From the NCBI GenBank assembly GCA_031260705.1, contig JAISLA010000012.1, forward strand, positions 1-56,092: a stretch of DNA of 56,092 nucleotides, in the 5' to 3' direction. The position numbers and the translations under genes were made by a program. The DNA is from Endomicrobium sp. Lineage in GTDB: Bacteria > Elusimicrobiota > Endomicrobiia > Endomicrobiales > Endomicrobiaceae. The notes beneath the pieces were generated by a model. That model made no database searches. It had not been told where the DNA came from and worked only from the letters and a program-made list of their open reading frames with translations. Within the stretch, counting starts at the first letter, position 1. Each line of letters begins with the position of its first letter. Positions 1 to 56,092 of the stretch are shown here, in pieces.

Positions 1-197
1 GGATAAGAGAGCATGTGGGAACGATGGCGAAGGCGAGTATAGCGGTAGGGGCAGACGGGATAATAATAGAGGTGCATCCTCATCCGGAGGAAGCGCTTTC
101 CGATGGTCCGCAGAGTTTGCTGCCGGAACAGTTTAGGAATTTGATGAAAGAACTTGACTTGGTGGCGAAAGCGGTTGGAAGGGAGCTGCTGGATTGA
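1..197 (+). CDS. aroF: 3-deoxy-7-phosphoheptulonate (DAHP) synthase, C-terminal end
   Basis: This is the C-terminal part of a class I DAHP synthase, which condenses phosphoenolpyruvate and erythrose 4-phosphate at the head of the shikimate pathway. The window cuts off the 5' part; the frame is open from base 3. The visible AGADG-like, EVHPHPE and LSDGPQSL segments are typical of the final strand and helix of the Bacillus/Thermotoga-type enzymes. The stop codon overlaps the tyrA start by one base, so the two aromatic amino acid genes are probably translationally coupled. Confidence 0.85.
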
Positions 198-1036
198 TGC
201 TGAAAGTGTGTATTGTGGGATTGGGACAGATGGGTGCTTCTTTGGGCTTGGCTTTAAAGAAAAACTCCAAATCTTTAAAGAACTGTTACCATATAACGGG
301 TATAGGAAGAAGAAAAGAGACTTTAGAGGCCGCTCTTAAGCTTAAAGCTGTAGATGAAATGTCTTTATCTTTGCAGAGTGCAAGAGATACGGATATTGTT
401 GTTATATGCACGCCGGTTGATACTATAGTGCCTTTATACGGACAATTGTCAAAGATAGTCGGTAAAAATACAATAATTACCGATGCCGGAAGCGTAAAGT
501 ACTCTGTTGAAAAAAGAATTAGAGATTCTTTTAAAAAAAATGGCGGTGTTTCTTTTATTGGATCTCATCCCATGGCGGGAAAAGAAAAAAACGGAATATT
601 TTCGTCGGATGCAGATATGTTTAAAAACGTGAATGTCGTTATAACTAGTACGGTAAAACAATCGGCAGAAAATGCGCTTGTATCTCAAATGTGGAAAGAT
701 GCCGGAGCAAATATAATTAAAATGTCTGCAAAAAAGCATGATGAACTTGTCGCTTTTACAAGCCATTTTCCGCATATTATAGCTTTTTTGTTAAATAAAA
801 TTTATAAGAAAACAAGGAAAAAAAATCCGCAGATTGATATGCTTACAGCGGGATCTTTTAAAAGTATGACGAGAGTTGCAGTTTCAAGTGCGGATATGTG
901 GGCGCCGATTTTTGCCGCAAACAGCAGAAATATTGAAAAATATTTAAACGAGTTTATAGAAGAGCTTAACGTTTTTAAACAAAATTTAAAAGATAAGCGG
1001 AAAGTCAGGGAAGAAATTTTAAAGACACAGAAGTGA
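197..1036 (+). CDS. tyrA: prephenate dehydrogenase
   Basis: 279 aa. It oxidatively decarboxylates prephenate for tyrosine synthesis. An N-terminal Rossmann fold is marked by GLGQMG at residues 8-13. The family signature GSHPMAGKE lies near residues 122-130, and a helical C-terminal dimerisation domain follows. There is no ACT or chorismate mutase domain, so it looks monofunctional. I chose ATG at 197, which overlaps the DAHP synthase stop by one base; a TTG one codon upstream is the alternative. Pairing with aroF fits a small aromatic operon. Confidence 0.92.
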   Translation: MLKVCIVGLGQMGASLGLALKKNSKSLKNCYHITGIGRRKETLEAALKLKAVDEMSLSLQSARDTDIVVICTPVDTIVPLYGQLSKIVGKNTIITDAGSVKYSVEKRIRDSFKKNGGVSFIGSHPMAGKEKNGIFSSDADMFKNVNVVITSTVKQSAENALVSQMWKDAGANIIKMSAKKHDELVAFTSHFPHIIAFLLNKIYKKTRKKNPQIDMLTAGSFKSMTRVAVSSADMWAPIFAANSRNIEKYLNEFIEELNVFKQNLKDKRKVREEILKTQK

Positions 1037-1129
1037 TGAGGAGTGTCATTTCCGGGTGTTTCAAGTTTTGTTGTCGTATAGACCAGTGTGGAAATTCATT
1101 TTGACGTTATCACTGAAAAGGAAAAATAA

Positions 1130-2614
1130 ATGAGTGATATAAGAGTAAGATTTGCACCGTCTCCAACTGGTGATTTGCATATAGGTGGGGTGCGTACGGC
1201 TTTGTTTAACTGGCTTTTTGCAAAAAATAAAGGCGGAAAGTTTATTTTAAGAATTGAAGATACTGATAAAACGCGCTCGACTGAAGAGTCCGCAAAAGTT
1301 ATTTTAGATGCTATGAAATGGCTGGAACTTGGATGGGATGAGGGACCGGGGAACGAAAATCTGAAATATGCTCCCTACTGTCAGATGGAACGTAAAGAGC
1401 GAGGTATATACCGGAAATATGCGGATGAACTTGTTGCAAAAGAACTTGCGTATCCCTGTTATTGTACTCCCGAAGAAGTTGACGTTATGAGGAAAAAAGC
1501 ACAAGCTGACAAACTTCCTCCAAAATATGACGGCAGGTGCAGGCATCTTACGCCCGGACAGAGAAAACAAAAAGAAATTGAAAGAAGAAAGGCTGTTATA
1601 AGATTTAAAATGTCCAGATCGGGAACTACCGTTTTAAACGATATTATAAGGGGCGGAGTTGAATTTGATAATTCTCTGCTTGACGATTTTGTGATAATGA
1701 AAGCAAGCGGCGTGCCTGCTTATAATTTTGCATGCGTTGTCGACGATTATCTTATGGAAATAACTCATGTTTTAAGAGGCGACGATCACATTTCAAATAC
1801 CCCGCGGCAGATGCATATTTATAATGCTTTGGGCTGGAAAGTGCCGGAATTTGCGCATATGTCTATGATTTTGGGCGCCGACGGCGCAAGACTTTCAAAA
1901 AGGCACGGACATACATCTGTTTTGGAATATAGAAAAGAAGGATATTTGCGGGAAGCATTGATAAATTATCTTGCATTACTCGGATGGTCTACGGAGGACA
2001 GTCAGCAGATTTTTACGACGGAGGAGTTAAAACAGAAATTTTCCGTAGAAAGATGCGGGATAAGTCCGTCTATTTTTGATCCAGCAAAACTGTTGTGGCT
2101 TAACGGCGAAAAAATCCGCTCAAAAACACCGCAGCAGGTATATGAATTATTTATTGATTGGCTGAAATATATGGGTAATGAAAAATTGACAGAGACTTGG
2201 GATGTTGAGTTGTTAAAAAAAGCTTTGATTTTAGAACACGATAAAATAAAGTTGTTGAAAGATATTCCCTCTCTTGTTGATTTCTTTTTTACAAAAAACG
2301 TGGACTACAAAGAAGAAGCGGTGAAGAAAACATTGCTTTCCGAGAAATCAAAAGATATTGCAAAACTTGTTTTAACCGAAAGTGTGGCGAGACTGTCGAA
2401 TCAACGGAATTTTTCGGCTGTATCTTTAGAACAATATGCAAGAGATTTAGCTGCAGAAAAAAATATTAAAACCGGGCAGGTGTTTCACTCTATAAGAGTT
2501 GCAATCTCCGGAAGAATGCAGGGACCGGGGTTATTCCAAATGATGGAAGTTATGGGAAAAGAAGATGTAATTAGAAGAATAAATGTCGCGATAAATAAAT
2601 TTTTTCAGAAATAG
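1130..2614 (+). CDS. gltX: glutamyl-tRNA synthetase
   Basis: 494 aa, the usual length for a bacterial GluRS. It charges tRNA-Glu, which in many bacteria also feeds the GatCAB route to Gln-tRNA. The class I signature appears as HIGG at residues 17-20 after PSPTG, and the KMSKS-equivalent LSKRH lies near 255-259. The C-terminal half is the helical anticodon-binding domain. It is preceded by 93 non-coding bases and followed by a decayed stretch, so it may be a single-gene unit. tRNA-Glu itself is encoded at about 20.2 kb in this window. Confidence 0.96.
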
Positions 2615-2739
2615 TGTAAAGACAGGGGGGAAAAACTGAGCAGAAATAGTCATGTAATATTATGTCTTATGAATAAATCCAGACGATATTCTACCGCCGT
2701 TTCGTAAAGCAGACGGAATTCTTAATTAAAAAGTCGGAG

Positions 2740-3240
2740 ATGTTTCTGTTTTTAAATATAAGCATCTTGTTATTTTTTTTAGTTGTTTTTGCGAAAGTCG
2801 CGATACTTCTGCCGGCAAAAACTGAAAAAGCAGTATCATACTTTGAAGCGGCAGACTGCAAAGCTGAGAGAGCGTATGCTAACTGCCTGATTTGTTTTAT
2901 AACGTGAACCCTTAGGTAATTGACTTTTTGGGTGATGTTTTGCCGGAAGAAAGAGAAAGTAAGGATATTTTGAAGTCCTCCTGTTAAAATTTGACGTCTT
3001 AGGGAGACCGGAGCATCTTTTCTGTTACATGAAATTTTAGGAAATATTGCAGATGAAAGAGGTCAGTCTGCGGCTGATAAGCCGGTAGTTTTTCCACGTT
3101 AAAAACATTATATTAATCTTGGAATAGTTTGAGAAGAATCAACCTGATTTTTATGATCTTTTTAGTTGTGTGTTTTGAAAAATTCTCAGCAGATTTACGG
3201 AAAGAAATATCAAAAAAATGATACTGCCGTCTTAATATTT
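2740..3240 (+). pseudogene. decayed membrane/TPR-like gene
   Basis: The 700 bases between gltX and the DUF1844 gene hold no intact gene. A 55-codon piece from ATG 2740 to TGA 2907 begins with a strongly hydrophobic segment and then a KAVSYFEAA-like phrase. Further on, in shifted frames, come ILGNIADERGQ and KHYINLGIV, which resemble tetratricopeptide repeat helices. Stops and frame changes separate the pieces. I read this as the remnant of a membrane-anchored TPR protein, but the assignment is weak because no fragment exceeds about 25 convincing residues. Confidence 0.3.
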
Positions 3241-3314
3241 GAAGGGTAGATTACGGAGTTAAAACTTTACTTTCCGCAATCCGCTTGATTTTGTTGGCAA
3301 GAGGGAGCGTAAAA

Positions 3315-3596
3315 ATGTCAGAAAAAGAAATTTCAGATGTTAATCAGTATTTTTTTAATCTTATAACGATGTTTACTTCTTCAGCGTGGTGCCAGCTTGG
3401 CAAAATTCAGGATCCGGTTGACGGTAAAATAAAGAAAGATTTGAAAGGCGTGCAGATAACGATTGATATGCTTCTCATGCTTCGTGATAAGACTAAAGGC
3501 AATTTAACAAAAAAAGAAGAAGAAATGTTAACTTTAGCGATTTCTGATTTACAAATCAATTATGCCGATGAAGCGGCAAAGTGCAAAGTCTGTTGA
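3315..3596 (+). CDS. DUF1844 family protein
   Basis: 93 aa, small and soluble. The segment near residues 8-20 (VNQYFFNLITMF), followed by AWCQLGKI, and the later IDMLLMLRDKTKGNL are typical of the DUF1844 family, whose function is not established. The start is ATG 3315, preceded at eight bases by GAGGGA; a longer frame starting at 3285 has no good ribosome site. It lies alone between the decayed stretch and tRNA-Leu. Two helices and a terminal Cys pair (CKVC) are visible. I can give no biochemical role. Confidence 0.75.
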   Translation: MSEKEISDVNQYFFNLITMFTSSAWCQLGKIQDPVDGKIKKDLKGVQITIDMLLMLRDKTKGNLTKKEEEMLTLAISDLQINYADEAAKCKVC

Positions 3597-3879
3597 CGCA
3601 TGCCTGCGCATATTGTATATTTCAACAGGTTTTAAGCTGAAAACATAAGAAAAAAATAACGAAAATTCCCTGATAAACATTTCAGTATTTAAAATGATTT
3701 AAAAGAGGTTTTGCCTTCTGCCAAGCTGTGTTTCTTAGGCTTATGTTAACGGCAAAAGTGAAGTGCAGATAAAAAGTTTTTGATAAAAATTCTTAAAAGT
3801 TTGCCGTTTTATAGTTTCTGGCGATGATGAGTATTCTGATGTCTTTAATGTTTTGGCTTGTTTCCGGTCTGTCGCTTAT
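3597..3879. other. non-coding stretch upstream of the tRNA-Leu promoter
   Basis: About 280 bases with no open frame that resembles a protein and no RNA fold that I recognise. It may be the residue of a lost gene. The only functional signal I can support here is the tRNA promoter that begins at 3880. Confidence 0.4.
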
Positions 3880-3908
3880 TTGAAAGAATCCGGGAAATGT
3901 AGTACAAT
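3880..3908 (+). promoter_or_regulatory. sigma-70 type promoter for tRNA-Leu
   Basis: TTGAAA at 3880-3885 and TACAAT at 3903-3908 are separated by exactly 17 bases. The predicted start point near 3915 is about 20 bases before the mature tRNA-Leu 5' end at 3935. Confidence 0.75.
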
Positions 3909-3934
3909 TTTTCAAAAGAGTAATCTTAATTGTC

Positions 3935-4020
3935 GGGTGGATGGCGGAACTGGCAGACGCACAGGACTTAAAATCCTGAGACTCGCAAGAGCCGTGAGGG
4001 TTCAATTCCCTCTCCGCCCA
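3935..4020 (+). tRNA. tRNA-Leu (anticodon TAA)
   Basis: 86 nt class II tRNA with a long variable arm. The acceptor GGGTGGA pairs with TCCGCCC, the T arm is GAGGG-TTCAATT-CCCTC, and the anticodon loop CTTAAAA reads UAA. The discriminator is A and no CCA is encoded. Eight T residues follow immediately and could serve in termination. Confidence 0.95.
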
Positions 4021-4343
4021 TTTTTTTTGTTTAAAATGAAAAAATATGAGAAAAATAAATAGCTAAACTGGATTACAGCAGATTTAGAGTAAAATGTGAA
4101 AGAGAGAAAAAGATGCAGGTAAGGAAGATAGTATATAACTCTATTATTTAATATTTTGTCAAGCTTTTCTGGGGAAAAGTTCTCAAAATAAAAACAAATC
4201 TTTTTTACTTTTCTGTTTTCCGGTGTATCCTTTGACATACTTTCATCTCAAACAAAAATATCAAAATATTTTTACTCTCATACTGCCGATATGTGCTGAG
4301 GGCAGAAGTTTTCTGTCTTGACGCTGCCCGCTGAATTCTATTG

Positions 4344-4352
4344 TGGTATAAT
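4344..4352 (+). promoter_or_regulatory. extended -10 promoter upstream of rng
   Basis: TGGTATAAT is an extended -10 element (TG, one base, then a perfect TATAAT at 4347-4352). No -35 hexamer at normal spacing is visible; TTGACG at 4318 is 23 bases away, too far. It would drive rng from about 4359, giving a 130-base leader. The remaining intergenic sequence from 4021 to 4490 holds nothing else that I recognise. Confidence 0.45.
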
Positions 4353-4490
4353 CGTCCTTTGCGTTACCTGTTCTGTTGTTTTGAAGCGGTTGTCAGGTAT
4401 TAGGATAGAGTTCTCAAGGAAAAGTATAAGGATGTTGTATAGTAAGAAAATAATAAGCCGGAATAAAAATAAAATAATGTAAGATTATAT

Positions 4491-5936
4491 ATGCTCAAAA
4501 ATCCGCAGGAAACAGTGAAGAAAGAAATAATAGTTAACAGAACGTTTGAAGAATCAAGAGTTGCCGTGCTTGAAAATGGCAGGCTTTTTAATTTGTTTAT
4601 TGAAAGAAGAGAATCTGAAAAAATATTAAACAATATTTATAAGGGCAGAGTGCAAAATATTGTGCCTGCGCTTAATTCGATATTTGTGGACATAGGTTTT
4701 AGTAAAGGCGCTTATCTTGATATTAGCGATGTATTGAAAGAGTGTCGCCGTGAAAAAAATATGATTAAATCTGGACAGGACATTATGGTTCAGGTTTGTA
4801 AAGAACCGATACACAACAAAGGTGCTAAAATAACAATGGATATTTCCCTCCCGGGCAGACTTTTAGTGTATATGCCTTTCAGCAATAATATAGGTGTATC
4901 AAAAAATATTAAAGATAAACATGAATACAAAAGATTAAAAAATATGACTGCGGAGCTTAAAAAAAATATGCCCGGCGGTATAATAATAAGGACTGAAGCT
5001 GAAAAAGCTACAAGAACGGAAATTAAAAATGAAATAAAATATTTAACAAGCCTCTGGACATCTATAACAGAAAGATTTGACGATGCTAAGCCGATGAATC
5101 TCGTACATAAAGACTTAGGACTTGTTTTTCAGATCGTAAGAGATTATTTTTCTGACGATGTCATATTTATGCGCATAGATTCGCAAAAAGAACTCAAAGA
5201 TGTTACAGACTTTGTTAAAATAGTATCGCCTGAATTCCTTGACAGGATTGTTTTTTACGACGGCAGGTCTCCGATATTTAAAGAGTATGGTATCGAAGAG
5301 GAAATAAAAAAACTGTGTTCTAACAAAGTATGGCTTAATTCTGGCGGTTATCTTATAATACAGGAAGCGGAGTCATTGTGTGCTATAGATGTTAACAGCG
5401 GAAAGTTTACAGCGAAATCTACACAGGAAGATACAGCGGTTGTTACGAATCTTGAAGCCGCAGAAGAAATTGCAAGACAGTTAAGACTTAGAAATATAGG
5501 CGGTATAATTGTTATTGATTTTATAGATATGAAAAAAGCTTCGAACAGGCAGAAAGTTTTAGAAAAGGTCCGCGAAGCTACGAAAGCTGATAAAGCTAAA
5601 ATAGAAATATGGCCTATAACTAGGCTTGGTCTTATAGAGATGACGAGAGAGAGAAAAAGAAAATCGTTGTTTTCTCTTTTAGGCGATATCTGTCCTGTGT
5701 GTCACGGACTGGGTCTTGTTCTTTCAAAAGAGTCTATTTTTATTAATATCTGTGATGAAATAAAACAGTTGAAAATTGACGGTTATGACGGTAGAATAAA
5801 AATAAAATTAAATATTGATGTCGTTGAATATTTCATGAAGAGAAAAGCAAGACTTAAAGAATTGTTCGGCGTTGAATTTGATATAGAAGTAAGTACAAAA
5901 ATATTGCGCGAAGAATATAAAATTATATTTGAATAG
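4491..5936 (+). CDS. rng: ribonuclease G / RNase E-family endoribonuclease
   Basis: 481 aa. It is a single-strand-specific endoribonuclease for rRNA and mRNA processing. The length matches RNase G rather than RNase E because there is no long C-terminal scaffold. The S1 RNA-binding domain (YKGRVQNIVPALNSIFVDIG) covers roughly residues 45-120. The catalytic DNase I-like part carries DVNSG at about 300-304 and VIDFIDM near 342. CPVCHG near residue 401 supplies the Cys pair of the intersubunit zinc link. Its stop codon abuts the PBP1A stop on the other strand, with no spacer. Confidence 0.93.
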   Translation: MLKNPQETVKKEIIVNRTFEESRVAVLENGRLFNLFIERRESEKILNNIYKGRVQNIVPALNSIFVDIGFSKGAYLDISDVLKECRREKNMIKSGQDIMVQVCKEPIHNKGAKITMDISLPGRLLVYMPFSNNIGVSKNIKDKHEYKRLKNMTAELKKNMPGGIIIRTEAEKATRTEIKNEIKYLTSLWTSITERFDDAKPMNLVHKDLGLVFQIVRDYFSDDVIFMRIDSQKELKDVTDFVKIVSPEFLDRIVFYDGRSPIFKEYGIEEEIKKLCSNKVWLNSGGYLIIQEAESLCAIDVNSGKFTAKSTQEDTAVVTNLEAAEEIARQLRLRNIGGIIVIDFIDMKKASNRQKVLEKVREATKADKAKIEIWPITRLGLIEMTRERKRKSLFSLLGDICPVCHGLGLVLSKESIFINICDEIKQLKIDGYDGRIKIKLNIDVVEYFMKRKARLKELFGVEFDIEVSTKILREEYKIIFE

Positions 5937-8063
5937 CTAAAATCCTTCTTTTTCTTCTTCTGTGTCTAGGTACTGTTTTTTATAGTCTGAAATCTGTTTG
6001 CAGTATTTCGTCGGCACAGTTCCTTTTACAAACGCTTCTAAAGATGCGCCAGATGTTTTGCTTAATGCTAGAAGTCCTGTGGAAGGCTCGATTAAAGCCC
6101 ATTCAATATTTTCGGGCTGTATAAAGTCTAATACTGGTTTCCCGTCGAGAGCTTCTTTCATAAACTGTGTCCATACCGGGCATGCGATTATTCCTCCGGT
6201 AACTTTTTCGCCTAGCGATATTGAGCGGTCATCATAGCCTATCCATACTCCGGCGGCAAGCTGCGGAGTATATCCTATAAACCATGCGTCGCTTGAATCG
6301 TTTGTTGTTCCGGTTTTTCCAGCGCATGGTCTTCCTAAGTTTTTTGCATTCCAGCCGCTTCCTTTTTCTACGACAGCCTTAAGCATATTGGTTATAATAA
6401 AACAGTCTTGAGAAGAAAGGACTTCTTTTTGTTGCGGAATATTCTGCTCTAAAATTTTTCCATCTCTGTCAGTTATTTTTGTTATAATATAAGGAGTGGT
6501 TTTAATGCCGCCGGAAGCAAAAACCGCAAAAGCTGAAACCATTTCCTGTAACGTTGTGTCGCTTGATCCCAAAGCGAGAGAAAAAGAATTTGCAAGTGGC
6601 GTTGTTATGCCTAAATTTTTTGCAGACTGTATAACTTTTAATGGAGTTATCTGCATAATTGTTTCAATGGCGCATATGTTGATAGATGAAGCGAGCGCCG
6701 TTTTTAAAATTACGTGACCTCTGTATTTTTTACCGTAGTTTGTAGGCGTCCAGATTTTATTTGTATTAATTAAGTCTTTTTCGGGTACGGTTTCTGCGAT
6801 AGTTTCAAGTGCTGTTATGTCTCTTGAAACCAAATTCCACGAATTTCCCTTATATATAAAAACCATAGGTTCGTCGTTGAGAAGTGTCGCGGGTGTAAGT
6901 CCTGTTTCAATTGCTGCAAGATATACAAAAGGTTTAAAAGCAGAGCCGGGCTGTCGTTTTGCCTGAATTGCTCTGTTAAACTGAGATTCTCTAAAGTTGC
7001 GTCCGCCAACCATTGCTCTTATTGCACCGTTTTTTGGATCTATAGCTATCAGTGCGCCCTGCACTTTTACAGGTTTTTGTTTTGATTTTTCAAAAACTTT
7101 TAATTTGTTTTTATCAAAATTTGCAAGCGCTTCTTCAATTGCTTTTTCAGCGCTTGCCTGTGCTTTCATATCGATGGTTGTATAAATTGAAAGCCCTCCT
7201 TTCAATAAAACGGTTGTCCCGTATTTCGGTTCAAGCATTATTCTTAAGAATTCCAGAAGGTAATGCCCCATATTTTCTTTCAGCGCAGTTTCTTTTGTCG
7301 GCAGCGCAACCGCGAGAGCTTCTTCTTCTTTCTCTTTTGTAATATAACCTAACTTTCTCATTCTTAATAAAACGAGATTTCTTCTTGTAAGAGAAGCTTT
7401 TGCATTTTTAAAAGGATTATAATAATTGGGAGATTTCGGGATTGCGGCAAGCGTTGCGCATTCGGCAAGATTTAAATCCTGGGCGTTTTTGTTAAAATAT
7501 ATTCTTGTCGCTGCCTGAACTCCATAAGCTCCGCTGCCGAAATATATCTGGTTTATATAAAGCTGCAGAATTTCGTCTTTTGAATAATTTTTTTCAAGCT
7601 GTATAGTTAGAAGAACTTCTTTTATTTTTCTGATTAAAGTTTTGTCGCGGGTTAAGAATATAGTTTTTGCAAGCTGCTGCGTTATTGTCGAACCGCCTTC
7701 TGCAATTTTCATTTTCAGCAGTATCCTTGAGAAAGCGCGCATAATTCCTTTTATAGAAATTCCCCAGTGCTTGAAAAAATCTTTGTCTTCAATGGCTATG
7801 AAAGCATTTTGGAGATTGACAGGTATTTTATTTATCGGTATAAAAGTGCGTCTTTCGGTGAAAAGTTCAGCTATAAGATTGTTGTCTTTGTCGTAGATTT
7901 TGGTTGATAAGTTGGGAGTGTAGTTTTCAAGCTGTTTTATGGATGGCAGATTATCTATAAAATTTGCTGTAATTTTGCCGACTGCAATTATCAAAACAGC
8001 AGCAATAAGCACAATTGTGAGAAAACTCAAAAAAGAATTTTTTTTTAGCTTCTTATGTTTCAT
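5937..8063 (-). CDS. mrcA: penicillin-binding protein 1A, bifunctional transglycosylase/transpeptidase
   Basis: 708 aa class A PBP that polymerises and crosslinks peptidoglycan at the inner membrane. It has a basic N-terminus followed by a single membrane anchor (residues about 12-32). The GT51 domain has catalytic Glu92 in EDKDFFKHWG and GGSTITQQ at 123-130. The transpeptidase domain has SAFK (Ser374-Lys377), SIN (460-462) and KTGT (583-586), so both active sites are complete. The start ATG at 8063 lies only eight bases after a perfect -10 box, which leaves no room for a Shine-Dalgarno site. Confidence 0.95.
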   Translation of the reverse strand: MKHKKLKKNSFLSFLTIVLIAAVLIIAVGKITANFIDNLPSIKQLENYTPNLSTKIYDKDNNLIAELFTERRTFIPINKIPVNLQNAFIAIEDKDFFKHWGISIKGIMRAFSRILLKMKIAEGGSTITQQLAKTIFLTRDKTLIRKIKEVLLTIQLEKNYSKDEILQLYINQIYFGSGAYGVQAATRIYFNKNAQDLNLAECATLAAIPKSPNYYNPFKNAKASLTRRNLVLLRMRKLGYITKEKEEEALAVALPTKETALKENMGHYLLEFLRIMLEPKYGTTVLLKGGLSIYTTIDMKAQASAEKAIEEALANFDKNKLKVFEKSKQKPVKVQGALIAIDPKNGAIRAMVGGRNFRESQFNRAIQAKRQPGSAFKPFVYLAAIETGLTPATLLNDEPMVFIYKGNSWNLVSRDITALETIAETVPEKDLINTNKIWTPTNYGKKYRGHVILKTALASSINICAIETIMQITPLKVIQSAKNLGITTPLANSFSLALGSSDTTLQEMVSAFAVFASGGIKTTPYIITKITDRDGKILEQNIPQQKEVLSSQDCFIITNMLKAVVEKGSGWNAKNLGRPCAGKTGTTNDSSDAWFIGYTPQLAAGVWIGYDDRSISLGEKVTGGIIACPVWTQFMKEALDGKPVLDFIQPENIEWALIEPSTGLLALSKTSGASLEAFVKGTVPTKYCKQISDYKKQYLDTEEEKEGF

Positions 8064-8071
8064 AGCTGTTA

Positions 8072-8100
8072 ATTATATTTTAAAATGGAAACTGTGTCAA
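8072..8100 (-). promoter_or_regulatory. consensus promoter giving a probably leaderless PBP1A mRNA
   Basis: On the minus strand TTGACA (8100-8095), a 17-base spacer and TATAAT (8077-8072) form a perfect sigma-70 promoter. Only eight bases separate the -10 box from the PBP1A ATG, so transcription should begin at or within about three bases of the start codon. Confidence 0.8.
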
Positions 8101-8430
8101 AATCATAATGTTTTGAAACAGGCTAGAATTGATAAAATGTGCCGCGGTTAGATTTTGCCAGCGCTGTGAATTCAATCCGGAATTGTCATTTTTTTTGCTT
8201 TTAAGTGTCAAATTTAGTAGACTTCCTAGTAAATTATTGGTTTTTTTATTATGTTCTAAAGCTGAAGACAGATCAGCAGTGGCAGAATTGGTGAAATAGT
8301 GCTGAAAAAATGAAAGAACGAAATTGAGTTAACTGGATCATTTTTTTACCTTTTTTTTCTTGTGCGGAATGAAAAATATCGGGCATTCCAAAATGAGTTT
8401 GTTCAGAATTGTGGTTTATAGAAGGTAAGT
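8101..8430. other. intergenic stretch between divergent PBP1A and phosphohexomutase
   Basis: About 330 bases with no coding frame that I can support on either strand. It must carry the promoter of the phosphohexomutase gene, but no convincing -35/-10 pair is visible. GAAGGTAAG just before 8431 serves as the ribosome site. Confidence 0.4.
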
Positions 8431-9849
8431 ATGATTAAATTTGGAACGTCCGGCTGGAGAGGAATTATTGCGGAAGAATTTACTTACCGCAATGTTGCCG
8501 TTGTTACTCAGGCTATTGCAAATCTTATTAAAGAAGAGTATACAAATGCTTCTGTCATTATAGGATATGATACGAGATTTATGTCTGAAGATTTTGCGAA
8601 AACGGCAGCGGAGATTTTGGCTGGGAACGGTATAAAAGCGCTGCTTTGCAAAAAAGATACTCCGACGCCCGTAATAGCTTATAGTGTTGTACATTCCGGA
8701 CTTTCTGGTGGCATTAATTTTACCGCAAGTCACAATCCTTACAAATACAACGGATTAAAATATTCTCTCGCATGGGGTGGTCATGCTCTTTCTGAAACCA
8801 CAAAAAAGATAGAAAAATACTGTGTTTCAATACAAAGTAAGGATATAAAATCCGTTCCTTTGAAGTCGGGGATAAAAAGTAAACTTATAGAATTGCACAA
8901 TCCTCAAGCGGACTATATAAAAAGAATAAAAGAACTCGTAAACTTTAAGGCGTTAAAGAAATCAGATATCAGAGTTGCGGTTGATGTTATGCACGGAACA
9001 GGTAGCGATTATCTGAACGTTTTGCTTGATAGCGCGGGAATAAATCATACGACGATAAATAAAGACAGGGATACAATGTTTGGCGGTGGCGCTCCGGAAC
9101 CGGTGGAAAAGAATCTTTCTGAGCTTTTGAATATGGTTAAAAAGGAATCGTATAGACTTGGGCTTTCTACGGACGTCGATGCGGACAGATTTGGAATCAT
9201 AGATTCTGATGGAACTTTTATAACTCCAAATCAGGTCATACCTATTCTTTTGTATCATTTAAATAGAACAAGAGGCTGGACTGGAATTGCAGTAAGAAGC
9301 GTTATGACAAGCCATCTTTTGGACAAGTTTGCCGCAAAAATAGGCGTTGAAGTTGTGGAGACTCCGGTAGGGTTTAAATATATCGGAGAAGTTATGATGA
9401 ATAACCCCGATAAGTTTTTAATCGGAGGTGAAGAATCCGGAGGTCTTACAATAAGAGGGCATGTGCCTGAAAAAGACGGAATTCTTGCATGTCTTTTGAT
9501 GACAGAAGCCGTTGCGATGAGCAAGAAATCCGTAGCGGGTTTGCTTAAAGATATTAAAAAGCTGACTGGCGAAACTTTAACTTCAAGGCTTAATTTTTGT
9601 TTGCCGTCGGAGACTATGGAAATTTTCAGAAATATTTTAGAAACAAAGCCTCCGGAAAGTATTGCCGGTATGAAAGTTCAAAAAAACATAACTGTCGACG
9701 GACATAAATTTATTTTAGAAGACAGTACGTGGATAGGCTTCAGAGTCTCGGGGACGGAACCTCTGGTAAGAATATATGCGGAATCTGATTCACAGACAAA
9801 ACTCAATAAACTTTTAAAAATAGGCAAGGATTTTGTTTATGGAAAATGA
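8431..9849 (+). CDS. phosphoglucomutase/phosphomannomutase family enzyme
   Basis: 472 aa alpha-D-phosphohexomutase that moves phosphate between C1 and C6 of a hexose, supplying sugar-1-phosphates for glycogen or envelope sugars. The four-domain signature is complete: the active serine is Ser100 in TASHNP, the metal loop DVDADRFG is near 248-255, the sugar loop GGEESGG is near 331, and the phosphate loop RVSGTEPLVRIY is near the C-terminus. Substrate choice among glucose, mannose and glucosamine cannot be read safely. It overlaps the DUF502 gene by 11 bases. Confidence 0.9.
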   Translation: MIKFGTSGWRGIIAEEFTYRNVAVVTQAIANLIKEEYTNASVIIGYDTRFMSEDFAKTAAEILAGNGIKALLCKKDTPTPVIAYSVVHSGLSGGINFTASHNPYKYNGLKYSLAWGGHALSETTKKIEKYCVSIQSKDIKSVPLKSGIKSKLIELHNPQADYIKRIKELVNFKALKKSDIRVAVDVMHGTGSDYLNVLLDSAGINHTTINKDRDTMFGGGAPEPVEKNLSELLNMVKKESYRLGLSTDVDADRFGIIDSDGTFITPNQVIPILLYHLNRTRGWTGIAVRSVMTSHLLDKFAAKIGVEVVETPVGFKYIGEVMMNNPDKFLIGGEESGGLTIRGHVPEKDGILACLLMTEAVAMSKKSVAGLLKDIKKLTGETLTSRLNFCLPSETMEIFRNILETKPPESIAGMKVQKNITVDGHKFILEDSTWIGFRVSGTEPLVRIYAESDSQTKLNKLLKIGKDFVYGK

Positions 9850-10534
9850 AAAACAGAATAAAAAAACTTTAGAAGAAAAAATCAGCATTTTAATTAAAAA
9901 GTATATAATGACAGGTTTAGTCGTTGTCATTCCGCTATGGCTGACGTTTTTTGTGATGAAAATTCTTTTTAAATGGATAAGCAGTTTTACTTTTCCAGTT
10001 GTAAATTATTTTGTCACCGATACATATTGGGTGCATATTATAGCAAGAATTTCGAGTTTTTTTATTTCAATTATAAGCATAATTATTCTCGGATTTATTG
10101 CAAACAGGGTTTTCGGGAAAAGTGCTTTAAGTTCAGTAGAAAAACTTATTAAAAAAGTGCCTATTTTTGGAACAGTTCATTCCGCGACAAAACAATTTAT
10201 AAATTTTATATTCGGCAAAGACAACGTGGAAAAATTTAAAAAGATTATTTTTGTGCCTTATCCGAGTAAAGGAATTTACAGCATTGCTTTTTTAACGGGC
10301 GAACAGTCGATTAAAGGGGAAAAATATCTCTGTGCTTTTATGCCGACTACGCCTAATCCTACGACGGGTTTTTTGCTGTTATTTAAAGAAAAAGAAGTAA
10401 TTTATACCAATTATACGGTGGAACAAGCGTTTCAGTTTGTCATTTCTGTCGGAGTAATAAATATGAAAAATAATAAGAAGATAGAACTTAATAAAGAAAT
10501 AGAGGAAATAAAGGAAATTAAAAATGAATTATAA
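9839..10534 (+). CDS. DUF502 family membrane protein
   Basis: 231 aa with two strong transmembrane segments near residues 22-42 and 65-90. The conserved phrases KKVPIFGTVHSATKQ and FMPTTPNPTTGF are hallmarks of DUF502, an inner-membrane family of unknown function. I chose ATG 9839, which overlaps the preceding stop by 11 bases; TTG 9833 is also in frame. The C-terminus is a charged tail rich in Glu and Lys. The gene overlaps hisS by 11 bases as well, so the mutase, DUF502 and hisS genes form one tightly packed operon. Confidence 0.85.
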   Translation: MENEKQNKKTLEEKISILIKKYIMTGLVVVIPLWLTFFVMKILFKWISSFTFPVVNYFVTDTYWVHIIARISSFFISIISIIILGFIANRVFGKSALSSVEKLIKKVPIFGTVHSATKQFINFIFGKDNVEKFKKIIFVPYPSKGIYSIAFLTGEQSIKGEKYLCAFMPTTPNPTTGFLLLFKEKEVIYTNYTVEQAFQFVISVGVINMKNNKKIELNKEIEEIKEIKNEL

Positions 10535-11768
10535 AGCTCCGCGTGGCACGCACGATATTTTTAGAATAAATGCTTCGCGTATGAGTTGGCTGGAACAAAA
10601 AGCAAAAGTGATTTTTAATAGGCACGGATTTGAAGAGGTGAGAACTCCGGCGTTTGAAGACGCTGCTCTTTTTATGCGCTCAATAGGACAGACAACCGAT
10701 ATTGTGGAAAAAGAGATGTATATTTTTGAAGACAGAAAGAAGAGAAAACTTGCGTTGCGTCCCGAAGGGACGGCTTCTCTGGTAAGAGCTTTTATCGAGC
10801 ACAGAATGGATGTTTCAATGCCTGCTGGTAGATTTTTTTATATGGGAGAAATGTTTCGGTATGAAAGACCGCAGGCGGGAAGGTACAGGCAGTTTCATCA
10901 GATAGGTGCTGAGTTTTTCGGCAGTTCGTCTCCTGCCGCAGATGCTGAAATTATCATACTTGCACAGGATTTGCTTTCTTCTGTCGGCATAAATAAAATG
11001 AACATATATATAAATTCTTTGGGCTGTGAAAAATGCAGACCTTTTTTTAGAGAAGCGTTAGTCAAGTATTTAGATTCTGTGCGGGACTTGTGCGAAGACT
11101 GCTTGAGAAGGCTTGAAAAAAATCCTTTGAGAGTTCTTGACTGTAAAACGGATTCGAATAAGTTTACTGAAGTGCCTAGAATGTCGGATTATTTATGCGA
11201 TTGCTGTAAAGATAATTTTAATTTAACACAGTCTCTGCTTAAAAGCGACGGATGCAATTATACTGTAGACGAGAGACTTGTGAGAGGACTGGATTATTAT
11301 ACAAAAACTGTTTTTGAAATCCGATCGGATGCCGTTGGTTCACAGGATGCTCTCGCTGCAGGAGGGAGATATGATAATCTTATCGGAGAACTTGGAGGAC
11401 AGGACACTCCAGCGGTTGGATTTGCTTTGGGTTCAGAGAGAGTTTTACTTGCCGCGCAGAAAACGGGATTTTTCGACAGTTTTCAGGAATCCGAGAAAAT
11501 TTTTATAGCAGTTGCCGATCAGGAACTTTTTAGCGAAGCTTTTTCTTTTGCTTTAAAGGCGATGAGAAACGGACTGAAAGGCAATAAAAATATTTCTGTT
11601 TTCGGTCCCGTAAATGGTAAAAGTTTGACAAGCCAGCTTAAGTTTGCAGATAAGATAAAAGCCGTTAAAACTATAGTTTTTGCCAGAACTGAATTTGAAG
11701 ACGGTAAATTTTTGGTAAAAAATATGAAAGATAAAACTCAGACAAAAGTTTTAATAAGCGAATTTTAG
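10524..11768 (+). CDS. hisS: histidyl-tRNA synthetase
   Basis: 414 aa class II synthetase that charges tRNA-His. The N-terminal PRGTHDI, motif 2 (MGEMFRYERPQAGRYRQFHQ), the HisA loop LVRGLDYYTKTVFE and motif 3 (ALGSERVL) are all present. The C-terminal alpha/beta domain (from about residue 325) binds the anticodon. A Cys-rich stretch near 165-235 with four CxxC-like pairs resembles the zinc-ribbon insertion found in some bacterial HisRS. The start overlaps the DUF502 gene. Convergent aspC follows after 208 bases. Confidence 0.95.
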   Translation: MNYKAPRGTHDIFRINASRMSWLEQKAKVIFNRHGFEEVRTPAFEDAALFMRSIGQTTDIVEKEMYIFEDRKKRKLALRPEGTASLVRAFIEHRMDVSMPAGRFFYMGEMFRYERPQAGRYRQFHQIGAEFFGSSSPAADAEIIILAQDLLSSVGINKMNIYINSLGCEKCRPFFREALVKYLDSVRDLCEDCLRRLEKNPLRVLDCKTDSNKFTEVPRMSDYLCDCCKDNFNLTQSLLKSDGCNYTVDERLVRGLDYYTKTVFEIRSDAVGSQDALAAGGRYDNLIGELGGQDTPAVGFALGSERVLLAAQKTGFFDSFQESEKIFIAVADQELFSEAFSFALKAMRNGLKGNKNISVFGPVNGKSLTSQLKFADKIKAVKTIVFARTEFEDGKFLVKNMKDKTQTKVLISEF

Positions 11769-11976
11769 AAAATAAAAGACTGCAATAGGTAAAAAAAACT
11801 GCTCCTGCCGTTTCTTTTTTTATATCTTTGAGCCGTACATTCTTAAAATATCACTGCATTACGCCACACAAGGCACGATACACAATCTTTCCCGCCGCTC
11901 CTTATTTCAAGATTTCAAGGATTTGCGGTATTGTATTTTGTATGCGGCAGATATTATCGTCTTAAGTGAAAGAAAG

Positions 11977-13164
11977 CTATCCTTTTAAAGCTATTTCTAA
12001 TCTTTCAATACCGATTTTAATGTTTTTAATAGAAGTCGCATAAGAAAGCCTTATATATCCTTCCGCTCCAAAAGCTGAACCCGGAACGACTGCAATTTTA
12101 GCACAGTCGAGCAAATAATCTGCGAGTTCAATATCTGTGTTTATAACTTTACCGTTAAAAGTTTTTCCTAAAAAGGCTTTGATGTTTGGGAAAACATAAA
12201 ATGCACCTTCAGGTTTTCTGCACTCGATGTCTTTTATTGCGTTGAGTTTTTCAACAATATAATTTCTTCTTTTTTCAAATTCTTTTTTCATAAATTCAAC
12301 ATATTCCTGCGTGCCGTTTAGTGCTTCCACAGCAGCTTTGATTGAGATTGACGAAGCGTTTGAAGTTGACTGGCTTTGTACTTTTGTCATTGCTGAAATA
12401 ATGTTTTTGGGTCCAGCCGCATAACCTATTCTCCAGCCTGTCATTGAATAGGCTTTTGAAACTCCGTTTACTACGACGCTGAATTCTTTTGCTTCCGGAG
12501 AGGCTTCTGCAATAGACGTAAATTTGAAATCATCGTATATGAGTTTTTCATATATGTCGTCTGAAATTATGAGAATTTTATTTTTTACGCATACTTGTGC
12601 GATTGCTTTAAGTTCTTCAGCGGTATATGTAACGCCCGTAGGATTTGACGGAGAGTTGACTATAATGGCTTTTGTTTTAGATGTCAAAGCTTTTTCTATG
12701 TTTTCCGGAGTCGCTTTGAAATTGGTTTTATCGCTTGTATGAATTATTACGGGTTTTCCGCCTGCAAGAATGACTATATCAGTATAAGAAACCCAGTAAG
12801 GAGCGGGGATTATAACTTCGTCGCCGTCATCGATTGCCGATTGAAAAAGATTGTAAAGAGAATGTTTTGCGCCGCTTGAAACTATAATTTCCTCAGGAGT
12901 GTATGTGAGTCCGTTGTCTCTTTTAAATTTGTTTATGATTGCGTTTTTTAATTCTGGTGTTCCCGCTACGGGACAGTATTTTGTAAAGCCGGCATTTATT
13001 GCGATAATTGCCGCTTCTTTTATATTTACAGGCGTATCAAAGTCAGGTTCGCCTATGCCGAAATTTATAACATTGACTCCCTGTTGTTTAAGTGCTTTTG
13101 CTTTTGCGTCTATTGCCAGTGTCGGAGACGGCTTGATTGACAGTACTCTTTTTGAAATATGCAT
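11977..13164 (-). CDS. aspC: class I pyridoxal-phosphate aminotransferase, aspartate aminotransferase type
   Basis: 395 aa fold-type I aminotransferase that interconverts aspartate/oxaloacetate and glutamate/2-oxoglutarate, possibly also aromatic amino acids. NPTG at 174-177, the PLP lysine Lys237 in SKAYSMTGWRIGY, and FGIGEPDFDTP near residue 35 mark the subgroup-1gamma enzymes. The gene is transcribed alone, opposite rplU. Its start has a strong GGAGGAG site. Upstream lies a consensus promoter whose leader contains a terminator-like hairpin (separate entries), suggesting premature-termination control. Substrate specificity is inferred from family only. Confidence 0.88.
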   Translation of the reverse strand: MHISKRVLSIKPSPTLAIDAKAKALKQQGVNVINFGIGEPDFDTPVNIKEAAIIAINAGFTKYCPVAGTPELKNAIINKFKRDNGLTYTPEEIIVSSGAKHSLYNLFQSAIDDGDEVIIPAPYWVSYTDIVILAGGKPVIIHTSDKTNFKATPENIEKALTSKTKAIIVNSPSNPTGVTYTAEELKAIAQVCVKNKILIISDDIYEKLIYDDFKFTSIAEASPEAKEFSVVVNGVSKAYSMTGWRIGYAAGPKNIISAMTKVQSQSTSNASSISIKAAVEALNGTQEYVEFMKKEFEKRRNYIVEKLNAIKDIECRKPEGAFYVFPNIKAFLGKTFNGKVINTDIELADYLLDCAKIAVVPGSAFGAEGYIRLSYATSIKNIKIGIERLEIALKG

Positions 13165-13182
13165 TGCTCCTCCGCTATTTGT

Positions 13183-13209
13183 AAAAAAAGCACTGTTTGC
13201 CCGTGCTTT
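13183..13209 (-). terminator. intrinsic terminator-like hairpin in the aspC leader (candidate attenuator)
   Basis: Read on the minus strand, AAAGCAC, a nine-base loop and GTGCTTT form a 7-bp stem followed at once by a run of T (seven in total). This is the form of a rho-independent terminator, placed between the aspC promoter and its ribosome site. On the plus strand the hairpin is not followed by T, so the orientation fits aspC and not rplU. Confidence 0.6.
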
Positions 13210-13212
13210 AAT

Positions 13213-13239
13213 TTGACAAATCTTTTTGATTTTTATAGG
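13213..13239 (+). promoter_or_regulatory. rplU operon promoter
   Basis: TTGACA at 13213-13218 is followed by TATAGG (13234-13239, 15-base spacing) or TAGGTT (13236-13241, 17-base spacing). Either gives a short leader before the GGAGGAG site and the rplU ATG at 13268. It interleaves with the opposing aspC promoter. Confidence 0.6.
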
Positions 13240-13267
13240 TTATACAGATTATGGAGGAGTATGTCAA
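13239..13267 (-). promoter_or_regulatory. aspC promoter, overlapping the rplU ribosome site
   Basis: On the minus strand TTGACA (13267-13262) and TATAAC (13244-13239) are separated by 17 bases. The start point would lie near 13232, giving a leader of about 68 bases to aspC. The -35 box ends one base before the rplU start codon, so the two promoters face each other over the same 55 bases. Confidence 0.7.
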
Positions 13268-13582
13268 ATGTACGCAATTATTAAAACAGGTGGAAAGCAG
13301 TACAAAGTGGAAAAAGGCGTCGGCTTAGTAGTAGAGAAACTCAAAGGAGTCGAAGCGGGTCAAGAAGTTATTCTCAAAGAGGTTCTTTTACTTGCCGACG
13401 GCGAAAAACTGACAGTAGGAAAACCTGTAATTGAAAGCGCAAGCGTAGTAGCAAAAGTTGTCTCGCAGAAAAGAGATCCTAAAGTTTTGGTATTTAAAAG
13501 AAAACCGAAAAAAGGATATAAAAAACTTCAGGGACACCGTCAATACGTAACAGAGTTGGAGATTATGGAGATCAATACTTAA
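13268..13582 (+). CDS. rplU: 50S ribosomal protein L21
   Basis: 104 aa. The start MYAIIKTGGKQYKV and the C-terminal basic segment KRKPKKGYKK are diagnostic of bL21, an early-assembling 23S rRNA-binding protein. ATG 13268 is chosen because GGAGGAG ends eight bases upstream and the family begins exactly there; a longer frame from 13226 would be non-homologous. It heads the conserved rplU-rpmA-obg operon. Confidence 0.96.
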   Translation: MYAIIKTGGKQYKVEKGVGLVVEKLKGVEAGQEVILKEVLLLADGEKLTVGKPVIESASVVAKVVSQKRDPKVLVFKRKPKKGYKKLQGHRQYVTELEIMEINT

Positions 13583-13611
13583 CTTAAGCAAATTTATCAG
13601 GAGACGGTAAA

Positions 13612-13863
13612 ATGGCACATGTCAAAGCTCAGGGTTCATCTACCAACGGGCGTGATTCAAACGGTCAAAGGCTGGGTGTAAAAATATACGGAGATCAGAA
13701 AGCCTCTGCAGGCGCAATTATAGTCCGTCAAAGAGGAACAAAGTATCATCCCGGGGTAAACGTGGGGATGGGAAAAGATAATACCATTTTTGCAAAAGTC
13801 GCAGGGACGGTTAAATTTATCAGAAAGTCCGGCGATAGATGTTATATAAATATTGAATGCTAA
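13612..13863 (+). CDS. rpmA: 50S ribosomal protein L27
   Basis: 83 aa. It begins [22 protein letters not shown], with the conserved GRDS and [10 protein letters not shown] elements of bL27, whose N-terminal tail reaches the peptidyl transferase centre. There is no N-terminal extension of the type cleaved by Prp in Firmicutes. It sits 29 bases after rplU and 23 bases before obg. Confidence 0.96.
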
Positions 13864-13886
13864 AAACCAAAGATACGGTTTCATAA

Positions 13887-15146
13887 ATGTTTATAGATAA
13901 AGTCAGTACTTATCTTACAGCCGGACGCGGTGGTGATGGCTGTATTTCTTTTAGAAGAGAAAAGTATGTTCCTTATGGCGGACCGGACGGCGGTAACGGC
14001 GGTAAGGGTGGCGATATCTGTTTTGAAAGCGATCCGCACAAAACAACTCTTTTAGATTTATCTTACAGACCTAAATTTAAAGCAGAAAATGGACAAAAAG
14101 GTTCGTCAGGTGACAAGGCTGGCAGATACGGTGAAGACTTAATAATAAAAATTCCTTTGGGAACCCTGATTTTTAAAAACGGAGAATTTTTTGCGGATTT
14201 AAAAACGGCGGGAGAAAGAATTTTGATTGTTAAAGGTGGCAGAGGTGGCAGAGGTAATGCTTCTTTTAAAACGGGAAAGTACACAGTTCCCAGAATTGCC
14301 GAAAAAGGTGCTCCGGGAGAAACCGCAGAAGTAAATCTTGAACTCCGCTTAATTGCAGATATAGGATTTTTAGGTTTTCCAAATGCTGGAAAGTCTACTC
14401 TTTTATCACAAATTTCGGCAGCAAGACCTAAAATTGCAGATTATCCTTTTACGACATTAGCTCCTAATTTAGGCGTTGTTGACTATAAAGGTAAACATTT
14501 TACAGCTGCCGATATACCCGGGATAATTGAGGGTGCTTATAAAGGAAGAGGACTTGGCTTTGAGTTTTTAAGGCATATAAGGCGTACGAAGGTTCTTATA
14601 CATATAATAGATATAAATGGTTTTGATGGTAGGGATCCTTATGAGAATTATAAAATAATTAATAACGAATTGAAAAAATATTCAAAATACCTTGCAAAAA
14701 AACACATTATAATAGTTTTAAACAAAATTGATTCGGCGGATTCCTTAAAGCAAATCAAAAATTTTAAGAAGCATTTAAAAACTAAAAGATTGTTGGAAAT
14801 TTCCGCGGTGACAGGTTATGGCGTTGACGCATTGCTTAAAGAAATGGTAAGAATGCTTGAAAAGCCGGTTGCTTTTAATACTGAAGAGGAAATAGTGTCG
14901 TTGCCTGTAAAAAAATATATTTATGAGCCTGAATTTAAAATTAGTATTGAAAACGGTATTTTTGTGGCGACGGGTGCTAAAGTTGAGACGCTTACGGAAA
15001 TGACGAAATTTGACGAAGATGAGGCGTTAAGGCGCTATCAGAATATACTTAAAAAAATGGGTTTTGAAATTGAGCTTGAAAAAATGGGCGCAAGACCGGG
15101 CGACACCGTAAGAATCGGGAATTTTGAATTTACTTTTGAAAAATAA
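13887..15146 (+). CDS. obg: Obg/CgtA GTPase
   Basis: 419 aa ribosome-associated GTPase acting in 50S assembly and stress control. The glycine-rich Obg fold (GRGGDGCISFRREK, GGPDGGNGGKGG) covers residues 1-158. The G domain follows with GFPNAGKST near 165, switch DIPG and NKID. The C-terminal region from about residue 335 (YIYEPEF) is an OCT domain as in Bacillus, absent from many proteobacterial forms. It is the third gene of the rplU operon. Downstream is a 250-base stretch without genes, then the dead yqeY on the other strand. Confidence 0.95.
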   Translation: MFIDKVSTYLTAGRGGDGCISFRREKYVPYGGPDGGNGGKGGDICFESDPHKTTLLDLSYRPKFKAENGQKGSSGDKAGRYGEDLIIKIPLGTLIFKNGEFFADLKTAGERILIVKGGRGGRGNASFKTGKYTVPRIAEKGAPGETAEVNLELRLIADIGFLGFPNAGKSTLLSQISAARPKIADYPFTTLAPNLGVVDYKGKHFTAADIPGIIEGAYKGRGLGFEFLRHIRRTKVLIHIIDINGFDGRDPYENYKIINNELKKYSKYLAKKHIIIVLNKIDSADSLKQIKNFKKHLKTKRLLEISAVTGYGVDALLKEMVRMLEKPVAFNTEEEIVSLPVKKYIYEPEFKISIENGIFVATGAKVETLTEMTKFDEDEALRRYQNILKKMGFEIELEKMGARPGDTVRIGNFEFTFEK

Positions 15147-15396
15147 ACTATACTTTTGTCTTTTTGGCAGTTATGACATTTATTATCGGAAAGTATATTC
15201 CGAAAGAAAAGCGTTATTGGTCCGGAAGACGTGACGGCTGATTGTGCATTTATATAGGGCGATACAAAGAATCAAGCAAAATGTAAAACCAGCCTTATTG
15301 ATTATTATTGTAATTATTGGGACTTAGATGTGCAAGAAAGTGGTAAGCAGTCATATTGCCCAATATAATTATGTACCATAAAAATATGTTTTTTAA

Positions 15397-15837
15397 CTAA
15401 TGGCTATTTATTCCCAATATTTTTTTGACAGGTACAAAAATGCGTTTTCCATCGGCTTCGGCTTGTTCGTTTACGATGGCTATCGACGCTTTTACAACGC
15501 CGCCGAAACTTTTATCCGTAGAAGCATCTGCAGTTGCTTTAACTTTATTGAAAAGTTCTTCCAGACATTTCAGGAGGGAGATATTGTTCAATTACTGTAA
15601 TTTCTCTACTTTCTTTGTCTATTAAAACCTGTCTTGCGCCTTTTTTAAAGCTTTCAATGGATTCTCTGCATTTCTTTATTTCGCTTCTGAATTCTTTTAT
15701 AATTTCTTCATCGTTAATTTTAATATTTTTCATATTGCATATGCTTATCTCGTTGAGTATGCCTCTTATGACGTTTAGCTTTTATATAAAGCCGTTAAAT
15801 CCGACTTAAGTTTTTTAATCATTCCATTGTTTGTCAT
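15397..15837 (-). pseudogene. yqeY: yqeY (GatB/YqeY domain protein), broken by two frameshifts
   Basis: Read on the minus strand, three pieces in different frames line up with a full-length YqeY. They are MTNNGMIKKLKSDLTALYKS, then LNVIRGILNEI through INDEEIIKEF and EQYLPPEMS, then LEELFNKVKATADAS and VVKASIAIVNEQAEADGKRI. The breaks lie near 15777 and near 15565. YqeY is homologous to the tRNA-binding tail of GatB, and its exact role is unclear. A good GGCGGAAAG site precedes ATG 15837. Both frames remain clean between breaks, so inactivation looks recent. Confidence 0.75.
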
Positions 15838-16234
15838 TTTCTTTCCGCCATTTATATTTATGATTCTGCCGGTTGTAATGTTTAATTATTTTACTTTGCC
15901 GGCATTCAGCTGGTTTAGTCGTATCTGTATTTTCAGAAATATCAATGATTTTACTGCCTATTTTTACAATAAATCAGATAAATTATAATGATTATAGCAG
16001 ATATTTACCAAATACGTCTTCTGTGTTCGGGGGTGGGGTGGGTCGCTACGAATAGTTTGTCTAAGTAGTGATGTCTGAAATTTCTCGTCATTGTCTAATG
16101 CATGTTAATACAAAGAGAAAAAATTGCTTCGGATATTTTGGGAAATTTTTAAGAATTTTAAAGTTTTGAAAAGAAGTTGTATTTATACCAAATTCCTCTA
16201 CTGTCAAAAATTTTGTCGTTTTTTCATTTATCGG
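15838..16234. other. non-coding stretch upstream of the riboflavin operon
   Basis: About 400 bases without a coding frame that I can support. A G-rich patch lies at 16029-16042. No FMN riboswitch consensus is visible before ribD. The only clear signal is the promoter at 16235-16263. Confidence 0.4.
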
Positions 16235-16263
16235 TTGACAGTTTTGAGAAAAATAGATACAAT
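16235..16263 (+). promoter_or_regulatory. riboflavin operon promoter
   Basis: TTGACA (16235-16240), 17 bases, TACAAT (16258-16263). Transcription from about 16270 leaves a 60-base leader to ribD. That is too short for an FMN riboswitch, and it contains only weak AU-rich alternative hairpins. Confidence 0.8.
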
Positions 16264-16331
16264 TAACAAGGTTTTTCAGATAAGGCAATTTGTCTATAAT
16301 TTTCCTGAAAATGTTTTTTAGGGATTTTTTA

Positions 16332-17399
16332 ATGAACGACAACAAATATATGCAACTTGCATTAGATCTTGCCAAAAAAGGAAAAGGCAGAGTTTATACC
16401 AATCCTTTGGTGGGTTGTGTAATTGTAAAAGACAATAAGGTTGTAGGAAAAGGTTGGCATCAGTGTTTCGGCGGTAACCACGCTGAAGTAAATGCGCTTA
16501 TAGATGCGGGAAAAAATGCTGGAGGTGCGGACTTGTATGTTACGCTTGAACCATGCAATAGTTACGGCAAAAGGCCTCCTTGCACTCTTGCAATTATAAA
16601 AGCTGGCATAAAGAGAGTTTATTATGCAGTGCCTGATAGCAATGTTTTAGGCGGCAGAGAAATATTGAAAAAAAACAATATTAAAATCCATGAAGGGCTG
16701 TTAAAAAAACAATCCAGAATTCTGATTAAAGATTATTTAAAACATTTAAAAGATAAGCCTAAAGTTTCAATTAAGGCAGCAATGACACTAGATGGTAAAA
16801 TTGCGACTTATGAATATGATTCAAAATGGATAACATCAGAAAAATCAAGGAATTTCGTACATAAAATGAGAGCACGCTATGATGCGGTTCTTATAGGTAT
16901 GAATACGGCTCTTAAAGATAATCCTTTTCTTACAACACATTCAAAAAATTTAAAAAATCCGATAAGAGTTGTCATAGATTCAGAATTAAAACTCCCAAAA
17001 TCCCATCATTTATTTGATGCATGCGTTCCGACGGTTATTGTTTATGATTCAAATATTACAAGTATCCCGAAACATTTGAATAGAGAAGGAATAATTCTAT
17101 CTCCTGTCAATATTGACGCTGCAAAAAAAGATTTTAATGTGATAATCAAAAAGTTGAACTCTCTTTCAATAAAAAAAATTTTAATAGAAGGCGGGAGTGA
17201 AATAATTGCATCATCCTTGTTTTCAGGTGCAGTAGATGACATATATTTTTTTATTGCTCCAAAAATAACGGGCGGCAGGACTGCAGTTTCCATTGTAGGG
17301 GGGACAGGAGTAAAAAAAATGTCGGAATCATTGTGTATAAAAAATATGAAAGTAGAAAAAATAGGTTCGGATTTGCTTATAACTGGGCAAATCAAATAG
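16332..17399 (+). CDS. ribD: bifunctional diaminohydroxyphosphoribosylaminopyrimidine deaminase / 5-amino-6-(5-phosphoribosylamino)uracil reductase
   Basis: 355 aa; carries out the second and third steps of riboflavin synthesis. The deaminase domain (residues 1-140) has the zinc motif HAE at 50-52 with Cys75 (LEPC) and Cys84 (PPC). The reductase domain (from about 145) has KAAMTLDGKIA and the ILIEGGSEI phosphate/NADPH-binding segment. ATG 16332 gives the standard N-terminus MNDNKYMQLALDLAKKG; longer in-frame starts are not conserved. It is the first gene of ribD-ribE-ribBA-ribH. Confidence 0.95.
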   Translation: MNDNKYMQLALDLAKKGKGRVYTNPLVGCVIVKDNKVVGKGWHQCFGGNHAEVNALIDAGKNAGGADLYVTLEPCNSYGKRPPCTLAIIKAGIKRVYYAVPDSNVLGGREILKKNNIKIHEGLLKKQSRILIKDYLKHLKDKPKVSIKAAMTLDGKIATYEYDSKWITSEKSRNFVHKMRARYDAVLIGMNTALKDNPFLTTHSKNLKNPIRVVIDSELKLPKSHHLFDACVPTVIVYDSNITSIPKHLNREGIILSPVNIDAAKKDFNVIIKKLNSLSIKKILIEGGSEIIASSLFSGAVDDIYFFIAPKITGGRTAVSIVGGTGVKKMSESLCIKNMKVEKIGSDLLITGQIK

Positions 17400-17525
17400 C
17401 GTATGGTGTCGCATATCGTTGTGAAAAATCAAAACGTCAGAATCGAGAAACTTTTAAATAATTCGGAGGGACAGTATTTTTCGGTCGTTTAGGTCCTTAA
17501 TACGACAAAACTGAAGGAAGAATTA

Positions 17526-18143
17526 ATGTTTACGGGTTTAATTGAAGACATCGGTACGGTTAAAAATATTTCGAGTTCTAAAATTGAAATTGAAACACAA
17601 CTTGACGATATTGCAAAAGGTGACAGTATTTCGGTTAACGGAGTATGTCTGACTGCCGTTTTTGTAAATAAAGGTTGTTTTACCGCTGATTACAGTCCCG
17701 TTACTGATAAGATTACGACACTTTCAAAATTAAAACAAAATTCAAAAGTTAATTTGGAACGCGCTATAAAACTGTCTTCGAGACTTGGCGGACATATAGT
17801 GAGTGGACATGTTGACGGGACCGCTGAAATAAAAGAAATAGAAAATCTCAGGCAGTTCTTTAGAATTGTGTTTTCTTGCGGGGAAAATATATCCGCGTAC
17901 TGTGTCGGCAGAGGTTCTGTTGCGGTTGATGGCATAAGTTTAACGCTTTCGTCTATATTAGTTTCGGGGTTTGAAATTTTTATTATACCGGAGACTTTTA
18001 ATAATACAATCATGCAGTTTAAAAAAGAAGGTGATAAAGTAAATATCGAGACTGATATTATTGCTAAATACGTGGATAAGTTTACAAATAAAAAAACAAA
18101 CAATATTTCCCTTGAAATATTAAAGGAAAACGGGTTTGTCTAG
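17526..18143 (+). CDS. ribE: riboflavin synthase alpha chain
   Basis: 205 aa. It dismutates two 6,7-dimethyl-8-ribityllumazine molecules into riboflavin and a pyrimidine. The tandem lumazine-binding barrels both begin with family motifs: MFTGLIEDIG at residue 1, and HIVSGHVDGTAEI near residue 97 opening the second. The SVNGVCLT and AVDGISLT repeats are the paired ligand-binding loops. GAAGGAAG precedes the start. A 126-base gap separates it from ribD, and ribBA follows after 29 bases. Confidence 0.95.
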   Translation: MFTGLIEDIGTVKNISSSKIEIETQLDDIAKGDSISVNGVCLTAVFVNKGCFTADYSPVTDKITTLSKLKQNSKVNLERAIKLSSRLGGHIVSGHVDGTAEIKEIENLRQFFRIVFSCGENISAYCVGRGSVAVDGISLTLSSILVSGFEIFIIPETFNNTIMQFKKEGDKVNIETDIIAKYVDKFTNKKTNNISLEILKENGFV

Positions 18144-18172
18144 TGTGATTCTTATATGTTAATGGAGCTTAT

Positions 18173-19384
18173 ATGAAGAATAAAGTTTTTACATCAGTGG
18201 GAGATGCGGTTAAAGATATTAAAGCGGGAAAAATGGTTATAGTTGTTGATGATCCCGGCAGAGAAAATGAAGGAGATTTAATTTGTGCTGCTGAAAAGAC
18301 TTCTCCTGAAGTTATAAATTTTATGACGAAGTATGGGAGAGGTCTTATCTGCGTTCCGATGAAGCATGAGAGGCTTGAAGAACTTGAAATAAAAAATATG
18401 GTTGAAAATTCGACGGAAAAAAAAGGTTGTTCTTTTACGATGTCAGTTGACTATAAAATAGGTACTACGACGGGTATATCGGCTTACGATAGATCTGTTA
18501 CCGTCAGAAAGCTCATTGATAAAACTGCAAAACCCGAAGATTTTGCAAGACCGGGTCACATATTTCCTTTGAGATGTAAAGAAAGAGGCGTTTTAGTCAG
18601 AACGGGTCATACAGAAGCAGCTGTTGATTTGGTTAGCCTTGCGGGATTTTACCCTGCTGGAGTTATATGCGAAATAATGAATAATGATGGGACAATGGCG
18701 AGGATGCCTGATTTGGTAAAGTTTGCAAAGAAGCATGATTTGCATATTATAACAATAGAGGAACTTGTAAATTACAGGCGCCGGACCGAAAAACTTATCA
18801 GTGAAAAAGTGACTGTTGATTTGCCTACAAGATATGGATACTTTAAGCTTGTTTTATTCGAGGATTTGATAACAAAAGATTCTCATATTGCTGTTGTAAA
18901 AGGCGTTGTAAAAAACAAGCAGAACGTTTTAGTAAGGGTTCATTCGTCGTGCGAAACGGGCGATATATTTCACTCTTTAAGATGCGACTGCGGCGATCAG
19001 CTTGAAAGGGCTTTAAAAGCTGTTGGAGAAGCGGAGCAGGGCGTAGTTTTATATATACATCAGGAAGGAAGAGGAATAGGGCTTGCAAATAAACTTCAAG
19101 CTTATAGTTTGCAGGAAAAAGGTATGGATACCGTAGAAGCTAATAAAGCACTCGGATTTGAGCCGGATTTAAGAGATTATGGAATAGGTGCTCAGATGTT
19201 GTCTGAACTCGGTATAAAAAGTATTAAGCTTATGACTAATAATCCCGGGAAAATAAATGGACTTGAGCGTTACGGTTTAAAAATTACAGAAAGAGTTCCG
19301 CTGGAAATCAGTCCTAGCAAGTCCAACGAAAAATATTTGAAGACTAAAAAAGAAAAAATGGGACATATATTAGAAGAGGTTTAA
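18173..19384 (+). CDS. ribBA: 3,4-dihydroxy-2-butanone-4-phosphate synthase / GTP cyclohydrolase II
   Basis: 403 aa fusion providing both precursors of lumazine, from ribulose 5-phosphate and GTP. The N-terminal DHBP synthase half shows DDPGRENEGDL near 26-36 and RTGHTEAAVDL near 143. The C-terminal GTP cyclohydrolase II half (from about 205) has the zinc site SSCETGDIFHSLRCDCGDQL near 258-277 and the EGRGIGL loop. Both halves look catalytically complete. This is the usual bacterial fusion arrangement and completes the pathway with its neighbours. Confidence 0.95.
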   Translation: MKNKVFTSVGDAVKDIKAGKMVIVVDDPGRENEGDLICAAEKTSPEVINFMTKYGRGLICVPMKHERLEELEIKNMVENSTEKKGCSFTMSVDYKIGTTTGISAYDRSVTVRKLIDKTAKPEDFARPGHIFPLRCKERGVLVRTGHTEAAVDLVSLAGFYPAGVICEIMNNDGTMARMPDLVKFAKKHDLHIITIEELVNYRRRTEKLISEKVTVDLPTRYGYFKLVLFEDLITKDSHIAVVKGVVKNKQNVLVRVHSSCETGDIFHSLRCDCGDQLERALKAVGEAEQGVVLYIHQEGRGIGLANKLQAYSLQEKGMDTVEANKALGFEPDLRDYGIGAQMLSELGIKSIKLMTNNPGKINGLERYGLKITERVPLEISPSKSNEKYLKTKKEKMGHILEEV

Positions 19385-19570
19385 AATGTTTTGCGAAGTA
19401 AACCTTGCTGTCTTTTGGCAGTGCGGGGAAAATAGGTGGTGTGGTCCGCGCCTGTCATTGCAGCCCTGAATTTGCGTGTTAATCTGTATTTTTAAAAAGA
19501 CTAATCATTATGTTTGATTTTTAAGTTTATAATGACAAATATATATGAATGAAAAGACGGAGAAAGAAAA

Positions 19571-20032
19571 ATGAAGATTGTCAGTGGGCAGTTAAATGCA
19601 CATGGAAAAAAATTTGCGATAGTGGTATCGAGATTTAACGAGTTTATAACAAATAAACTTATAAGCGGTGCAGAGGATATTCTCAAGAGACATTCGGTTG
19701 CAGACGAAGATATTTCCGTTTACTGGGTTCCGGGAGCTTTTGAAATTCCTGCGGTTGCAAAGAAAATCGCAGAAAACGGAAAGGTCGATGGAATAATTTG
19801 TCTGGGTTGTGTCATAAGGGGAGCTACTCCGCATTTTGATTATATCTCTGCTGAAGTTTCAAAGGGTGTCGCTTCCATATCGCTTCAGAGCAATGTTCCG
19901 GTAATTTTTGGCGTATTGACAACGGATTCAATAGAACAGGCTGTTGAAAGGGCTGGCACTAAAGCGGGAAATAAAGGATCTGATGCGGCAATGAGCGCAA
20001 TAGAGATGGTAAATTTATACTCGGCAATTTGA
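19571..20032 (+). CDS. ribH: 6,7-dimethyl-8-ribityllumazine synthase
   Basis: 153 aa, forming the icosahedral or pentameric lumazine synthase. It contains the substrate loop VPGAFEIP near 55-62, [14 protein letters not shown] near 82-95, and the C-terminal GNKGSDAA phosphate-binding segment. It is the last gene of the rib operon, 186 bases after ribBA. A strong promoter for the following tRNAs overlaps its stop codon, so the operon and the tRNA transcription unit are fused end to end. Confidence 0.95.
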
Positions 20033-20057
20033 CAAGAAAATGTTTTTATGTTATTCT
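20029..20057 (+). promoter_or_regulatory. promoter for tRNA-Lys/tRNA-Glu, overlapping the ribH stop codon
   Basis: TTGACA (20029-20034), 17 bases, TATTCT (20052-20057). The -35 box contains the ribH TGA. Transcription would begin near 20064, about 85 bases before tRNA-Lys. Confidence 0.65.
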
Positions 20058-20110
20058 TTGCAGGTTGTTAAAATTATTTAGTTATTTAGATTGTACTATT
20101 CTGTCAATTT

Positions 20111-20130
20111 TTAACAGTTATTAACAGTTA
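20111..20130. repeat. tandem 10-bp repeat in the tRNA leader
   Basis: TTAACAGTTA occurs twice in direct succession between the tRNA promoter and tRNA-Lys. It could be a small replication-slippage duplication or a protein-binding site; the sequence alone does not decide. Confidence 0.7.
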
Positions 20131-20147
20131 TTTTTTACTTCGCAGGT

Positions 20148-20220
20148 GGGCCCGTAGCTCAGCTGGCAGAGCACCTCACTTTTAATGAGGTTGTCGTGCG
20201 TTCGAACCGCACCGGGCTCA
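20148..20220 (+). tRNA. tRNA-Lys (anticodon TTT)
   Basis: 73 nt. Acceptor GGGCCCG/CGGGCTC, D arm GCTC...GAGC, anticodon loop CTTTTAA, T loop TTCGAAC. Discriminator A; no CCA encoded. Five bases separate it from tRNA-Glu. Confidence 0.95.
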
Positions 20221-20225
20221 TTTTT

Positions 20226-20298
20226 GCTCCCATCGTCTAGGGGTCTAGGACACAGGATTTTCAATCCTGCGACACGAGTTCAAATCTCGTTGGGAGCG
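20226..20298 (+). tRNA. tRNA-Glu (anticodon TTC)
   Basis: 73 nt. Acceptor GCTCCCA/TGGGAGC, anticodon stem CAGGA/TCCTG with loop TTTTCAA, T loop TTCAAAT. Discriminator G and no CCA, as usual for bacterial tRNA-Glu genes that rely on a CCA-adding enzyme. Co-transcribed with tRNA-Lys and probably with purA. Confidence 0.94.
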
Positions 20299-20339
20299 TT
20301 TATTTTTAAGGCGCACTCGCCTAATGCTAAATCATTTGA

Positions 20340-21674
<1,335 letters not shown>

Positions 21675-21683
21675 TACTGTTTT

Positions 21684-22355
21684 ATGAAAATAAAGCTTTT
21701 AAAGTTTACTGATGACCCAGAAAAAATATGTGCTGTAGCTGCAAAGTTATGTCGTAGTTCTGAGAATATAGATGAAATTTCCGGGAACTTTACGAAAGAA
21801 AAGATTAGAGAACTTCTCGGCAGAATTATTTCGTCTGGTCATTATTCCGTTTTGGAACATTCTTCTTTTACTTTCGGAGTCGAAGGAGTTTCGCGTACTT
21901 TGCTTGCGCAGCTTACAAGACACAGAATGGCTTCTTTTTCCGTTCAGAGTCAGAGGTGTGTAAGATTTGAAAGCGGCGTTGAGTATGTAGTTCCCGTCAC
22001 GATAAAAAAAAATAAAACATTGTTAAAAAAATATGACGATTTTTTAAAAAATGCTGAGGCGTTGTATAAAGAATTTTTAGATGCAGGTATTCCTGTAGAA
22101 GATGCCAGATACATTCTGCCTAATGCTTCAGCGACAAAAGTGGTAATTACGATGAATGCAAGGGAGCTTAGACACTTTTTCTCATTGAGATGCTGTAATA
22201 GATCGCAATGGGAAATAAGAGATATGGCGTGTCTTATGTTAAATCTCGTCAGAAAAGAAGCAACATTGTTGTTTTCCGATGCAGGACCTGATTGCGTAAG
22301 AGAAGGCTGTAATGAGGTTTTTCCATGCGGTAAGCCGTGGAAAAAATGTAAATAA
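21684..22355 (+). CDS. thyX: flavin-dependent thymidylate synthase
   Basis: 223 aa. It methylates dUMP to dTMP using FAD and methylene-tetrahydrofolate. The ThyX motif lies at 79-91 as RHRMASFSVQSQR; the position that is usually Asn is Ser here. The later RELRHFFSLRCCNRSQWEIR segment is also typical. The substrate-activating Ser in VQSQR is kept. FAD dependence links it functionally to the riboflavin operon just upstream. No thyA is seen in the window. Confidence 0.93.
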   Translation: MKIKLLKFTDDPEKICAVAAKLCRSSENIDEISGNFTKEKIRELLGRIISSGHYSVLEHSSFTFGVEGVSRTLLAQLTRHRMASFSVQSQRCVRFESGVEYVVPVTIKKNKTLLKKYDDFLKNAEALYKEFLDAGIPVEDARYILPNASATKVVITMNARELRHFFSLRCCNRSQWEIRDMACLMLNLVRKEATLLFSDAGPDCVREGCNEVFPCGKPWKKCK

Positions 22356-22494
22356 CGGATATTGAATTTTATTGTTATCATTCTTGACTTGATTCGGAAT
22401 CTGTTTTTAAATGGGCTGATGCTGAAGTAAGTTCCGAAATAATTTTGTTCGGCACTACGAATCTAGATAGTAATATATTTTCTGGAGTGATATA

Positions 22495-23670
22495 GTGTAT
22501 GAGGTATTTGACTTTTTAATATCTTTAGCAAGTATTCTTTTCTTTGCAAAAATTTTTGGCGAAATTGCTTTAAATCTCGGTCAGAATGCTGTAATCGGCG
22601 AACTTTTAGCAGGAATTTTTATAGGACCTAGCGTTTTGGGAATTGTACGCGAAACGCCTGTTTTATCAAATGTGTCCGAACTCGGCGCGATAATTCTTCT
22701 TTTCGAAGTCGGACTTTCAACAGATATAAAGGAGTTTTTAAAAGCAAGCGGCTGGGCGATGGTTGTAGCCTTAGTCGGGGTAATAGTTCCTTACTTTTTG
22801 GGATATTTTGTGTTTTTGCGCTTCGGACTTACGAATATGCAGGCAGTTTTTGCAGGTGCTGTTCTTACGGCAACTTCCGTAGGTATCACAATAAGAGTGT
22901 TTATGGATTTAAAGTGTCTTAAAACTGAAGAAGCAAAAATAGTGCTTGGTGCTACAGTTATTGATGATGTTATAGGGCTTACAATGCTTGCCGTTATTTT
23001 AAAGCTTATTACGAGCGAAACCGTCAGTTTTGGAACTGTCGCGTATATAAGCGGAACTGCTGTACTGTTTTTAGTGTTGTCCGTCGTCGTTGGTGTACTT
23101 ATAGTGCCTACAATTTTTAAATTTATTTCTAAAATGAAACAATCTTACATAGTATCTATCATGGGGATTGTTTTCTGTTTTATTGTATCGGCGCTCTCAA
23201 CTAAAATTGAGCTTGCTCCTATAATAGGAGCGTTTGTTGCGGGACTTGTTCTTTCAACGATAAAACAAAGCGAAGAGATAAAAAAAGATATAAAACCGAT
23301 TTATGCGGTTTTTGTACCTATGTTTTTTGTTCTGATGGGTACTGAGGTGGATATAAGTACATTTAATCCTTTTATTGCAGCAAACAGAGAAATTTTAGTT
23401 TTAACGAGTGTACTTTTTGTTGTTGCTTTTGTGGGTAAGATAGTGGCTGGTTTTGCCGTATTAAAAAAAGGAATCAATAAACTTTTAATAGGCGTTTCAA
23501 TGGTGCCGCGTGGTGAAGTGGGATTGATATTTGCAGAAATGGGTTTGAAAAATAATATTTTCGAAACGCGGGATTACAGTGCTTTGATTGCTGTTATAAT
23601 GCTTACGACTTTTATTGCTCCGATAATATTAAAATATCTTATATCAAAGCAGAAAGATAATTCAGCATAA
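22495..23670 (+). CDS. cation/proton antiporter, CPA2 family
   Basis: 391 aa with about 12 hydrophobic segments and no C-terminal RCK/TrkA domain. The ND-type ion-binding pair appears as VIDDVIG near residue 160, and MVPRGEVGLIFAE near 340 is the conserved late helix. It probably exchanges Na+ or K+ for H+ across the inner membrane. The start codon is GTG at 22495, with GGAGTG about eight bases upstream. It precedes the hydrogenase operon by 282 bases with no clear link. Ion specificity cannot be told from sequence alone. Confidence 0.85.
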   Translation: MYEVFDFLISLASILFFAKIFGEIALNLGQNAVIGELLAGIFIGPSVLGIVRETPVLSNVSELGAIILLFEVGLSTDIKEFLKASGWAMVVALVGVIVPYFLGYFVFLRFGLTNMQAVFAGAVLTATSVGITIRVFMDLKCLKTEEAKIVLGATVIDDVIGLTMLAVILKLITSETVSFGTVAYISGTAVLFLVLSVVVGVLIVPTIFKFISKMKQSYIVSIMGIVFCFIVSALSTKIELAPIIGAFVAGLVLSTIKQSEEIKKDIKPIYAVFVPMFFVLMGTEVDISTFNPFIAANREILVLTSVLFVVAFVGKIVAGFAVLKKGINKLLIGVSMVPRGEVGLIFAEMGLKNNIFETRDYSALIAVIMLTTFIAPIILKYLISKQKDNSA

Positions 23671-23875
23671 TAAAAACCGGCGGTTTTACGCAAAATATAA
23701 AAGGTTAAATTATTGATTGTTGTCTCTCTTTTCTTTACTTTTTCAGCAGGCGATATTTCTATTTTAATATCATCGTTTATTTTATAAAAGTAGATAATAT
23801 TTGGGAGAAAACACTTGACCTGTTTTTTGCTTTTCAACTAAAGAAGACATCGGATTGTTTAGCGAGTATTGTTTA

Positions 23876-23904
23876 TTGACAGATTACTGGATTTAAAGTA
23901 GTAA
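23876..23904 (+). promoter_or_regulatory. candidate promoter of the hydrogenase operon
   Basis: A perfect TTGACA at 23876-23881 is followed after 17 bases by TAGTAA, a poor -10 (three of six matches). A one-base shift gives AGTAAT. The -35 is convincing but the -10 is not. GAGGAG before ATG 23953 is the ribosome site. Confidence 0.4.
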
Positions 23905-23952
23905 TAATACAGAACTTACTGTTTGTTATAAATTTTCAGAGGAGCAGAGCGA

Positions 23953-24441
23953 ATGGGTTCAAATTATAGTAAGTTTGAAACAGTATGCCGGATTCTCAAA
24001 GAAAATAGTTTTGATGAGTCAAAGCTGATACCAATTCTTCAGGCTGTTCAGGAAGAATATAGATATTTGCCAAAAGAAATTTTAGTTTTTATAGCGTCGT
24101 CGCTGAACATTTTTCCTGCAAGCGTTTACGGGATTGCGACATTTTTTGCGCATTTTACTTTAAAACATAAGGGCAAACATATTATAAAAATTTGTGATGG
24201 AATAGCCTGCCATGTAAAAAAATCTAACAATCTTATAAATGCTCTAAAAAATAAACTTGGATTAAAAGAAGCTGAATATTCTACAAAAGATATGCTTTTT
24301 ACTATTGAAACGATTTCGTGTCTTGGCGCATGCGGTCTTGCTCCTGTTTTTCTTATAGACGAAGACATTTACGGGCAGATGACTCCCGATAAAGCTGTTG
24401 AACTGATTGATAAGATAATGGAACAAGAGAGGGTAAAATAG
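23953..24441 (+). CDS. hydC: NuoE-like [2Fe-2S] subunit of NAD-linked [FeFe] hydrogenase
   Basis: 162 aa. It has the thioredoxin-like [2Fe-2S] fold of complex I 24-kDa subunits, with cluster cysteines in CDGIACH and CLGACG and the N-terminal YRYLPKEILVFIA helix region. In trimeric HydABC hydrogenases this subunit relays electrons between the flavin subunit and the catalytic subunit. It overlaps hydB by one base (TAGTG). Gene order hydC-hydB-hydA is that of the bifurcating group A3 enzymes. Confidence 0.92.
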   Translation: MGSNYSKFETVCRILKENSFDESKLIPILQAVQEEYRYLPKEILVFIASSLNIFPASVYGIATFFAHFTLKHKGKHIIKICDGIACHVKKSNNLINALKNKLGLKEAEYSTKDMLFTIETISCLGACGLAPVFLIDEDIYGQMTPDKAVELIDKIMEQERVK

Positions 24442-26312
24442 TGATAGATTTAGATAACATAACACGGTCAGTTAAAAAGGCCGGAAAAAATATAACTAAA
24501 AGAATTATTGTCTGTGCAGGTACAGGCTGTGTTGCAAGCGGCTCCATTAAAGTTTTTGAAAGTTTTGTAATTGCTGCAAAAGAATTGGAGATAAGCGTAT
24601 GTGTCGAATTGAAAGAGGAAAACAGCGGAATATTATTGTCTAGAAGCGGTTGTCAGGGGTTTTGTCAGAAAGGACCTCTTGTAAATATTTTACCTGCCGG
24701 GATACTTTATATAAAAGTTAAAGTTGATGATGTAAAAGAAATTTTGGAAAAAAGCATTAAAAATGACAGTCTTATAGACAGACTTTGTTATAGTGATAAC
24801 GGGAAAGTATGTAAGGGACAGGATGAAATTCCTTTCTATAAAAAACAGTACAGGATGGTTATTAAACAATGCGGCGTTGTAGATCCTGAGAATATTAAAG
24901 AATATATTTCTATCGGCGGATACAAAGCCGCAGAGAAAGCTTGCACGGAGATGACTGATAAGGAGATATGTGATATAGTTTTGGCAGCTGGCTTAAGAGG
25001 ACGCGGCGGTGGTGGGTTTCCTGTCGGTAAAAAGTGGAATTTAGCCAGAAATCAGACGGCTTCAAAGAAATATATTATTTGTAACGGCGACGAAGGCGAT
25101 CCGGGTGCATTTATGGATAGAAGTGTTATGGAAGGAAATCCGCACGGGATTATAGAAGGTTTGATAATTGCGGCAAAAGCAACCGGTGCCGATGAAGGAT
25201 ACGTATATGTGAGAACAGAATACGCTCTTGCTATTAAGAGAATGAAAAAAGCGATGAAAGATGCGTACGATATCAAAGTTTTGGGAAAAAATATTTTCGG
25301 ATCGGGATATAATTTTACGCTTCACGTTATGGAAGGAGCTGGAGCTTTTGTATGCGGCGAGGAGATTGCGTTGATAGCTTCGGTTGAAGGAAAAAGGGGA
25401 ATGCCTTTGCCGAAACCGCCCTTTCCTGCACAGAGCGGATTATGGGGGAAACCTACTACGATAAATAATGTAGAAACTCTTGCGACTATTCCTATGATAA
25501 TAAATTATGGTGCAGACGTTTTCAGAGAGACGGGAACCGTGTCTTCTCCCGGAACAAAAACATTTGCATTGACCGGACATGTTTTAAATACGGGACTCAT
25601 TGAAGTTTCTTTGGGATCGACTTTGAGACAGATAATATTTGACATTTCGGGCGGAGTTACAGATGGAAAAGGAAATGTTAAAGACGGTAATTTTAAAGCT
25701 GTCCAGATAGGTGGACCTTCAGGCGGCTGTTTGACTGAAGAACATCTTGATCTTTCGTTGGATTTTGATTCTTTAAAAAAAGTTGGCGCTATGGTGGGTT
25801 CAGGCGGACTTGTAGTAATGAATAAAAGTACCTGTATGGTAAACATTGCAAAGTTTTTTATGCAGTTTACGCAGAATGAATCTTGCGGAAAATGCGTTTT
25901 GTGCCGCGAAGGAACAAAACAGATGCTTTTGATGCTTAGCGATATTACTGAGGGCAAAGCGGACGAAGATACCATTTCGCTTTTGGAAAAACTTGCCAGA
26001 GCGGTTCAGATAGGTTCTCTGTGCGGTCTTGGTAAAACTGCTCCTAATCCGGTTTTGTCAACTTTAAAATATTTTAGGAATGAATATGATGCTCATGTTA
26101 AAGATAAGAGATGTCCTGCGGGAGAATGCAAAAGTCTTATAAGTTATAGAATAACCGATAAATGTATTGGCTGTACGGTTTGTGCAATGAAATGTCCTGC
26201 GAAAGCGATAAGTAGCGAGCGCGGACAGAAACATAAAATTGATGTTGTAAAATGCGTAAAATGCGGTATTTGTATAAAATCATGCGAATTTGATGCAATA
26301 GAGATGGTGTAA
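24441..26312 (+). CDS. hydB: NuoF-like NADH/FMN subunit of [FeFe] hydrogenase
   Basis: 623 aa. Domains in order: an N-terminal thioredoxin-like [2Fe-2S] domain (CAGTGC near 24-29, later CQGFC), the NuoF core with the FMN/NADH loops RGRGGGGFP and NGDEGDPGAFMDR, the [4Fe-4S] site SCGKCVLCREG with a distal Cys, and a C-terminal 2x[4Fe-4S] ferredoxin (CIGCTVCAMKCP and CVKCGICIKSC). That is the full set for an NAD(P)H- and ferredoxin-using HydB. The start is GTG 24441 overlapping the hydC stop. Confidence 0.93.
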   Translation: MIDLDNITRSVKKAGKNITKRIIVCAGTGCVASGSIKVFESFVIAAKELEISVCVELKEENSGILLSRSGCQGFCQKGPLVNILPAGILYIKVKVDDVKEILEKSIKNDSLIDRLCYSDNGKVCKGQDEIPFYKKQYRMVIKQCGVVDPENIKEYISIGGYKAAEKACTEMTDKEICDIVLAAGLRGRGGGGFPVGKKWNLARNQTASKKYIICNGDEGDPGAFMDRSVMEGNPHGIIEGLIIAAKATGADEGYVYVRTEYALAIKRMKKAMKDAYDIKVLGKNIFGSGYNFTLHVMEGAGAFVCGEEIALIASVEGKRGMPLPKPPFPAQSGLWGKPTTINNVETLATIPMIINYGADVFRETGTVSSPGTKTFALTGHVLNTGLIEVSLGSTLRQIIFDISGGVTDGKGNVKDGNFKAVQIGGPSGGCLTEEHLDLSLDFDSLKKVGAMVGSGGLVVMNKSTCMVNIAKFFMQFTQNESCGKCVLCREGTKQMLLMLSDITEGKADEDTISLLEKLARAVQIGSLCGLGKTAPNPVLSTLKYFRNEYDAHVKDKRCPAGECKSLISYRITDKCIGCTVCAMKCPAKAISSERGQKHKIDVVKCVKCGICIKSCEFDAIEMV

Positions 26313-26383
26313 AAATGTATTGCGTTTACATCGGAATGAAAATATCGAACTGGGTTGTTATTCAGAATTAGGCGGTTGAGCTG

Positions 26384-28387
26384 ATGGAAAAATATTTGAC
26401 GGTAAACGGCAGAAGAGTTTCGTTTACCGACGAGAAAAATCTTTTGGAAATTATAAGAAAAGAAAATATAGAGTTGCCGTCGTTTTGTTATAATTCGGAA
26501 CTCAGCATCTATGGTTCATGCAGGCTTTGTATGGTGGAAATTGAAGGCAGGGGAATACTTTCCGCGTGTTCCACACCGCCTGAAAGCGGAATGGAAATTA
26601 AGACAAGCAATGAACATATAATAGAAGTGAGAAAAATTATAATAGAACTTTTACTTGCAAATCATGACAGGGAATGCACTACTTGCGGGAAAAGCGAAAC
26701 CTGTCAGCTTCAGACGTTAGCAAGAAGGCTTGGCATTAATAAAATAAGATTTAAAAACGTTATGTATAAAGAACCTAAAGATTTGTCTACATACTCTTTA
26801 GTGAGAGAGTCCGGTAAGTGTATTCTTTGCGGCAACTGCGTAAGATTTTGCGATGAAATACAAAGCGTGGGAGCAATAGGTTTTGCAAACCGAGGTTCAA
26901 AATCTGTAATTTGTCCGAGTTTCGGAGGTGATTTGGGATCGTCGGAATGTGTTTACTGCGGACAATGCGCAAGAGTGTGTCCTACCGGTGCAATTATGCC
27001 TAAATCTGAAATAAGCTATGTGTGGAAAGTTTTAAGCGATCCTAAGAAAAAAGTTGTGGTTGCGATAGCGCCTGCGGTGCGCGCAGCAATCGGCGAAGCA
27101 TTCGGATTTGATGATGGGAATGGAACTGAAACTGCTGGAAAAATTGTAACGGCTTTGCGTTCTATAGGTTTTGCAAAAGTTTTTGATGTTTCGTTTGCCG
27201 CGGATATGACAATAGTTGAAGAAGCAGACGAATTTCTCAACCGGCTGGAAGAAAATAAAGATATGCCTCTGTTTACGTCGTGCTGTCCTGCATGGGTGAA
27301 ATTTGTAGAGCAGTATTATCCTGATTTTATTTCGAATCTTTCAAGCTGTCGTTCTCCTCAGGCAATGTATGGCTCTGTTGCAAAAAAAATTATGCCTGAA
27401 ATGTTCAAAATTCCGAAAGAAGATTTGATTGTAGTTTCAATAATGCCGTGTACGGCAAAAAAATTCGAGGCGAGAAGACCTGAACTTTCAAAAAACGGTG
27501 TTGCGGATATTGATTATGTTTTAACGACGCAGGAACTTACAAGAATGATTGAAGAGGCGGGACTGCTTTTTGGCGAACTTGAACCGTCGGCATTTGATAT
27601 GCCTTTGGGGTTCAAAACCGGCGGAGGAGTAATATTCGGCAATTCCGGCGGCGTAACTGAAGCTGTTTTGAGAAATATTGTAAATGATAATTCCGGCGGA
27701 ACGGATAAAACTGAGCAGTTTGTTTTTGTACGTGGTAAAGACGGCTTGAGAGAAGTAAAAGTAAATTTTGCCGGCAGAGAGCTTAATATTGTAGTTGTTT
27801 ATGGGTTGAAAAATGCAAGAAAAATTTTGAAAGATATTAAAGTTGACAGGTCGAGATATGATTTTGTGGAAGTTATGGCATGCCCCGGAGGATGTATAGG
27901 CGGCGCCGGGCAGCCCGTTTATAAGGATTTATCGGTAAGAAAAACAAGGACCAAAGTTTTGTATGAAAGCGATAAAACTATGGAACTCCGAAGACCGCAG
28001 GATAATCCATATGTTCAGAAAGTATATAAAGATTATCTCAATAAACCGGGAAGCTGTGCAGCTCATGAGTATTTGCATACAGGATATAAATATAGGAAGA
28101 GGTTTAATGAAACATTTGAAATCTATAAACCTGCAAAAGAAGGTAATATTAAAGTCAATGTGTGTTTCGGAAATAGCTGTATGCAGAGAGGTTCGGAGGA
28201 AATTTTAAAACATATTGTCAGTTTTGTCGAGAACGGTAAATATAGGGACAGAGTAGGTATAGAAGTTTCTATATGTTTGGAAAAATGTTTTAAAGGACCG
28301 GTTGTAAAAGTTGCAAACCGGACGCTTGAGTATTGCACTCCTAAAGCGGCGGAGGAAGCGATACAGGAAGAACTGATGAAAAAATGA
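26384..28387 (+). CDS. hydA: [FeFe] hydrogenase catalytic subunit
   Basis: 667 aa. An N-terminal plant-type [2Fe-2S] domain and a His-Cys [4Fe-4S] site (CTTCGKSETCQL near 105) come first, followed by two [4Fe-4S] motifs (CILCGNCVRFC, CVYCGQCARVCP). The H-cluster domain carries TSCCPAW, MPCTAKKFE and MACPGGCIGGAGQP, so all cluster ligands are present. A C-terminal thioredoxin-like [2Fe-2S] domain (VCFGNSC and ICLEKC) matches the Thermotoga HydA layout. It evolves or oxidises H2, probably coupling NADH and ferredoxin by electron bifurcation. Maturases HydEFG are not in the window. Confidence 0.95.
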   Translation: MEKYLTVNGRRVSFTDEKNLLEIIRKENIELPSFCYNSELSIYGSCRLCMVEIEGRGILSACSTPPESGMEIKTSNEHIIEVRKIIIELLLANHDRECTTCGKSETCQLQTLARRLGINKIRFKNVMYKEPKDLSTYSLVRESGKCILCGNCVRFCDEIQSVGAIGFANRGSKSVICPSFGGDLGSSECVYCGQCARVCPTGAIMPKSEISYVWKVLSDPKKKVVVAIAPAVRAAIGEAFGFDDGNGTETAGKIVTALRSIGFAKVFDVSFAADMTIVEEADEFLNRLEENKDMPLFTSCCPAWVKFVEQYYPDFISNLSSCRSPQAMYGSVAKKIMPEMFKIPKEDLIVVSIMPCTAKKFEARRPELSKNGVADIDYVLTTQELTRMIEEAGLLFGELEPSAFDMPLGFKTGGGVIFGNSGGVTEAVLRNIVNDNSGGTDKTEQFVFVRGKDGLREVKVNFAGRELNIVVVYGLKNARKILKDIKVDRSRYDFVEVMACPGGCIGGAGQPVYKDLSVRKTRTKVLYESDKTMELRRPQDNPYVQKVYKDYLNKPGSCAAHEYLHTGYKYRKRFNETFEIYKPAKEGNIKVNVCFGNSCMQRGSEEILKHIVSFVENGKYRDRVGIEVSICLEKCFKGPVVKVANRTLEYCTPKAAEEAIQEELMKK

Positions 28388-28469
28388 CAAAAATATGTAA
28401 ACGGAATTGTGATAGTTGATTACTCATAATCTTGCTTTACGATAACTTATCAAAGGGTATTTAATAAAT

Positions 28470-28892
28470 ATGAACAGGATTATGGGAATTGATTACGGCT
28501 TAAAACGAATAGGAATTGCGATTACAGATTTTTTGCGGATTACCGCAAGCCCTTTTGAAACTGTTAAAAATGTGTCTTTAAAGAAAAATGCGTTAAAAAT
28601 TTTAGAAATTGCAAAAAACAACGGTGTTTCAGTAATTGTTTTGGGATTGCCTTTAAATATGAACGGCACTGAAGGCGGGATGGCTGAAACCGTCCGTAAG
28701 TTTATTGAAGAAATTAAATTTCTTTCGGATATTGAAGTAACAACTGTTGACGAGAGGCTTACGACGGTGCAGGCTGAAAGAATGCTTATTGAAGAAGCTG
28801 ATATTTCCAGAGAAAAGCGAAAAGGTCTTAAAGACAAAGTTGCTGCAGCATTAATTTTGCAGACGTATTTAGATATGCAGGCGGAAAAGTAA
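28470..28892 (+). CDS. ruvX: YqgF/RuvX family 16S rRNA-processing nuclease
   Basis: 140 aa, RNase H-like fold. It starts MNRIMGIDYGLKRIGIAITD, with the catalytic Asp at residue 8, then VIVLGLPLNMNGTEG, and VDERLTTVQAE holding the second acidic residue. RuvX/YqgF is implicated in 16S rRNA 5'-end processing and is often called a putative Holliday junction resolvase. It is co-oriented with mltG (19-base gap), the order seen in many bacteria. It is intact, unlike the ruvC remnant at 33.9 kb. Confidence 0.92.
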   Translation: MNRIMGIDYGLKRIGIAITDFLRITASPFETVKNVSLKKNALKILEIAKNNGVSVIVLGLPLNMNGTEGGMAETVRKFIEEIKFLSDIEVTTVDERLTTVQAERMLIEEADISREKRKGLKDKVAAALILQTYLDMQAEK

Positions 28893-28911
28893 AAGAGGAG
28901 TTTAAAAAGCA

Positions 28912-29862
28912 GTGTCTGAAAAAGTAACGGCTGTTTTGCTGATAGCGCTGATATGTTTTTTGATTCCTGTCCGTATGCGTTTTTTTTCATCTTCTGATAA
29001 AATTTTAATAAGCGTGCGAAGCGGTGACAGCGCTTCGGCGGTGGCGATACGTTTAAAAGAAAATAAACTTATATACTCTAAAAAATTATTTTTGTGTCTG
29101 GTTAAGCTTACAAAAGCGCAGAACAAACTTAAAGCTGGAGTTTACAGTTTTTCTGAAAAAGATGGTATGTTTAAAATATTGAGAAATTTAAGGGACGGTT
29201 CTGGAAACTTTCTGCGCTTTATCGTGCCTGAAGGAAACAATATAGCGCAGACGGCAGAGATTATTTCAAGTACGCTAAATATTGATAAAAAAAAATTTGT
29301 TAAAATTGCGGCGGAAAGAAATTTGGAAGGCTATCTTATGCCTGAAACGTATTTTGTTAATCTGGAAATGAACGAAAAACAGTTGATTGAAATGATGTAC
29401 GGCGAATTTAATAAAAAAGTTACGTCTGATATGTACAAGAGGGCGGAAAAAATTAATATTCCTTTTAAAGATATAGTTATAATGGCGTCAATAATTGAGA
29501 GAGAAGCTGTTAAACCGGAGGAAAAATCGGTAATAGCTGCGGTTTTTTACAATAGATTTAGGAAAAAGATGAAATTGCAATCGTGTGCTACTGTTTTGTA
29601 CGCTATGGGTGTAAATAAAGTAAAACTGACTCTTGAAGATATAAAATTTGATTCGCCTTATAACACTTATAAACATTTGGGTCTCCCGCCGGCTCCTATA
29701 TGCAGTCCTGGAATAGAGTCGATAAAAGCGGCTCTATATCCCGCAGACACGAAGAATTTGTTTTTTGTTTCAGACGGCAACGGCAGACATTTATTTGCAG
29801 AAAATTTTAACGGTCATAAAAAAAATAGACAAACTGTGGAGAAAAAGCAGCGGGCAGTATAG
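28912..29862 (+). CDS. mltG: endolytic murein transglycosylase
   Basis: 316 aa, YceG family. It has one N-terminal membrane anchor (residues about 6-24), a LysM-like region (SVRSGDSASAVAIRLKENKLI) and the catalytic domain with SIIEREA, holding the essential Glu, then AAVFYNRFRKKMKLQS and LGLPPAPICSPG. It cleaves nascent glycan strands and sets their length. The start is GTG 28912, with AGAGGAG a dozen bases upstream. It works with PBP1A, FtsW and MurG, also in the window, in wall synthesis. Confidence 0.92.
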   Translation: MSEKVTAVLLIALICFLIPVRMRFFSSSDKILISVRSGDSASAVAIRLKENKLIYSKKLFLCLVKLTKAQNKLKAGVYSFSEKDGMFKILRNLRDGSGNFLRFIVPEGNNIAQTAEIISSTLNIDKKKFVKIAAERNLEGYLMPETYFVNLEMNEKQLIEMMYGEFNKKVTSDMYKRAEKINIPFKDIVIMASIIEREAVKPEEKSVIAAVFYNRFRKKMKLQSCATVLYAMGVNKVKLTLEDIKFDSPYNTYKHLGLPPAPICSPGIESIKAALYPADTKNLFFVSDGNGRHLFAENFNGHKKNRQTVEKKQRAV

Positions 29863-29963
29863 AAAATAAAATTATTTTTATCGTCATTTTTAGCTTGATG
29901 GGAATCTGCTATTAAACAACAGAATCTTAAATCAAGTCTGAAATGATAAAGTAGGAAACACTA

Positions 29964-31166
29964 ATGGAACAGAGAAGAGTTTATTTAGATAACAGTGCCA
30001 CAACTGTTGTTGATTCTGAAGTTATAAAAGAAATGCAGCCATATTTTTCTGACATTTACGGAAATGCTTCGAGTTTTCACTATTTCGGAAGACAGGCAAA
30101 AACAGCGCTTGATAACGCAAGGAAGAAGACGGCGTTGTTATTGAATTCAACCCCTGAAGAAATATTTTTTACCGGATGCGGCACCGAGTCTGATAATATT
30201 GCAATATTTGGCATATTAAATGCTTATAGAGAGAAAGGGCATGTAATTACGAGTAGGATCGAACATCACGCCGTTTTTTATTCATGCAAGTATCTTGAAG
30301 CAAACGGATATGAAGTAACTTATCTCGATGTTGATGAAGATGGAGTTGTTTCTGTTGAAGATTTTAAAAAGTCTGTAAAAGATAATACTCTTCTTGTAAC
30401 GATAATGCATGCAAACAACGAAGTCGGTTCAATTCAGCCCATAGAAGAGATTGCATCTGAATTGAAAAAAATCAACAGAAAAAGAAAAAAGAAAATTTAT
30501 TTTCATACTGATGCCGTACAGACTGCAGGCAAGCTTTATTTGGATGTTAAAAAACTTGGAATTGATTTGCTTGCAATATCGGCGCATAAATTCAACGGTC
30601 CTAAAGGCGTTGGCGCTCTTTATATTAAAAATGGGACGAATATATCGCCTATGACTTTCGGTGGGTATCATGAAAACGGACTTCGTCCCGGAACTGAAAA
30701 TATTCCGTATATTTCTGGACTTGCAAAAGCGCTTGAGATTTCAAACGCAAAAATTGAGGAATACAATAAGCGCGTTTTTGCTTTAAGGGAAAAACTTAAA
30801 GAAGGTATTCTTAATGCAATTCCTGAGGTAATTATTAACGGCAGCGGTAGCAGAGCCGTTTCTAATATTTTAAACGTGAGTTTTAACTATATAGAAGGCG
30901 AGGCTTTGCTTCTTATGCTTGATATGAAAGGCGTCGCTGTTTCTACGGGTTCGGCATGTGCGTCGGGGTCGTCGGAGCCGTCGCACGTTTTATCAGCGAT
31001 GGGCGTTAATCTCGTTGCGTCGCAGGGTGCAATTCGATTTTCTTTCGGATATCATAATACGGAAGAAGACGTTGATTATGTGCTTGAAGTTCTGCCGAAA
31101 GTTATAAGCAGTCTTCGTGTAATGTCTCCTGTTTGGAAGCAAAAAACGCTTGAAAATAAAGAGTAA
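29964..31166 (+). CDS. nifS: cysteine desulfurase, NifS/IscS family
   Basis: 400 aa PLP enzyme that delivers sulfur from cysteine for Fe-S clusters and thiolated tRNA. The start RRVYLDNSATT, the PLP lysine in SAHKFNGPKGVGALY near 209 and the catalytic Cys in STGSACASGSSEPSHVL near residue 331 are all conserved. No iscU or mnmA is adjacent. Given the many Fe-S proteins here (the hydrogenase and probably RlmD), cluster supply is its likely job. NifS against IscS cannot be settled from sequence alone. Confidence 0.92.
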   Translation: MEQRRVYLDNSATTVVDSEVIKEMQPYFSDIYGNASSFHYFGRQAKTALDNARKKTALLLNSTPEEIFFTGCGTESDNIAIFGILNAYREKGHVITSRIEHHAVFYSCKYLEANGYEVTYLDVDEDGVVSVEDFKKSVKDNTLLVTIMHANNEVGSIQPIEEIASELKKINRKRKKKIYFHTDAVQTAGKLYLDVKKLGIDLLAISAHKFNGPKGVGALYIKNGTNISPMTFGGYHENGLRPGTENIPYISGLAKALEISNAKIEEYNKRVFALREKLKEGILNAIPEVIINGSGSRAVSNILNVSFNYIEGEALLLMLDMKGVAVSTGSACASGSSEPSHVLSAMGVNLVASQGAIRFSFGYHNTEEDVDYVLEVLPKVISSLRVMSPVWKQKTLENKE

Positions 31167-31350
31167 AATAAGTAAAATATAAAATTACGTAGTGGATTTA
31201 TGCAAGCCCGGAAAGCTGTGGTATTTTTTAGTGATTTTTTCAGTTTTATCAGGTTGGTATAAACAGATACTGTCTGCCGCAGAACATTAAAAATTATATA
31301 AAAATTGTGTATATTATTGGCAGACTGCTGAATAGTACTGGAGGGAAAAA

Positions 31351-31461
31351 ATGTATATTGATTTCGCATCAGACTGGCCGGCATACCTGTTTATGGCGGT
31401 GTTTATTATTTTTTTTGCGTATATTATTATCAGGGGAAATTCTAAAAAAGACGCTGATTAA
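31351..31461 (+). CDS. small single-pass membrane peptide
   Basis: 36 aa with a near-ideal ribosome site GGAGGG seven bases before ATG 31351. It has a short polar/aromatic N-terminus (MYIDFASDW), one transmembrane stretch of about 20 residues, and a basic/acidic tail (RGNSKKDAD). It lies between nifS and yajQ, 23 bases before yajQ, and could be co-translated with it. I do not recognise a family. It is supported by the ribosome site and the clean topology rather than by homology. Confidence 0.55.
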   Translation: MYIDFASDWPAYLFMAVFIIFFAYIIIRGNSKKDAD

Positions 31462-31484
31462 TCTGTGATTTACGGAGGGATTGT

Positions 31485-31982
31485 ATGGCTGATAAATTTT
31501 CTTTTGATATTGTTTCGGAAGTAAATATGATGGAAGTGGACAATGCCGTTAATCAGGCTCGGAAAGAACTTGCAAACAGGTTTGATTTCAAAAACAGCAA
31601 ATCGTCAATAGAGTTAAATAAAAATGACAAAAAAATAACTTTAATTGCAGATAACGAATATAAGATGAAAGCCTTGAAAGATATTTTAGAAGGACGTTTT
31701 GCAAAAAGAGGCGTTTCAATAAAGTCTTTGGACTATAAAGCGCAGGAAAATGCTTTTGAAGGATACATAAGACAGACAGCTGAAATTATTTCGGGACTGT
31801 CGTCGGATAGAGCAAAAGAGCTTTCAAAACTGATAAGGGATTCAAAAATAAAGGTTCAGGCTCAGATAGACGGTACAAAAATAAAAGTAATTTCCTCTAA
31901 AAAAGACGACTTGCAGCTTGTAATAGCTTATTTAAGACAGCTGTCTTTTCCGTTGCCTTTACAATTTACCAATTATAGATGA
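31485..31982 (+). CDS. yajQ: YajQ family nucleotide-binding protein (DUF520)
   Basis: 165 aa. It opens with FSFDIVSEVNMMEVDNAVNQA and RFDFKNSKSSIEL, followed by VRxxSxxKDDLQ-type C-terminal phrases (ISSKKDDLQLVIAYLR). This is the standard two-domain YajQ fold. Homologues bind RNA or cyclic di-GMP; no specific role can be assigned here. GGAGGG precedes ATG 31485. rlmD follows after 60 bases. Confidence 0.92.
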   Translation: MADKFSFDIVSEVNMMEVDNAVNQARKELANRFDFKNSKSSIELNKNDKKITLIADNEYKMKALKDILEGRFAKRGVSIKSLDYKAQENAFEGYIRQTAEIISGLSSDRAKELSKLIRDSKIKVQAQIDGTKIKVISSKKDDLQLVIAYLRQLSFPLPLQFTNYR

Positions 31983-32042
31983 AAAGATTATATCGGATAA
32001 AGCAAAAGAAGAAATCTAACCTTTACAAAAAGATTCAAATTC

Positions 32043-33392
32043 ATGTCTTTAAAAAATAAAATTATTAATGTCAGGGCGGAAAAAATTGTTTTTCCGGGTC
32101 GTTCCCTTTGCAGATGTTCTGATGGAATTGCTCTGTTTACCGAAGGTCTGCTTCCCGGCGAAGCTGCGGATGTTCTTGTGATAAAGGGAAAAAAAACATT
32201 CAGGGAAGCTCTGCTTAAAAATATTACTTCTAAATCTGCTGAAAGGATAGAACCTTTGTGTTCGTCTTTCGGTTTTTGCGGCGGATGTTCTTTTCAAAAT
32301 GCTTCTTATGAAAGTCAGATTAAGTATAAACAGGAATATATATCGGAACTTTTAAGTTTTACCGGAGTGAAAATTTCAAAAATATTGACAAGTCCGCAGA
32401 TTTGGTGTTACAGAAATAAAATGGAATTCAGTTTTTTTAATAATAAAGGTATTGCAGATTTGGGGCTTCACTGTAAGGGAATGTTTAGTAGATATGTTTC
32501 GGTCCCGCCCTGTTTTATAGCAGATAAAGATTTCTTGCAAGCTGCCGAAACTGTAAAAAGATTTGTAAACAAAAACAATTTTACGGCGTATAACAATAAG
32601 ACTCATGAAGGATTTTTCAGGCATTTGGTTTTACGTAAAGCTGGGAACAATAATCAGTTTCTTATCAACGTAATTACAAATGATGTTGAGTGTGAATCTG
32701 TATTTTTAGAACCTCTTATAAAAGAACTCTCCGAGTTTTCTTGCAGTGTTTATTGGACGTCCAACGGAAGAAAATCTGATGCGGTTTTAGCTGACAGATT
32801 GACTCTTTTATACGGAAAGCCGTTTATTACTGAAAGGCTTAATGTAGGTGGAAAAGACTATTTTTTTGATATTTCGCCGTTTTCATTTTTTCAGACAAAT
32901 TCAAAGGCAACCGAAATTCTCTACAATGAGATTTTAAGATTGTTAAATCCGTCAAAATACAGCGTTTTGCTTGACTTATACTGCGGTACGGGGGCAATCG
33001 GTATTTCAATGGCTCATAATGTCAAAAGAGTTATAGGCGTAGAGTGTATTGGGCAGGCAATTGACGATGCAAAAGAAAATGCTTTGGCGAATAATGTTTT
33101 TAATGCGGAGTTTTATGCTTCAGATGCAGAAGAGTGGATTAAAGAAAACAAGAGTCGTTTTGATGCTGTGGTTGTCGATCCTCCGCGCAGCGGTCTTACT
33201 AAAGATATTATAAAGTTTCTGCTTGAGTCAAAAGCAAAAAGAATAATTTATGTTTCTTGTAATCCGTCCACGCTGGCAAGAGATCTGCAGTTAATTACTG
33301 AAAACGGTAAATGTAAAATCAAAGAAATTACGCCTGTTGATATGTTCCCGCAGACATATCACGTTGAGACAGTGGTGCTGTTAGAGTTGTAG
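32043..33392 (+). CDS. rlmD: 23S rRNA (uracil-5-)-methyltransferase, RlmD/TrmA family
   Basis: 449 aa. It has an N-terminal TRAM-like barrel (residues 1-65) and a [4Fe-4S] site with Cys73, Cys79 and Cys82 (CSSFGFCGGC). The Rossmann methyltransferase domain has LDLYCGTGAIGI near 313, the catalytic DPPRSGL and the nucleophile loop SCNPSTLARDL. It methylates a U to m5U using SAM. Whether the target is U1939 or U747 of 23S rRNA, or another site, is not decidable by eye. It is intact; the next gene downstream is decayed. Confidence 0.88.
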   Translation: MSLKNKIINVRAEKIVFPGRSLCRCSDGIALFTEGLLPGEAADVLVIKGKKTFREALLKNITSKSAERIEPLCSSFGFCGGCSFQNASYESQIKYKQEYISELLSFTGVKISKILTSPQIWCYRNKMEFSFFNNKGIADLGLHCKGMFSRYVSVPPCFIADKDFLQAAETVKRFVNKNNFTAYNNKTHEGFFRHLVLRKAGNNNQFLINVITNDVECESVFLEPLIKELSEFSCSVYWTSNGRKSDAVLADRLTLLYGKPFITERLNVGGKDYFFDISPFSFFQTNSKATEILYNEILRLLNPSKYSVLLDLYCGTGAIGISMAHNVKRVIGVECIGQAIDDAKENALANNVFNAEFYASDAEEWIKENKSRFDAVVVDPPRSGLTKDIIKFLLESKAKRIIYVSCNPSTLARDLQLITENGKCKIKEITPVDMFPQTYHVETVVLLEL

Positions 33393-33431
33393 CAGACTAA
33401 AATTAAATGACAGTTGATTATATATTTATGA

Positions 33432-33462
33432 TTGAAAATTAATTTGTATATCCAGATATAAT
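33432..33462 (+). promoter_or_regulatory. promoter of the broken secreted-protein gene
   Basis: TTGAAA (33432-33437), a 19-base spacer, then a perfect TATAAT (33457-33462). The spacing is long, but the -10 box lies 18 bases before ATG 33480 and the AAGGAAA ribosome site falls between them. Confidence 0.55.
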
Positions 33463-33479
33463 GAATGAAAGGAAATAAA

Positions 33480-33928
33480 ATGAAAAAATTAATCGCAGTT
33501 GTATTGATGTTAGGAATGTTTGCGAATGCAGCGTTTGCAGTGAAAGGAGTTGCACCAGATGCCAAAACGCTTGCTGGACTAAAAGATATGGGGAAAAAGC
33601 ATTCCACGTATCTCTTAGAGAACGGATACTTTGGTGGTTTTGAACTTGACGATGAGGGAAGTAAATATCAGGTGCTGCGGTAGTGCGAGAGCTGCTTTAT
33701 CGAGGTTGACAAGTACGGAAAGCTTATTGGCTGCTGTATGTACACACTTGCGGACAACGACATTAAATATAGCTTATCGTATGATGTGTGGTTTCTGGCA
33801 AAATGAAAACGTTTTACATATTTGACAAAGACGGCAAGCCTGTTACTTGTAACGGATACAGAGCTGCTTATAATCGAGATGGTTCTATCTCGTTGATCTT
33901 TGACTCTAAAAAGAATATTGTAGAGTAA
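33480..33928 (+). pseudogene. small secreted protein, frameshifted
   Basis: The N-terminus is a textbook signal peptide (MKKLIAVVLMLGMFANAAFA), with cleavage expected after AFA. The frame runs to GSKYQVLR and a TAG at 33681. The next frame continues with ESCFIEVDKYGKLIG through LSYDVWFLAK, and a third begins MKTFYIFDKDGKPVTC and ends at TAA 33926. Joined, the pieces make one secreted or periplasmic protein of about 145 residues with repeated DKxGK turns. I do not know its family. At least two frameshifts (near 33680 and 33803) inactivate it. Confidence 0.6.
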
Positions 33929-33940
33929 ATGAAATTAAAA

Positions 33941-34060
33941 ATGGGGAACAGGATTATGGGTGTAGACCCGTCACGCAAGAATACAGGCTGGGGTATTATA
34001 GAGGCACTGCCAGCGCGCATACGACACAAAGCTTATAGTGGTTGGATTAATATGTATTGA
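33941..34060 (+). pseudogene. ruvC: ruvC N-terminal remnant
   Basis: 39 codons. The sequence NRIMGVDPSRKNTGWGIIE is the RuvC Holliday junction resolvase N-terminus, with the first catalytic Asp at residue 9. A TGA at 34058 ends it. A short out-of-frame piece (ICIDEIVDRPE) follows, and then nothing recognisable for over 400 bases. The three further acidic active-site residues of RuvC are gone, so no function is possible. No ruvA or ruvB lies beside it. The start is ATG 33941 or the ATG at 33956. Confidence 0.65.
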
Positions 34061-34517
34061 CGAGATTGTCGACAGACCTGAGTAAAATATGAACATTTCT
34101 GGAAGTAAATAATATAAATATGTCTGTTTTCTTTATAGAGTTTAGGGGTTTAAGAACAATTCAGCTTCCGATATACCCCTAAATATTTTCGCTCCGAACT
34201 CCCATATTTCACATCAGTCTTTGAGTAGGTTTTGTCGAGACTTTGTCTCTGGAAATATCCAGTCTTTTATTATTCTTTTCTATACACATATCAAAAGCTT
34301 CATCTTTTTAAAATGACAGTGGCTTGACGGCATGCGGCAGTAGATATAAATATGCGATATTAAAATGATGAGGAATTTGTGATCCGATCATCGCTGTCCC
34401 GATTCGGATATCTCGTCATACAACTTTCCTCTATTATTGTTGATAAATTCGCTGTTTGCCTTTTAAAAATGTTGGTTTTTTATATATAATAACGAACTGT
34501 GGCAATTGGGAAAAACT
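34061..34517. other. gene-free stretch after the ruvC remnant
   Basis: About 450 bases with no supported coding frame, probably the eroded remainder of ruvC and whatever followed it. It contains an inverted repeat, TTTAGGGGT at 34141-34149 and ACCCCTAAA at 34175-34183 (9-bp arms, 25-base loop), which is not followed by a T-run. Confidence 0.45.
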
Positions 34518-35339
34518 ATGAAATACAGTGCTGGAATTATTTACAATAAATCGAAAGCAAATGCAAAAAAACTTGCATTTGAAATTGCATTATGGCTTAA
34601 ACAAAATAAATGCAGAGTATTTGTAAGTGATTCTATGTTGGTAAAGCATAGAAAGGTTGACTTTGTTTTATCAATAGGCGGCGATGGCACGATGCTTAAG
34701 GTGATAAGAACATTCTCGCCGTTATCAGTTCCTGTAAAAGGCATAAATCTAGGCTCGCTGGGTTTTTTGACAGATACCGATACAAATGAAATATTTATGC
34801 TTTTAGAAAATATTTTCTCTTCGGGTTTTCGGATTGAAAAAAGAGTTTTGCTCTCTGCCGAGTTTGAATATAAAGGCAGAAAAATAAAAGCTATAGCGGT
34901 AAACGATTGTGTGGTGCGTTCTTTATCGGGCGGGAAACTTATTACAGTTAACGCCAATATAGATAAAAATTTTACAGCGGAATACAAATGCGACGGAATG
35001 ATTATTGCAACGCCTACGGGTTCAACCGCATATTCTCTTGCGGCTTACGGACCTATAGTTTACCCGAATCTTCCGGTTTTTATTCTTACTCCTATTTCTC
35101 CGCACACGCTGACCCAGAGACCTATGATATTGTCCGATAAAAGTAGTATTTCATTTATTGCAAAAAGTAAAGACAGCAACGGAAAAATTATGATATCAAT
35201 GGATGGGCAGGAAAATTATACGCTTCCAAATGGGACAAAAGTAAAATTTTCTCTGTATAGAAAACCGCTCAAGCTTATAAAAAACCGCAGTAAATCTTAC
35301 TTTGAAACTTTAAAGACTAAGCTGCACTGGAGCGTTTAA
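34518..35339 (+). CDS. nadK: NAD kinase
   Basis: 273 aa. It phosphorylates NAD to NADP. GGDGTML at 54-60 is the catalytic phosphate loop, NLGSLGFLT follows, and the later GSTAYSLAAYGPIVYP segment binds NAD. The start is ATG 34518; an in-frame TTG at 34506 lacks support. The stop overlaps the recN ATG by one base (TAATG), so the two genes are coupled, a nadK-recN order common in bacteria. Confidence 0.94.
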   Translation: MKYSAGIIYNKSKANAKKLAFEIALWLKQNKCRVFVSDSMLVKHRKVDFVLSIGGDGTMLKVIRTFSPLSVPVKGINLGSLGFLTDTDTNEIFMLLENIFSSGFRIEKRVLLSAEFEYKGRKIKAIAVNDCVVRSLSGGKLITVNANIDKNFTAEYKCDGMIIATPTGSTAYSLAAYGPIVYPNLPVFILTPISPHTLTQRPMILSDKSSISFIAKSKDSNGKIMISMDGQENYTLPNGTKVKFSLYRKPLKLIKNRSKSYFETLKTKLHWSV

Positions 35340-37006
35340 TGCTGCTTGCGCTTTCCGTAAAAAATTACGCTTTAATTGAAGATTTAGTCATTGATTTTAC
35401 CGGAGGTTTTACCGTTATTACCGGTGAAACCGGATCCGGGAAGTCCATTTTAATAAAATCCATTGAACTGCTTACCGGTGCAAGAGCGGATTTATCATCT
35501 ATACGTTCAGACTGTTCTGCATGCGCTGTAACTGCCTCTTTTGAATACAAGAATTCTAAAGTTGCCGATTTTCTGGATAATTTTTCGATTTTTGCAGAAA
35601 ATAATATAGTTTTTATGCGCAGAACTATTGAAAATACTGGTAAAAGCAAAGCTTTTATAAATGACTCGCAGGTAAGTATATCGGCGCTTGCGACTCTTGG
35701 AAAATTGCTTATAGATTTTTACGGACAGGATGAAAAACATTTGCTTCTCGATTTAGATTCGCAGCTTGAAGTTTTGGATAATGAAATCGGAGACATCAGT
35801 CCGTTACTTAAAGAATCGTCGGCTTTATATACGCAAATAAAAATTTTGAGGTCGAAACTTGAAGCTTTGAATTTATCGGATGTCGAAAGAGAAAGAAAAA
35901 TTGATTTATATTCTTTTCAAGTCGGAGAAATTGAGGATGCAGAACTTGAGACTGGAGAAGATGAAAAACTTGAATCGGATATTCCAAAACTAAAAAATGC
36001 AGAAAAAATCTCTGCTTTATCGCAGGAGATTATTTCTGCGTTGTATTCTTCTGAAAATTCGGTTCTGGGCAATATTTTAAAAACAAAGAAAAATATTGAA
36101 GCAATAAATTCTTATGGTGCGGATGCTTCTAGTGCTGTGTCTTTAATAGAGCAGGCGTACTACCAGACTGAAGAGGCGTACAGGGAAGTTGAGATTATTC
36201 TGTCCAAAACGAGATTAAATCCGGAAAAATTAAGTACTTCTCTTGAGAGAATAGAACTTATAAAAAAACTTAAAAAGAAATACGGGAACAGTATTGAATC
36301 TGTTATTGAATATAAAAATAAAATTGACGGCGAATTGAATTCTTTGAACAATTGTAAAGATGATTCCGAAAAACTTGAAAAAGAACTTAAATCGGAGACG
36401 AAACGCTTGTCTGAATTATGTGAAACTATAAGTAAAAAAAGACAAGAAGCCGCGCAGGTGTTTGCAAAATCCGTGCAGGAAAAACTTTTTGATTTAGAGA
36501 TAGAAAATGCCGTATTTGAAGTGAAATTTGACAGAAAAGAACCGTCTGCAGACGGTTATGACTTAGTAGAATTTATGTTTTGTGCAAATAAAGGCGAGAA
36601 AATTCTTCCTTTAAAAAGTTCAGCTTCAGGCGGAGAACTCTCAAGAGTGCTTCTTGCCGTAGAACTGTCGTCAAAACTAAAAAATGACCGGGTGGTAATA
36701 TTTGACGAAATTGACTCTGGAACGGGCGGTAAAACAGGCGGGAAGATAGGAGAAAAACTTTCTGAACTTGCAGGGAGAAAACAGGTATTTTCTGTAACGC
36801 ATCTGGCGCAGGTTGCCGCATTTGCGGGAACGCATATAAAAATTTATAAGGAAACGGAAAATTCAAGAACTTATACAAAGGCAAAAATGCTTACCCAAAC
36901 GGAACATATTGAGGAAATAGCAAGGATGATATCAGGCGAAAAAATAACAAAAGCAGCATTGGAACACGCAAAAGATTTAGTAGCTGCTTCCGGAAAATCT
37001 CAATAA
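35339..37006 (+). CDS. recN: DNA repair protein RecN
   Basis: 555 aa SMC-like ATPase acting in double-strand break repair. Walker A is GETGSGKS at 29-36. The central 160-370 region is charged and coiled-coil forming. The C-terminal half has the ABC signature SASGGELSRVLLA, Walker B VVIFDEIDSGTGG, and the H-loop VTHLAQVAAFA. It is full length and intact. That contrasts with the loss of ruvC nearby, so some break-repair capacity appears to be kept. The AT-rich R-M operon begins 55 bases downstream on the other strand. Confidence 0.94.
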   Translation: MLLALSVKNYALIEDLVIDFTGGFTVITGETGSGKSILIKSIELLTGARADLSSIRSDCSACAVTASFEYKNSKVADFLDNFSIFAENNIVFMRRTIENTGKSKAFINDSQVSISALATLGKLLIDFYGQDEKHLLLDLDSQLEVLDNEIGDISPLLKESSALYTQIKILRSKLEALNLSDVERERKIDLYSFQVGEIEDAELETGEDEKLESDIPKLKNAEKISALSQEIISALYSSENSVLGNILKTKKNIEAINSYGADASSAVSLIEQAYYQTEEAYREVEIILSKTRLNPEKLSTSLERIELIKKLKKKYGNSIESVIEYKNKIDGELNSLNNCKDDSEKLEKELKSETKRLSELCETISKKRQEAAQVFAKSVQEKLFDLEIENAVFEVKFDRKEPSADGYDLVEFMFCANKGEKILPLKSSASGGELSRVLLAVELSSKLKNDRVVIFDEIDSGTGGKTGGKIGEKLSELAGRKQVFSVTHLAQVAAFAGTHIKIYKETENSRTYTKAKMLTQTEHIEEIARMISGEKITKAALEHAKDLVAASGKSQ

Positions 37007-37061
37007 TAATCTTGTCATAAAAATATTCTTTATTTTTTTATCTTGGTTAAAAATACAATTG

Positions 37062-38230
37062 TTAAAATTTAAGAGTTGATTCTATACAATTTTTATCTAA
37101 CATCTCTTCTTGTTTTTTATAATTGTATAAAACCTGTTCATCTTTTTTTAAATCTATATATATTTCCTTATTACAAGATAAATCATGTTTAACCAATTGT
37201 CCAACATCTTAAAGTGGATTTTATTGACAGACCATGCTAATGGTATAATATGATGCAATTCAAATCCGTCTTTCTTTTTAATATTATGGTTTTTCATATA
37301 TTTTTGTCTTTCTTGCAAACTTCTATTTAATTTTATTTGTTCATCGTTGAATAAGCCATTTTTTACTTAAATGAATTATTTTGCATTCCCTTGTTCCAGC
37401 AAAATTAAAATAAACAGTCTCTGATAAAAAATTATCAAATAAACTATCAGTCTCATTTTTCCAATTATGAAAATCTTTTTTATCTTTCCCCTTTTTATCT
37501 TTTTTATCAGGTATCATATCCTTTTTTAAAGATTTAGTAATACTTTTTTGTTGAATTTTACTTAATTTTCTATATTCCTTTATATAACTAACGGCTTCGC
37601 TTTTAGTTAAAATAAAATCCGACTCAAAATCAATTGCGGTTATAAAAAACATGTATTCATAAGTATTTATATAATCAATTTTATTATCTTGATTTCTTAG
37701 AATTTCTAATAGATTCCCTATACAGCCATTTAAAAATTTGTCAACAAATTTAGAAATTATAAACTTTCTGTTTATTACATTTTCTTCATTTATTACTTTT
37801 AAACCATCATCAGTCAAAGAAACAAAAACATTATTATTATTTTTAATGTAAGGGGAATTAGGTTTTTTATTTTTATTATATCTGCAAATTAGTCCCATTC
37901 TTTCTAAATCTACAAATAAAATTTTCCTGATAGAATCTTGGGTTCCTTTTCCTATTTTATCTCTTGTAATTCATTGCAAAATAAATTGTAATTTTCCCAT
38001 CCGGACAAGTTTGTAGGTTGTTTTGATAAATCTTTTGTTCTTATTTGTAATAGAGTTTTATTTGATGCATATTTATCTAAAGTTCTTAAAATAGCTGATA
38101 TAATACCAAAATTATATCTATAGTGTTGAACTAAATGGTGTCCTCTATAGTTAGGACTTTCTAACCTTTTAATTAAATAGTCAGTTGCTTTATTATTAAA
38201 ATTTTTCAAAAAAGTATTAAAATTATTCAC
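37062..38230 (-). pseudogene. HNH-type restriction endonuclease, frameshifted
   Basis: Joined across frames this encodes about 385 aa. GTG 38230 overlaps the stop of the upstream methyltransferase gene. The N-terminal piece ends at a shift near 37960. The middle piece continues with TRDKIGKGTQDSIRKIL and reaches CKIIHLSK. A T6 (A6) run at 37359-37364 then shifts it to NGLFNDEQIKL and the HNH core ELHHIIPLAWSVNK followed by LDNWLN. A further break lies near 37185 before CNKEIYIDLKKDEQ. The HNH motif and the neighbouring methyltransferases argue for a Type IIS-like restriction enzyme (MboII/HphI style), an inference. Confidence 0.65.
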
Positions 38231-39000
38231 ACATATCCTCTAGTTTTTTAAGTGATAAATTAACACACTTTCTGTCAAAATCGCTACAAATAAAGCTTCT
38301 ATTTAATTTTTTACTTGCAACTGCAGTTGTTCCGCTTCCAACAAAACAATCTAAAACTAAATTTTCCTCATTACTGCTTGCTTTTATTATTCTTTCTATT
38401 AATTCGAGCGGCTTACTTGCTACGTGTTCATTTTTCATAGTTTTACCATTTACTTTATTCCTGTGTCTTTCACTTACAATATGCCAGACTTCGCCGCATA
38501 GTCTTCCTTTATCATTAGGGAACCATCCTTACCATTTTTCAATATACCCTTTTTGCTTGCATGCTCAATTCTTTCTGTTGACTCATAAGGAACTCTTATT
38601 TCGTCATAATTAAAAATATGTTTTTCGCTTTTTGTAAAAAATAATATGCTTTCTTGCCCATTGCTGTATTTAGTTTTTGAAGTTCCTAATCCATCTCTCT
38701 TATCCCAAGTTACCCAGTTCTGAAAAATCAGTCCCTTATCAACTAAGAATTGTAAAATATAAGCACAGTTAAAGGGAGTATTGAAAATATATAAACTCCC
38801 AGTTTCTTTTAAAGTTGGAATTAACGCATCAATCCATTTAAAAGTAAAATATAAAAAATCTTTATGGCTTTTAAATATATCCCATTTGGTTTTTTTCATA
38901 TTATAAGGAGGGTCTATAATTGCCAAGTTAATACTTTTTTTTCAACTTGATTAAAAAAAACAAAACAATCTAAATTATAAATTTTATTATTTTCTAACAT
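38223..39000 (-). pseudogene. DNA adenine methyltransferase (DPPY type), frameshifted
   Basis: The start is MLENNKIYNLDCF at 39000. A T8 (A8) run at 38935-38942 breaks the frame; restoring one base leads into LAIIDPPYNMKKTKWD, motif IV of N6-adenine methyltransferases. A second break near 38520 separates the middle from PNDKGRLCGEVWHIVSERH. The C-terminal part carries LDCFVGSGTT, the SAM-binding motif I, in the beta-class order (IV before I). All catalytic parts are present, so the gene is intact apart from two single-base indels. Confidence 0.75.
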
Positions 39001-39009
39001 TAGTATCTT

Positions 39010-39855
39010 CTATTGCAATTTTAAACTTATTACTTCTTTAAAGCTTTCGCTTATTTCATAACCGACATAATTTCTATTTAATTCTTTTGCTACTTTTAAT
39101 GTTGTCCCTGATCCCGTAAATGGATCAAGTACTAAATCACCTTCAAAAGTAAATAATTTAATGCATCTGCGAACTATCTCTGCCGGCATTATTGCCGAAT
39201 GTTTTCCAAAAGCTAAATCATTTTTATTTGGTATTGCTATATTCCAAATCTGCTTTGTATATTCTACCCACTCTTTTTCTGTTAATTTGCTGCTTTCTTT
39301 AATTTCTGGCGGTAAATTATTAATTGGATTACCGTCTTTTACATTGTATTTTGTGCGTAAAAATTTCGCGGATATGGATAACTACCGAACATTAACTTTT
39401 TACTTGGATTTGTTCTATTCCATATAAACATATCATATAAGAATAAATTAGTATTATTTAAAATTGAATGTTCTATATCGCTGTTTATATTAAAGATATG
39501 TCTATTGTAGTGTGTATTTAAGCTGGCTTTTAACATTGGCATAAGCGGTGTATTTATTATTAATTTCCCATTAGGCTTTAATACTCTTTCACATTCTTGC
39601 CATACAATAAGCATTTCATTTATATAATCAGTGTATTCTTTGATATCGCCAATTTGTCCTTTATGTCTTATTCCTATTTGCTTTGTTTGATAACCATTTT
39701 TTTGAATAGTCTTTAATATTGAAATATGGCGGACTAGTTAATATCATATCTGCAGAATCATTGGGTAATTCTGTCATTTTCCTTGAGTCTTTAAAAAAAA
39801 TTTTGTTTAAGTATTTTTTAGTAGTACTATTATTTAGTTTTTTTCTGTTATTCAT
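39010..39855 (-). pseudogene. DNA methyltransferase (TSPPY type), frameshifted
   Basis: It begins MNNRKKLNNSTTKK at 39855. MILTSPPYFNIKDY is motif IV; SPPY is usual for N4-cytosine enzymes but is also found in some adenine enzymes. A T7 (A7) run at 39697-39703 breaks the frame, after which ECERVLKPNGKLIINTP follows. A second shift in A5 at 39359-39363 leads to TKYNVKDGNPINNLPPE and the SAM motif DPFTGSGTT. The protein ends at TAG 39010, ten bases before the second methyltransferase. The start lies 70 bases after tRNA-Gln. Confidence 0.75.
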
Positions 39856-39924
39856 ATATTTTTAGAACCCGCGTAAGAAAATACTACGCTTTTGTTTACT
39901 TTGAGAAACAAAAATATCACTAAA

Positions 39925-39995
39925 CTCCGGGACTAGGATTCGAACCTAGACAAAGGGATCCAAAATCCCTTGTGCTACCATTACACAATCCCGGA
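39925..39995 (-). tRNA. tRNA-Gln (anticodon TTG)
   Basis: 71 nt on the minus strand. Acceptor TCCGGGA/TCCCGGA, anticodon stem AGGGA/TCCCT with loop TTTTGGA, T loop TTCGAAT. Discriminator G; no CCA. It follows ispE by nine bases and is probably processed from the ispE transcript. The R-M operon begins 70 bases beyond its 3' end, a common position for acquired islands. Confidence 0.94.
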
Positions 39996-40004
39996 ACTAT
40001 GTGA

Positions 40005-40886
40005 TTACAAAGGGGAAAATAGAGTATGGAAATAGTCGTCAATCGTAGTGACGAACCAAATTTTCCAGCCGCATCTATTCAGTCTAGATTTAAGTTTTTC
40101 GGTTTTAACGCTGGAATCTAAAATACCAAAAACTGTTGCGCCGGAGCCGGACATAAGACTTGTACCGCACAACTCGTTTAAAACTCTTTTAATTTCTAAT
40201 ATTTCAGGATAATTAGGGAAAACAAACCCTTCAAGTCTGTTAAAACAGCTTTTAAAAGCTTCTTTTTTATTAAAAGAATTATTGAGAATCAGATCTTTGA
40301 TTGTATGAATTTTTGCTTGATTTGTCAACGGAAATTTGATTTTTTTATATACGTCTGCGGTAGGAACGCCAAAACCCGGATTTACAAGAACTATATTTAA
40401 TTCCCCGGCGCTTTTTAAGGGCGTGATAATTTCTCCTATTCCTTCGCATAGAGCTGTTCCTCCTGTCAGAAAAAAAGGAACATCGGCGCCGAGCTTTATC
40501 GCAATTTGTTCTAATTCATTTTTTGTCGTTTTTATATTCCACAGCCTGACTAAAGCTTCAAGTGTTGAAGCAGCATCGGAAGAACCACCGCCAAGACCGG
40601 CTCCCGTAGGAATTTCTTTTTTTAAGTATATTTTTACGCCTTTATCAGTATTATAATGCTTTTTGACTGCCATTGCCGCTTTATAAACGATGTTTGTCTT
40701 GTAAGCAGACAGAGATTTATCGCTGCATTCAAGAGATATCATATTTTCAGCAAGCTCAAAAGAAAGTTCGTCATACAAACTTACGGTCTGCATAATAGTT
40801 TCTAAGTTATGGTATCCGTCGGCTCTTTTATTTTTAATTTCAAGAAAAAAATTGATTTTTGCCGGCGCTCTGAGATGTATTTTCAT
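40005..40886 (-). CDS. ispE: 4-diphosphocytidyl-2-C-methyl-D-erythritol kinase
   Basis: 293 aa GHMP kinase acting in the methylerythritol phosphate pathway of isoprenoid precursor synthesis. It begins with APAKINFFLEIKNKRADGYHNL, carrying the catalytic Lys/Asp region. The GHMP phosphate loop PTGAGLGGGSSDAAS lies near residue 92, and the third motif MSGSGATVFG near 242. It is intact between decayed genes on one side and tRNA-Gln on the other. The product chain leads to undecaprenyl phosphate needed by MurG and FtsW. Confidence 0.94.
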   Translation of the reverse strand: MKIHLRAPAKINFFLEIKNKRADGYHNLETIMQTVSLYDELSFELAENMISLECSDKSLSAYKTNIVYKAAMAVKKHYNTDKGVKIYLKKEIPTGAGLGGGSSDAASTLEALVRLWNIKTTKNELEQIAIKLGADVPFFLTGGTALCEGIGEIITPLKSAGELNIVLVNPGFGVPTADVYKKIKFPLTNQAKIHTIKDLILNNSFNKKEAFKSCFNRLEGFVFPNYPEILEIKRVLNELCGTSLMSGSGATVFGILDSSVKTEKLKSRLNRCGWKIWFVTTIDDYFHTLFSPL

Positions 40887-41110
40887 TCTTTTTCGGAATC
40901 AGTCAAAATAAAAATTTTTGCTGCCTATGATATTCCCTTGATTTTCATATCTGAAGAATTAAATTTAATTTTTGACGGAATCTTTGAGATATGCAGATTA
41001 GCATATTTTAAAGTATGAACGGTTATATTGTTTTGTGAAAATCTTTCTATTAGTGTGTCCATATTTAAAGTAAGTTCGGCGTTGTCCTTAATAGAAATAT
41101 GCATCGGCAA
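40887..41110 (-). pseudogene. remnant, possibly LptC-like
   Basis: A 61-codon frame (41110 to 40925) contains TLIERFSQNNITVHTLKYA and KIPSKIKFNSSDMKIKGIS, then a TAG, then in the same frame AAKIFILTDSEKE up to the ispE start. The pattern 'set of residues, KIKF..., MKIKG.., short acidic end' resembles the C-terminus of LptC, the periplasmic LPS-transport protein. The match is by impression only. There is no N-terminal membrane anchor, so in any case it is a fragment. Confidence 0.25.
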
Positions 41111-41795
41111 AATCAGGTGTAAATTCTATTGTCTTGAATATTCTATTTCTTTATTGTATTTTTCTCAATCCATATAATTTAAAGCGGTTAAATAAAGCAT
41201 TTCATTATTTGAATGTTTAGTATCCAGTGCTTGTAAGAAATTTTTTTCAGATCTTTGATAATCTTTAAGTACTGAGTAATAATATCCGAGTCTTGCGAGA
41301 ACTGTAACATTTTTTTCTTTTTTTAAAGCAAGTTTTTCAAACTCCTATATATCAGGTTTTTTCATATATTATTCCAAGCCAGTATCTTATCGTAAGATCG
41401 TCGGGAAATATTTTTTTATTTTTAGAAAAATCTATTCTGCTTTTGTATAATTTTGAGTTTTATAATAGCATTTTCTCAGATATATAAGTGCAAACATATT
41501 GTCCGGAAAGACAGAAATATATTTTTCGTATTCTTTTATCGCCGAATTAAGTTTACCGGTTGCCTCATAAATGCGGGCTTTTGCAATATAAGCGTCTCTT
41601 GCATGAAGCCTAAATATCCTAAAAAGTGTAAGGTTATAAAATTAAAACCAGGCACTTTTTAGGATATTTAGACTTCATTCTTGCGCAAAATTCGTTGACA
41701 AAAAGCCTGGCTGTCCTGTAAAAAACAGGCGTTAAATCGTTAATATCCAGCAGTTTATCCAATGCAAATTTTTGATATTCTGTTAACTCTTCCAT
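41080..41795 (-). pseudogene. TPR-repeat protein interrupted by a palindromic element
   Basis: The gene starts at ATG 41795 behind a perfect GAGGAGGTG site. It reads MEELTEYQKFALDKLLDIN to VNEFCAR, where a 76-bp palindrome intrudes. Removing the element and one copy of the flanking 6-bp repeat rejoins the frame as CAR-DAYIAKARIYEATGK, then SAIKEYEKYISVFPDN, clear tetratricopeptide repeats. Later TPR pieces (FPDDLTIRYWLGIIYEKT, LARLGYYYSVLKDY, TIEFTPDFADAYFY) are spread over all frames, with internal stops. It is thoroughly dead. Confidence 0.75.
41603..41678. mobile_element. 76-bp MITE-like palindromic element with 6-bp target duplication
   Basis: The two ends are 26-bp inverted repeats (41603-41628 and 41653-41678) that differ at one base; they run ATGAAG(C/T)CTAAATATCC and on to AAAAAGTG. 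The centre is 24 bases. The element is flanked exactly by TCTTGC at 41597-41602 and again at 41679-41684. Deleting the element plus one TCTTGC restores the reading frame of the host TPR gene, so this is an insertion and not a native hairpin. It encodes nothing. No second copy was noticed in the window. Confidence 0.8.
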
Positions 41796-41870
41796 TGTTT
41801 TTCACCTCCTCTTTTTATAAATTTTATAAAATTCAATTAGATGTTATTATTAAAAACCAAATAAAACCTT

Positions 41871-42362
41871 TCATTTGGCTTCGAGTACTTGATGTCTGTA
41901 TTTATCAAAAATGTCGTCGGCGACAATTCTGTCTTTATCCTCCAGAAAATTCATAAAACGATTATGCATCTGTTCAATTCCGTCTATGTCTTCTTTATCC
42001 GCCAGTCTAACAAGTTTAATTAGATACTTTTCTATTTCTCTGTAATTTTTGTCAACATTGTTGTTAATATCTTTAACCATTTTTTTCTTTATCTCTAATT
42101 GTCCGCTTGTGGTATACAAATACTCTGCTCCAGCGTTTTTAATGTCCATTCTCGCCGCCGCAACCTCCGATTTTATTGAAAGAATACACTCATTGGCTGT
42201 TTTGCAATCTTTGATGTTCTCGGTGAAGTTTTCACAAAATTTTATAATCCCGTCACGAGAGTTATTTACAGCTTTCTCGTATTTTTCAAACGGGGTCTTT
42301 GCACATCCAGTCACTCCTGCCATCATTATTCCTGCTAACATCAAGCATATTACTTTTTTCAT
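41871..42362 (-). CDS. small lipoprotein of unknown function
   Basis: 163 aa. A type II signal peptide MKKVICLMLAGIMMAGVTGC ends in a lipobox Cys at residue 20, so the mature protein is lipid-anchored. The rest is highly charged and predicted helical (two Cys pairs near 43-60), without a family that I recognise. It is the last gene of a cluster of small minus-strand genes. Its signal peptide resembles that of the coiled-coil pseudogene at the head of the cluster (MKK(V/L)ICLM), which suggests common origin or exchange. Confidence 0.7.
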   Translation of the reverse strand: MKKVICLMLAGIMMAGVTGCAKTPFEKYEKAVNNSRDGIIKFCENFTENIKDCKTANECILSIKSEVAAARMDIKNAGAEYLYTTSGQLEIKKKMVKDINNNVDKNYREIEKYLIKLVRLADKEDIDGIEQMHNRFMNFLEDKDRIVADDIFDKYRHQVLEAK

Positions 42363-42373
42363 TCTAGTTCCTT

Positions 42374-42460
42374 TTATAATGCATTGTATTTTGATTTAGC
42401 ATTTTTGGCAAAATCAAAAATCGCACGTTTGTTGTCTTTCTGTTTTTTTGTTAATTCCAT
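42374..42460 (-). CDS. 28-residue basic peptide, doubtful
   Basis: ATG 42460 follows GGAGG at six bases. The product is basic, MELTKKQKDNKRAIFDFAKN and a short tail. It overlaps the 3' end of the 52-residue gene in another frame, so one of the two may be chance, but the ribosome site and the small-gene context make it worth keeping. No family is recognised. Confidence 0.3.
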   Translation of the reverse strand: MELTKKQKDNKRAIFDFAKNAKSKYNAL

Positions 42461-42572
42461 ATTTTGCCTCCAAATATTTTTTCAAATCTTTCCAATTCTC
42501 ATTTTTCCCATGCCTAAAAACGTATTTCCTGCCGATTTTATTGATAAATTTCGGTTTGGTTTCCTTTTTCAT
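42414..42572 (-). CDS. 52-residue basic protein of the small-gene cluster
   Basis: It starts MKKETKPKFINKIGRKYVF behind GGGAGCGGG. It is lysine/arginine-rich with one WKDLKKYLEAKYG helix and no membrane segment. It begins 14 bases after the stop of the upstream 32-residue membrane peptide, in clean operon spacing. I recognise no family. The small size, strong ribosome site and position in a run of similar genes are the support. Confidence 0.45.
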   Translation of the reverse strand: MKKETKPKFINKIGRKYVFRHGKNENWKDLKKYLEAKYGINKKTERQQTCDF

Positions 42573-42586
42573 TTTCCCGCTCCCTG

Positions 42587-42685
42587 TTATTTCATTATGT
42601 TTCTTGCTACAAGCAATACAAGGTATAAAATTATCGTTCCGACCACCGTCCAGAATATATCGTTATCTAAAATGTTTTCTATCAT
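42587..42685 (-). CDS. 32-residue membrane peptide
   Basis: ATG 42685 follows a duplicated GGAAGTGAAA repeat (42685-42704), so it has two overlapping ribosome-site candidates. It has an acidic N-terminus MIENILDNDIFW, one transmembrane stretch and a basic end (ARNIMK): a holin- or toxin-sized single-pass peptide. In the present sequence it is also in frame with the tail of the upstream coiled-coil gene, because that gene lost its stop through a frameshift. Confidence 0.5.
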   Translation of the reverse strand: MIENILDNDIFWTVVGTIILYLVLLVARNIMK

Positions 42686-42704
42686 TTCACTTCCTTTCAC
42701 TTCC

Positions 42705-43176
42705 TTAAATGTACGTGTCCTTTTTTTTGTTGTAAAGTCTTTGTATTCTGCATAGAGCTTTTCGTATCTACCCCAAACAGAGTTATACTCAGAAATCTTT
42801 TTGTTATATTCCGACACAACTTTATACTCACAAGCGTGTGCTTCATTGTATAAATTCAGGTAATGTTCGTAGTCTTTATAAAAACCTGCCTCATACCTTT
42901 CATTTCATTGATGGACTTTACTCGTCCAGAAGCTACTGTGAGCTTGATTTTTAAGTTTGATAGCTCTAGTTCAATTCCTTTTAACTGACGTTTCATCGAG
43001 TCCAAGCTTGCTTCGTATTCTTTTGTTTTCTTTTCGGCTGGCGATACTGCTTTCCTAATTTCGTTTACTCCCTTTCCAACAGCATAACCGACAACTTTCC
43101 CTGCTATGGCGGATATCACTCCAGCGTGTATGTTTTGTGCAATTAACATCGACATTAAACAAATTAACTTTTTCAT
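42705..43176 (-). pseudogene. secreted coiled-coil protein, frameshifted
   Basis: It starts MKKLICLMSMLIAQNIHAG, a signal peptide, then AIAGKVVGYAVGKGVNE (glycine-rich, possibly membrane-interacting) and a long charged helix region (EKKTKEYEASLDSMKRQL). A missing base near 42898 moves the frame to YEAGFYKDYEHYLNLYN and SEYNKKISEYNSVWGRYEK. An A8 run (42721-42728) has removed the likely original stop at 42705-42707. I know no family. A hairpin (CCGCA/TGCGG, 43220-43233) lies in its leader. Confidence 0.55.
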
Positions 43177-43360
43177 TTTCCTGCTTCCTTTTTTTTAAAA
43201 TTTTCTTAAGCAGCTGCATCCGCAAAGGTGCGGCAATCTAAAAAAAACTTATTATAACGCTATTATAAGAAACTAAAGCCGCGTCATTCATAGCAGGTTT
43301 TTCTTGAATCATTCCTATCTGGAAATAACCTACCGCATTGTCAGGCTATTGCTTTTCTTT

Positions 43361-43648
43361 TCATAATACGGATTCCTTATGGTTAATCAGGTTTAACACG
43401 AGAGCATCTTCATTTTTATAATATTTTTTTCTCGTGCCTATTTCTTTAAACCCAAAAGATTTATATAAATTTATTGCAGCATTGTTGCTTTGTCGCACTT
43501 CAATTGACGGAAAAGACTTAAAATGGCGGAGAAGAGTGCTGCCGGTAAAATATGTTTTAGAACTTTTAACCGTCGCGCGGGTACTAATAGTGGTAGAAAT
43601 ATAAAAAAAACGAAACGAATTTTCCGTTAGAGAACTAACAAAAACCAT
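43361..43648 (-). pseudogene. rimI: rimI-like GNAT acetyltransferase, C-terminal remnant
   Basis: The last 45 residues read IEVRQSNNAAINLYKSFGF, KEIGTRKKYY and EDALVLNL, a clear match to the C-terminus of RimI, which acetylates the N-terminus of ribosomal protein bS18. The upstream half (TVKSSKTYFTGSTLLRHFK) has the wrong residues for the acetyl-CoA loop and no proper N-terminal domain. A full gene would need about 145 residues. I read it as a truncated, frameshifted remnant. Confidence 0.6.
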
Positions 43649-43760
43649 TATTATGAAAAAAGTATTTTACAGTAAATTCATAAAATTAAGTGATTAAAAG
43701 AACCAATAAAGGCGAAAGCGGCAGTGTTGTATTCTGGCATCACTATTAGTTCAGAATTAT

Positions 43761-43790
43761 TTGACTATGCGTCATTATTTTTTATATACT
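43761..43790 (+). promoter_or_regulatory. promoter for tRNA-Cys/tRNA-Val
   Basis: TTGACT (43761-43766), 18 bases, TATACT (43785-43790). The predicted start near 43797 lies ten bases before tRNA-Cys. Confidence 0.7.
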
Positions 43791-43806
43791 CCTACATTAT
43801 TTCAAT

Positions 43807-43878
43807 GGTGCGGTACCCAAGTGGTAAGGGAGCAGTCTGCAAAACTGTTATTCGCCGGTTCAATTCCGGCCCGCACCT
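43807..43878 (+). tRNA. tRNA-Cys (anticodon GCA)
   Basis: 72 nt. Acceptor GGTGCGG/CCGCACC, anticodon loop CTGCAAA, T arm GCCGG-TTCAATT-CCGGC. Discriminator U, as is usual for bacterial tRNA-Cys; no CCA. Confidence 0.94.
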
Positions 43879-43901
43879 AATTCTTAACATATTGGTATGT
43901 T

Positions 43902-43975
43902 GCCCGGTTAGCTCAGTTGGTTAGAGTACTTCCTTGACATGGAAGGGGTCGGAAGTTCGAGTCTTCTGCCGGGCA
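43902..43975 (+). tRNA. tRNA-Val (anticodon GAC)
   Basis: 74 nt. Acceptor GCCCGGT/GCCGGGC, anticodon stem CTTCC/GGAAG with loop TTGACAT, T loop TTCGAGT. Discriminator A, no CCA, followed by six T. Probably on one transcript with tRNA-Cys and the decarboxylase gene that follows after 23 bases. Confidence 0.94.
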
Positions 43976-43998
43976 TTTTTTCAGGGGTTAGCAGAATA

Positions 43999-45480
43999 AT
44001 GAAAAAAATATCAAAATTGCTTTTAGCCAAACAATCTAAAGCCCCTCTGTTTGACACTCTTTTGGCGCATGCAAAGAGAGATGTTGTTTCTTTCCACTGT
44101 CCTGGGCATAAAAACGGAAGAAGCATAGATAGAGAATTAAAAGATTATACCGGCGAAGAAGTCTATAAATTTGACGTAACTGTTTTTGACGAAGTAGACT
44201 CTTTGCATGATCCGGTAGGGCCGATAAAGAAAGCTCAGGAGCTTATGGCTCAGGCGTACGGAGTTGAACATTCTTTCTTTTTGGTTAACGGCAGTTCTGT
44301 CGGGAATATGGCTATGTTTCTTGCGGCATGCGATTCCGGCGATTCTGTAATAGTTTCAAGAAGCTCGCACAAGTCAATTATGGCGGGAATCATTATGTCC
44401 GGCGTGTGGCCTATTTGGATTCAGCCTAAAATCGACCAGAATTTAGATTTAATTTTTAATTCAACTTATGATCAGATAAAGGATGCTTTGGATAGATATC
44501 CAGAAGCTAAAGCCGTATTTATTACGAGTCCTACTTATAATGGCATAGTTACGGAATTAAGCAGAATTGTTGACTTATGCCATAGAAAAGGAAAAATAGT
44601 TTTGGTTGATGAAGCGCATGGCGTACATTTGCTATTTAATGACCAGCTGCCTGAATCTGCGGTTAGAGCGGGAGCTGATTTATGCGTTCAATCAACGCAT
44701 AAAATTTTGTCCGCTATGTCTCAGGGATCAGTGCTGCACTTTAATTCAAAACTTGTCGATTTTAACAGAGTAAAGAAAATAGTTTCTATGCTTCAGACTA
44801 CAAGCCCCAATTATTTAATTCTTGCAACTCTTGATTTGGCAAGAAGACAGGCATTTCTGCGCGGCGAAGAAAATTTTAACAGAGCTATAAAAATTGCAGA
44901 ATGGGGACGCGCATATATAAATGACAATATTGATTCAATGAAATGTTTTACGCGTCAGGAAATGCAGAAGTTGGGATTTGATTTGGATGTTACAAAACTT
45001 ACGGTAAACGTTACAAAAACTGGACTTTCCGGTTATGAGATTGAAAGCATTCTTGCAAAAGAATACAATATACAGCTTGACTATGCCGATTTATTTAATT
45101 TAGTTGCAATTGTGGGTGAAGGTTCAGAAAAATCGGATGTAGAAGTTTTTGTAAATGCTCTTGAAAATATAAGCGAAAAATATCGCGGCAAACAAAAAAA
45201 CTGGATACTTAAGATTCCGTCTCTTGCGACAGAAATGGTTATGAGACCCAGAGACGTATTTCTTTCAAACAGCACAAAAAAAGTGAGTTTGAAAAAAGCT
45301 GCGGGACACGTTGCTGCGCAGACTCTTACACCTTATCCTCCTGGTATTCCGGTTGTAATTCCCGGCGAAAGAATTACAAAAGAAATATGCGATTATCTTA
45401 TTGATATGTCTTCTAAAGATATAAGAGTAAGCGGACAGGAAACAGAGATGTTGAGGACAGTGAAAGTTTTTACAAATTAA
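43999..45480 (+). CDS. speA: Orn/Lys/Arg decarboxylase family protein (probably arginine decarboxylase)
   Basis: 493 aa fold-type I PLP decarboxylase. The N-terminal FHCPGHKNGRS, the GSSVGNMAM cofactor loop, DEAHGVHL and the PLP lysine Lys235 in QSTHKILSAMSQGS are diagnostic, and the C-terminal TPYPPGIPVVIPGE belongs to the family. The length is that of the Bacillus-type SpeA/CadA enzymes without the wing domain. It would make agmatine or cadaverine from arginine or lysine. Substrate is not certain. The start is ATG 43999; an open frame extends upstream through tRNA-Val but is not coding. Confidence 0.88.
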   Translation: MKKISKLLLAKQSKAPLFDTLLAHAKRDVVSFHCPGHKNGRSIDRELKDYTGEEVYKFDVTVFDEVDSLHDPVGPIKKAQELMAQAYGVEHSFFLVNGSSVGNMAMFLAACDSGDSVIVSRSSHKSIMAGIIMSGVWPIWIQPKIDQNLDLIFNSTYDQIKDALDRYPEAKAVFITSPTYNGIVTELSRIVDLCHRKGKIVLVDEAHGVHLLFNDQLPESAVRAGADLCVQSTHKILSAMSQGSVLHFNSKLVDFNRVKKIVSMLQTTSPNYLILATLDLARRQAFLRGEENFNRAIKIAEWGRAYINDNIDSMKCFTRQEMQKLGFDLDVTKLTVNVTKTGLSGYEIESILAKEYNIQLDYADLFNLVAIVGEGSEKSDVEVFVNALENISEKYRGKQKNWILKIPSLATEMVMRPRDVFLSNSTKKVSLKKAAGHVAAQTLTPYPPGIPVVIPGERITKEICDYLIDMSSKDIRVSGQETEMLRTVKVFTN

Positions 45481-45491
45481 CGGAGAAAATA

Positions 45492-45851
45492 ATGAATAAA
45501 AAGGATTTGGCGAGTTTTAAGAAAATCTTAATACAAAAGAGAATGGAGTTTTTAAACAAAACAAGCAAAGCTCAAAGAGAAATAGATACTGATTCAAATA
45601 CTAATGTCGGAGATGAAATAGATACTGCAAGCCAGAACTGCGAAAAAGAAATGTATTTTGAACTTGTTGCAAACGATAAAATAACCTTAGATGCTATAAA
45701 TGATGCTCTTGCGAAAATAGAAAAAAACACTTATGGCAAATGCGAGGGTTGCAGCAATAATATTCTGTTAGAAAGATTGAGAGCAATTCCGTGGACAAAG
45801 TACTGTATTCAATGTCAGAAAGAAGCTGAAAACCCAAAAAATAAAAAATGA
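45492..45851 (+). CDS. DksA/TraR C4-type zinc-finger protein
   Basis: 119 aa. A helical hairpin (residues 1-80, with NVGDEIDTASQNCE near 36) is followed by the C4 zinc finger CEGCSNNI...YCIQCQ near 85-110. DksA/TraR proteins enter the RNA polymerase secondary channel. The DksA tip motif DxxDxA appears as DEIDTA. It begins 11 bases after speA and overlaps the mscS start by four bases (ATGA), so the three form an operon. Direct ppGpp-linked action is inferred from the family. Confidence 0.85.
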   Translation: MNKKDLASFKKILIQKRMEFLNKTSKAQREIDTDSNTNVGDEIDTASQNCEKEMYFELVANDKITLDAINDALAKIEKNTYGKCEGCSNNILLERLRAIPWTKYCIQCQKEAENPKNKK

Positions 45852-46849
45852 TACCATCAAATTTTATGTTATGGTTAAAAAGCATAATTTTGTTTGCGTT
45901 AATATTTTGTGTCGGATTTTTGTTTAAAAAATATTTCATGAAACTTATTCAAAATGTTTTTGCGAAAGCCGGGTTTGTTTTACTTGGAGAAGCATTTGCA
46001 ATATCAAGTAGCTACATTTCTTTTTGGTTCTTTCTTATAGCTTTGTACGTGGCTTTTTTAATAGTGCCTGTAAATAATATGAGCGCGGTTATTCATAAAT
46101 TGTTTTATGGAGTATTTGCTTTTTCCATAGTTGTTTTTGTAGCGTCAGTAATTTCCAAAGTTTTTCGTAAATCTATTCCTGAAAAAATCGGAGTAAATAT
46201 AATAAAATTTAGCGTAATATTTGTCGGTTTGATATTAATATTAAATCAGGCTGGCATTAAATTGACGCCTATTTTAACTGCATTAGGTATAGGTTCGTTG
46301 GCGGTAGCTCTTGCGCTTCAGGATACTCTCGCCAATTTTTTTGCAGGGATAAATATTCTTTTAAGCAAACAAATTTCAAGAGGTGATTATATTAAGCTTG
46401 ATTCGGGGCAGGAAGGGACGATAATTGAGGTTAATTGGAGAATAACTCTTATGAAGACAATTTCTAATACGGTTATTTCAGTGCCAAATAGTAAATTGTC
46501 ATCTGCAATAGTGACAAGTTTTCAGTTCCGCAAAGCTGAAGTTAGTGCTTCGGTAAACTGCGGAGTGGCGTATGGCAGCGATTTGGAATGCGTAGAAAAA
46601 ATTGCGATACTTGCAGCTCAGGAAATAATATATAAATGTGAAGACTCTGTAAAAACTTATACTCCAATAGTGCATTTTATAGGTTTTGAGGATTCCTCGA
46701 TAAATTTTACTTTAATTTTCAGAGTAAAAGATGTCTATGTAAGAAATTTTATTCAGAGTGAAGTGTTAAAAAATCTGTATAAAAAATTAAATGAAGAAAA
46801 AATAGAAATTCCATTCCCTCAAAGGGTTGTTACGCTTAACAAGCATTGA
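45848..46849 (+). CDS. mscS: MscS-family mechanosensitive channel
   Basis: 333 aa. There are about four membrane segments, then the pore helix and beta domain: AGIKLTPILTALGIGSLAVALALQDTLANF is the glycine/alanine-rich TM3 and its continuation, and GDYIKLDSGQEGTIIEVNWRI the beta domain. Length and layout match the YnaI/small MscS type. It releases solutes on hypo-osmotic shock. It overlaps the DksA-like gene by ATGA. Confidence 0.9.
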   Translation: MIPSNFMLWLKSIILFALIFCVGFLFKKYFMKLIQNVFAKAGFVLLGEAFAISSSYISFWFFLIALYVAFLIVPVNNMSAVIHKLFYGVFAFSIVVFVASVISKVFRKSIPEKIGVNIIKFSVIFVGLILILNQAGIKLTPILTALGIGSLAVALALQDTLANFFAGINILLSKQISRGDYIKLDSGQEGTIIEVNWRITLMKTISNTVISVPNSKLSSAIVTSFQFRKAEVSASVNCGVAYGSDLECVEKIAILAAQEIIYKCEDSVKTYTPIVHFIGFEDSSINFTLIFRVKDVYVRNFIQSEVLKNLYKKLNEEKIEIPFPQRVVTLNKH

Positions 46850-46865
46850 TACAAATTGATATAAT
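46836..46865 (+). promoter_or_regulatory. panD promoter
   Basis: TTAACA (46836-46841), 18 bases, and a perfect TATAAT (46860-46865). It overlaps the mscS stop region and gives a leader of about 25 bases with GGAGG before ATG 46897. Confidence 0.65.
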
Positions 46866-46896
46866 AACAGTCGGACTTGTACGGAGGTATATATAA

Positions 46897-47238
46897 ATGA
46901 AGTTTGTTTTAAATTCAAAAATATTTAGAGCTACGGTAACGCAGGCTAATGTGAAATATGAGGGCAGCATAACAATAGACACGGATCTTTGTGATAAAGC
47001 GGGTTTTTGGATAGGGGAGAAAGTTCTTGTTGTTTCAAATACAACGGGGGCACGTTTGGAAACTTATGTAATTCCGGGCGGTGCCGGCTCCGGAATAATT
47101 TGTATGAATGGAGCGGCGGCTCATCTTATAAAGGCGGGCGAAGAAATAATAATAATGGGGTTTAAGCTTTCAGATAAACCTATTAACCCGAAAATTGTTT
47201 TTGTTGACAAAAACAATAAAGTTGTAAAAATAAAATAG
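46897..47238 (+). CDS. panD: aspartate 1-decarboxylase
   Basis: 113 aa pyruvoyl enzyme making beta-alanine for pantothenate and CoA. The self-cleavage site is YEGSITID, with cleavage before Ser24, which becomes the pyruvoyl group. The later GAAAHLIKAGEEIIIMGF is also typical. No panB or panC adjoins it. The start ATG 46897 has GGAGG nine bases upstream. tRNA-Pro follows after 27 bases and may share the transcript. Confidence 0.95.
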   Translation: MKFVLNSKIFRATVTQANVKYEGSITIDTDLCDKAGFWIGEKVLVVSNTTGARLETYVIPGGAGSGIICMNGAAAHLIKAGEEIIIMGFKLSDKPINPKIVFVDKNNKVVKIK

Positions 47239-47265
47239 CTTGATTAACCAGTGCTTAAAATCATT

Positions 47266-47339
47266 CGGGGCGTGGCTCAGTTGGCTAGAGCGCTCGGTTC
47301 GGGACCGTGAGGTCGCTGGTTCAAGTCCAGTCGCCCCGA
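47266..47339 (+). tRNA. tRNA-Pro (anticodon CGG)
   Basis: 74 nt. Acceptor CGGGGCG/CGCCCCG, D arm GCTC...GAGC, anticodon loop TTCGGGA, T loop TTCAAGT. Discriminator A; no CCA. The anticodon stem CTCGG/CCGTG has one U-U mismatch at its second pair. The rest pairs well. Confidence 0.9.
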
Positions 47340-47459
47340 TATTTTAAAAGTGCATATAAAATATATTGCCGATTTTAATTGAAGTTTTTTATAGTTAAAT
47401 ATCTGTTTAAGAATGCCGCCGTAAATTACCTGTCTTGTTTGTCCTAAATTTATAATTGT

Positions 47460-47533
47460 GCCCTGATAGCTCAATTGGATAGAGCAGATCCGTCCTAAGG
47501 ATAAGGTTGGAGGTTCAACTCCTCTTCAGGGCG
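47460..47533 (+). tRNA. tRNA-Arg (anticodon CCT)
   Basis: 74 nt. Acceptor GCCCTGA/TCAGGGC, anticodon loop GTCCTAA, T arm GGAGG-TTCAACT-CCTCT. Discriminator G; no CCA. The outer pair of the anticodon stem (G-A) is mismatched. An AT-rich accessory stretch starts right after it. Confidence 0.9.
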
Positions 47534-47647
47534 AACTGGAATATTTTTAAAATATTGGCATTATAGTAATTTTAATAGCTTTTATCGACGTTAAATAATA
47601 TCAGATAAAAATCATCAAGTTTTATAAATTCTTATTAAATTTGCTCA

Positions 47648-48697
47648 TTGCTTGCTTACAGATTACTTTTCATTAATTGTATGGACGAATTGATTATGGG
47701 GATAATAACCGTATTAGTTTTCAGCTCAATTCCTGCTTTGTTTAAAACACTTACTTTATATTTATTAGAAAATAAAGTTTTATTTGATTTCAGAAGAATT
47801 ATTTTAACAAAATTCTTAAATTCTAGATACAACTACAATAGTAATCTAAATAAAGGTCCGTATTTATCCCAGAGAGTTAAATGATACAGGACTTATAAAT
47901 AATTTGTTTATAGGTCCGATAGCAAAGAGTATCAGTTTAATATTCTTTTTGGCGTGTTTATTGCCGATTTTTTTACAATTTAATTTTCTAATTATTTTGT
48001 TACTTATTTTAAGTGCTGTTTTTACCATCTTTGTTTTTTCTTTTTTTAATGGAAAGAATCGATATTTTACATCTAAATATCAAGAAAAGGTTGCTTTATA
48101 TTCTTCAAAGTTATCAAATGTAATAGATTCGGTTAAAGAAATAAAATTATTTGATTTATATAAAAAAGAAACGGACTAGATTGATTCTAAAGCTAAAGAT
48201 TTAGTTTTGGTAAATGTAAAGAGAATTTTTTGAGGATTTACATCCGGACAATTTGGTGTGTCGTTACAACATATTATTATTGGAATTTTGCTCGGGTTTT
48301 TGGGATATCAAGTTCAGCAGAAAGTAATTACTTTAGGACAAGCAATTTTTATTTATAGTATATCGGATAATCTTTTTTATGTTATTAATGATTTTTGGAG
48401 TCTTTATTTTTCTACTAAGAATTCCAATGTGCCTTGGAAAAGAATTAAAAGAATATTGCTTAGAAAATGTGAAAATAATGATGTTAAAAAAATTAACAGT
48501 ATAGTTTTTCAAAATGTTTCAGTAGAAAAAAATAGCAGAATTATATTAAAATCTGAATTTAAAAATTAAATTCGAATGATAAAACTGTTTTAATTGGGAA
48601 TGCCGGAGTTGATAAGACGACAATTTTAAATTTAATAGTACTTTTTGATAATATATCTGCCGGCAACATTCTAATAAATGATAAAGACTTATTATGA
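47648..48697 (+). pseudogene. ABC exporter (fused membrane and ATPase domains), decayed
   Basis: Pieces in successive frames read MDELIMGIITVLVFSSIPAL, then LSQRVNDTGLINNLFIGPIA, IDSVKEIKLFDLYKKETD, LQHIIIGILLGFLGYQVQQK and finally KTVLIGNAGVDKTTILNL. The last corresponds to a Walker A loop with Asp where Gly is usual. This is the order of a type I ABC exporter: six helices, then the nucleotide-binding domain. Frameshifts near 47880 and 48580 and stops near 48177 and 48232 break it, and the signature and Walker B parts are missing. The cargo is unknown; peptide export is one option. Confidence 0.65.
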
Positions 48698-49265
48698 TAT
48701 ATGCGTCTCTTATTGTGATAAAATTCTTGTACGAGATGAGTTTTTCATTTTGATATCTCGGCAATAAACCAAAAGTTAAATAAAGAAATAGAGGAATAAC
48801 CGCTTACAAAACAATGATATTTTATTATAGTCTCGCGGAACTATTTTTAAGATTGCTATTTTTCAAAAAGAAGATACATGTAAAACAACTCCTTCAGGTT
48901 TCCTAACCTGTATAAGATCAAACCCCGAATTGAATATATATATATGTTAATTATATTACTGCCTATTTAAGACATAAAGAAAATAGTATAGTGCAAGGTA
49001 AGAATAGCGTCAAAAACCAAGTGATAAAAAACCAAAAATGCAATTAAAACTCTCTGATATTTACAATATAGAAATCCCAATAATTTCAAGCAAAATTCAA
49101 AAAGATATAGACATTGTTGCTAGAAGCAAGCAGTTATTTAAAAAAGAGCATTCAAAAAACAAAAAAGGTAGAAAGTATCATACCTGAAATTTGAATTAAT
49201 ACAGTACAATTAACAAAAAATAGTATAACTATCAAAGGATAATATTTCGCCAATAGGAGCATATC
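48698..49265. other. AT-rich stretch, mostly without genes
   Basis: Very AT-rich sequence with stops in all frames, containing only the 49-codon specificity-like fragment (separate entry). A hairpin-like patch with CAGGTTTCCTAACCTG lies near 48895-48910 (CAGGTT/AACCTG, 6-bp arms). Confidence 0.4.
49038..49187 (+). pseudogene. fragment resembling the C-terminus of a Type I specificity subunit (HsdS-like)
   Basis: 49 codons: MQLKLSDIYNIEIPIISSKI, then DIVARSKQLFKKEHSKNKKG. A 'LSDI...IPI....IQ' phrase followed by a long charged helix is how target-recognition domains of HsdS and Type IIG enzymes end. The rest of such a gene is absent. The identification is tentative, but a DNA methyltransferase lies directly downstream. 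Confidence 0.3.
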
Positions 49266-50096
49266 TTGCTACTCTCAAAAAATGTAGATGAAACTTCAAG
49301 ACCAACGTTGTATAGAGGATTAAGATATTGGGGCAAAAAACCTCATAATATTTGGAGAGAATTTATACTACAGTATACACGACAAAATGATATTGTTTAT
49401 GACCCCTTTGCAGGGAGTGGTTTGACATTTTTTGAAGCAATAAAAACCTATAGAAAACCAGTAGTTGCAGACATAAATCCATTGACATTATTTCTCATCA
49501 ACATCTATTCAAAAAACTTTAATTCAAATAATATCATATTGTATGTGCGTGGAATTTTAAAAAAAGCTAAAAATACCGACATATATAAAAAGAATTTTAT
49601 AGGCAAATGCTCTCATTGCGGAGAATTAACTGATATCTATAATTACAGAGTAAAAAATAATATTCGTTATGCCCGTTCTTATAAATGTTCTCTTTGCAAA
49701 AAGACAATCACTGACAATATTAAAACAGTTCCGTATGACACAACTCTCAATTTGTGGAAGCCAAAGTTTAATATAAGACAGTTATCATCTATTGCACCTG
49801 CCTTTATTAACAAAATTGGTGGGAATGATATCTCTAACCTTTGGACTCAAAGAAATGTGGAATTGCTATCTCTTATCTTTAACGAGATAAGCAACAATTA
49901 CAACTCTGAAAGAGATGCTTTAATGTTTGCCTTTTTGCAAACATTACATTTAACAACTAAGATGTGTGCATTAAGAAGTAAGGAAACCAACCGTCCATTA
50001 TCTACAAGTTGGGGAAGACCAGCGTTTTTAGGTTTAAAATCGTATATGGAGCAAAATCCGGTTATTCAATTTGAAAAATCTATAATGAATATATAA
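49266..50096 (+). pseudogene. zinc-ribbon DNA methyltransferase, C-terminally truncated
   Basis: 276 aa with LYRGLRYWGKKPHNIWREFI, the SAM motif YDPFAGSGLTFFEAI near 43-57, an acidic VVADINPLTL, and a zinc ribbon CSHCGEL...CSLCKK near 117-143. This arrangement is that of adenine-specific methylases related to COG1743. The catalytic DPPY motif, expected further on, is missing: the frame ends at 50096, and the next 300 bases are stop-rich. The start (TTG 49266) has no good ribosome site. It is probably inactive, perhaps a remnant of a defence module with the HsdS-like fragment. Confidence 0.55.
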
Positions 50097-50438
50097 ATTC
50101 AAATACCGACCAAATAATATCACTATTGTCATCAACGACAATTGATTCTGAAGTCGCCAGAGTTTAAGCGTAATATACGGCAATAATGTATTGTTGGACG
50201 GATATGCTTGATATTATATGTTTAATTTAAACTGTTATGATCCTTTTGTAAAAGCAAATAAATAACAAGCAGTAGAACAGACACCAAATTAGATATATTT
50301 AGTAAATAATATTTCGCCGAGTAATATTAGCTTTAGGAAAAATATAAAGTTTAAGGTATCAAAAATTGTTAGGTTAATTGATATGATAAGGAATGTGTTA
50401 GTTAACCCTGCATTTTGGAAAAATATATAGAGGATACA
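50097..50438. other. AT-rich stretch before ftsW
   Basis: About 340 bases, probably eroded 3' sequence of the methyltransferase followed by the ftsW upstream region. A short frame (NSNTDQIISLLSSTTIDSE) directly continues the methyltransferase in another frame before stops appear. GAGG precedes the ftsW ATG. Confidence 0.45.
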
Positions 50439-51548
50439 ATGTTTAAGATTGATTTTGGAAAATATGATTTTACTCTTATAGCGGCAATATGTATATGCAT
50501 TGTTTTCGGAGCATTTATGGTATTTTCGTCAAGCGTTGTTATGGCTGACGTAAAATGGACAAGTCCTTACAAGTTTTTTTTGAGGCAGATTCTGTGGGTT
50601 ACATTTGGATTTGTGGCAATGTTTGTGACAAGTTTTTTAATTAATTATAAATTTTACAAAAGATACGCAAAATGGATTTATTTGTTTGCGCTGGTTTTGG
50701 TTACTGCGGTTTTATTTGTGGGAGTTCTGCGGTTGGGAGCAAAAAGATGGTTACAGGTAGGTCCATTTACTTTGCAGCCTTCAGAATTAGCCAAGATTGC
50801 AGTAGTTATAGCTATAGCTGACTTTATATCGAGAAAAAAAAAGTTAGTTGAGAAGTGGAAAGGTTTAATAGCGCCGGGATTTATTATTTTACTTATGCTT
50901 TTTCCAATTCTCATAGAACCTGATTTAGGCACGTCTATTTTAGTAGTCGTAGTATGTTTTGCAATGCTGTTTTGTGCGGGAATGAAAATGAATGCTGTAT
51001 TTGCCGGCGGTTTAGCGGTAATTCTTTTGACGGCTGAAGAAATTATGAGAAAGCCTTACAGACTTACAAGGGTTAAAGATTATCTTGCTTCTTTTGTAAA
51101 TATTGATGTATCTTCTTATCAGGTAAAACAGTCTTTAAATGCTCTGGGTTCAGGCGGTTTTTTTGGTAAGGGTCTCGGTAAAAGTGAGATGAAGCTTATG
51201 TATCTTCCTGAAGCGCATACTGATTTTATTTTTCCGATTATAGGGGAAGAACTCGGGTTTCTTGGAGCAGTCTCGGTTATTGCATTTTTTATGTATCTAT
51301 TCTTCAAAGGTATAAAAATGAGTAAGAATATGCCTGATGTTTTTTCGCAGTATCTGTGTTTAGGAATAACGTTCCTGATAGTTTTTCAGGCTATTATAAA
51401 CATTTCTGTTGCTACGGGTGTGTTTCCGGCAAAAGGACTGCCGCTTCCGTTTATATCTTTTGGAGGAACGTCGCTCATTATAACTATGGCAACTTCAGGA
51501 ATATTGATAAATTTATCACAATACAAGAAAAAACAGAGCAGAACGTGA
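50439..51548 (+). CDS. ftsW: peptidoglycan glycosyltransferase FtsW (SEDS family)
   Basis: 369 aa with about ten membrane helices. SEDS hallmarks include GAKRWLQVGPFTLQPSELAK near 112-131, FPILIEPDLGTS, and the late LGFLGAVSVI and LPLPFISFGGTSLI segments. It polymerises glycan strands with a class B PBP at the septum. The start is ATG 50439, with GAGG six bases upstream; an upstream TTG at 50415 is less likely. murG follows, so this is a piece of the division and cell wall cluster, whose usual upstream murD is replaced by accessory remnants. Confidence 0.92.
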   Translation: MFKIDFGKYDFTLIAAICICIVFGAFMVFSSSVVMADVKWTSPYKFFLRQILWVTFGFVAMFVTSFLINYKFYKRYAKWIYLFALVLVTAVLFVGVLRLGAKRWLQVGPFTLQPSELAKIAVVIAIADFISRKKKLVEKWKGLIAPGFIILLMLFPILIEPDLGTSILVVVVCFAMLFCAGMKMNAVFAGGLAVILLTAEEIMRKPYRLTRVKDYLASFVNIDVSSYQVKQSLNALGSGGFFGKGLGKSEMKLMYLPEAHTDFIFPIIGEELGFLGAVSVIAFFMYLFFKGIKMSKNMPDVFSQYLCLGITFLIVFQAIINISVATGVFPAKGLPLPFISFGGTSLIITMATSGILINLSQYKKKQSRT

Positions 51549-51616
51549 AATGACAACATTCCCTCTAAATTTAATTCAGAAGCTGTCTTTGAGTAGTTAA
51601 AAACTGTGGAGTGGAA

Positions 51617-52690
51617 ATGGGAAATAGAAATATAATTATTGCTTCAAGCGGAACGGGGGGGCATATCTATCCCGGCATAGCTTTAGCAGAAGAATTTAAG
51701 AATAAAGGATATAACCCCGTTTTTTTTATAAGCAATAATGTCGCTTCCATAAAGATTTTAAAAAACAGCGGCTTTGAATATATTGAATTTAATGTTTCGG
51801 GAATGCCGGGAAAAATTTCATTTTTGTTTATAACGTTTTTAGTTAAAATGAAGTTTAGTTTTTTTAAGGCGTTAAGAAAGATTGTAAAGCTGAATCCTTT
51901 AGCGGTAATAGGTACGGGGGGATATATTGCAGTTCCTGTTCTTTTTGCAGCAAAAATACTGCATAAAAAAACTTTTATACACGAGCAAAACGCTGTTCCG
52001 GGCAAGGCAAATATACTTTTAAATAAAATAACCGATAAGACTTTTATAAGTTTTCAATCTTCAGAAAAATATTTTAAAAAAAAAAATACTATTCTCTCAG
52101 ACTATCCCGTCAGGAAGAATATTTTGTCAGCATCAAAGGAAAAAATATTGCGTGAATTTAAATTTGAAAACGGAATATTTACGGTTTTAGTTTTTGGAGG
52201 AAGTCTCGGTGCGATTAAACTTAATGAAGTCGCCTGCGAGACTTTTTTAAAATTGTCTTTTAAAAATAGAATTCGGGTTTTACATATTACAGGCTCTGGA
52301 AATTATATTAAAATTCAAGAAAAAGTCAGAGATAATCCGGATTACAGAGTTTTTGAGTATATGCATGATATTGGTGCTGCCTACGCTGCAAGCGATGTTG
52401 TAATATGTCGTTCAGGTGCTGGTAGCGTGTTTGAGCTTAAAGCTTTGGATAAACCTGCGATTTTAGTGCCGTATCCTTATGCTACTGATAATCATCAGTA
52501 TTGGAATGCAAAGGAAATAGAAAAAGATGGTAAAATCATAATAATTGAAGAAAGAAATCTTACGAAAGAAAACTTAAGCAATGTCATATATATGCTTAAG
52601 AAAAATATAAAAAGCAATACGGCTGAAAATATAATCAAATTTCCGCGTAAATTAATATTTGAGGAAATAATAAAATGCATGAAATCTTGA
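51617..52690 (+). CDS. murG: UDP-GlcNAc:lipid I GlcNAc transferase
   Basis: 357 aa GT28 glycosyltransferase making lipid II at the inner membrane face. The N-terminal glycine loop SSGTGGHIYPG, the GTGGYIAVPV loop near 97, HEQNAVPGKAN and the C-terminal SGAGSVFELKALDKPAILVPYP are all present. The start is ATG 51617; GTG 51611 is an alternative. The gene contains an 11-A tract at 52076-52086, encoding KKKN, yet keeps its frame. It overlaps surE by 16 bases. Confidence 0.94.
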   Translation: MGNRNIIIASSGTGGHIYPGIALAEEFKNKGYNPVFFISNNVASIKILKNSGFEYIEFNVSGMPGKISFLFITFLVKMKFSFFKALRKIVKLNPLAVIGTGGYIAVPVLFAAKILHKKTFIHEQNAVPGKANILLNKITDKTFISFQSSEKYFKKKNTILSDYPVRKNILSASKEKILREFKFENGIFTVLVFGGSLGAIKLNEVACETFLKLSFKNRIRVLHITGSGNYIKIQEKVRDNPDYRVFEYMHDIGAAYAASDVVICRSGAGSVFELKALDKPAILVPYPYATDNHQYWNAKEIEKDGKIIIIEERNLTKENLSNVIYMLKKNIKSNTAENIIKFPRKLIFEEIIKCMKS

Positions 52691-53409
52691 TTTCAAACGA
52701 TGATGGCGTAAAAGCTCCCGGACTTCGCCCTCTGATGAAAGAACTTTCCAAGATAGGAAAAGTGTATGTGGTTGTTCCAAAGACTCAAATGTCAGGCACG
52801 GGGCACGGTATAACGCTTGCAAAATATAAAAAAGTCGAAAAAATAGAAAAAGATTTTTATGTGATAAAAGGTGGTACTCCTGCAGATTGCGTGAAATACG
52901 GGTTGTATCATTTTTTAAAAAATAGAACGGATTTAGTGGTGTCCGGTATAAATACGTGTCCTAATCTTGGACAAGATGTTATTTATTCAGGAACTGTTGG
53001 TGCTGCAAGAGAGGGTGCGTTAAAAGGAGTTCCGTCTCTCGCCGTTTCTGCGGCAGAAATGTGCGCTACGGAATATGAACATTCGGCGATTGCAACAAGA
53101 GAGATTGCCGAAAAGATATTGAAAAGAAAAAAATTTTTCAAGAATATTTGTTTAAATATAAATATTCCCCCCAATTATAAAGGTATAAAAGTTGCTCCTT
53201 TGGGACTACGCATTTATGACGAGAGTGTCGAAATTGTCGTTGATGAAAAGGGAAATCTTTCTTACAGACTGTCGGGAAAATATATATCAGGCGGGAAAAA
53301 TAAGGGGACGGACATAGATATTGTTGATAAAGGCTATATTTCTGTTACTCCGCTGCGAATTGATCAGACAGACTTTACTTTTATAAAAAAATTAAATTAT
53401 AAGCTATAA
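52675..53409 (+). CDS. surE: 5'-nucleotidase SurE
   Basis: 244 aa metal-dependent survival-protein phosphatase acting on nucleoside monophosphates. The metal site is NDDG at 8-11, then SGTGHGITL near 42, a VSGINTCPNLGQDVIYSGTV segment near 90, and PSLAVS. ATG 52675 overlaps the end of murG by 16 bases, so translation is probably coupled. The role within a wall cluster is not obvious. The length is normal. Confidence 0.93.
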   Translation: MHEILISNDDGVKAPGLRPLMKELSKIGKVYVVVPKTQMSGTGHGITLAKYKKVEKIEKDFYVIKGGTPADCVKYGLYHFLKNRTDLVVSGINTCPNLGQDVIYSGTVGAAREGALKGVPSLAVSAAEMCATEYEHSAIATREIAEKILKRKKFFKNICLNINIPPNYKGIKVAPLGLRIYDESVEIVVDEKGNLSYRLSGKYISGGKNKGTDIDIVDKGYISVTPLRIDQTDFTFIKKLNYKL

Positions 53410-53593
53410 GCTTATTATTCCTTCTAAAAAATAACAATGAATGAGATATTGATGAATATATAAACTTGTTTGGATACTATTACTATATTGATGCTAAACT
53501 GATGAAATGGAAAATTAACTGTATTCTCTTCCTCTGCCGCATGGAAAAAGAAATGGGAAAGAAGTTTGCTCGGAGTGGTTACAAAGAACAATT

Positions 53594-55612
53594 ATGAAAA
53601 ATGAATTTAAACTGATTTCAAAATTCAAACCGTCCGGTGACCAGCCGCAGGCTATCGATAAGCTGTATCATAATTATTTAAATAATAAAAACTCGCAGAT
53701 TTTGCTTGGCGTTACAGGTTCGGGAAAAACATTTGTTATGGCAAGCGTTATTGAGAAACTTCAGAAACCTACCCTTATAATATCGCCAAACAAAATTTTA
53801 GCAGCACAGACTTATGCTGAATTTAAGGCTTTTTTTCCAAATAATGCCGTAGAATATTTTATATCTTATTACGACTATTATCAGCCGGAAGCCTATATTC
53901 CCTCAAGCGACACGTACATAGAAAAAGATGCGTCAATAAATGACCACATAGACAGATTGCGTTTAAAAGCGACTACTTCTCTTCTTGAGAGAAAAGATGT
54001 TATTGTAGTTGCTTCTGTTTCGTGTATATATAATCTGGGATCTCCTAAAGATTATCAAAATATGTGCGTTGAAATAATTGCTGGAAAAGAAAAGACAATA
54101 AGCCTGCTTTTAACAGAACTTATTGCAAGCCGTTATGAGAGAAATGAAGTTGAATTTATAAGGGGGAAATTCAGGGTAAAAGGCGATACGATTGAAATTT
54201 TTCCCGCTTACCTTGAAACTGCCGTAAAAATTGAGTTTTGCGGCGATACGGTTGAAAGGATAAAGGAATTTAATCCGGTAACTGGTGAAGTAATTAGTAA
54301 AAAAGATAAAGCTTATATTTATCCTGCAAAACTTTTTGTCACTGATAAGTATAAAATTGATAAGGCTTTAAAAACCATACAGATAGAATTGAATGCGCGG
54401 CTTGAAGTATTGAAATCTCAAAATAAATTTCTTGAAGCACAGCGTCTTGAACAGAGAACAAAATACGATATGGAAATGTTAAAAGAAACCGGATCGTGCA
54501 ACGGAGTTGAAAATTATTCAAGACATCTTTCAGGCAGCCTGTCGGGAGCTAAACCGACTACTCTTATAGATTATTTCGTGCAGGAAAATGATGATTTTTT
54601 AATAATAGCTGACGAATCGCATATTTCTCTTCCGCAGATAAGAGGAATGTATGAAGGCGACAGGAGCAGAAAACAAACTCTTGTAGATTTCGGTTTTAGA
54701 CTGCCTTCTGCTTTAGATAACAGACCTTTGAAATTTCAGGAATTTGAGAAAGTTATAAGAAAATTTATGATGGTTTCGGCAACTCCGGGAACATACGAGC
54801 TTAATAGAAGCAAAAAATATATAGTGGACTTGATTATTCGTCCTACTGGACTTGTAGATCCAGAAGTTGTCATCCGTCCTATAAGTGGACAGATGCAGGA
54901 TTTAATGCAGGAAATACAAAAAAATGTTGAGAAAAAACAGAGAACTTTAGTTACTACGCTTACAAAAAAGATGTCTGAGGATTTGGCGGCTTATTTGAAA
55001 GAAAAAGGATTTAAAGTCGAATATCTGCATTCTGAAATAGATACTTTAACAAGAATAGAAATACTTAAAAATCTGCGTCTTGGCAAATTTGACGTTTTAG
55101 TGGGAATAAATCTTTTGAGAGAAGGGTTAGATTTGCCTGAAGTATCTTTGGTAGCTGTTTTGGATGCTGACAAAGAGGGTTTTTTGCGTTCTGAATCTAC
55201 GCTTATCCAGATTTGCGGAAGAGCCGCGAGAAATATTGACGGACGAGTCATTTTCTATGCGGATACTATGACCGGTTCAATGCAGAGAGCTTTAAGAGAA
55301 ATGAACCGCAGGCGCGATAAACAGCTTGAATATAATAAAAAAAACAATATTAAACCAAAATCAATAATCAAAGCCGTTCATGAACTTGACGAGTTTAGAA
55401 ATTTGTCAAGAGAAGAATCTATGAATCATATTGTTGCCGAAGAACAGCTTGATTATAATATCACTCCTAAAAATATTGGCGGCATAATAAAAAAAATTGA
55501 ATTACAGATGAGAGAAGCTGCTGACAATCTTGATTTTGAATCAGCGGCAGTTTTAAGAGACAGAATGCTTGAACTAAAAAATATGAAATCCTGCAAACCT
55601 TCTAAACGTTAA
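53594..55612 (+). CDS. uvrB: excinuclease ABC subunit B
   Basis: 672 aa. UvrB is the damage-verifying helicase of nucleotide excision repair. Walker A is GVTGSGKTF at 39-47. The beta-hairpin region YYDYYQPEAYIP comes near 93, then ADESH (motif II) near 338, and helicase motifs V and VI with LREGLDLPEV and QICGRAARN. The C-terminal UvrC-binding helical hairpin (AADNLDFESAAVLRDRM) ends it. The gene is intact, so excision repair is retained. It stands alone after a 184-base gap without clear signals. Confidence 0.96.
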   Translation: MKNEFKLISKFKPSGDQPQAIDKLYHNYLNNKNSQILLGVTGSGKTFVMASVIEKLQKPTLIISPNKILAAQTYAEFKAFFPNNAVEYFISYYDYYQPEAYIPSSDTYIEKDASINDHIDRLRLKATTSLLERKDVIVVASVSCIYNLGSPKDYQNMCVEIIAGKEKTISLLLTELIASRYERNEVEFIRGKFRVKGDTIEIFPAYLETAVKIEFCGDTVERIKEFNPVTGEVISKKDKAYIYPAKLFVTDKYKIDKALKTIQIELNARLEVLKSQNKFLEAQRLEQRTKYDMEMLKETGSCNGVENYSRHLSGSLSGAKPTTLIDYFVQENDDFLIIADESHISLPQIRGMYEGDRSRKQTLVDFGFRLPSALDNRPLKFQEFEKVIRKFMMVSATPGTYELNRSKKYIVDLIIRPTGLVDPEVVIRPISGQMQDLMQEIQKNVEKKQRTLVTTLTKKMSEDLAAYLKEKGFKVEYLHSEIDTLTRIEILKNLRLGKFDVLVGINLLREGLDLPEVSLVAVLDADKEGFLRSESTLIQICGRAARNIDGRVIFYADTMTGSMQRALREMNRRRDKQLEYNKKNNIKPKSIIKAVHELDEFRNLSREESMNHIVAEEQLDYNITPKNIGGIIKKIELQMREAADNLDFESAAVLRDRMLELKNMKSCKPSKR

Positions 55613-55668
55613 TTGATAAAAAATAAATTATTCTTAAAATTTTTGACTTTTTGCGAAAAAAAAGTTTA

Positions 55669-55697
55669 TTGACATACCCTTGAGTTTTTATTAGAAT
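55669..55697 (+). promoter_or_regulatory. consensus promoter giving a probably leaderless DUF948 mRNA
   Basis: TTGACA (55669-55674), 17 bases, TAGAAT (55692-55697). The DUF948 ATG at 55706 follows the -10 box after only eight bases, exactly as at the PBP1A promoter. Confidence 0.75.
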
Positions 55698-55705
55698 GCT
55701 CAAAT

Positions 55706-55953
55706 ATGAATTCAATAGACTGGGTATTTATTATTACAGCGGTTATTTTAGTAACTCTTTCTGTAGTGGCGGTGACAGTTTTTCTAATACTTATGTTGAT
55801 TGGAATAAAAAAATCCGCGGTAGAATTTGGAAGGGTTATAAGAGCGAATTAGATGGTGTTAATAAAGTTTCTGGTGTTGCATCAATGAGAAGAAAGTTAT
55901 CGTCTTTGGTTATTGGGGGGGGGGGATTTCATTTCTCTTTTATGCTTTCTTAA
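55706..55953 (+). pseudogene. DUF948 family membrane-anchored protein, frameshifted, with an 11-G tract
   Basis: MNSIDWVFIITAVILVTLSV begins a single N-terminal membrane anchor, then GIKKSAVEFGRVIRAN and a TAG at 55850. In the next frame the family sequence goes on as ELDGVNKVSGVASMRRKLSS, then LVIG leads into G11 at 55915-55925 and FHFSFMLS-stop. With 12 G the frame would read ISFLFYAFLSISKRKN and stop overlapping the next ATG (ATGA). DUF948 proteins are small anchored coiled coils often paired with YtxH proteins, as here; their function is unknown. Confidence 0.65.
55915..55925. repeat. G11 homopolymer tract
   Basis: Eleven consecutive G in an otherwise AT-rich region, inside the DUF948 gene. 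Its length sets the downstream reading frame (10, 11 or 12 G give different C-termini). Such tracts change length easily during replication. Confidence 0.85.
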
Positions 55954-55993
55954 GCATAAGTAAAAGGAAAAACAGACCGCATGGGGGAATAAA

Positions 55994-56092
55994 ATGAGCG
56001 ATAATAGAGATACGCTTTTGGCTTTTGTTTTAGGCGGTTTAATAGGAGCGGCTCTGGGAGTACTGTATGCTCCCAAATCGGGAAGAGAGACG
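55994..56092 (+). CDS. YtxH domain protein, N-terminal part
   Basis: The window ends inside this gene. MSDNRDTLLAFVLGGLIGAA, followed by LGVLYAPKSGRET, is the characteristic glycine-zipper membrane segment of YtxH-like proteins, normally followed by long amphipathic helices. GGGGG lies eight bases before ATG 55994. It follows the DUF948 gene in the usual DUF948-YtxH order. The function is unknown. Confidence 0.85.
   Translation, partial: MSDNRDTLLAFVLGGLIGAALGVLYAPKSGRET

What the first reader, a model, noticed from the sequence alone, without database searches (positions are those of the whole stretch)
41597..41684. A 76-bp palindromic, MITE-like element inserted in a TPR gene, with an exact target-site duplication
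Two 26-bp inverted ends (one mismatch) surround a 24-base centre, and TCTTGC flanks the whole on both sides. Removing the element with one TCTTGC restores the host frame (CAR-DAYIAKAR) and a clear TPR protein. The boundaries are therefore defined by the sequence itself. The element has no coding capacity, so if it is mobile it must be moved in trans. Palindromic elements of this size are known in Rickettsia and as MITEs elsewhere; I know of no description for this lineage, though that is recall only. It is one candidate for an undescribed element family in this genome.
Basis: seen in the sequence. Interest (0 to 1): 0.8.

Follow-up and report, generated by a model that had tools for sequence, protein, structure and literature searches.

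The report
Orphan hairpin bordering a foreign insert
A short, sharply bounded DNA hairpin that looks like a tiny transposon really is there, but it is the only copy in this genome and all relatives searched, and it sits at the edge of a larger piece of lineage-specific DNA inserted in an already dead gene, so its mobility is suggested but not shown.

Summary
The 76-bp palindrome (41603-41678; 26-bp arms, 1 mismatch) and the flanking TCTTGC repeats are real and far beyond chance. TPR homology lies only on the low-coordinate side and stops at ~41599. In relatives the TPR gene continues with sequence found at ~43253 in the window. So a ~1.63-kb lineage-specific block (about 41600 to 43234-43252), with small exported-protein ORFans, interrupts the gene, and the hairpin sits within 0-3 bp of one border of it. 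'MEELTEY...FCAR' is not TPR sequence, so removing the hairpin does not restore the gene. The TPR gene is independently dead: 7 in-frame stops and two large deletions. No second copy turned up in the 81%-complete own genome, 41 congeners, 341 genomes of the phylum, viral contigs, phages, plasmids or E. coli; all 7 paired-arm matches in 84,980 species genomes are unrelated hairpins. No Y1 or DDE_Tnp_1 transposase was found in the own genome. Best reading: a lone MITE-like insertion (TIRs, 6-bp target duplication) moved in trans by an unidentified transposase, next to, and perhaps provoking, a second insertion. Main rival: the hairpin is the end structure of the 1.63-kb block and TCTTGC is coincidence (about 7e-4). 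An 'element family' is not supported.

The parts
41603..41678 (.). 76-bp palindromic element (MITE-like hairpin)
41603..41628 (+). terminal inverted repeat, low-coordinate arm ATGAAGCCTAAATATCCTAAAAAGTG
41653..41678 (-). terminal inverted repeat, high-coordinate arm ATGAAGTCTAAATATCCTAAAAAGTG (read on - strand)
41597..41602 (+). TCTTGC, putative target-site duplication, copy 1 (TCT belongs to TPR homology, TGC does not align to relatives)
41679..41684 (+). TCTTGC, putative target-site duplication, copy 2
40925..41599 (-). TPR pseudogene, main remaining fragment: 7 in-frame stops, about 275 codons deleted near its 3' part relative to congeners
43253..43351 (-). TPR pseudogene, upstream fragment, contiguous with 41599 in relatives (about 20-65 bp apart there); about 480 bp of the 5' part is lost beyond it
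41600..43234 (.). lineage-specific ~1.63-kb block interrupting the TPR gene, hairpin included; right border uncertain between 43234 and 43252
41634..41795 (-). ORF of 53 aa with strong RBS (MEELTEYQKF...), its end runs into the hairpin; no relatives found
41871..42362 (-). ORF of 163 aa with lipoprotein-type signal; paralogue in own genome, 43% identity (G000:C2:89051-89557)
42587..43176 (-). exported coiled-coil/membrane protein gene split by a frameshift into ORFs 42856-43176 and 42587-42817

Best explanation
The 76-bp hairpin is a single, orphan MITE-like insertion: two 26-bp terminal inverted repeats with almost nothing between them, moved in trans by a DDE-type transposase not present in the available sequence, which cut its target with a 6-base stagger and so left TCTTGC on both sides. 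It lies in an eroding TPR pseudogene of a small symbiont-like genome. The 1.63-kb block of exported-protein ORFans starting right beside it is a second event; either the hairpin came first and the palindrome acted as a fragile site where foreign DNA was captured, or it landed later on the junction. Shown: the anatomy, the direct repeat, single copy, the empty site in relatives for hairpin plus block, the independently dead host gene. Inferred: transposition, the trans-acting enzyme, the order of the two events.
For: Palindrome far beyond chance. An exact 6-bp direct repeat abuts sharply defined arm ends; rate about 7e-4 at random. Flanks are repeated directly, not inverted, which fits insertion and not fold-back duplication. 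Relatives with the TPR gene lack the hairpin at this place. In 453 kb of own sequence only this hairpin has flanking repeats, and none of 35 hairpins in 743 kb of own and congeneric stretches has one of 5 bp or more. Size, AT content, TIR length and stem-loop fit published features of prokaryotic MITEs (PMC10969869).
Against: No second copy anywhere searched, so mobility is not shown. No Y1_Tnp or DDE_Tnp_1 transposase in the own genome, though it is 81% complete and other transposase families were not searched. The position within 0-3 bp of the border of an unrelated 1.63-kb block is a coincidence this model must accept or explain.
Confidence: 0.5

Rival explanations
1. The hairpin is the terminal structure of the ~1.63-kb block: the block (short GC-rich leader hairpin, small exported-protein genes, long hairpin at the 3' end of that gene set) entered the TPR gene as one unit, in the manner of elements with hairpin ends that make no target duplication; the TCTTGC repeat is accidental.
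For: The hairpin is within 0-3 bp of the block's border and at the 3' end of its gene set. No clear target duplication surrounds the block, and a small hairpin CCGCA-AAGG-TGCGG lies at the other border. A paralogue of its 163-aa gene lies between carA and carB in the same genome, so such genes spread in this lineage.
Against: An exact 6-bp repeat abutting the arms would be accidental (about 7e-4). The paralogous locus on C2 has no such hairpin. The two end hairpins are unlike each other. No recombinase or transposase in the block.
Confidence: 0.28
2. Foreign DNA of unknown origin (phage, plasmid or other bacterium) was captured by illegitimate recombination; the hairpin was already part of that DNA or arose at the repair junction, and is no mobile element.
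For: Block borders show no clean target duplication and about 18 bp of host sequence is lost or unrecognisable at the right border. The last ORF looks cut at the border. Genome erosion by indels is evident in the host gene.
Against: A repair junction does not explain two 26-bp arms unrelated to neighbouring sequence with direct repeats outside them. No phage or plasmid relative of any block protein was found.
Confidence: 0.17
3. A working RNA structure: terminator, mRNA stabiliser or small RNA at the end of the block's gene set.
For: Position downstream of the gene set; very stable stem.
Against: No T run after the stem on either strand and not found by the terminator scan; no Rfam match; it overlaps an ORF's end and is not conserved anywhere.
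Confidence: 0.05

Closest known systems
Prokaryotic MITEs (type II, similarity confined to the TIRs)
   Same: Size in 50-500 bp, TIRs in the usual range, AT-rich, no ORF of its own, stem-loop, exact flanking direct repeat.
   Different: Single copy in all data; no parental IS with matching ends found.
Rickettsia palindromic elements (RPE)
   Same: Palindromic insertion located in a former coding region of a reduced genome.
   Different: RPEs are ~150 bp, form families of many copies and make in-frame fusions with a conserved peptide (PMC10969869); here one copy, an 82-bp net insertion that shifts the frame, in a pseudogene. Sequence similarity to RPEs was not tested beyond the Rfam scan.
REP / REPIN palindromes mobilised by RAYT (Y1) transposases
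   Same: Palindromic hairpin without coding capacity.
   Different: REPs occur in high copy (>100 per genome, PMC2817692 abstract); here single copy, and no Y1_Tnp in the own genome.
IS200/IS605-type elements and their palindrome-ended derivatives
   Same: If the hairpin belongs to the 1.63-kb block, the layout (hairpins near both ends, no target duplication) would resemble them (recalled).
   Different: No transposase in the block, dissimilar end hairpins, no second copy.

Membership tests
MITE | short (50-500 bp) element with terminal inverted repeats and no transposase | tested here: met
MITE | flanking target-site duplication | tested here: met
   TCTTGC twice, exact and abutting; its origin by transposition is inferred
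MITE | several copies at different places / evidence of movement | tested here: not met
   single copy in own genome, 41 congeners, 341 phylum genomes, viral contigs, phages, plasmids, E. coli; own genome 81% complete
MITE | parental IS with matching TIRs | tested here: not met
   no 26-mer end with <=3 mismatches in 42 congeneric genomes other than the two arms here and one single-sided chance match in a coding-like context; the parent may be lost or unassembled
MITE | empty site in relatives | tested here: inconclusive
   relatives lack it, but they also lack the adjoining 1.5 kb
REP/REPIN | RAYT (Y1_Tnp) gene in the genome and high copy number | tested here: not met
   no Y1_Tnp in own genome, present only in 6 of 42 congeners, mostly as fragments or with stops; single copy
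Rickettsia palindromic element | in-frame insertion that leaves the host protein intact | tested here: not met
   82-bp net insertion, frame shifted, host gene dead
intrinsic terminator | GC-rich stem followed by a T run | tested here: not met

The most novel reading that the evidence does not exclude
The ~1.63-kb block with its terminal 37-nt-arm hairpin is an undescribed kind of small mobile cassette that carries lipoprotein and exported-protein ORFans through reduced symbiont-like genomes, with the hairpin as its recombination end.
Probability: 0.1. Interest if true: 0.6.

Novelty: new member of a known kind. Interest (0 to 1): 0.27.

Why it matters
As a lone MITE-like insertion it adds one orphan element, without a family, to a lineage with strong genome erosion. 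What is more telling is the comparison with relatives: a symmetric hairpin with a clean direct repeat can look like a self-contained insertion in a gene when the actual insertion is twenty times larger and the gene was already dead. It also points to lineage-specific exported-protein genes being inserted into dying genes.

Tried and rejected
Weak BLAST matches in relatives (G030, G052, G089, G056, G025 and others) were read in context: short AT-rich matches, several in coding-like sequence, none with a second arm. The seven paired-arm matches in 84,980 species genomes have unrelated centres (several GC-rich, terminator-like stems), short arms whose pairing does not extend to the ATGAAG ends, and no common outer sequence. 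Fold-back or template-switch origin rejected: it predicts inverted, not direct, flanking copies, and no other copy of the arm exists nearby. Terminator, Rfam RNA: no. Integron-attC-like cassette end considered: by eye the borders lack the GTTRRRY/RYYYAAC motifs (motifs recalled; sequence). G025's TPR gene lacks the segment around the insertion point and could not serve as an empty site. Literature searches showed no paper describing MITE or palindromic families for the suspected lineage; this is weak evidence of absence, open-licence papers only.

Full report
OBSERVATION. ATGAAGCCTAAATATCCTAAAAAGTG (41603-41628) pairs with 41653-41678 with one C/T mismatch; weaker pairing continues inward, so that the arms can be drawn as 37 nt with a 2-nt centre. 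TCTTGC abuts it on both sides. As RNA the strand folds at -41.6 kcal/mol against -12.9 +/- 3.0 for shuffles. Such an arm pair is expected about 5e-5 times per Mb, and a 6-base direct repeat at comparable spacing occurs at about 7e-4 of positions in this window. The structure is real and the direct repeat is probably not accidental.

COPY NUMBER. The own genome (990 kb, 17 contigs, 81% complete) has one copy only. A 26-mer search with up to 3 mismatches in 42 congeneric genomes finds only the two arms here and one match in G030 that is single-sided and lies in a sequence also seen, diverged, in G025, in a coding-like context. The whole 76-mer has no match at E <= 1e-4 in 341 genomes of the phylum. 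Viral contigs have neither the paired arms nor single-arm 19-mers; phages, plasmids and E. coli genomes have nothing. A paired-arm scan of one genome each for 84,980 species gave seven hairpins, all with unrelated centres and outer sequence. The collection scans need exact matches and could miss diverged relatives.

The TPR gene is an open frame of about 630-735 aa in most congeners that have it. In the window its frame has seven in-frame stops besides the hairpin, lacks about 275 codons in its 3' part (the two matched blocks lie about 826 bp apart in G019 but nearly adjoin in the window) and about 480 bp at its 5' part (G019 locus coordinates 6006 to 5521 while the window goes from 43351 to 43393). 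More important, nucleotide similarity to relatives runs up to 41593-41599, stops, and resumes at 43253-43298, two points that are only about 20-65 bp apart in the relatives. The empty site reads TCTCT|AATTTCAGG in G027 and G024; the window reads TCTCT|TGC-hairpin on the left and GGTGCGGC|AATCTAAAA... on the right, with the exact right border uncertain by about 18 bp because the match there is weak. So about 1.63 kb is inserted in the window, and the hairpin is at one border of it. 'Removing the element restores the frame' is thus a chance in-frame join.

THE BLOCK. On the - strand it carries an exported protein gene broken by a frameshift (42587-43176), a 52-aa ORF, a 163-aa lipoprotein-type ORF and a 53-aa ORF with a strong ribosome-binding site whose end runs into the hairpin. 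None has a confident Pfam, PHROG or NCBIfam match, and the searches made for relatives in phages, plasmids and viral contigs were empty. The DNA is absent from congeners. The 163-aa protein has one paralogue in the same genome, 43% identical, between carA and carB on contig C2 (the carA/carB names are my reading of the ORFs), and no long hairpin accompanies it. The block is therefore lineage-specific and one of its genes belongs to a small own-genome family, which also argues against a contaminating or misassembled contig.

MECHANISM. Two facts compete. The exact 6-bp direct repeat abutting the arms favours an independent MITE-like insertion; the hairpin's place within 0-3 bp of the block border favours a structure belonging to the block. 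If both are meaningful, the simplest order is hairpin first, in a host that read TCTCTTGCAATCT, followed by capture of foreign DNA at the palindrome. I give about 0.5 to an independent MITE-like insertion (in either order), 0.28 to a block-end structure, 0.17 to a passive part of captured DNA, 0.05 to an RNA function. Hairpins are rare in this genome: in 453 kb only four of comparable quality, this one alone with a flanking duplication; in 743 kb of own and congeneric stretches 35 looser ones, none with a duplication of 5 bp or more. There is thus no sign of a wider class of such insertions. Neither Y1_Tnp nor DDE_Tnp_1 transposases occur in the own genome; both are scarce, often broken, in the genus. 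Other transposase families were not searched.

KNOWN KINDS. A 2024 review gives prokaryotic MITEs as typically under 500 bp, TIRs of about 4-30 bp, flanking direct repeats in younger ones, AT-rich, stem-loop forming (PMC10969869). The single element meets the anatomy but not the family criteria (copies, parent). It is not RPE-like (frame not kept, one copy) nor REP-like (one copy, no RAYT). [quoted passage not shown]

VERDICT. Observation largely right, interpretation partly right, claim of an 'undescribed element family' unsupported. Interest low to moderate.

Noticed in passing
G000:C2:89051-89557 (L130 7031-7540): Paralogue (43% identity) of the block's 163-aa lipoprotein-type ORF, lying between carA and carB near further short ORFs; no long hairpin there.
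   Followed up: partly
42587-43176: Exported coiled-coil protein with C-terminal membrane segment, split by a frameshift near 42890; a young pseudogene inside the inserted block.
   Followed up: partly
L123 about 1501-1548 (G000:C16:13103-13150): 48-bp stretch 82% identical to the ribosome-binding site and signal-peptide start of the window gene at 43176; perhaps a decayed relative of these exported genes.
   Followed up: partly
L100 1-330 (G000:C16:1-330): An inverted repeat (GGACTCAGTGGAAATCCCCACCGAAGG...) spans the first 330 bases of contig C16, one arm at the contig's very end; no target duplication visible.
   Followed up: no
L098 3825-4068 (G000:C13:163825-164068): 244-bp segment with ~24-bp inverted ends (GCTGCCTCTGAAATATTTATC), no flanking duplication.
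   Followed up: no
39339-39855: Adjacent short ORFs, one with weak similarity to N6/N4 DNA methylases (PF01555), apparently a broken methylase gene.
   Followed up: no
L131, L132 (G026:C43, G017:C17): Y1-type transposase genes in congeners are mostly interrupted by stop codons or fragmentary, suggesting this transposon class is dying out in the genus.
   Followed up: no
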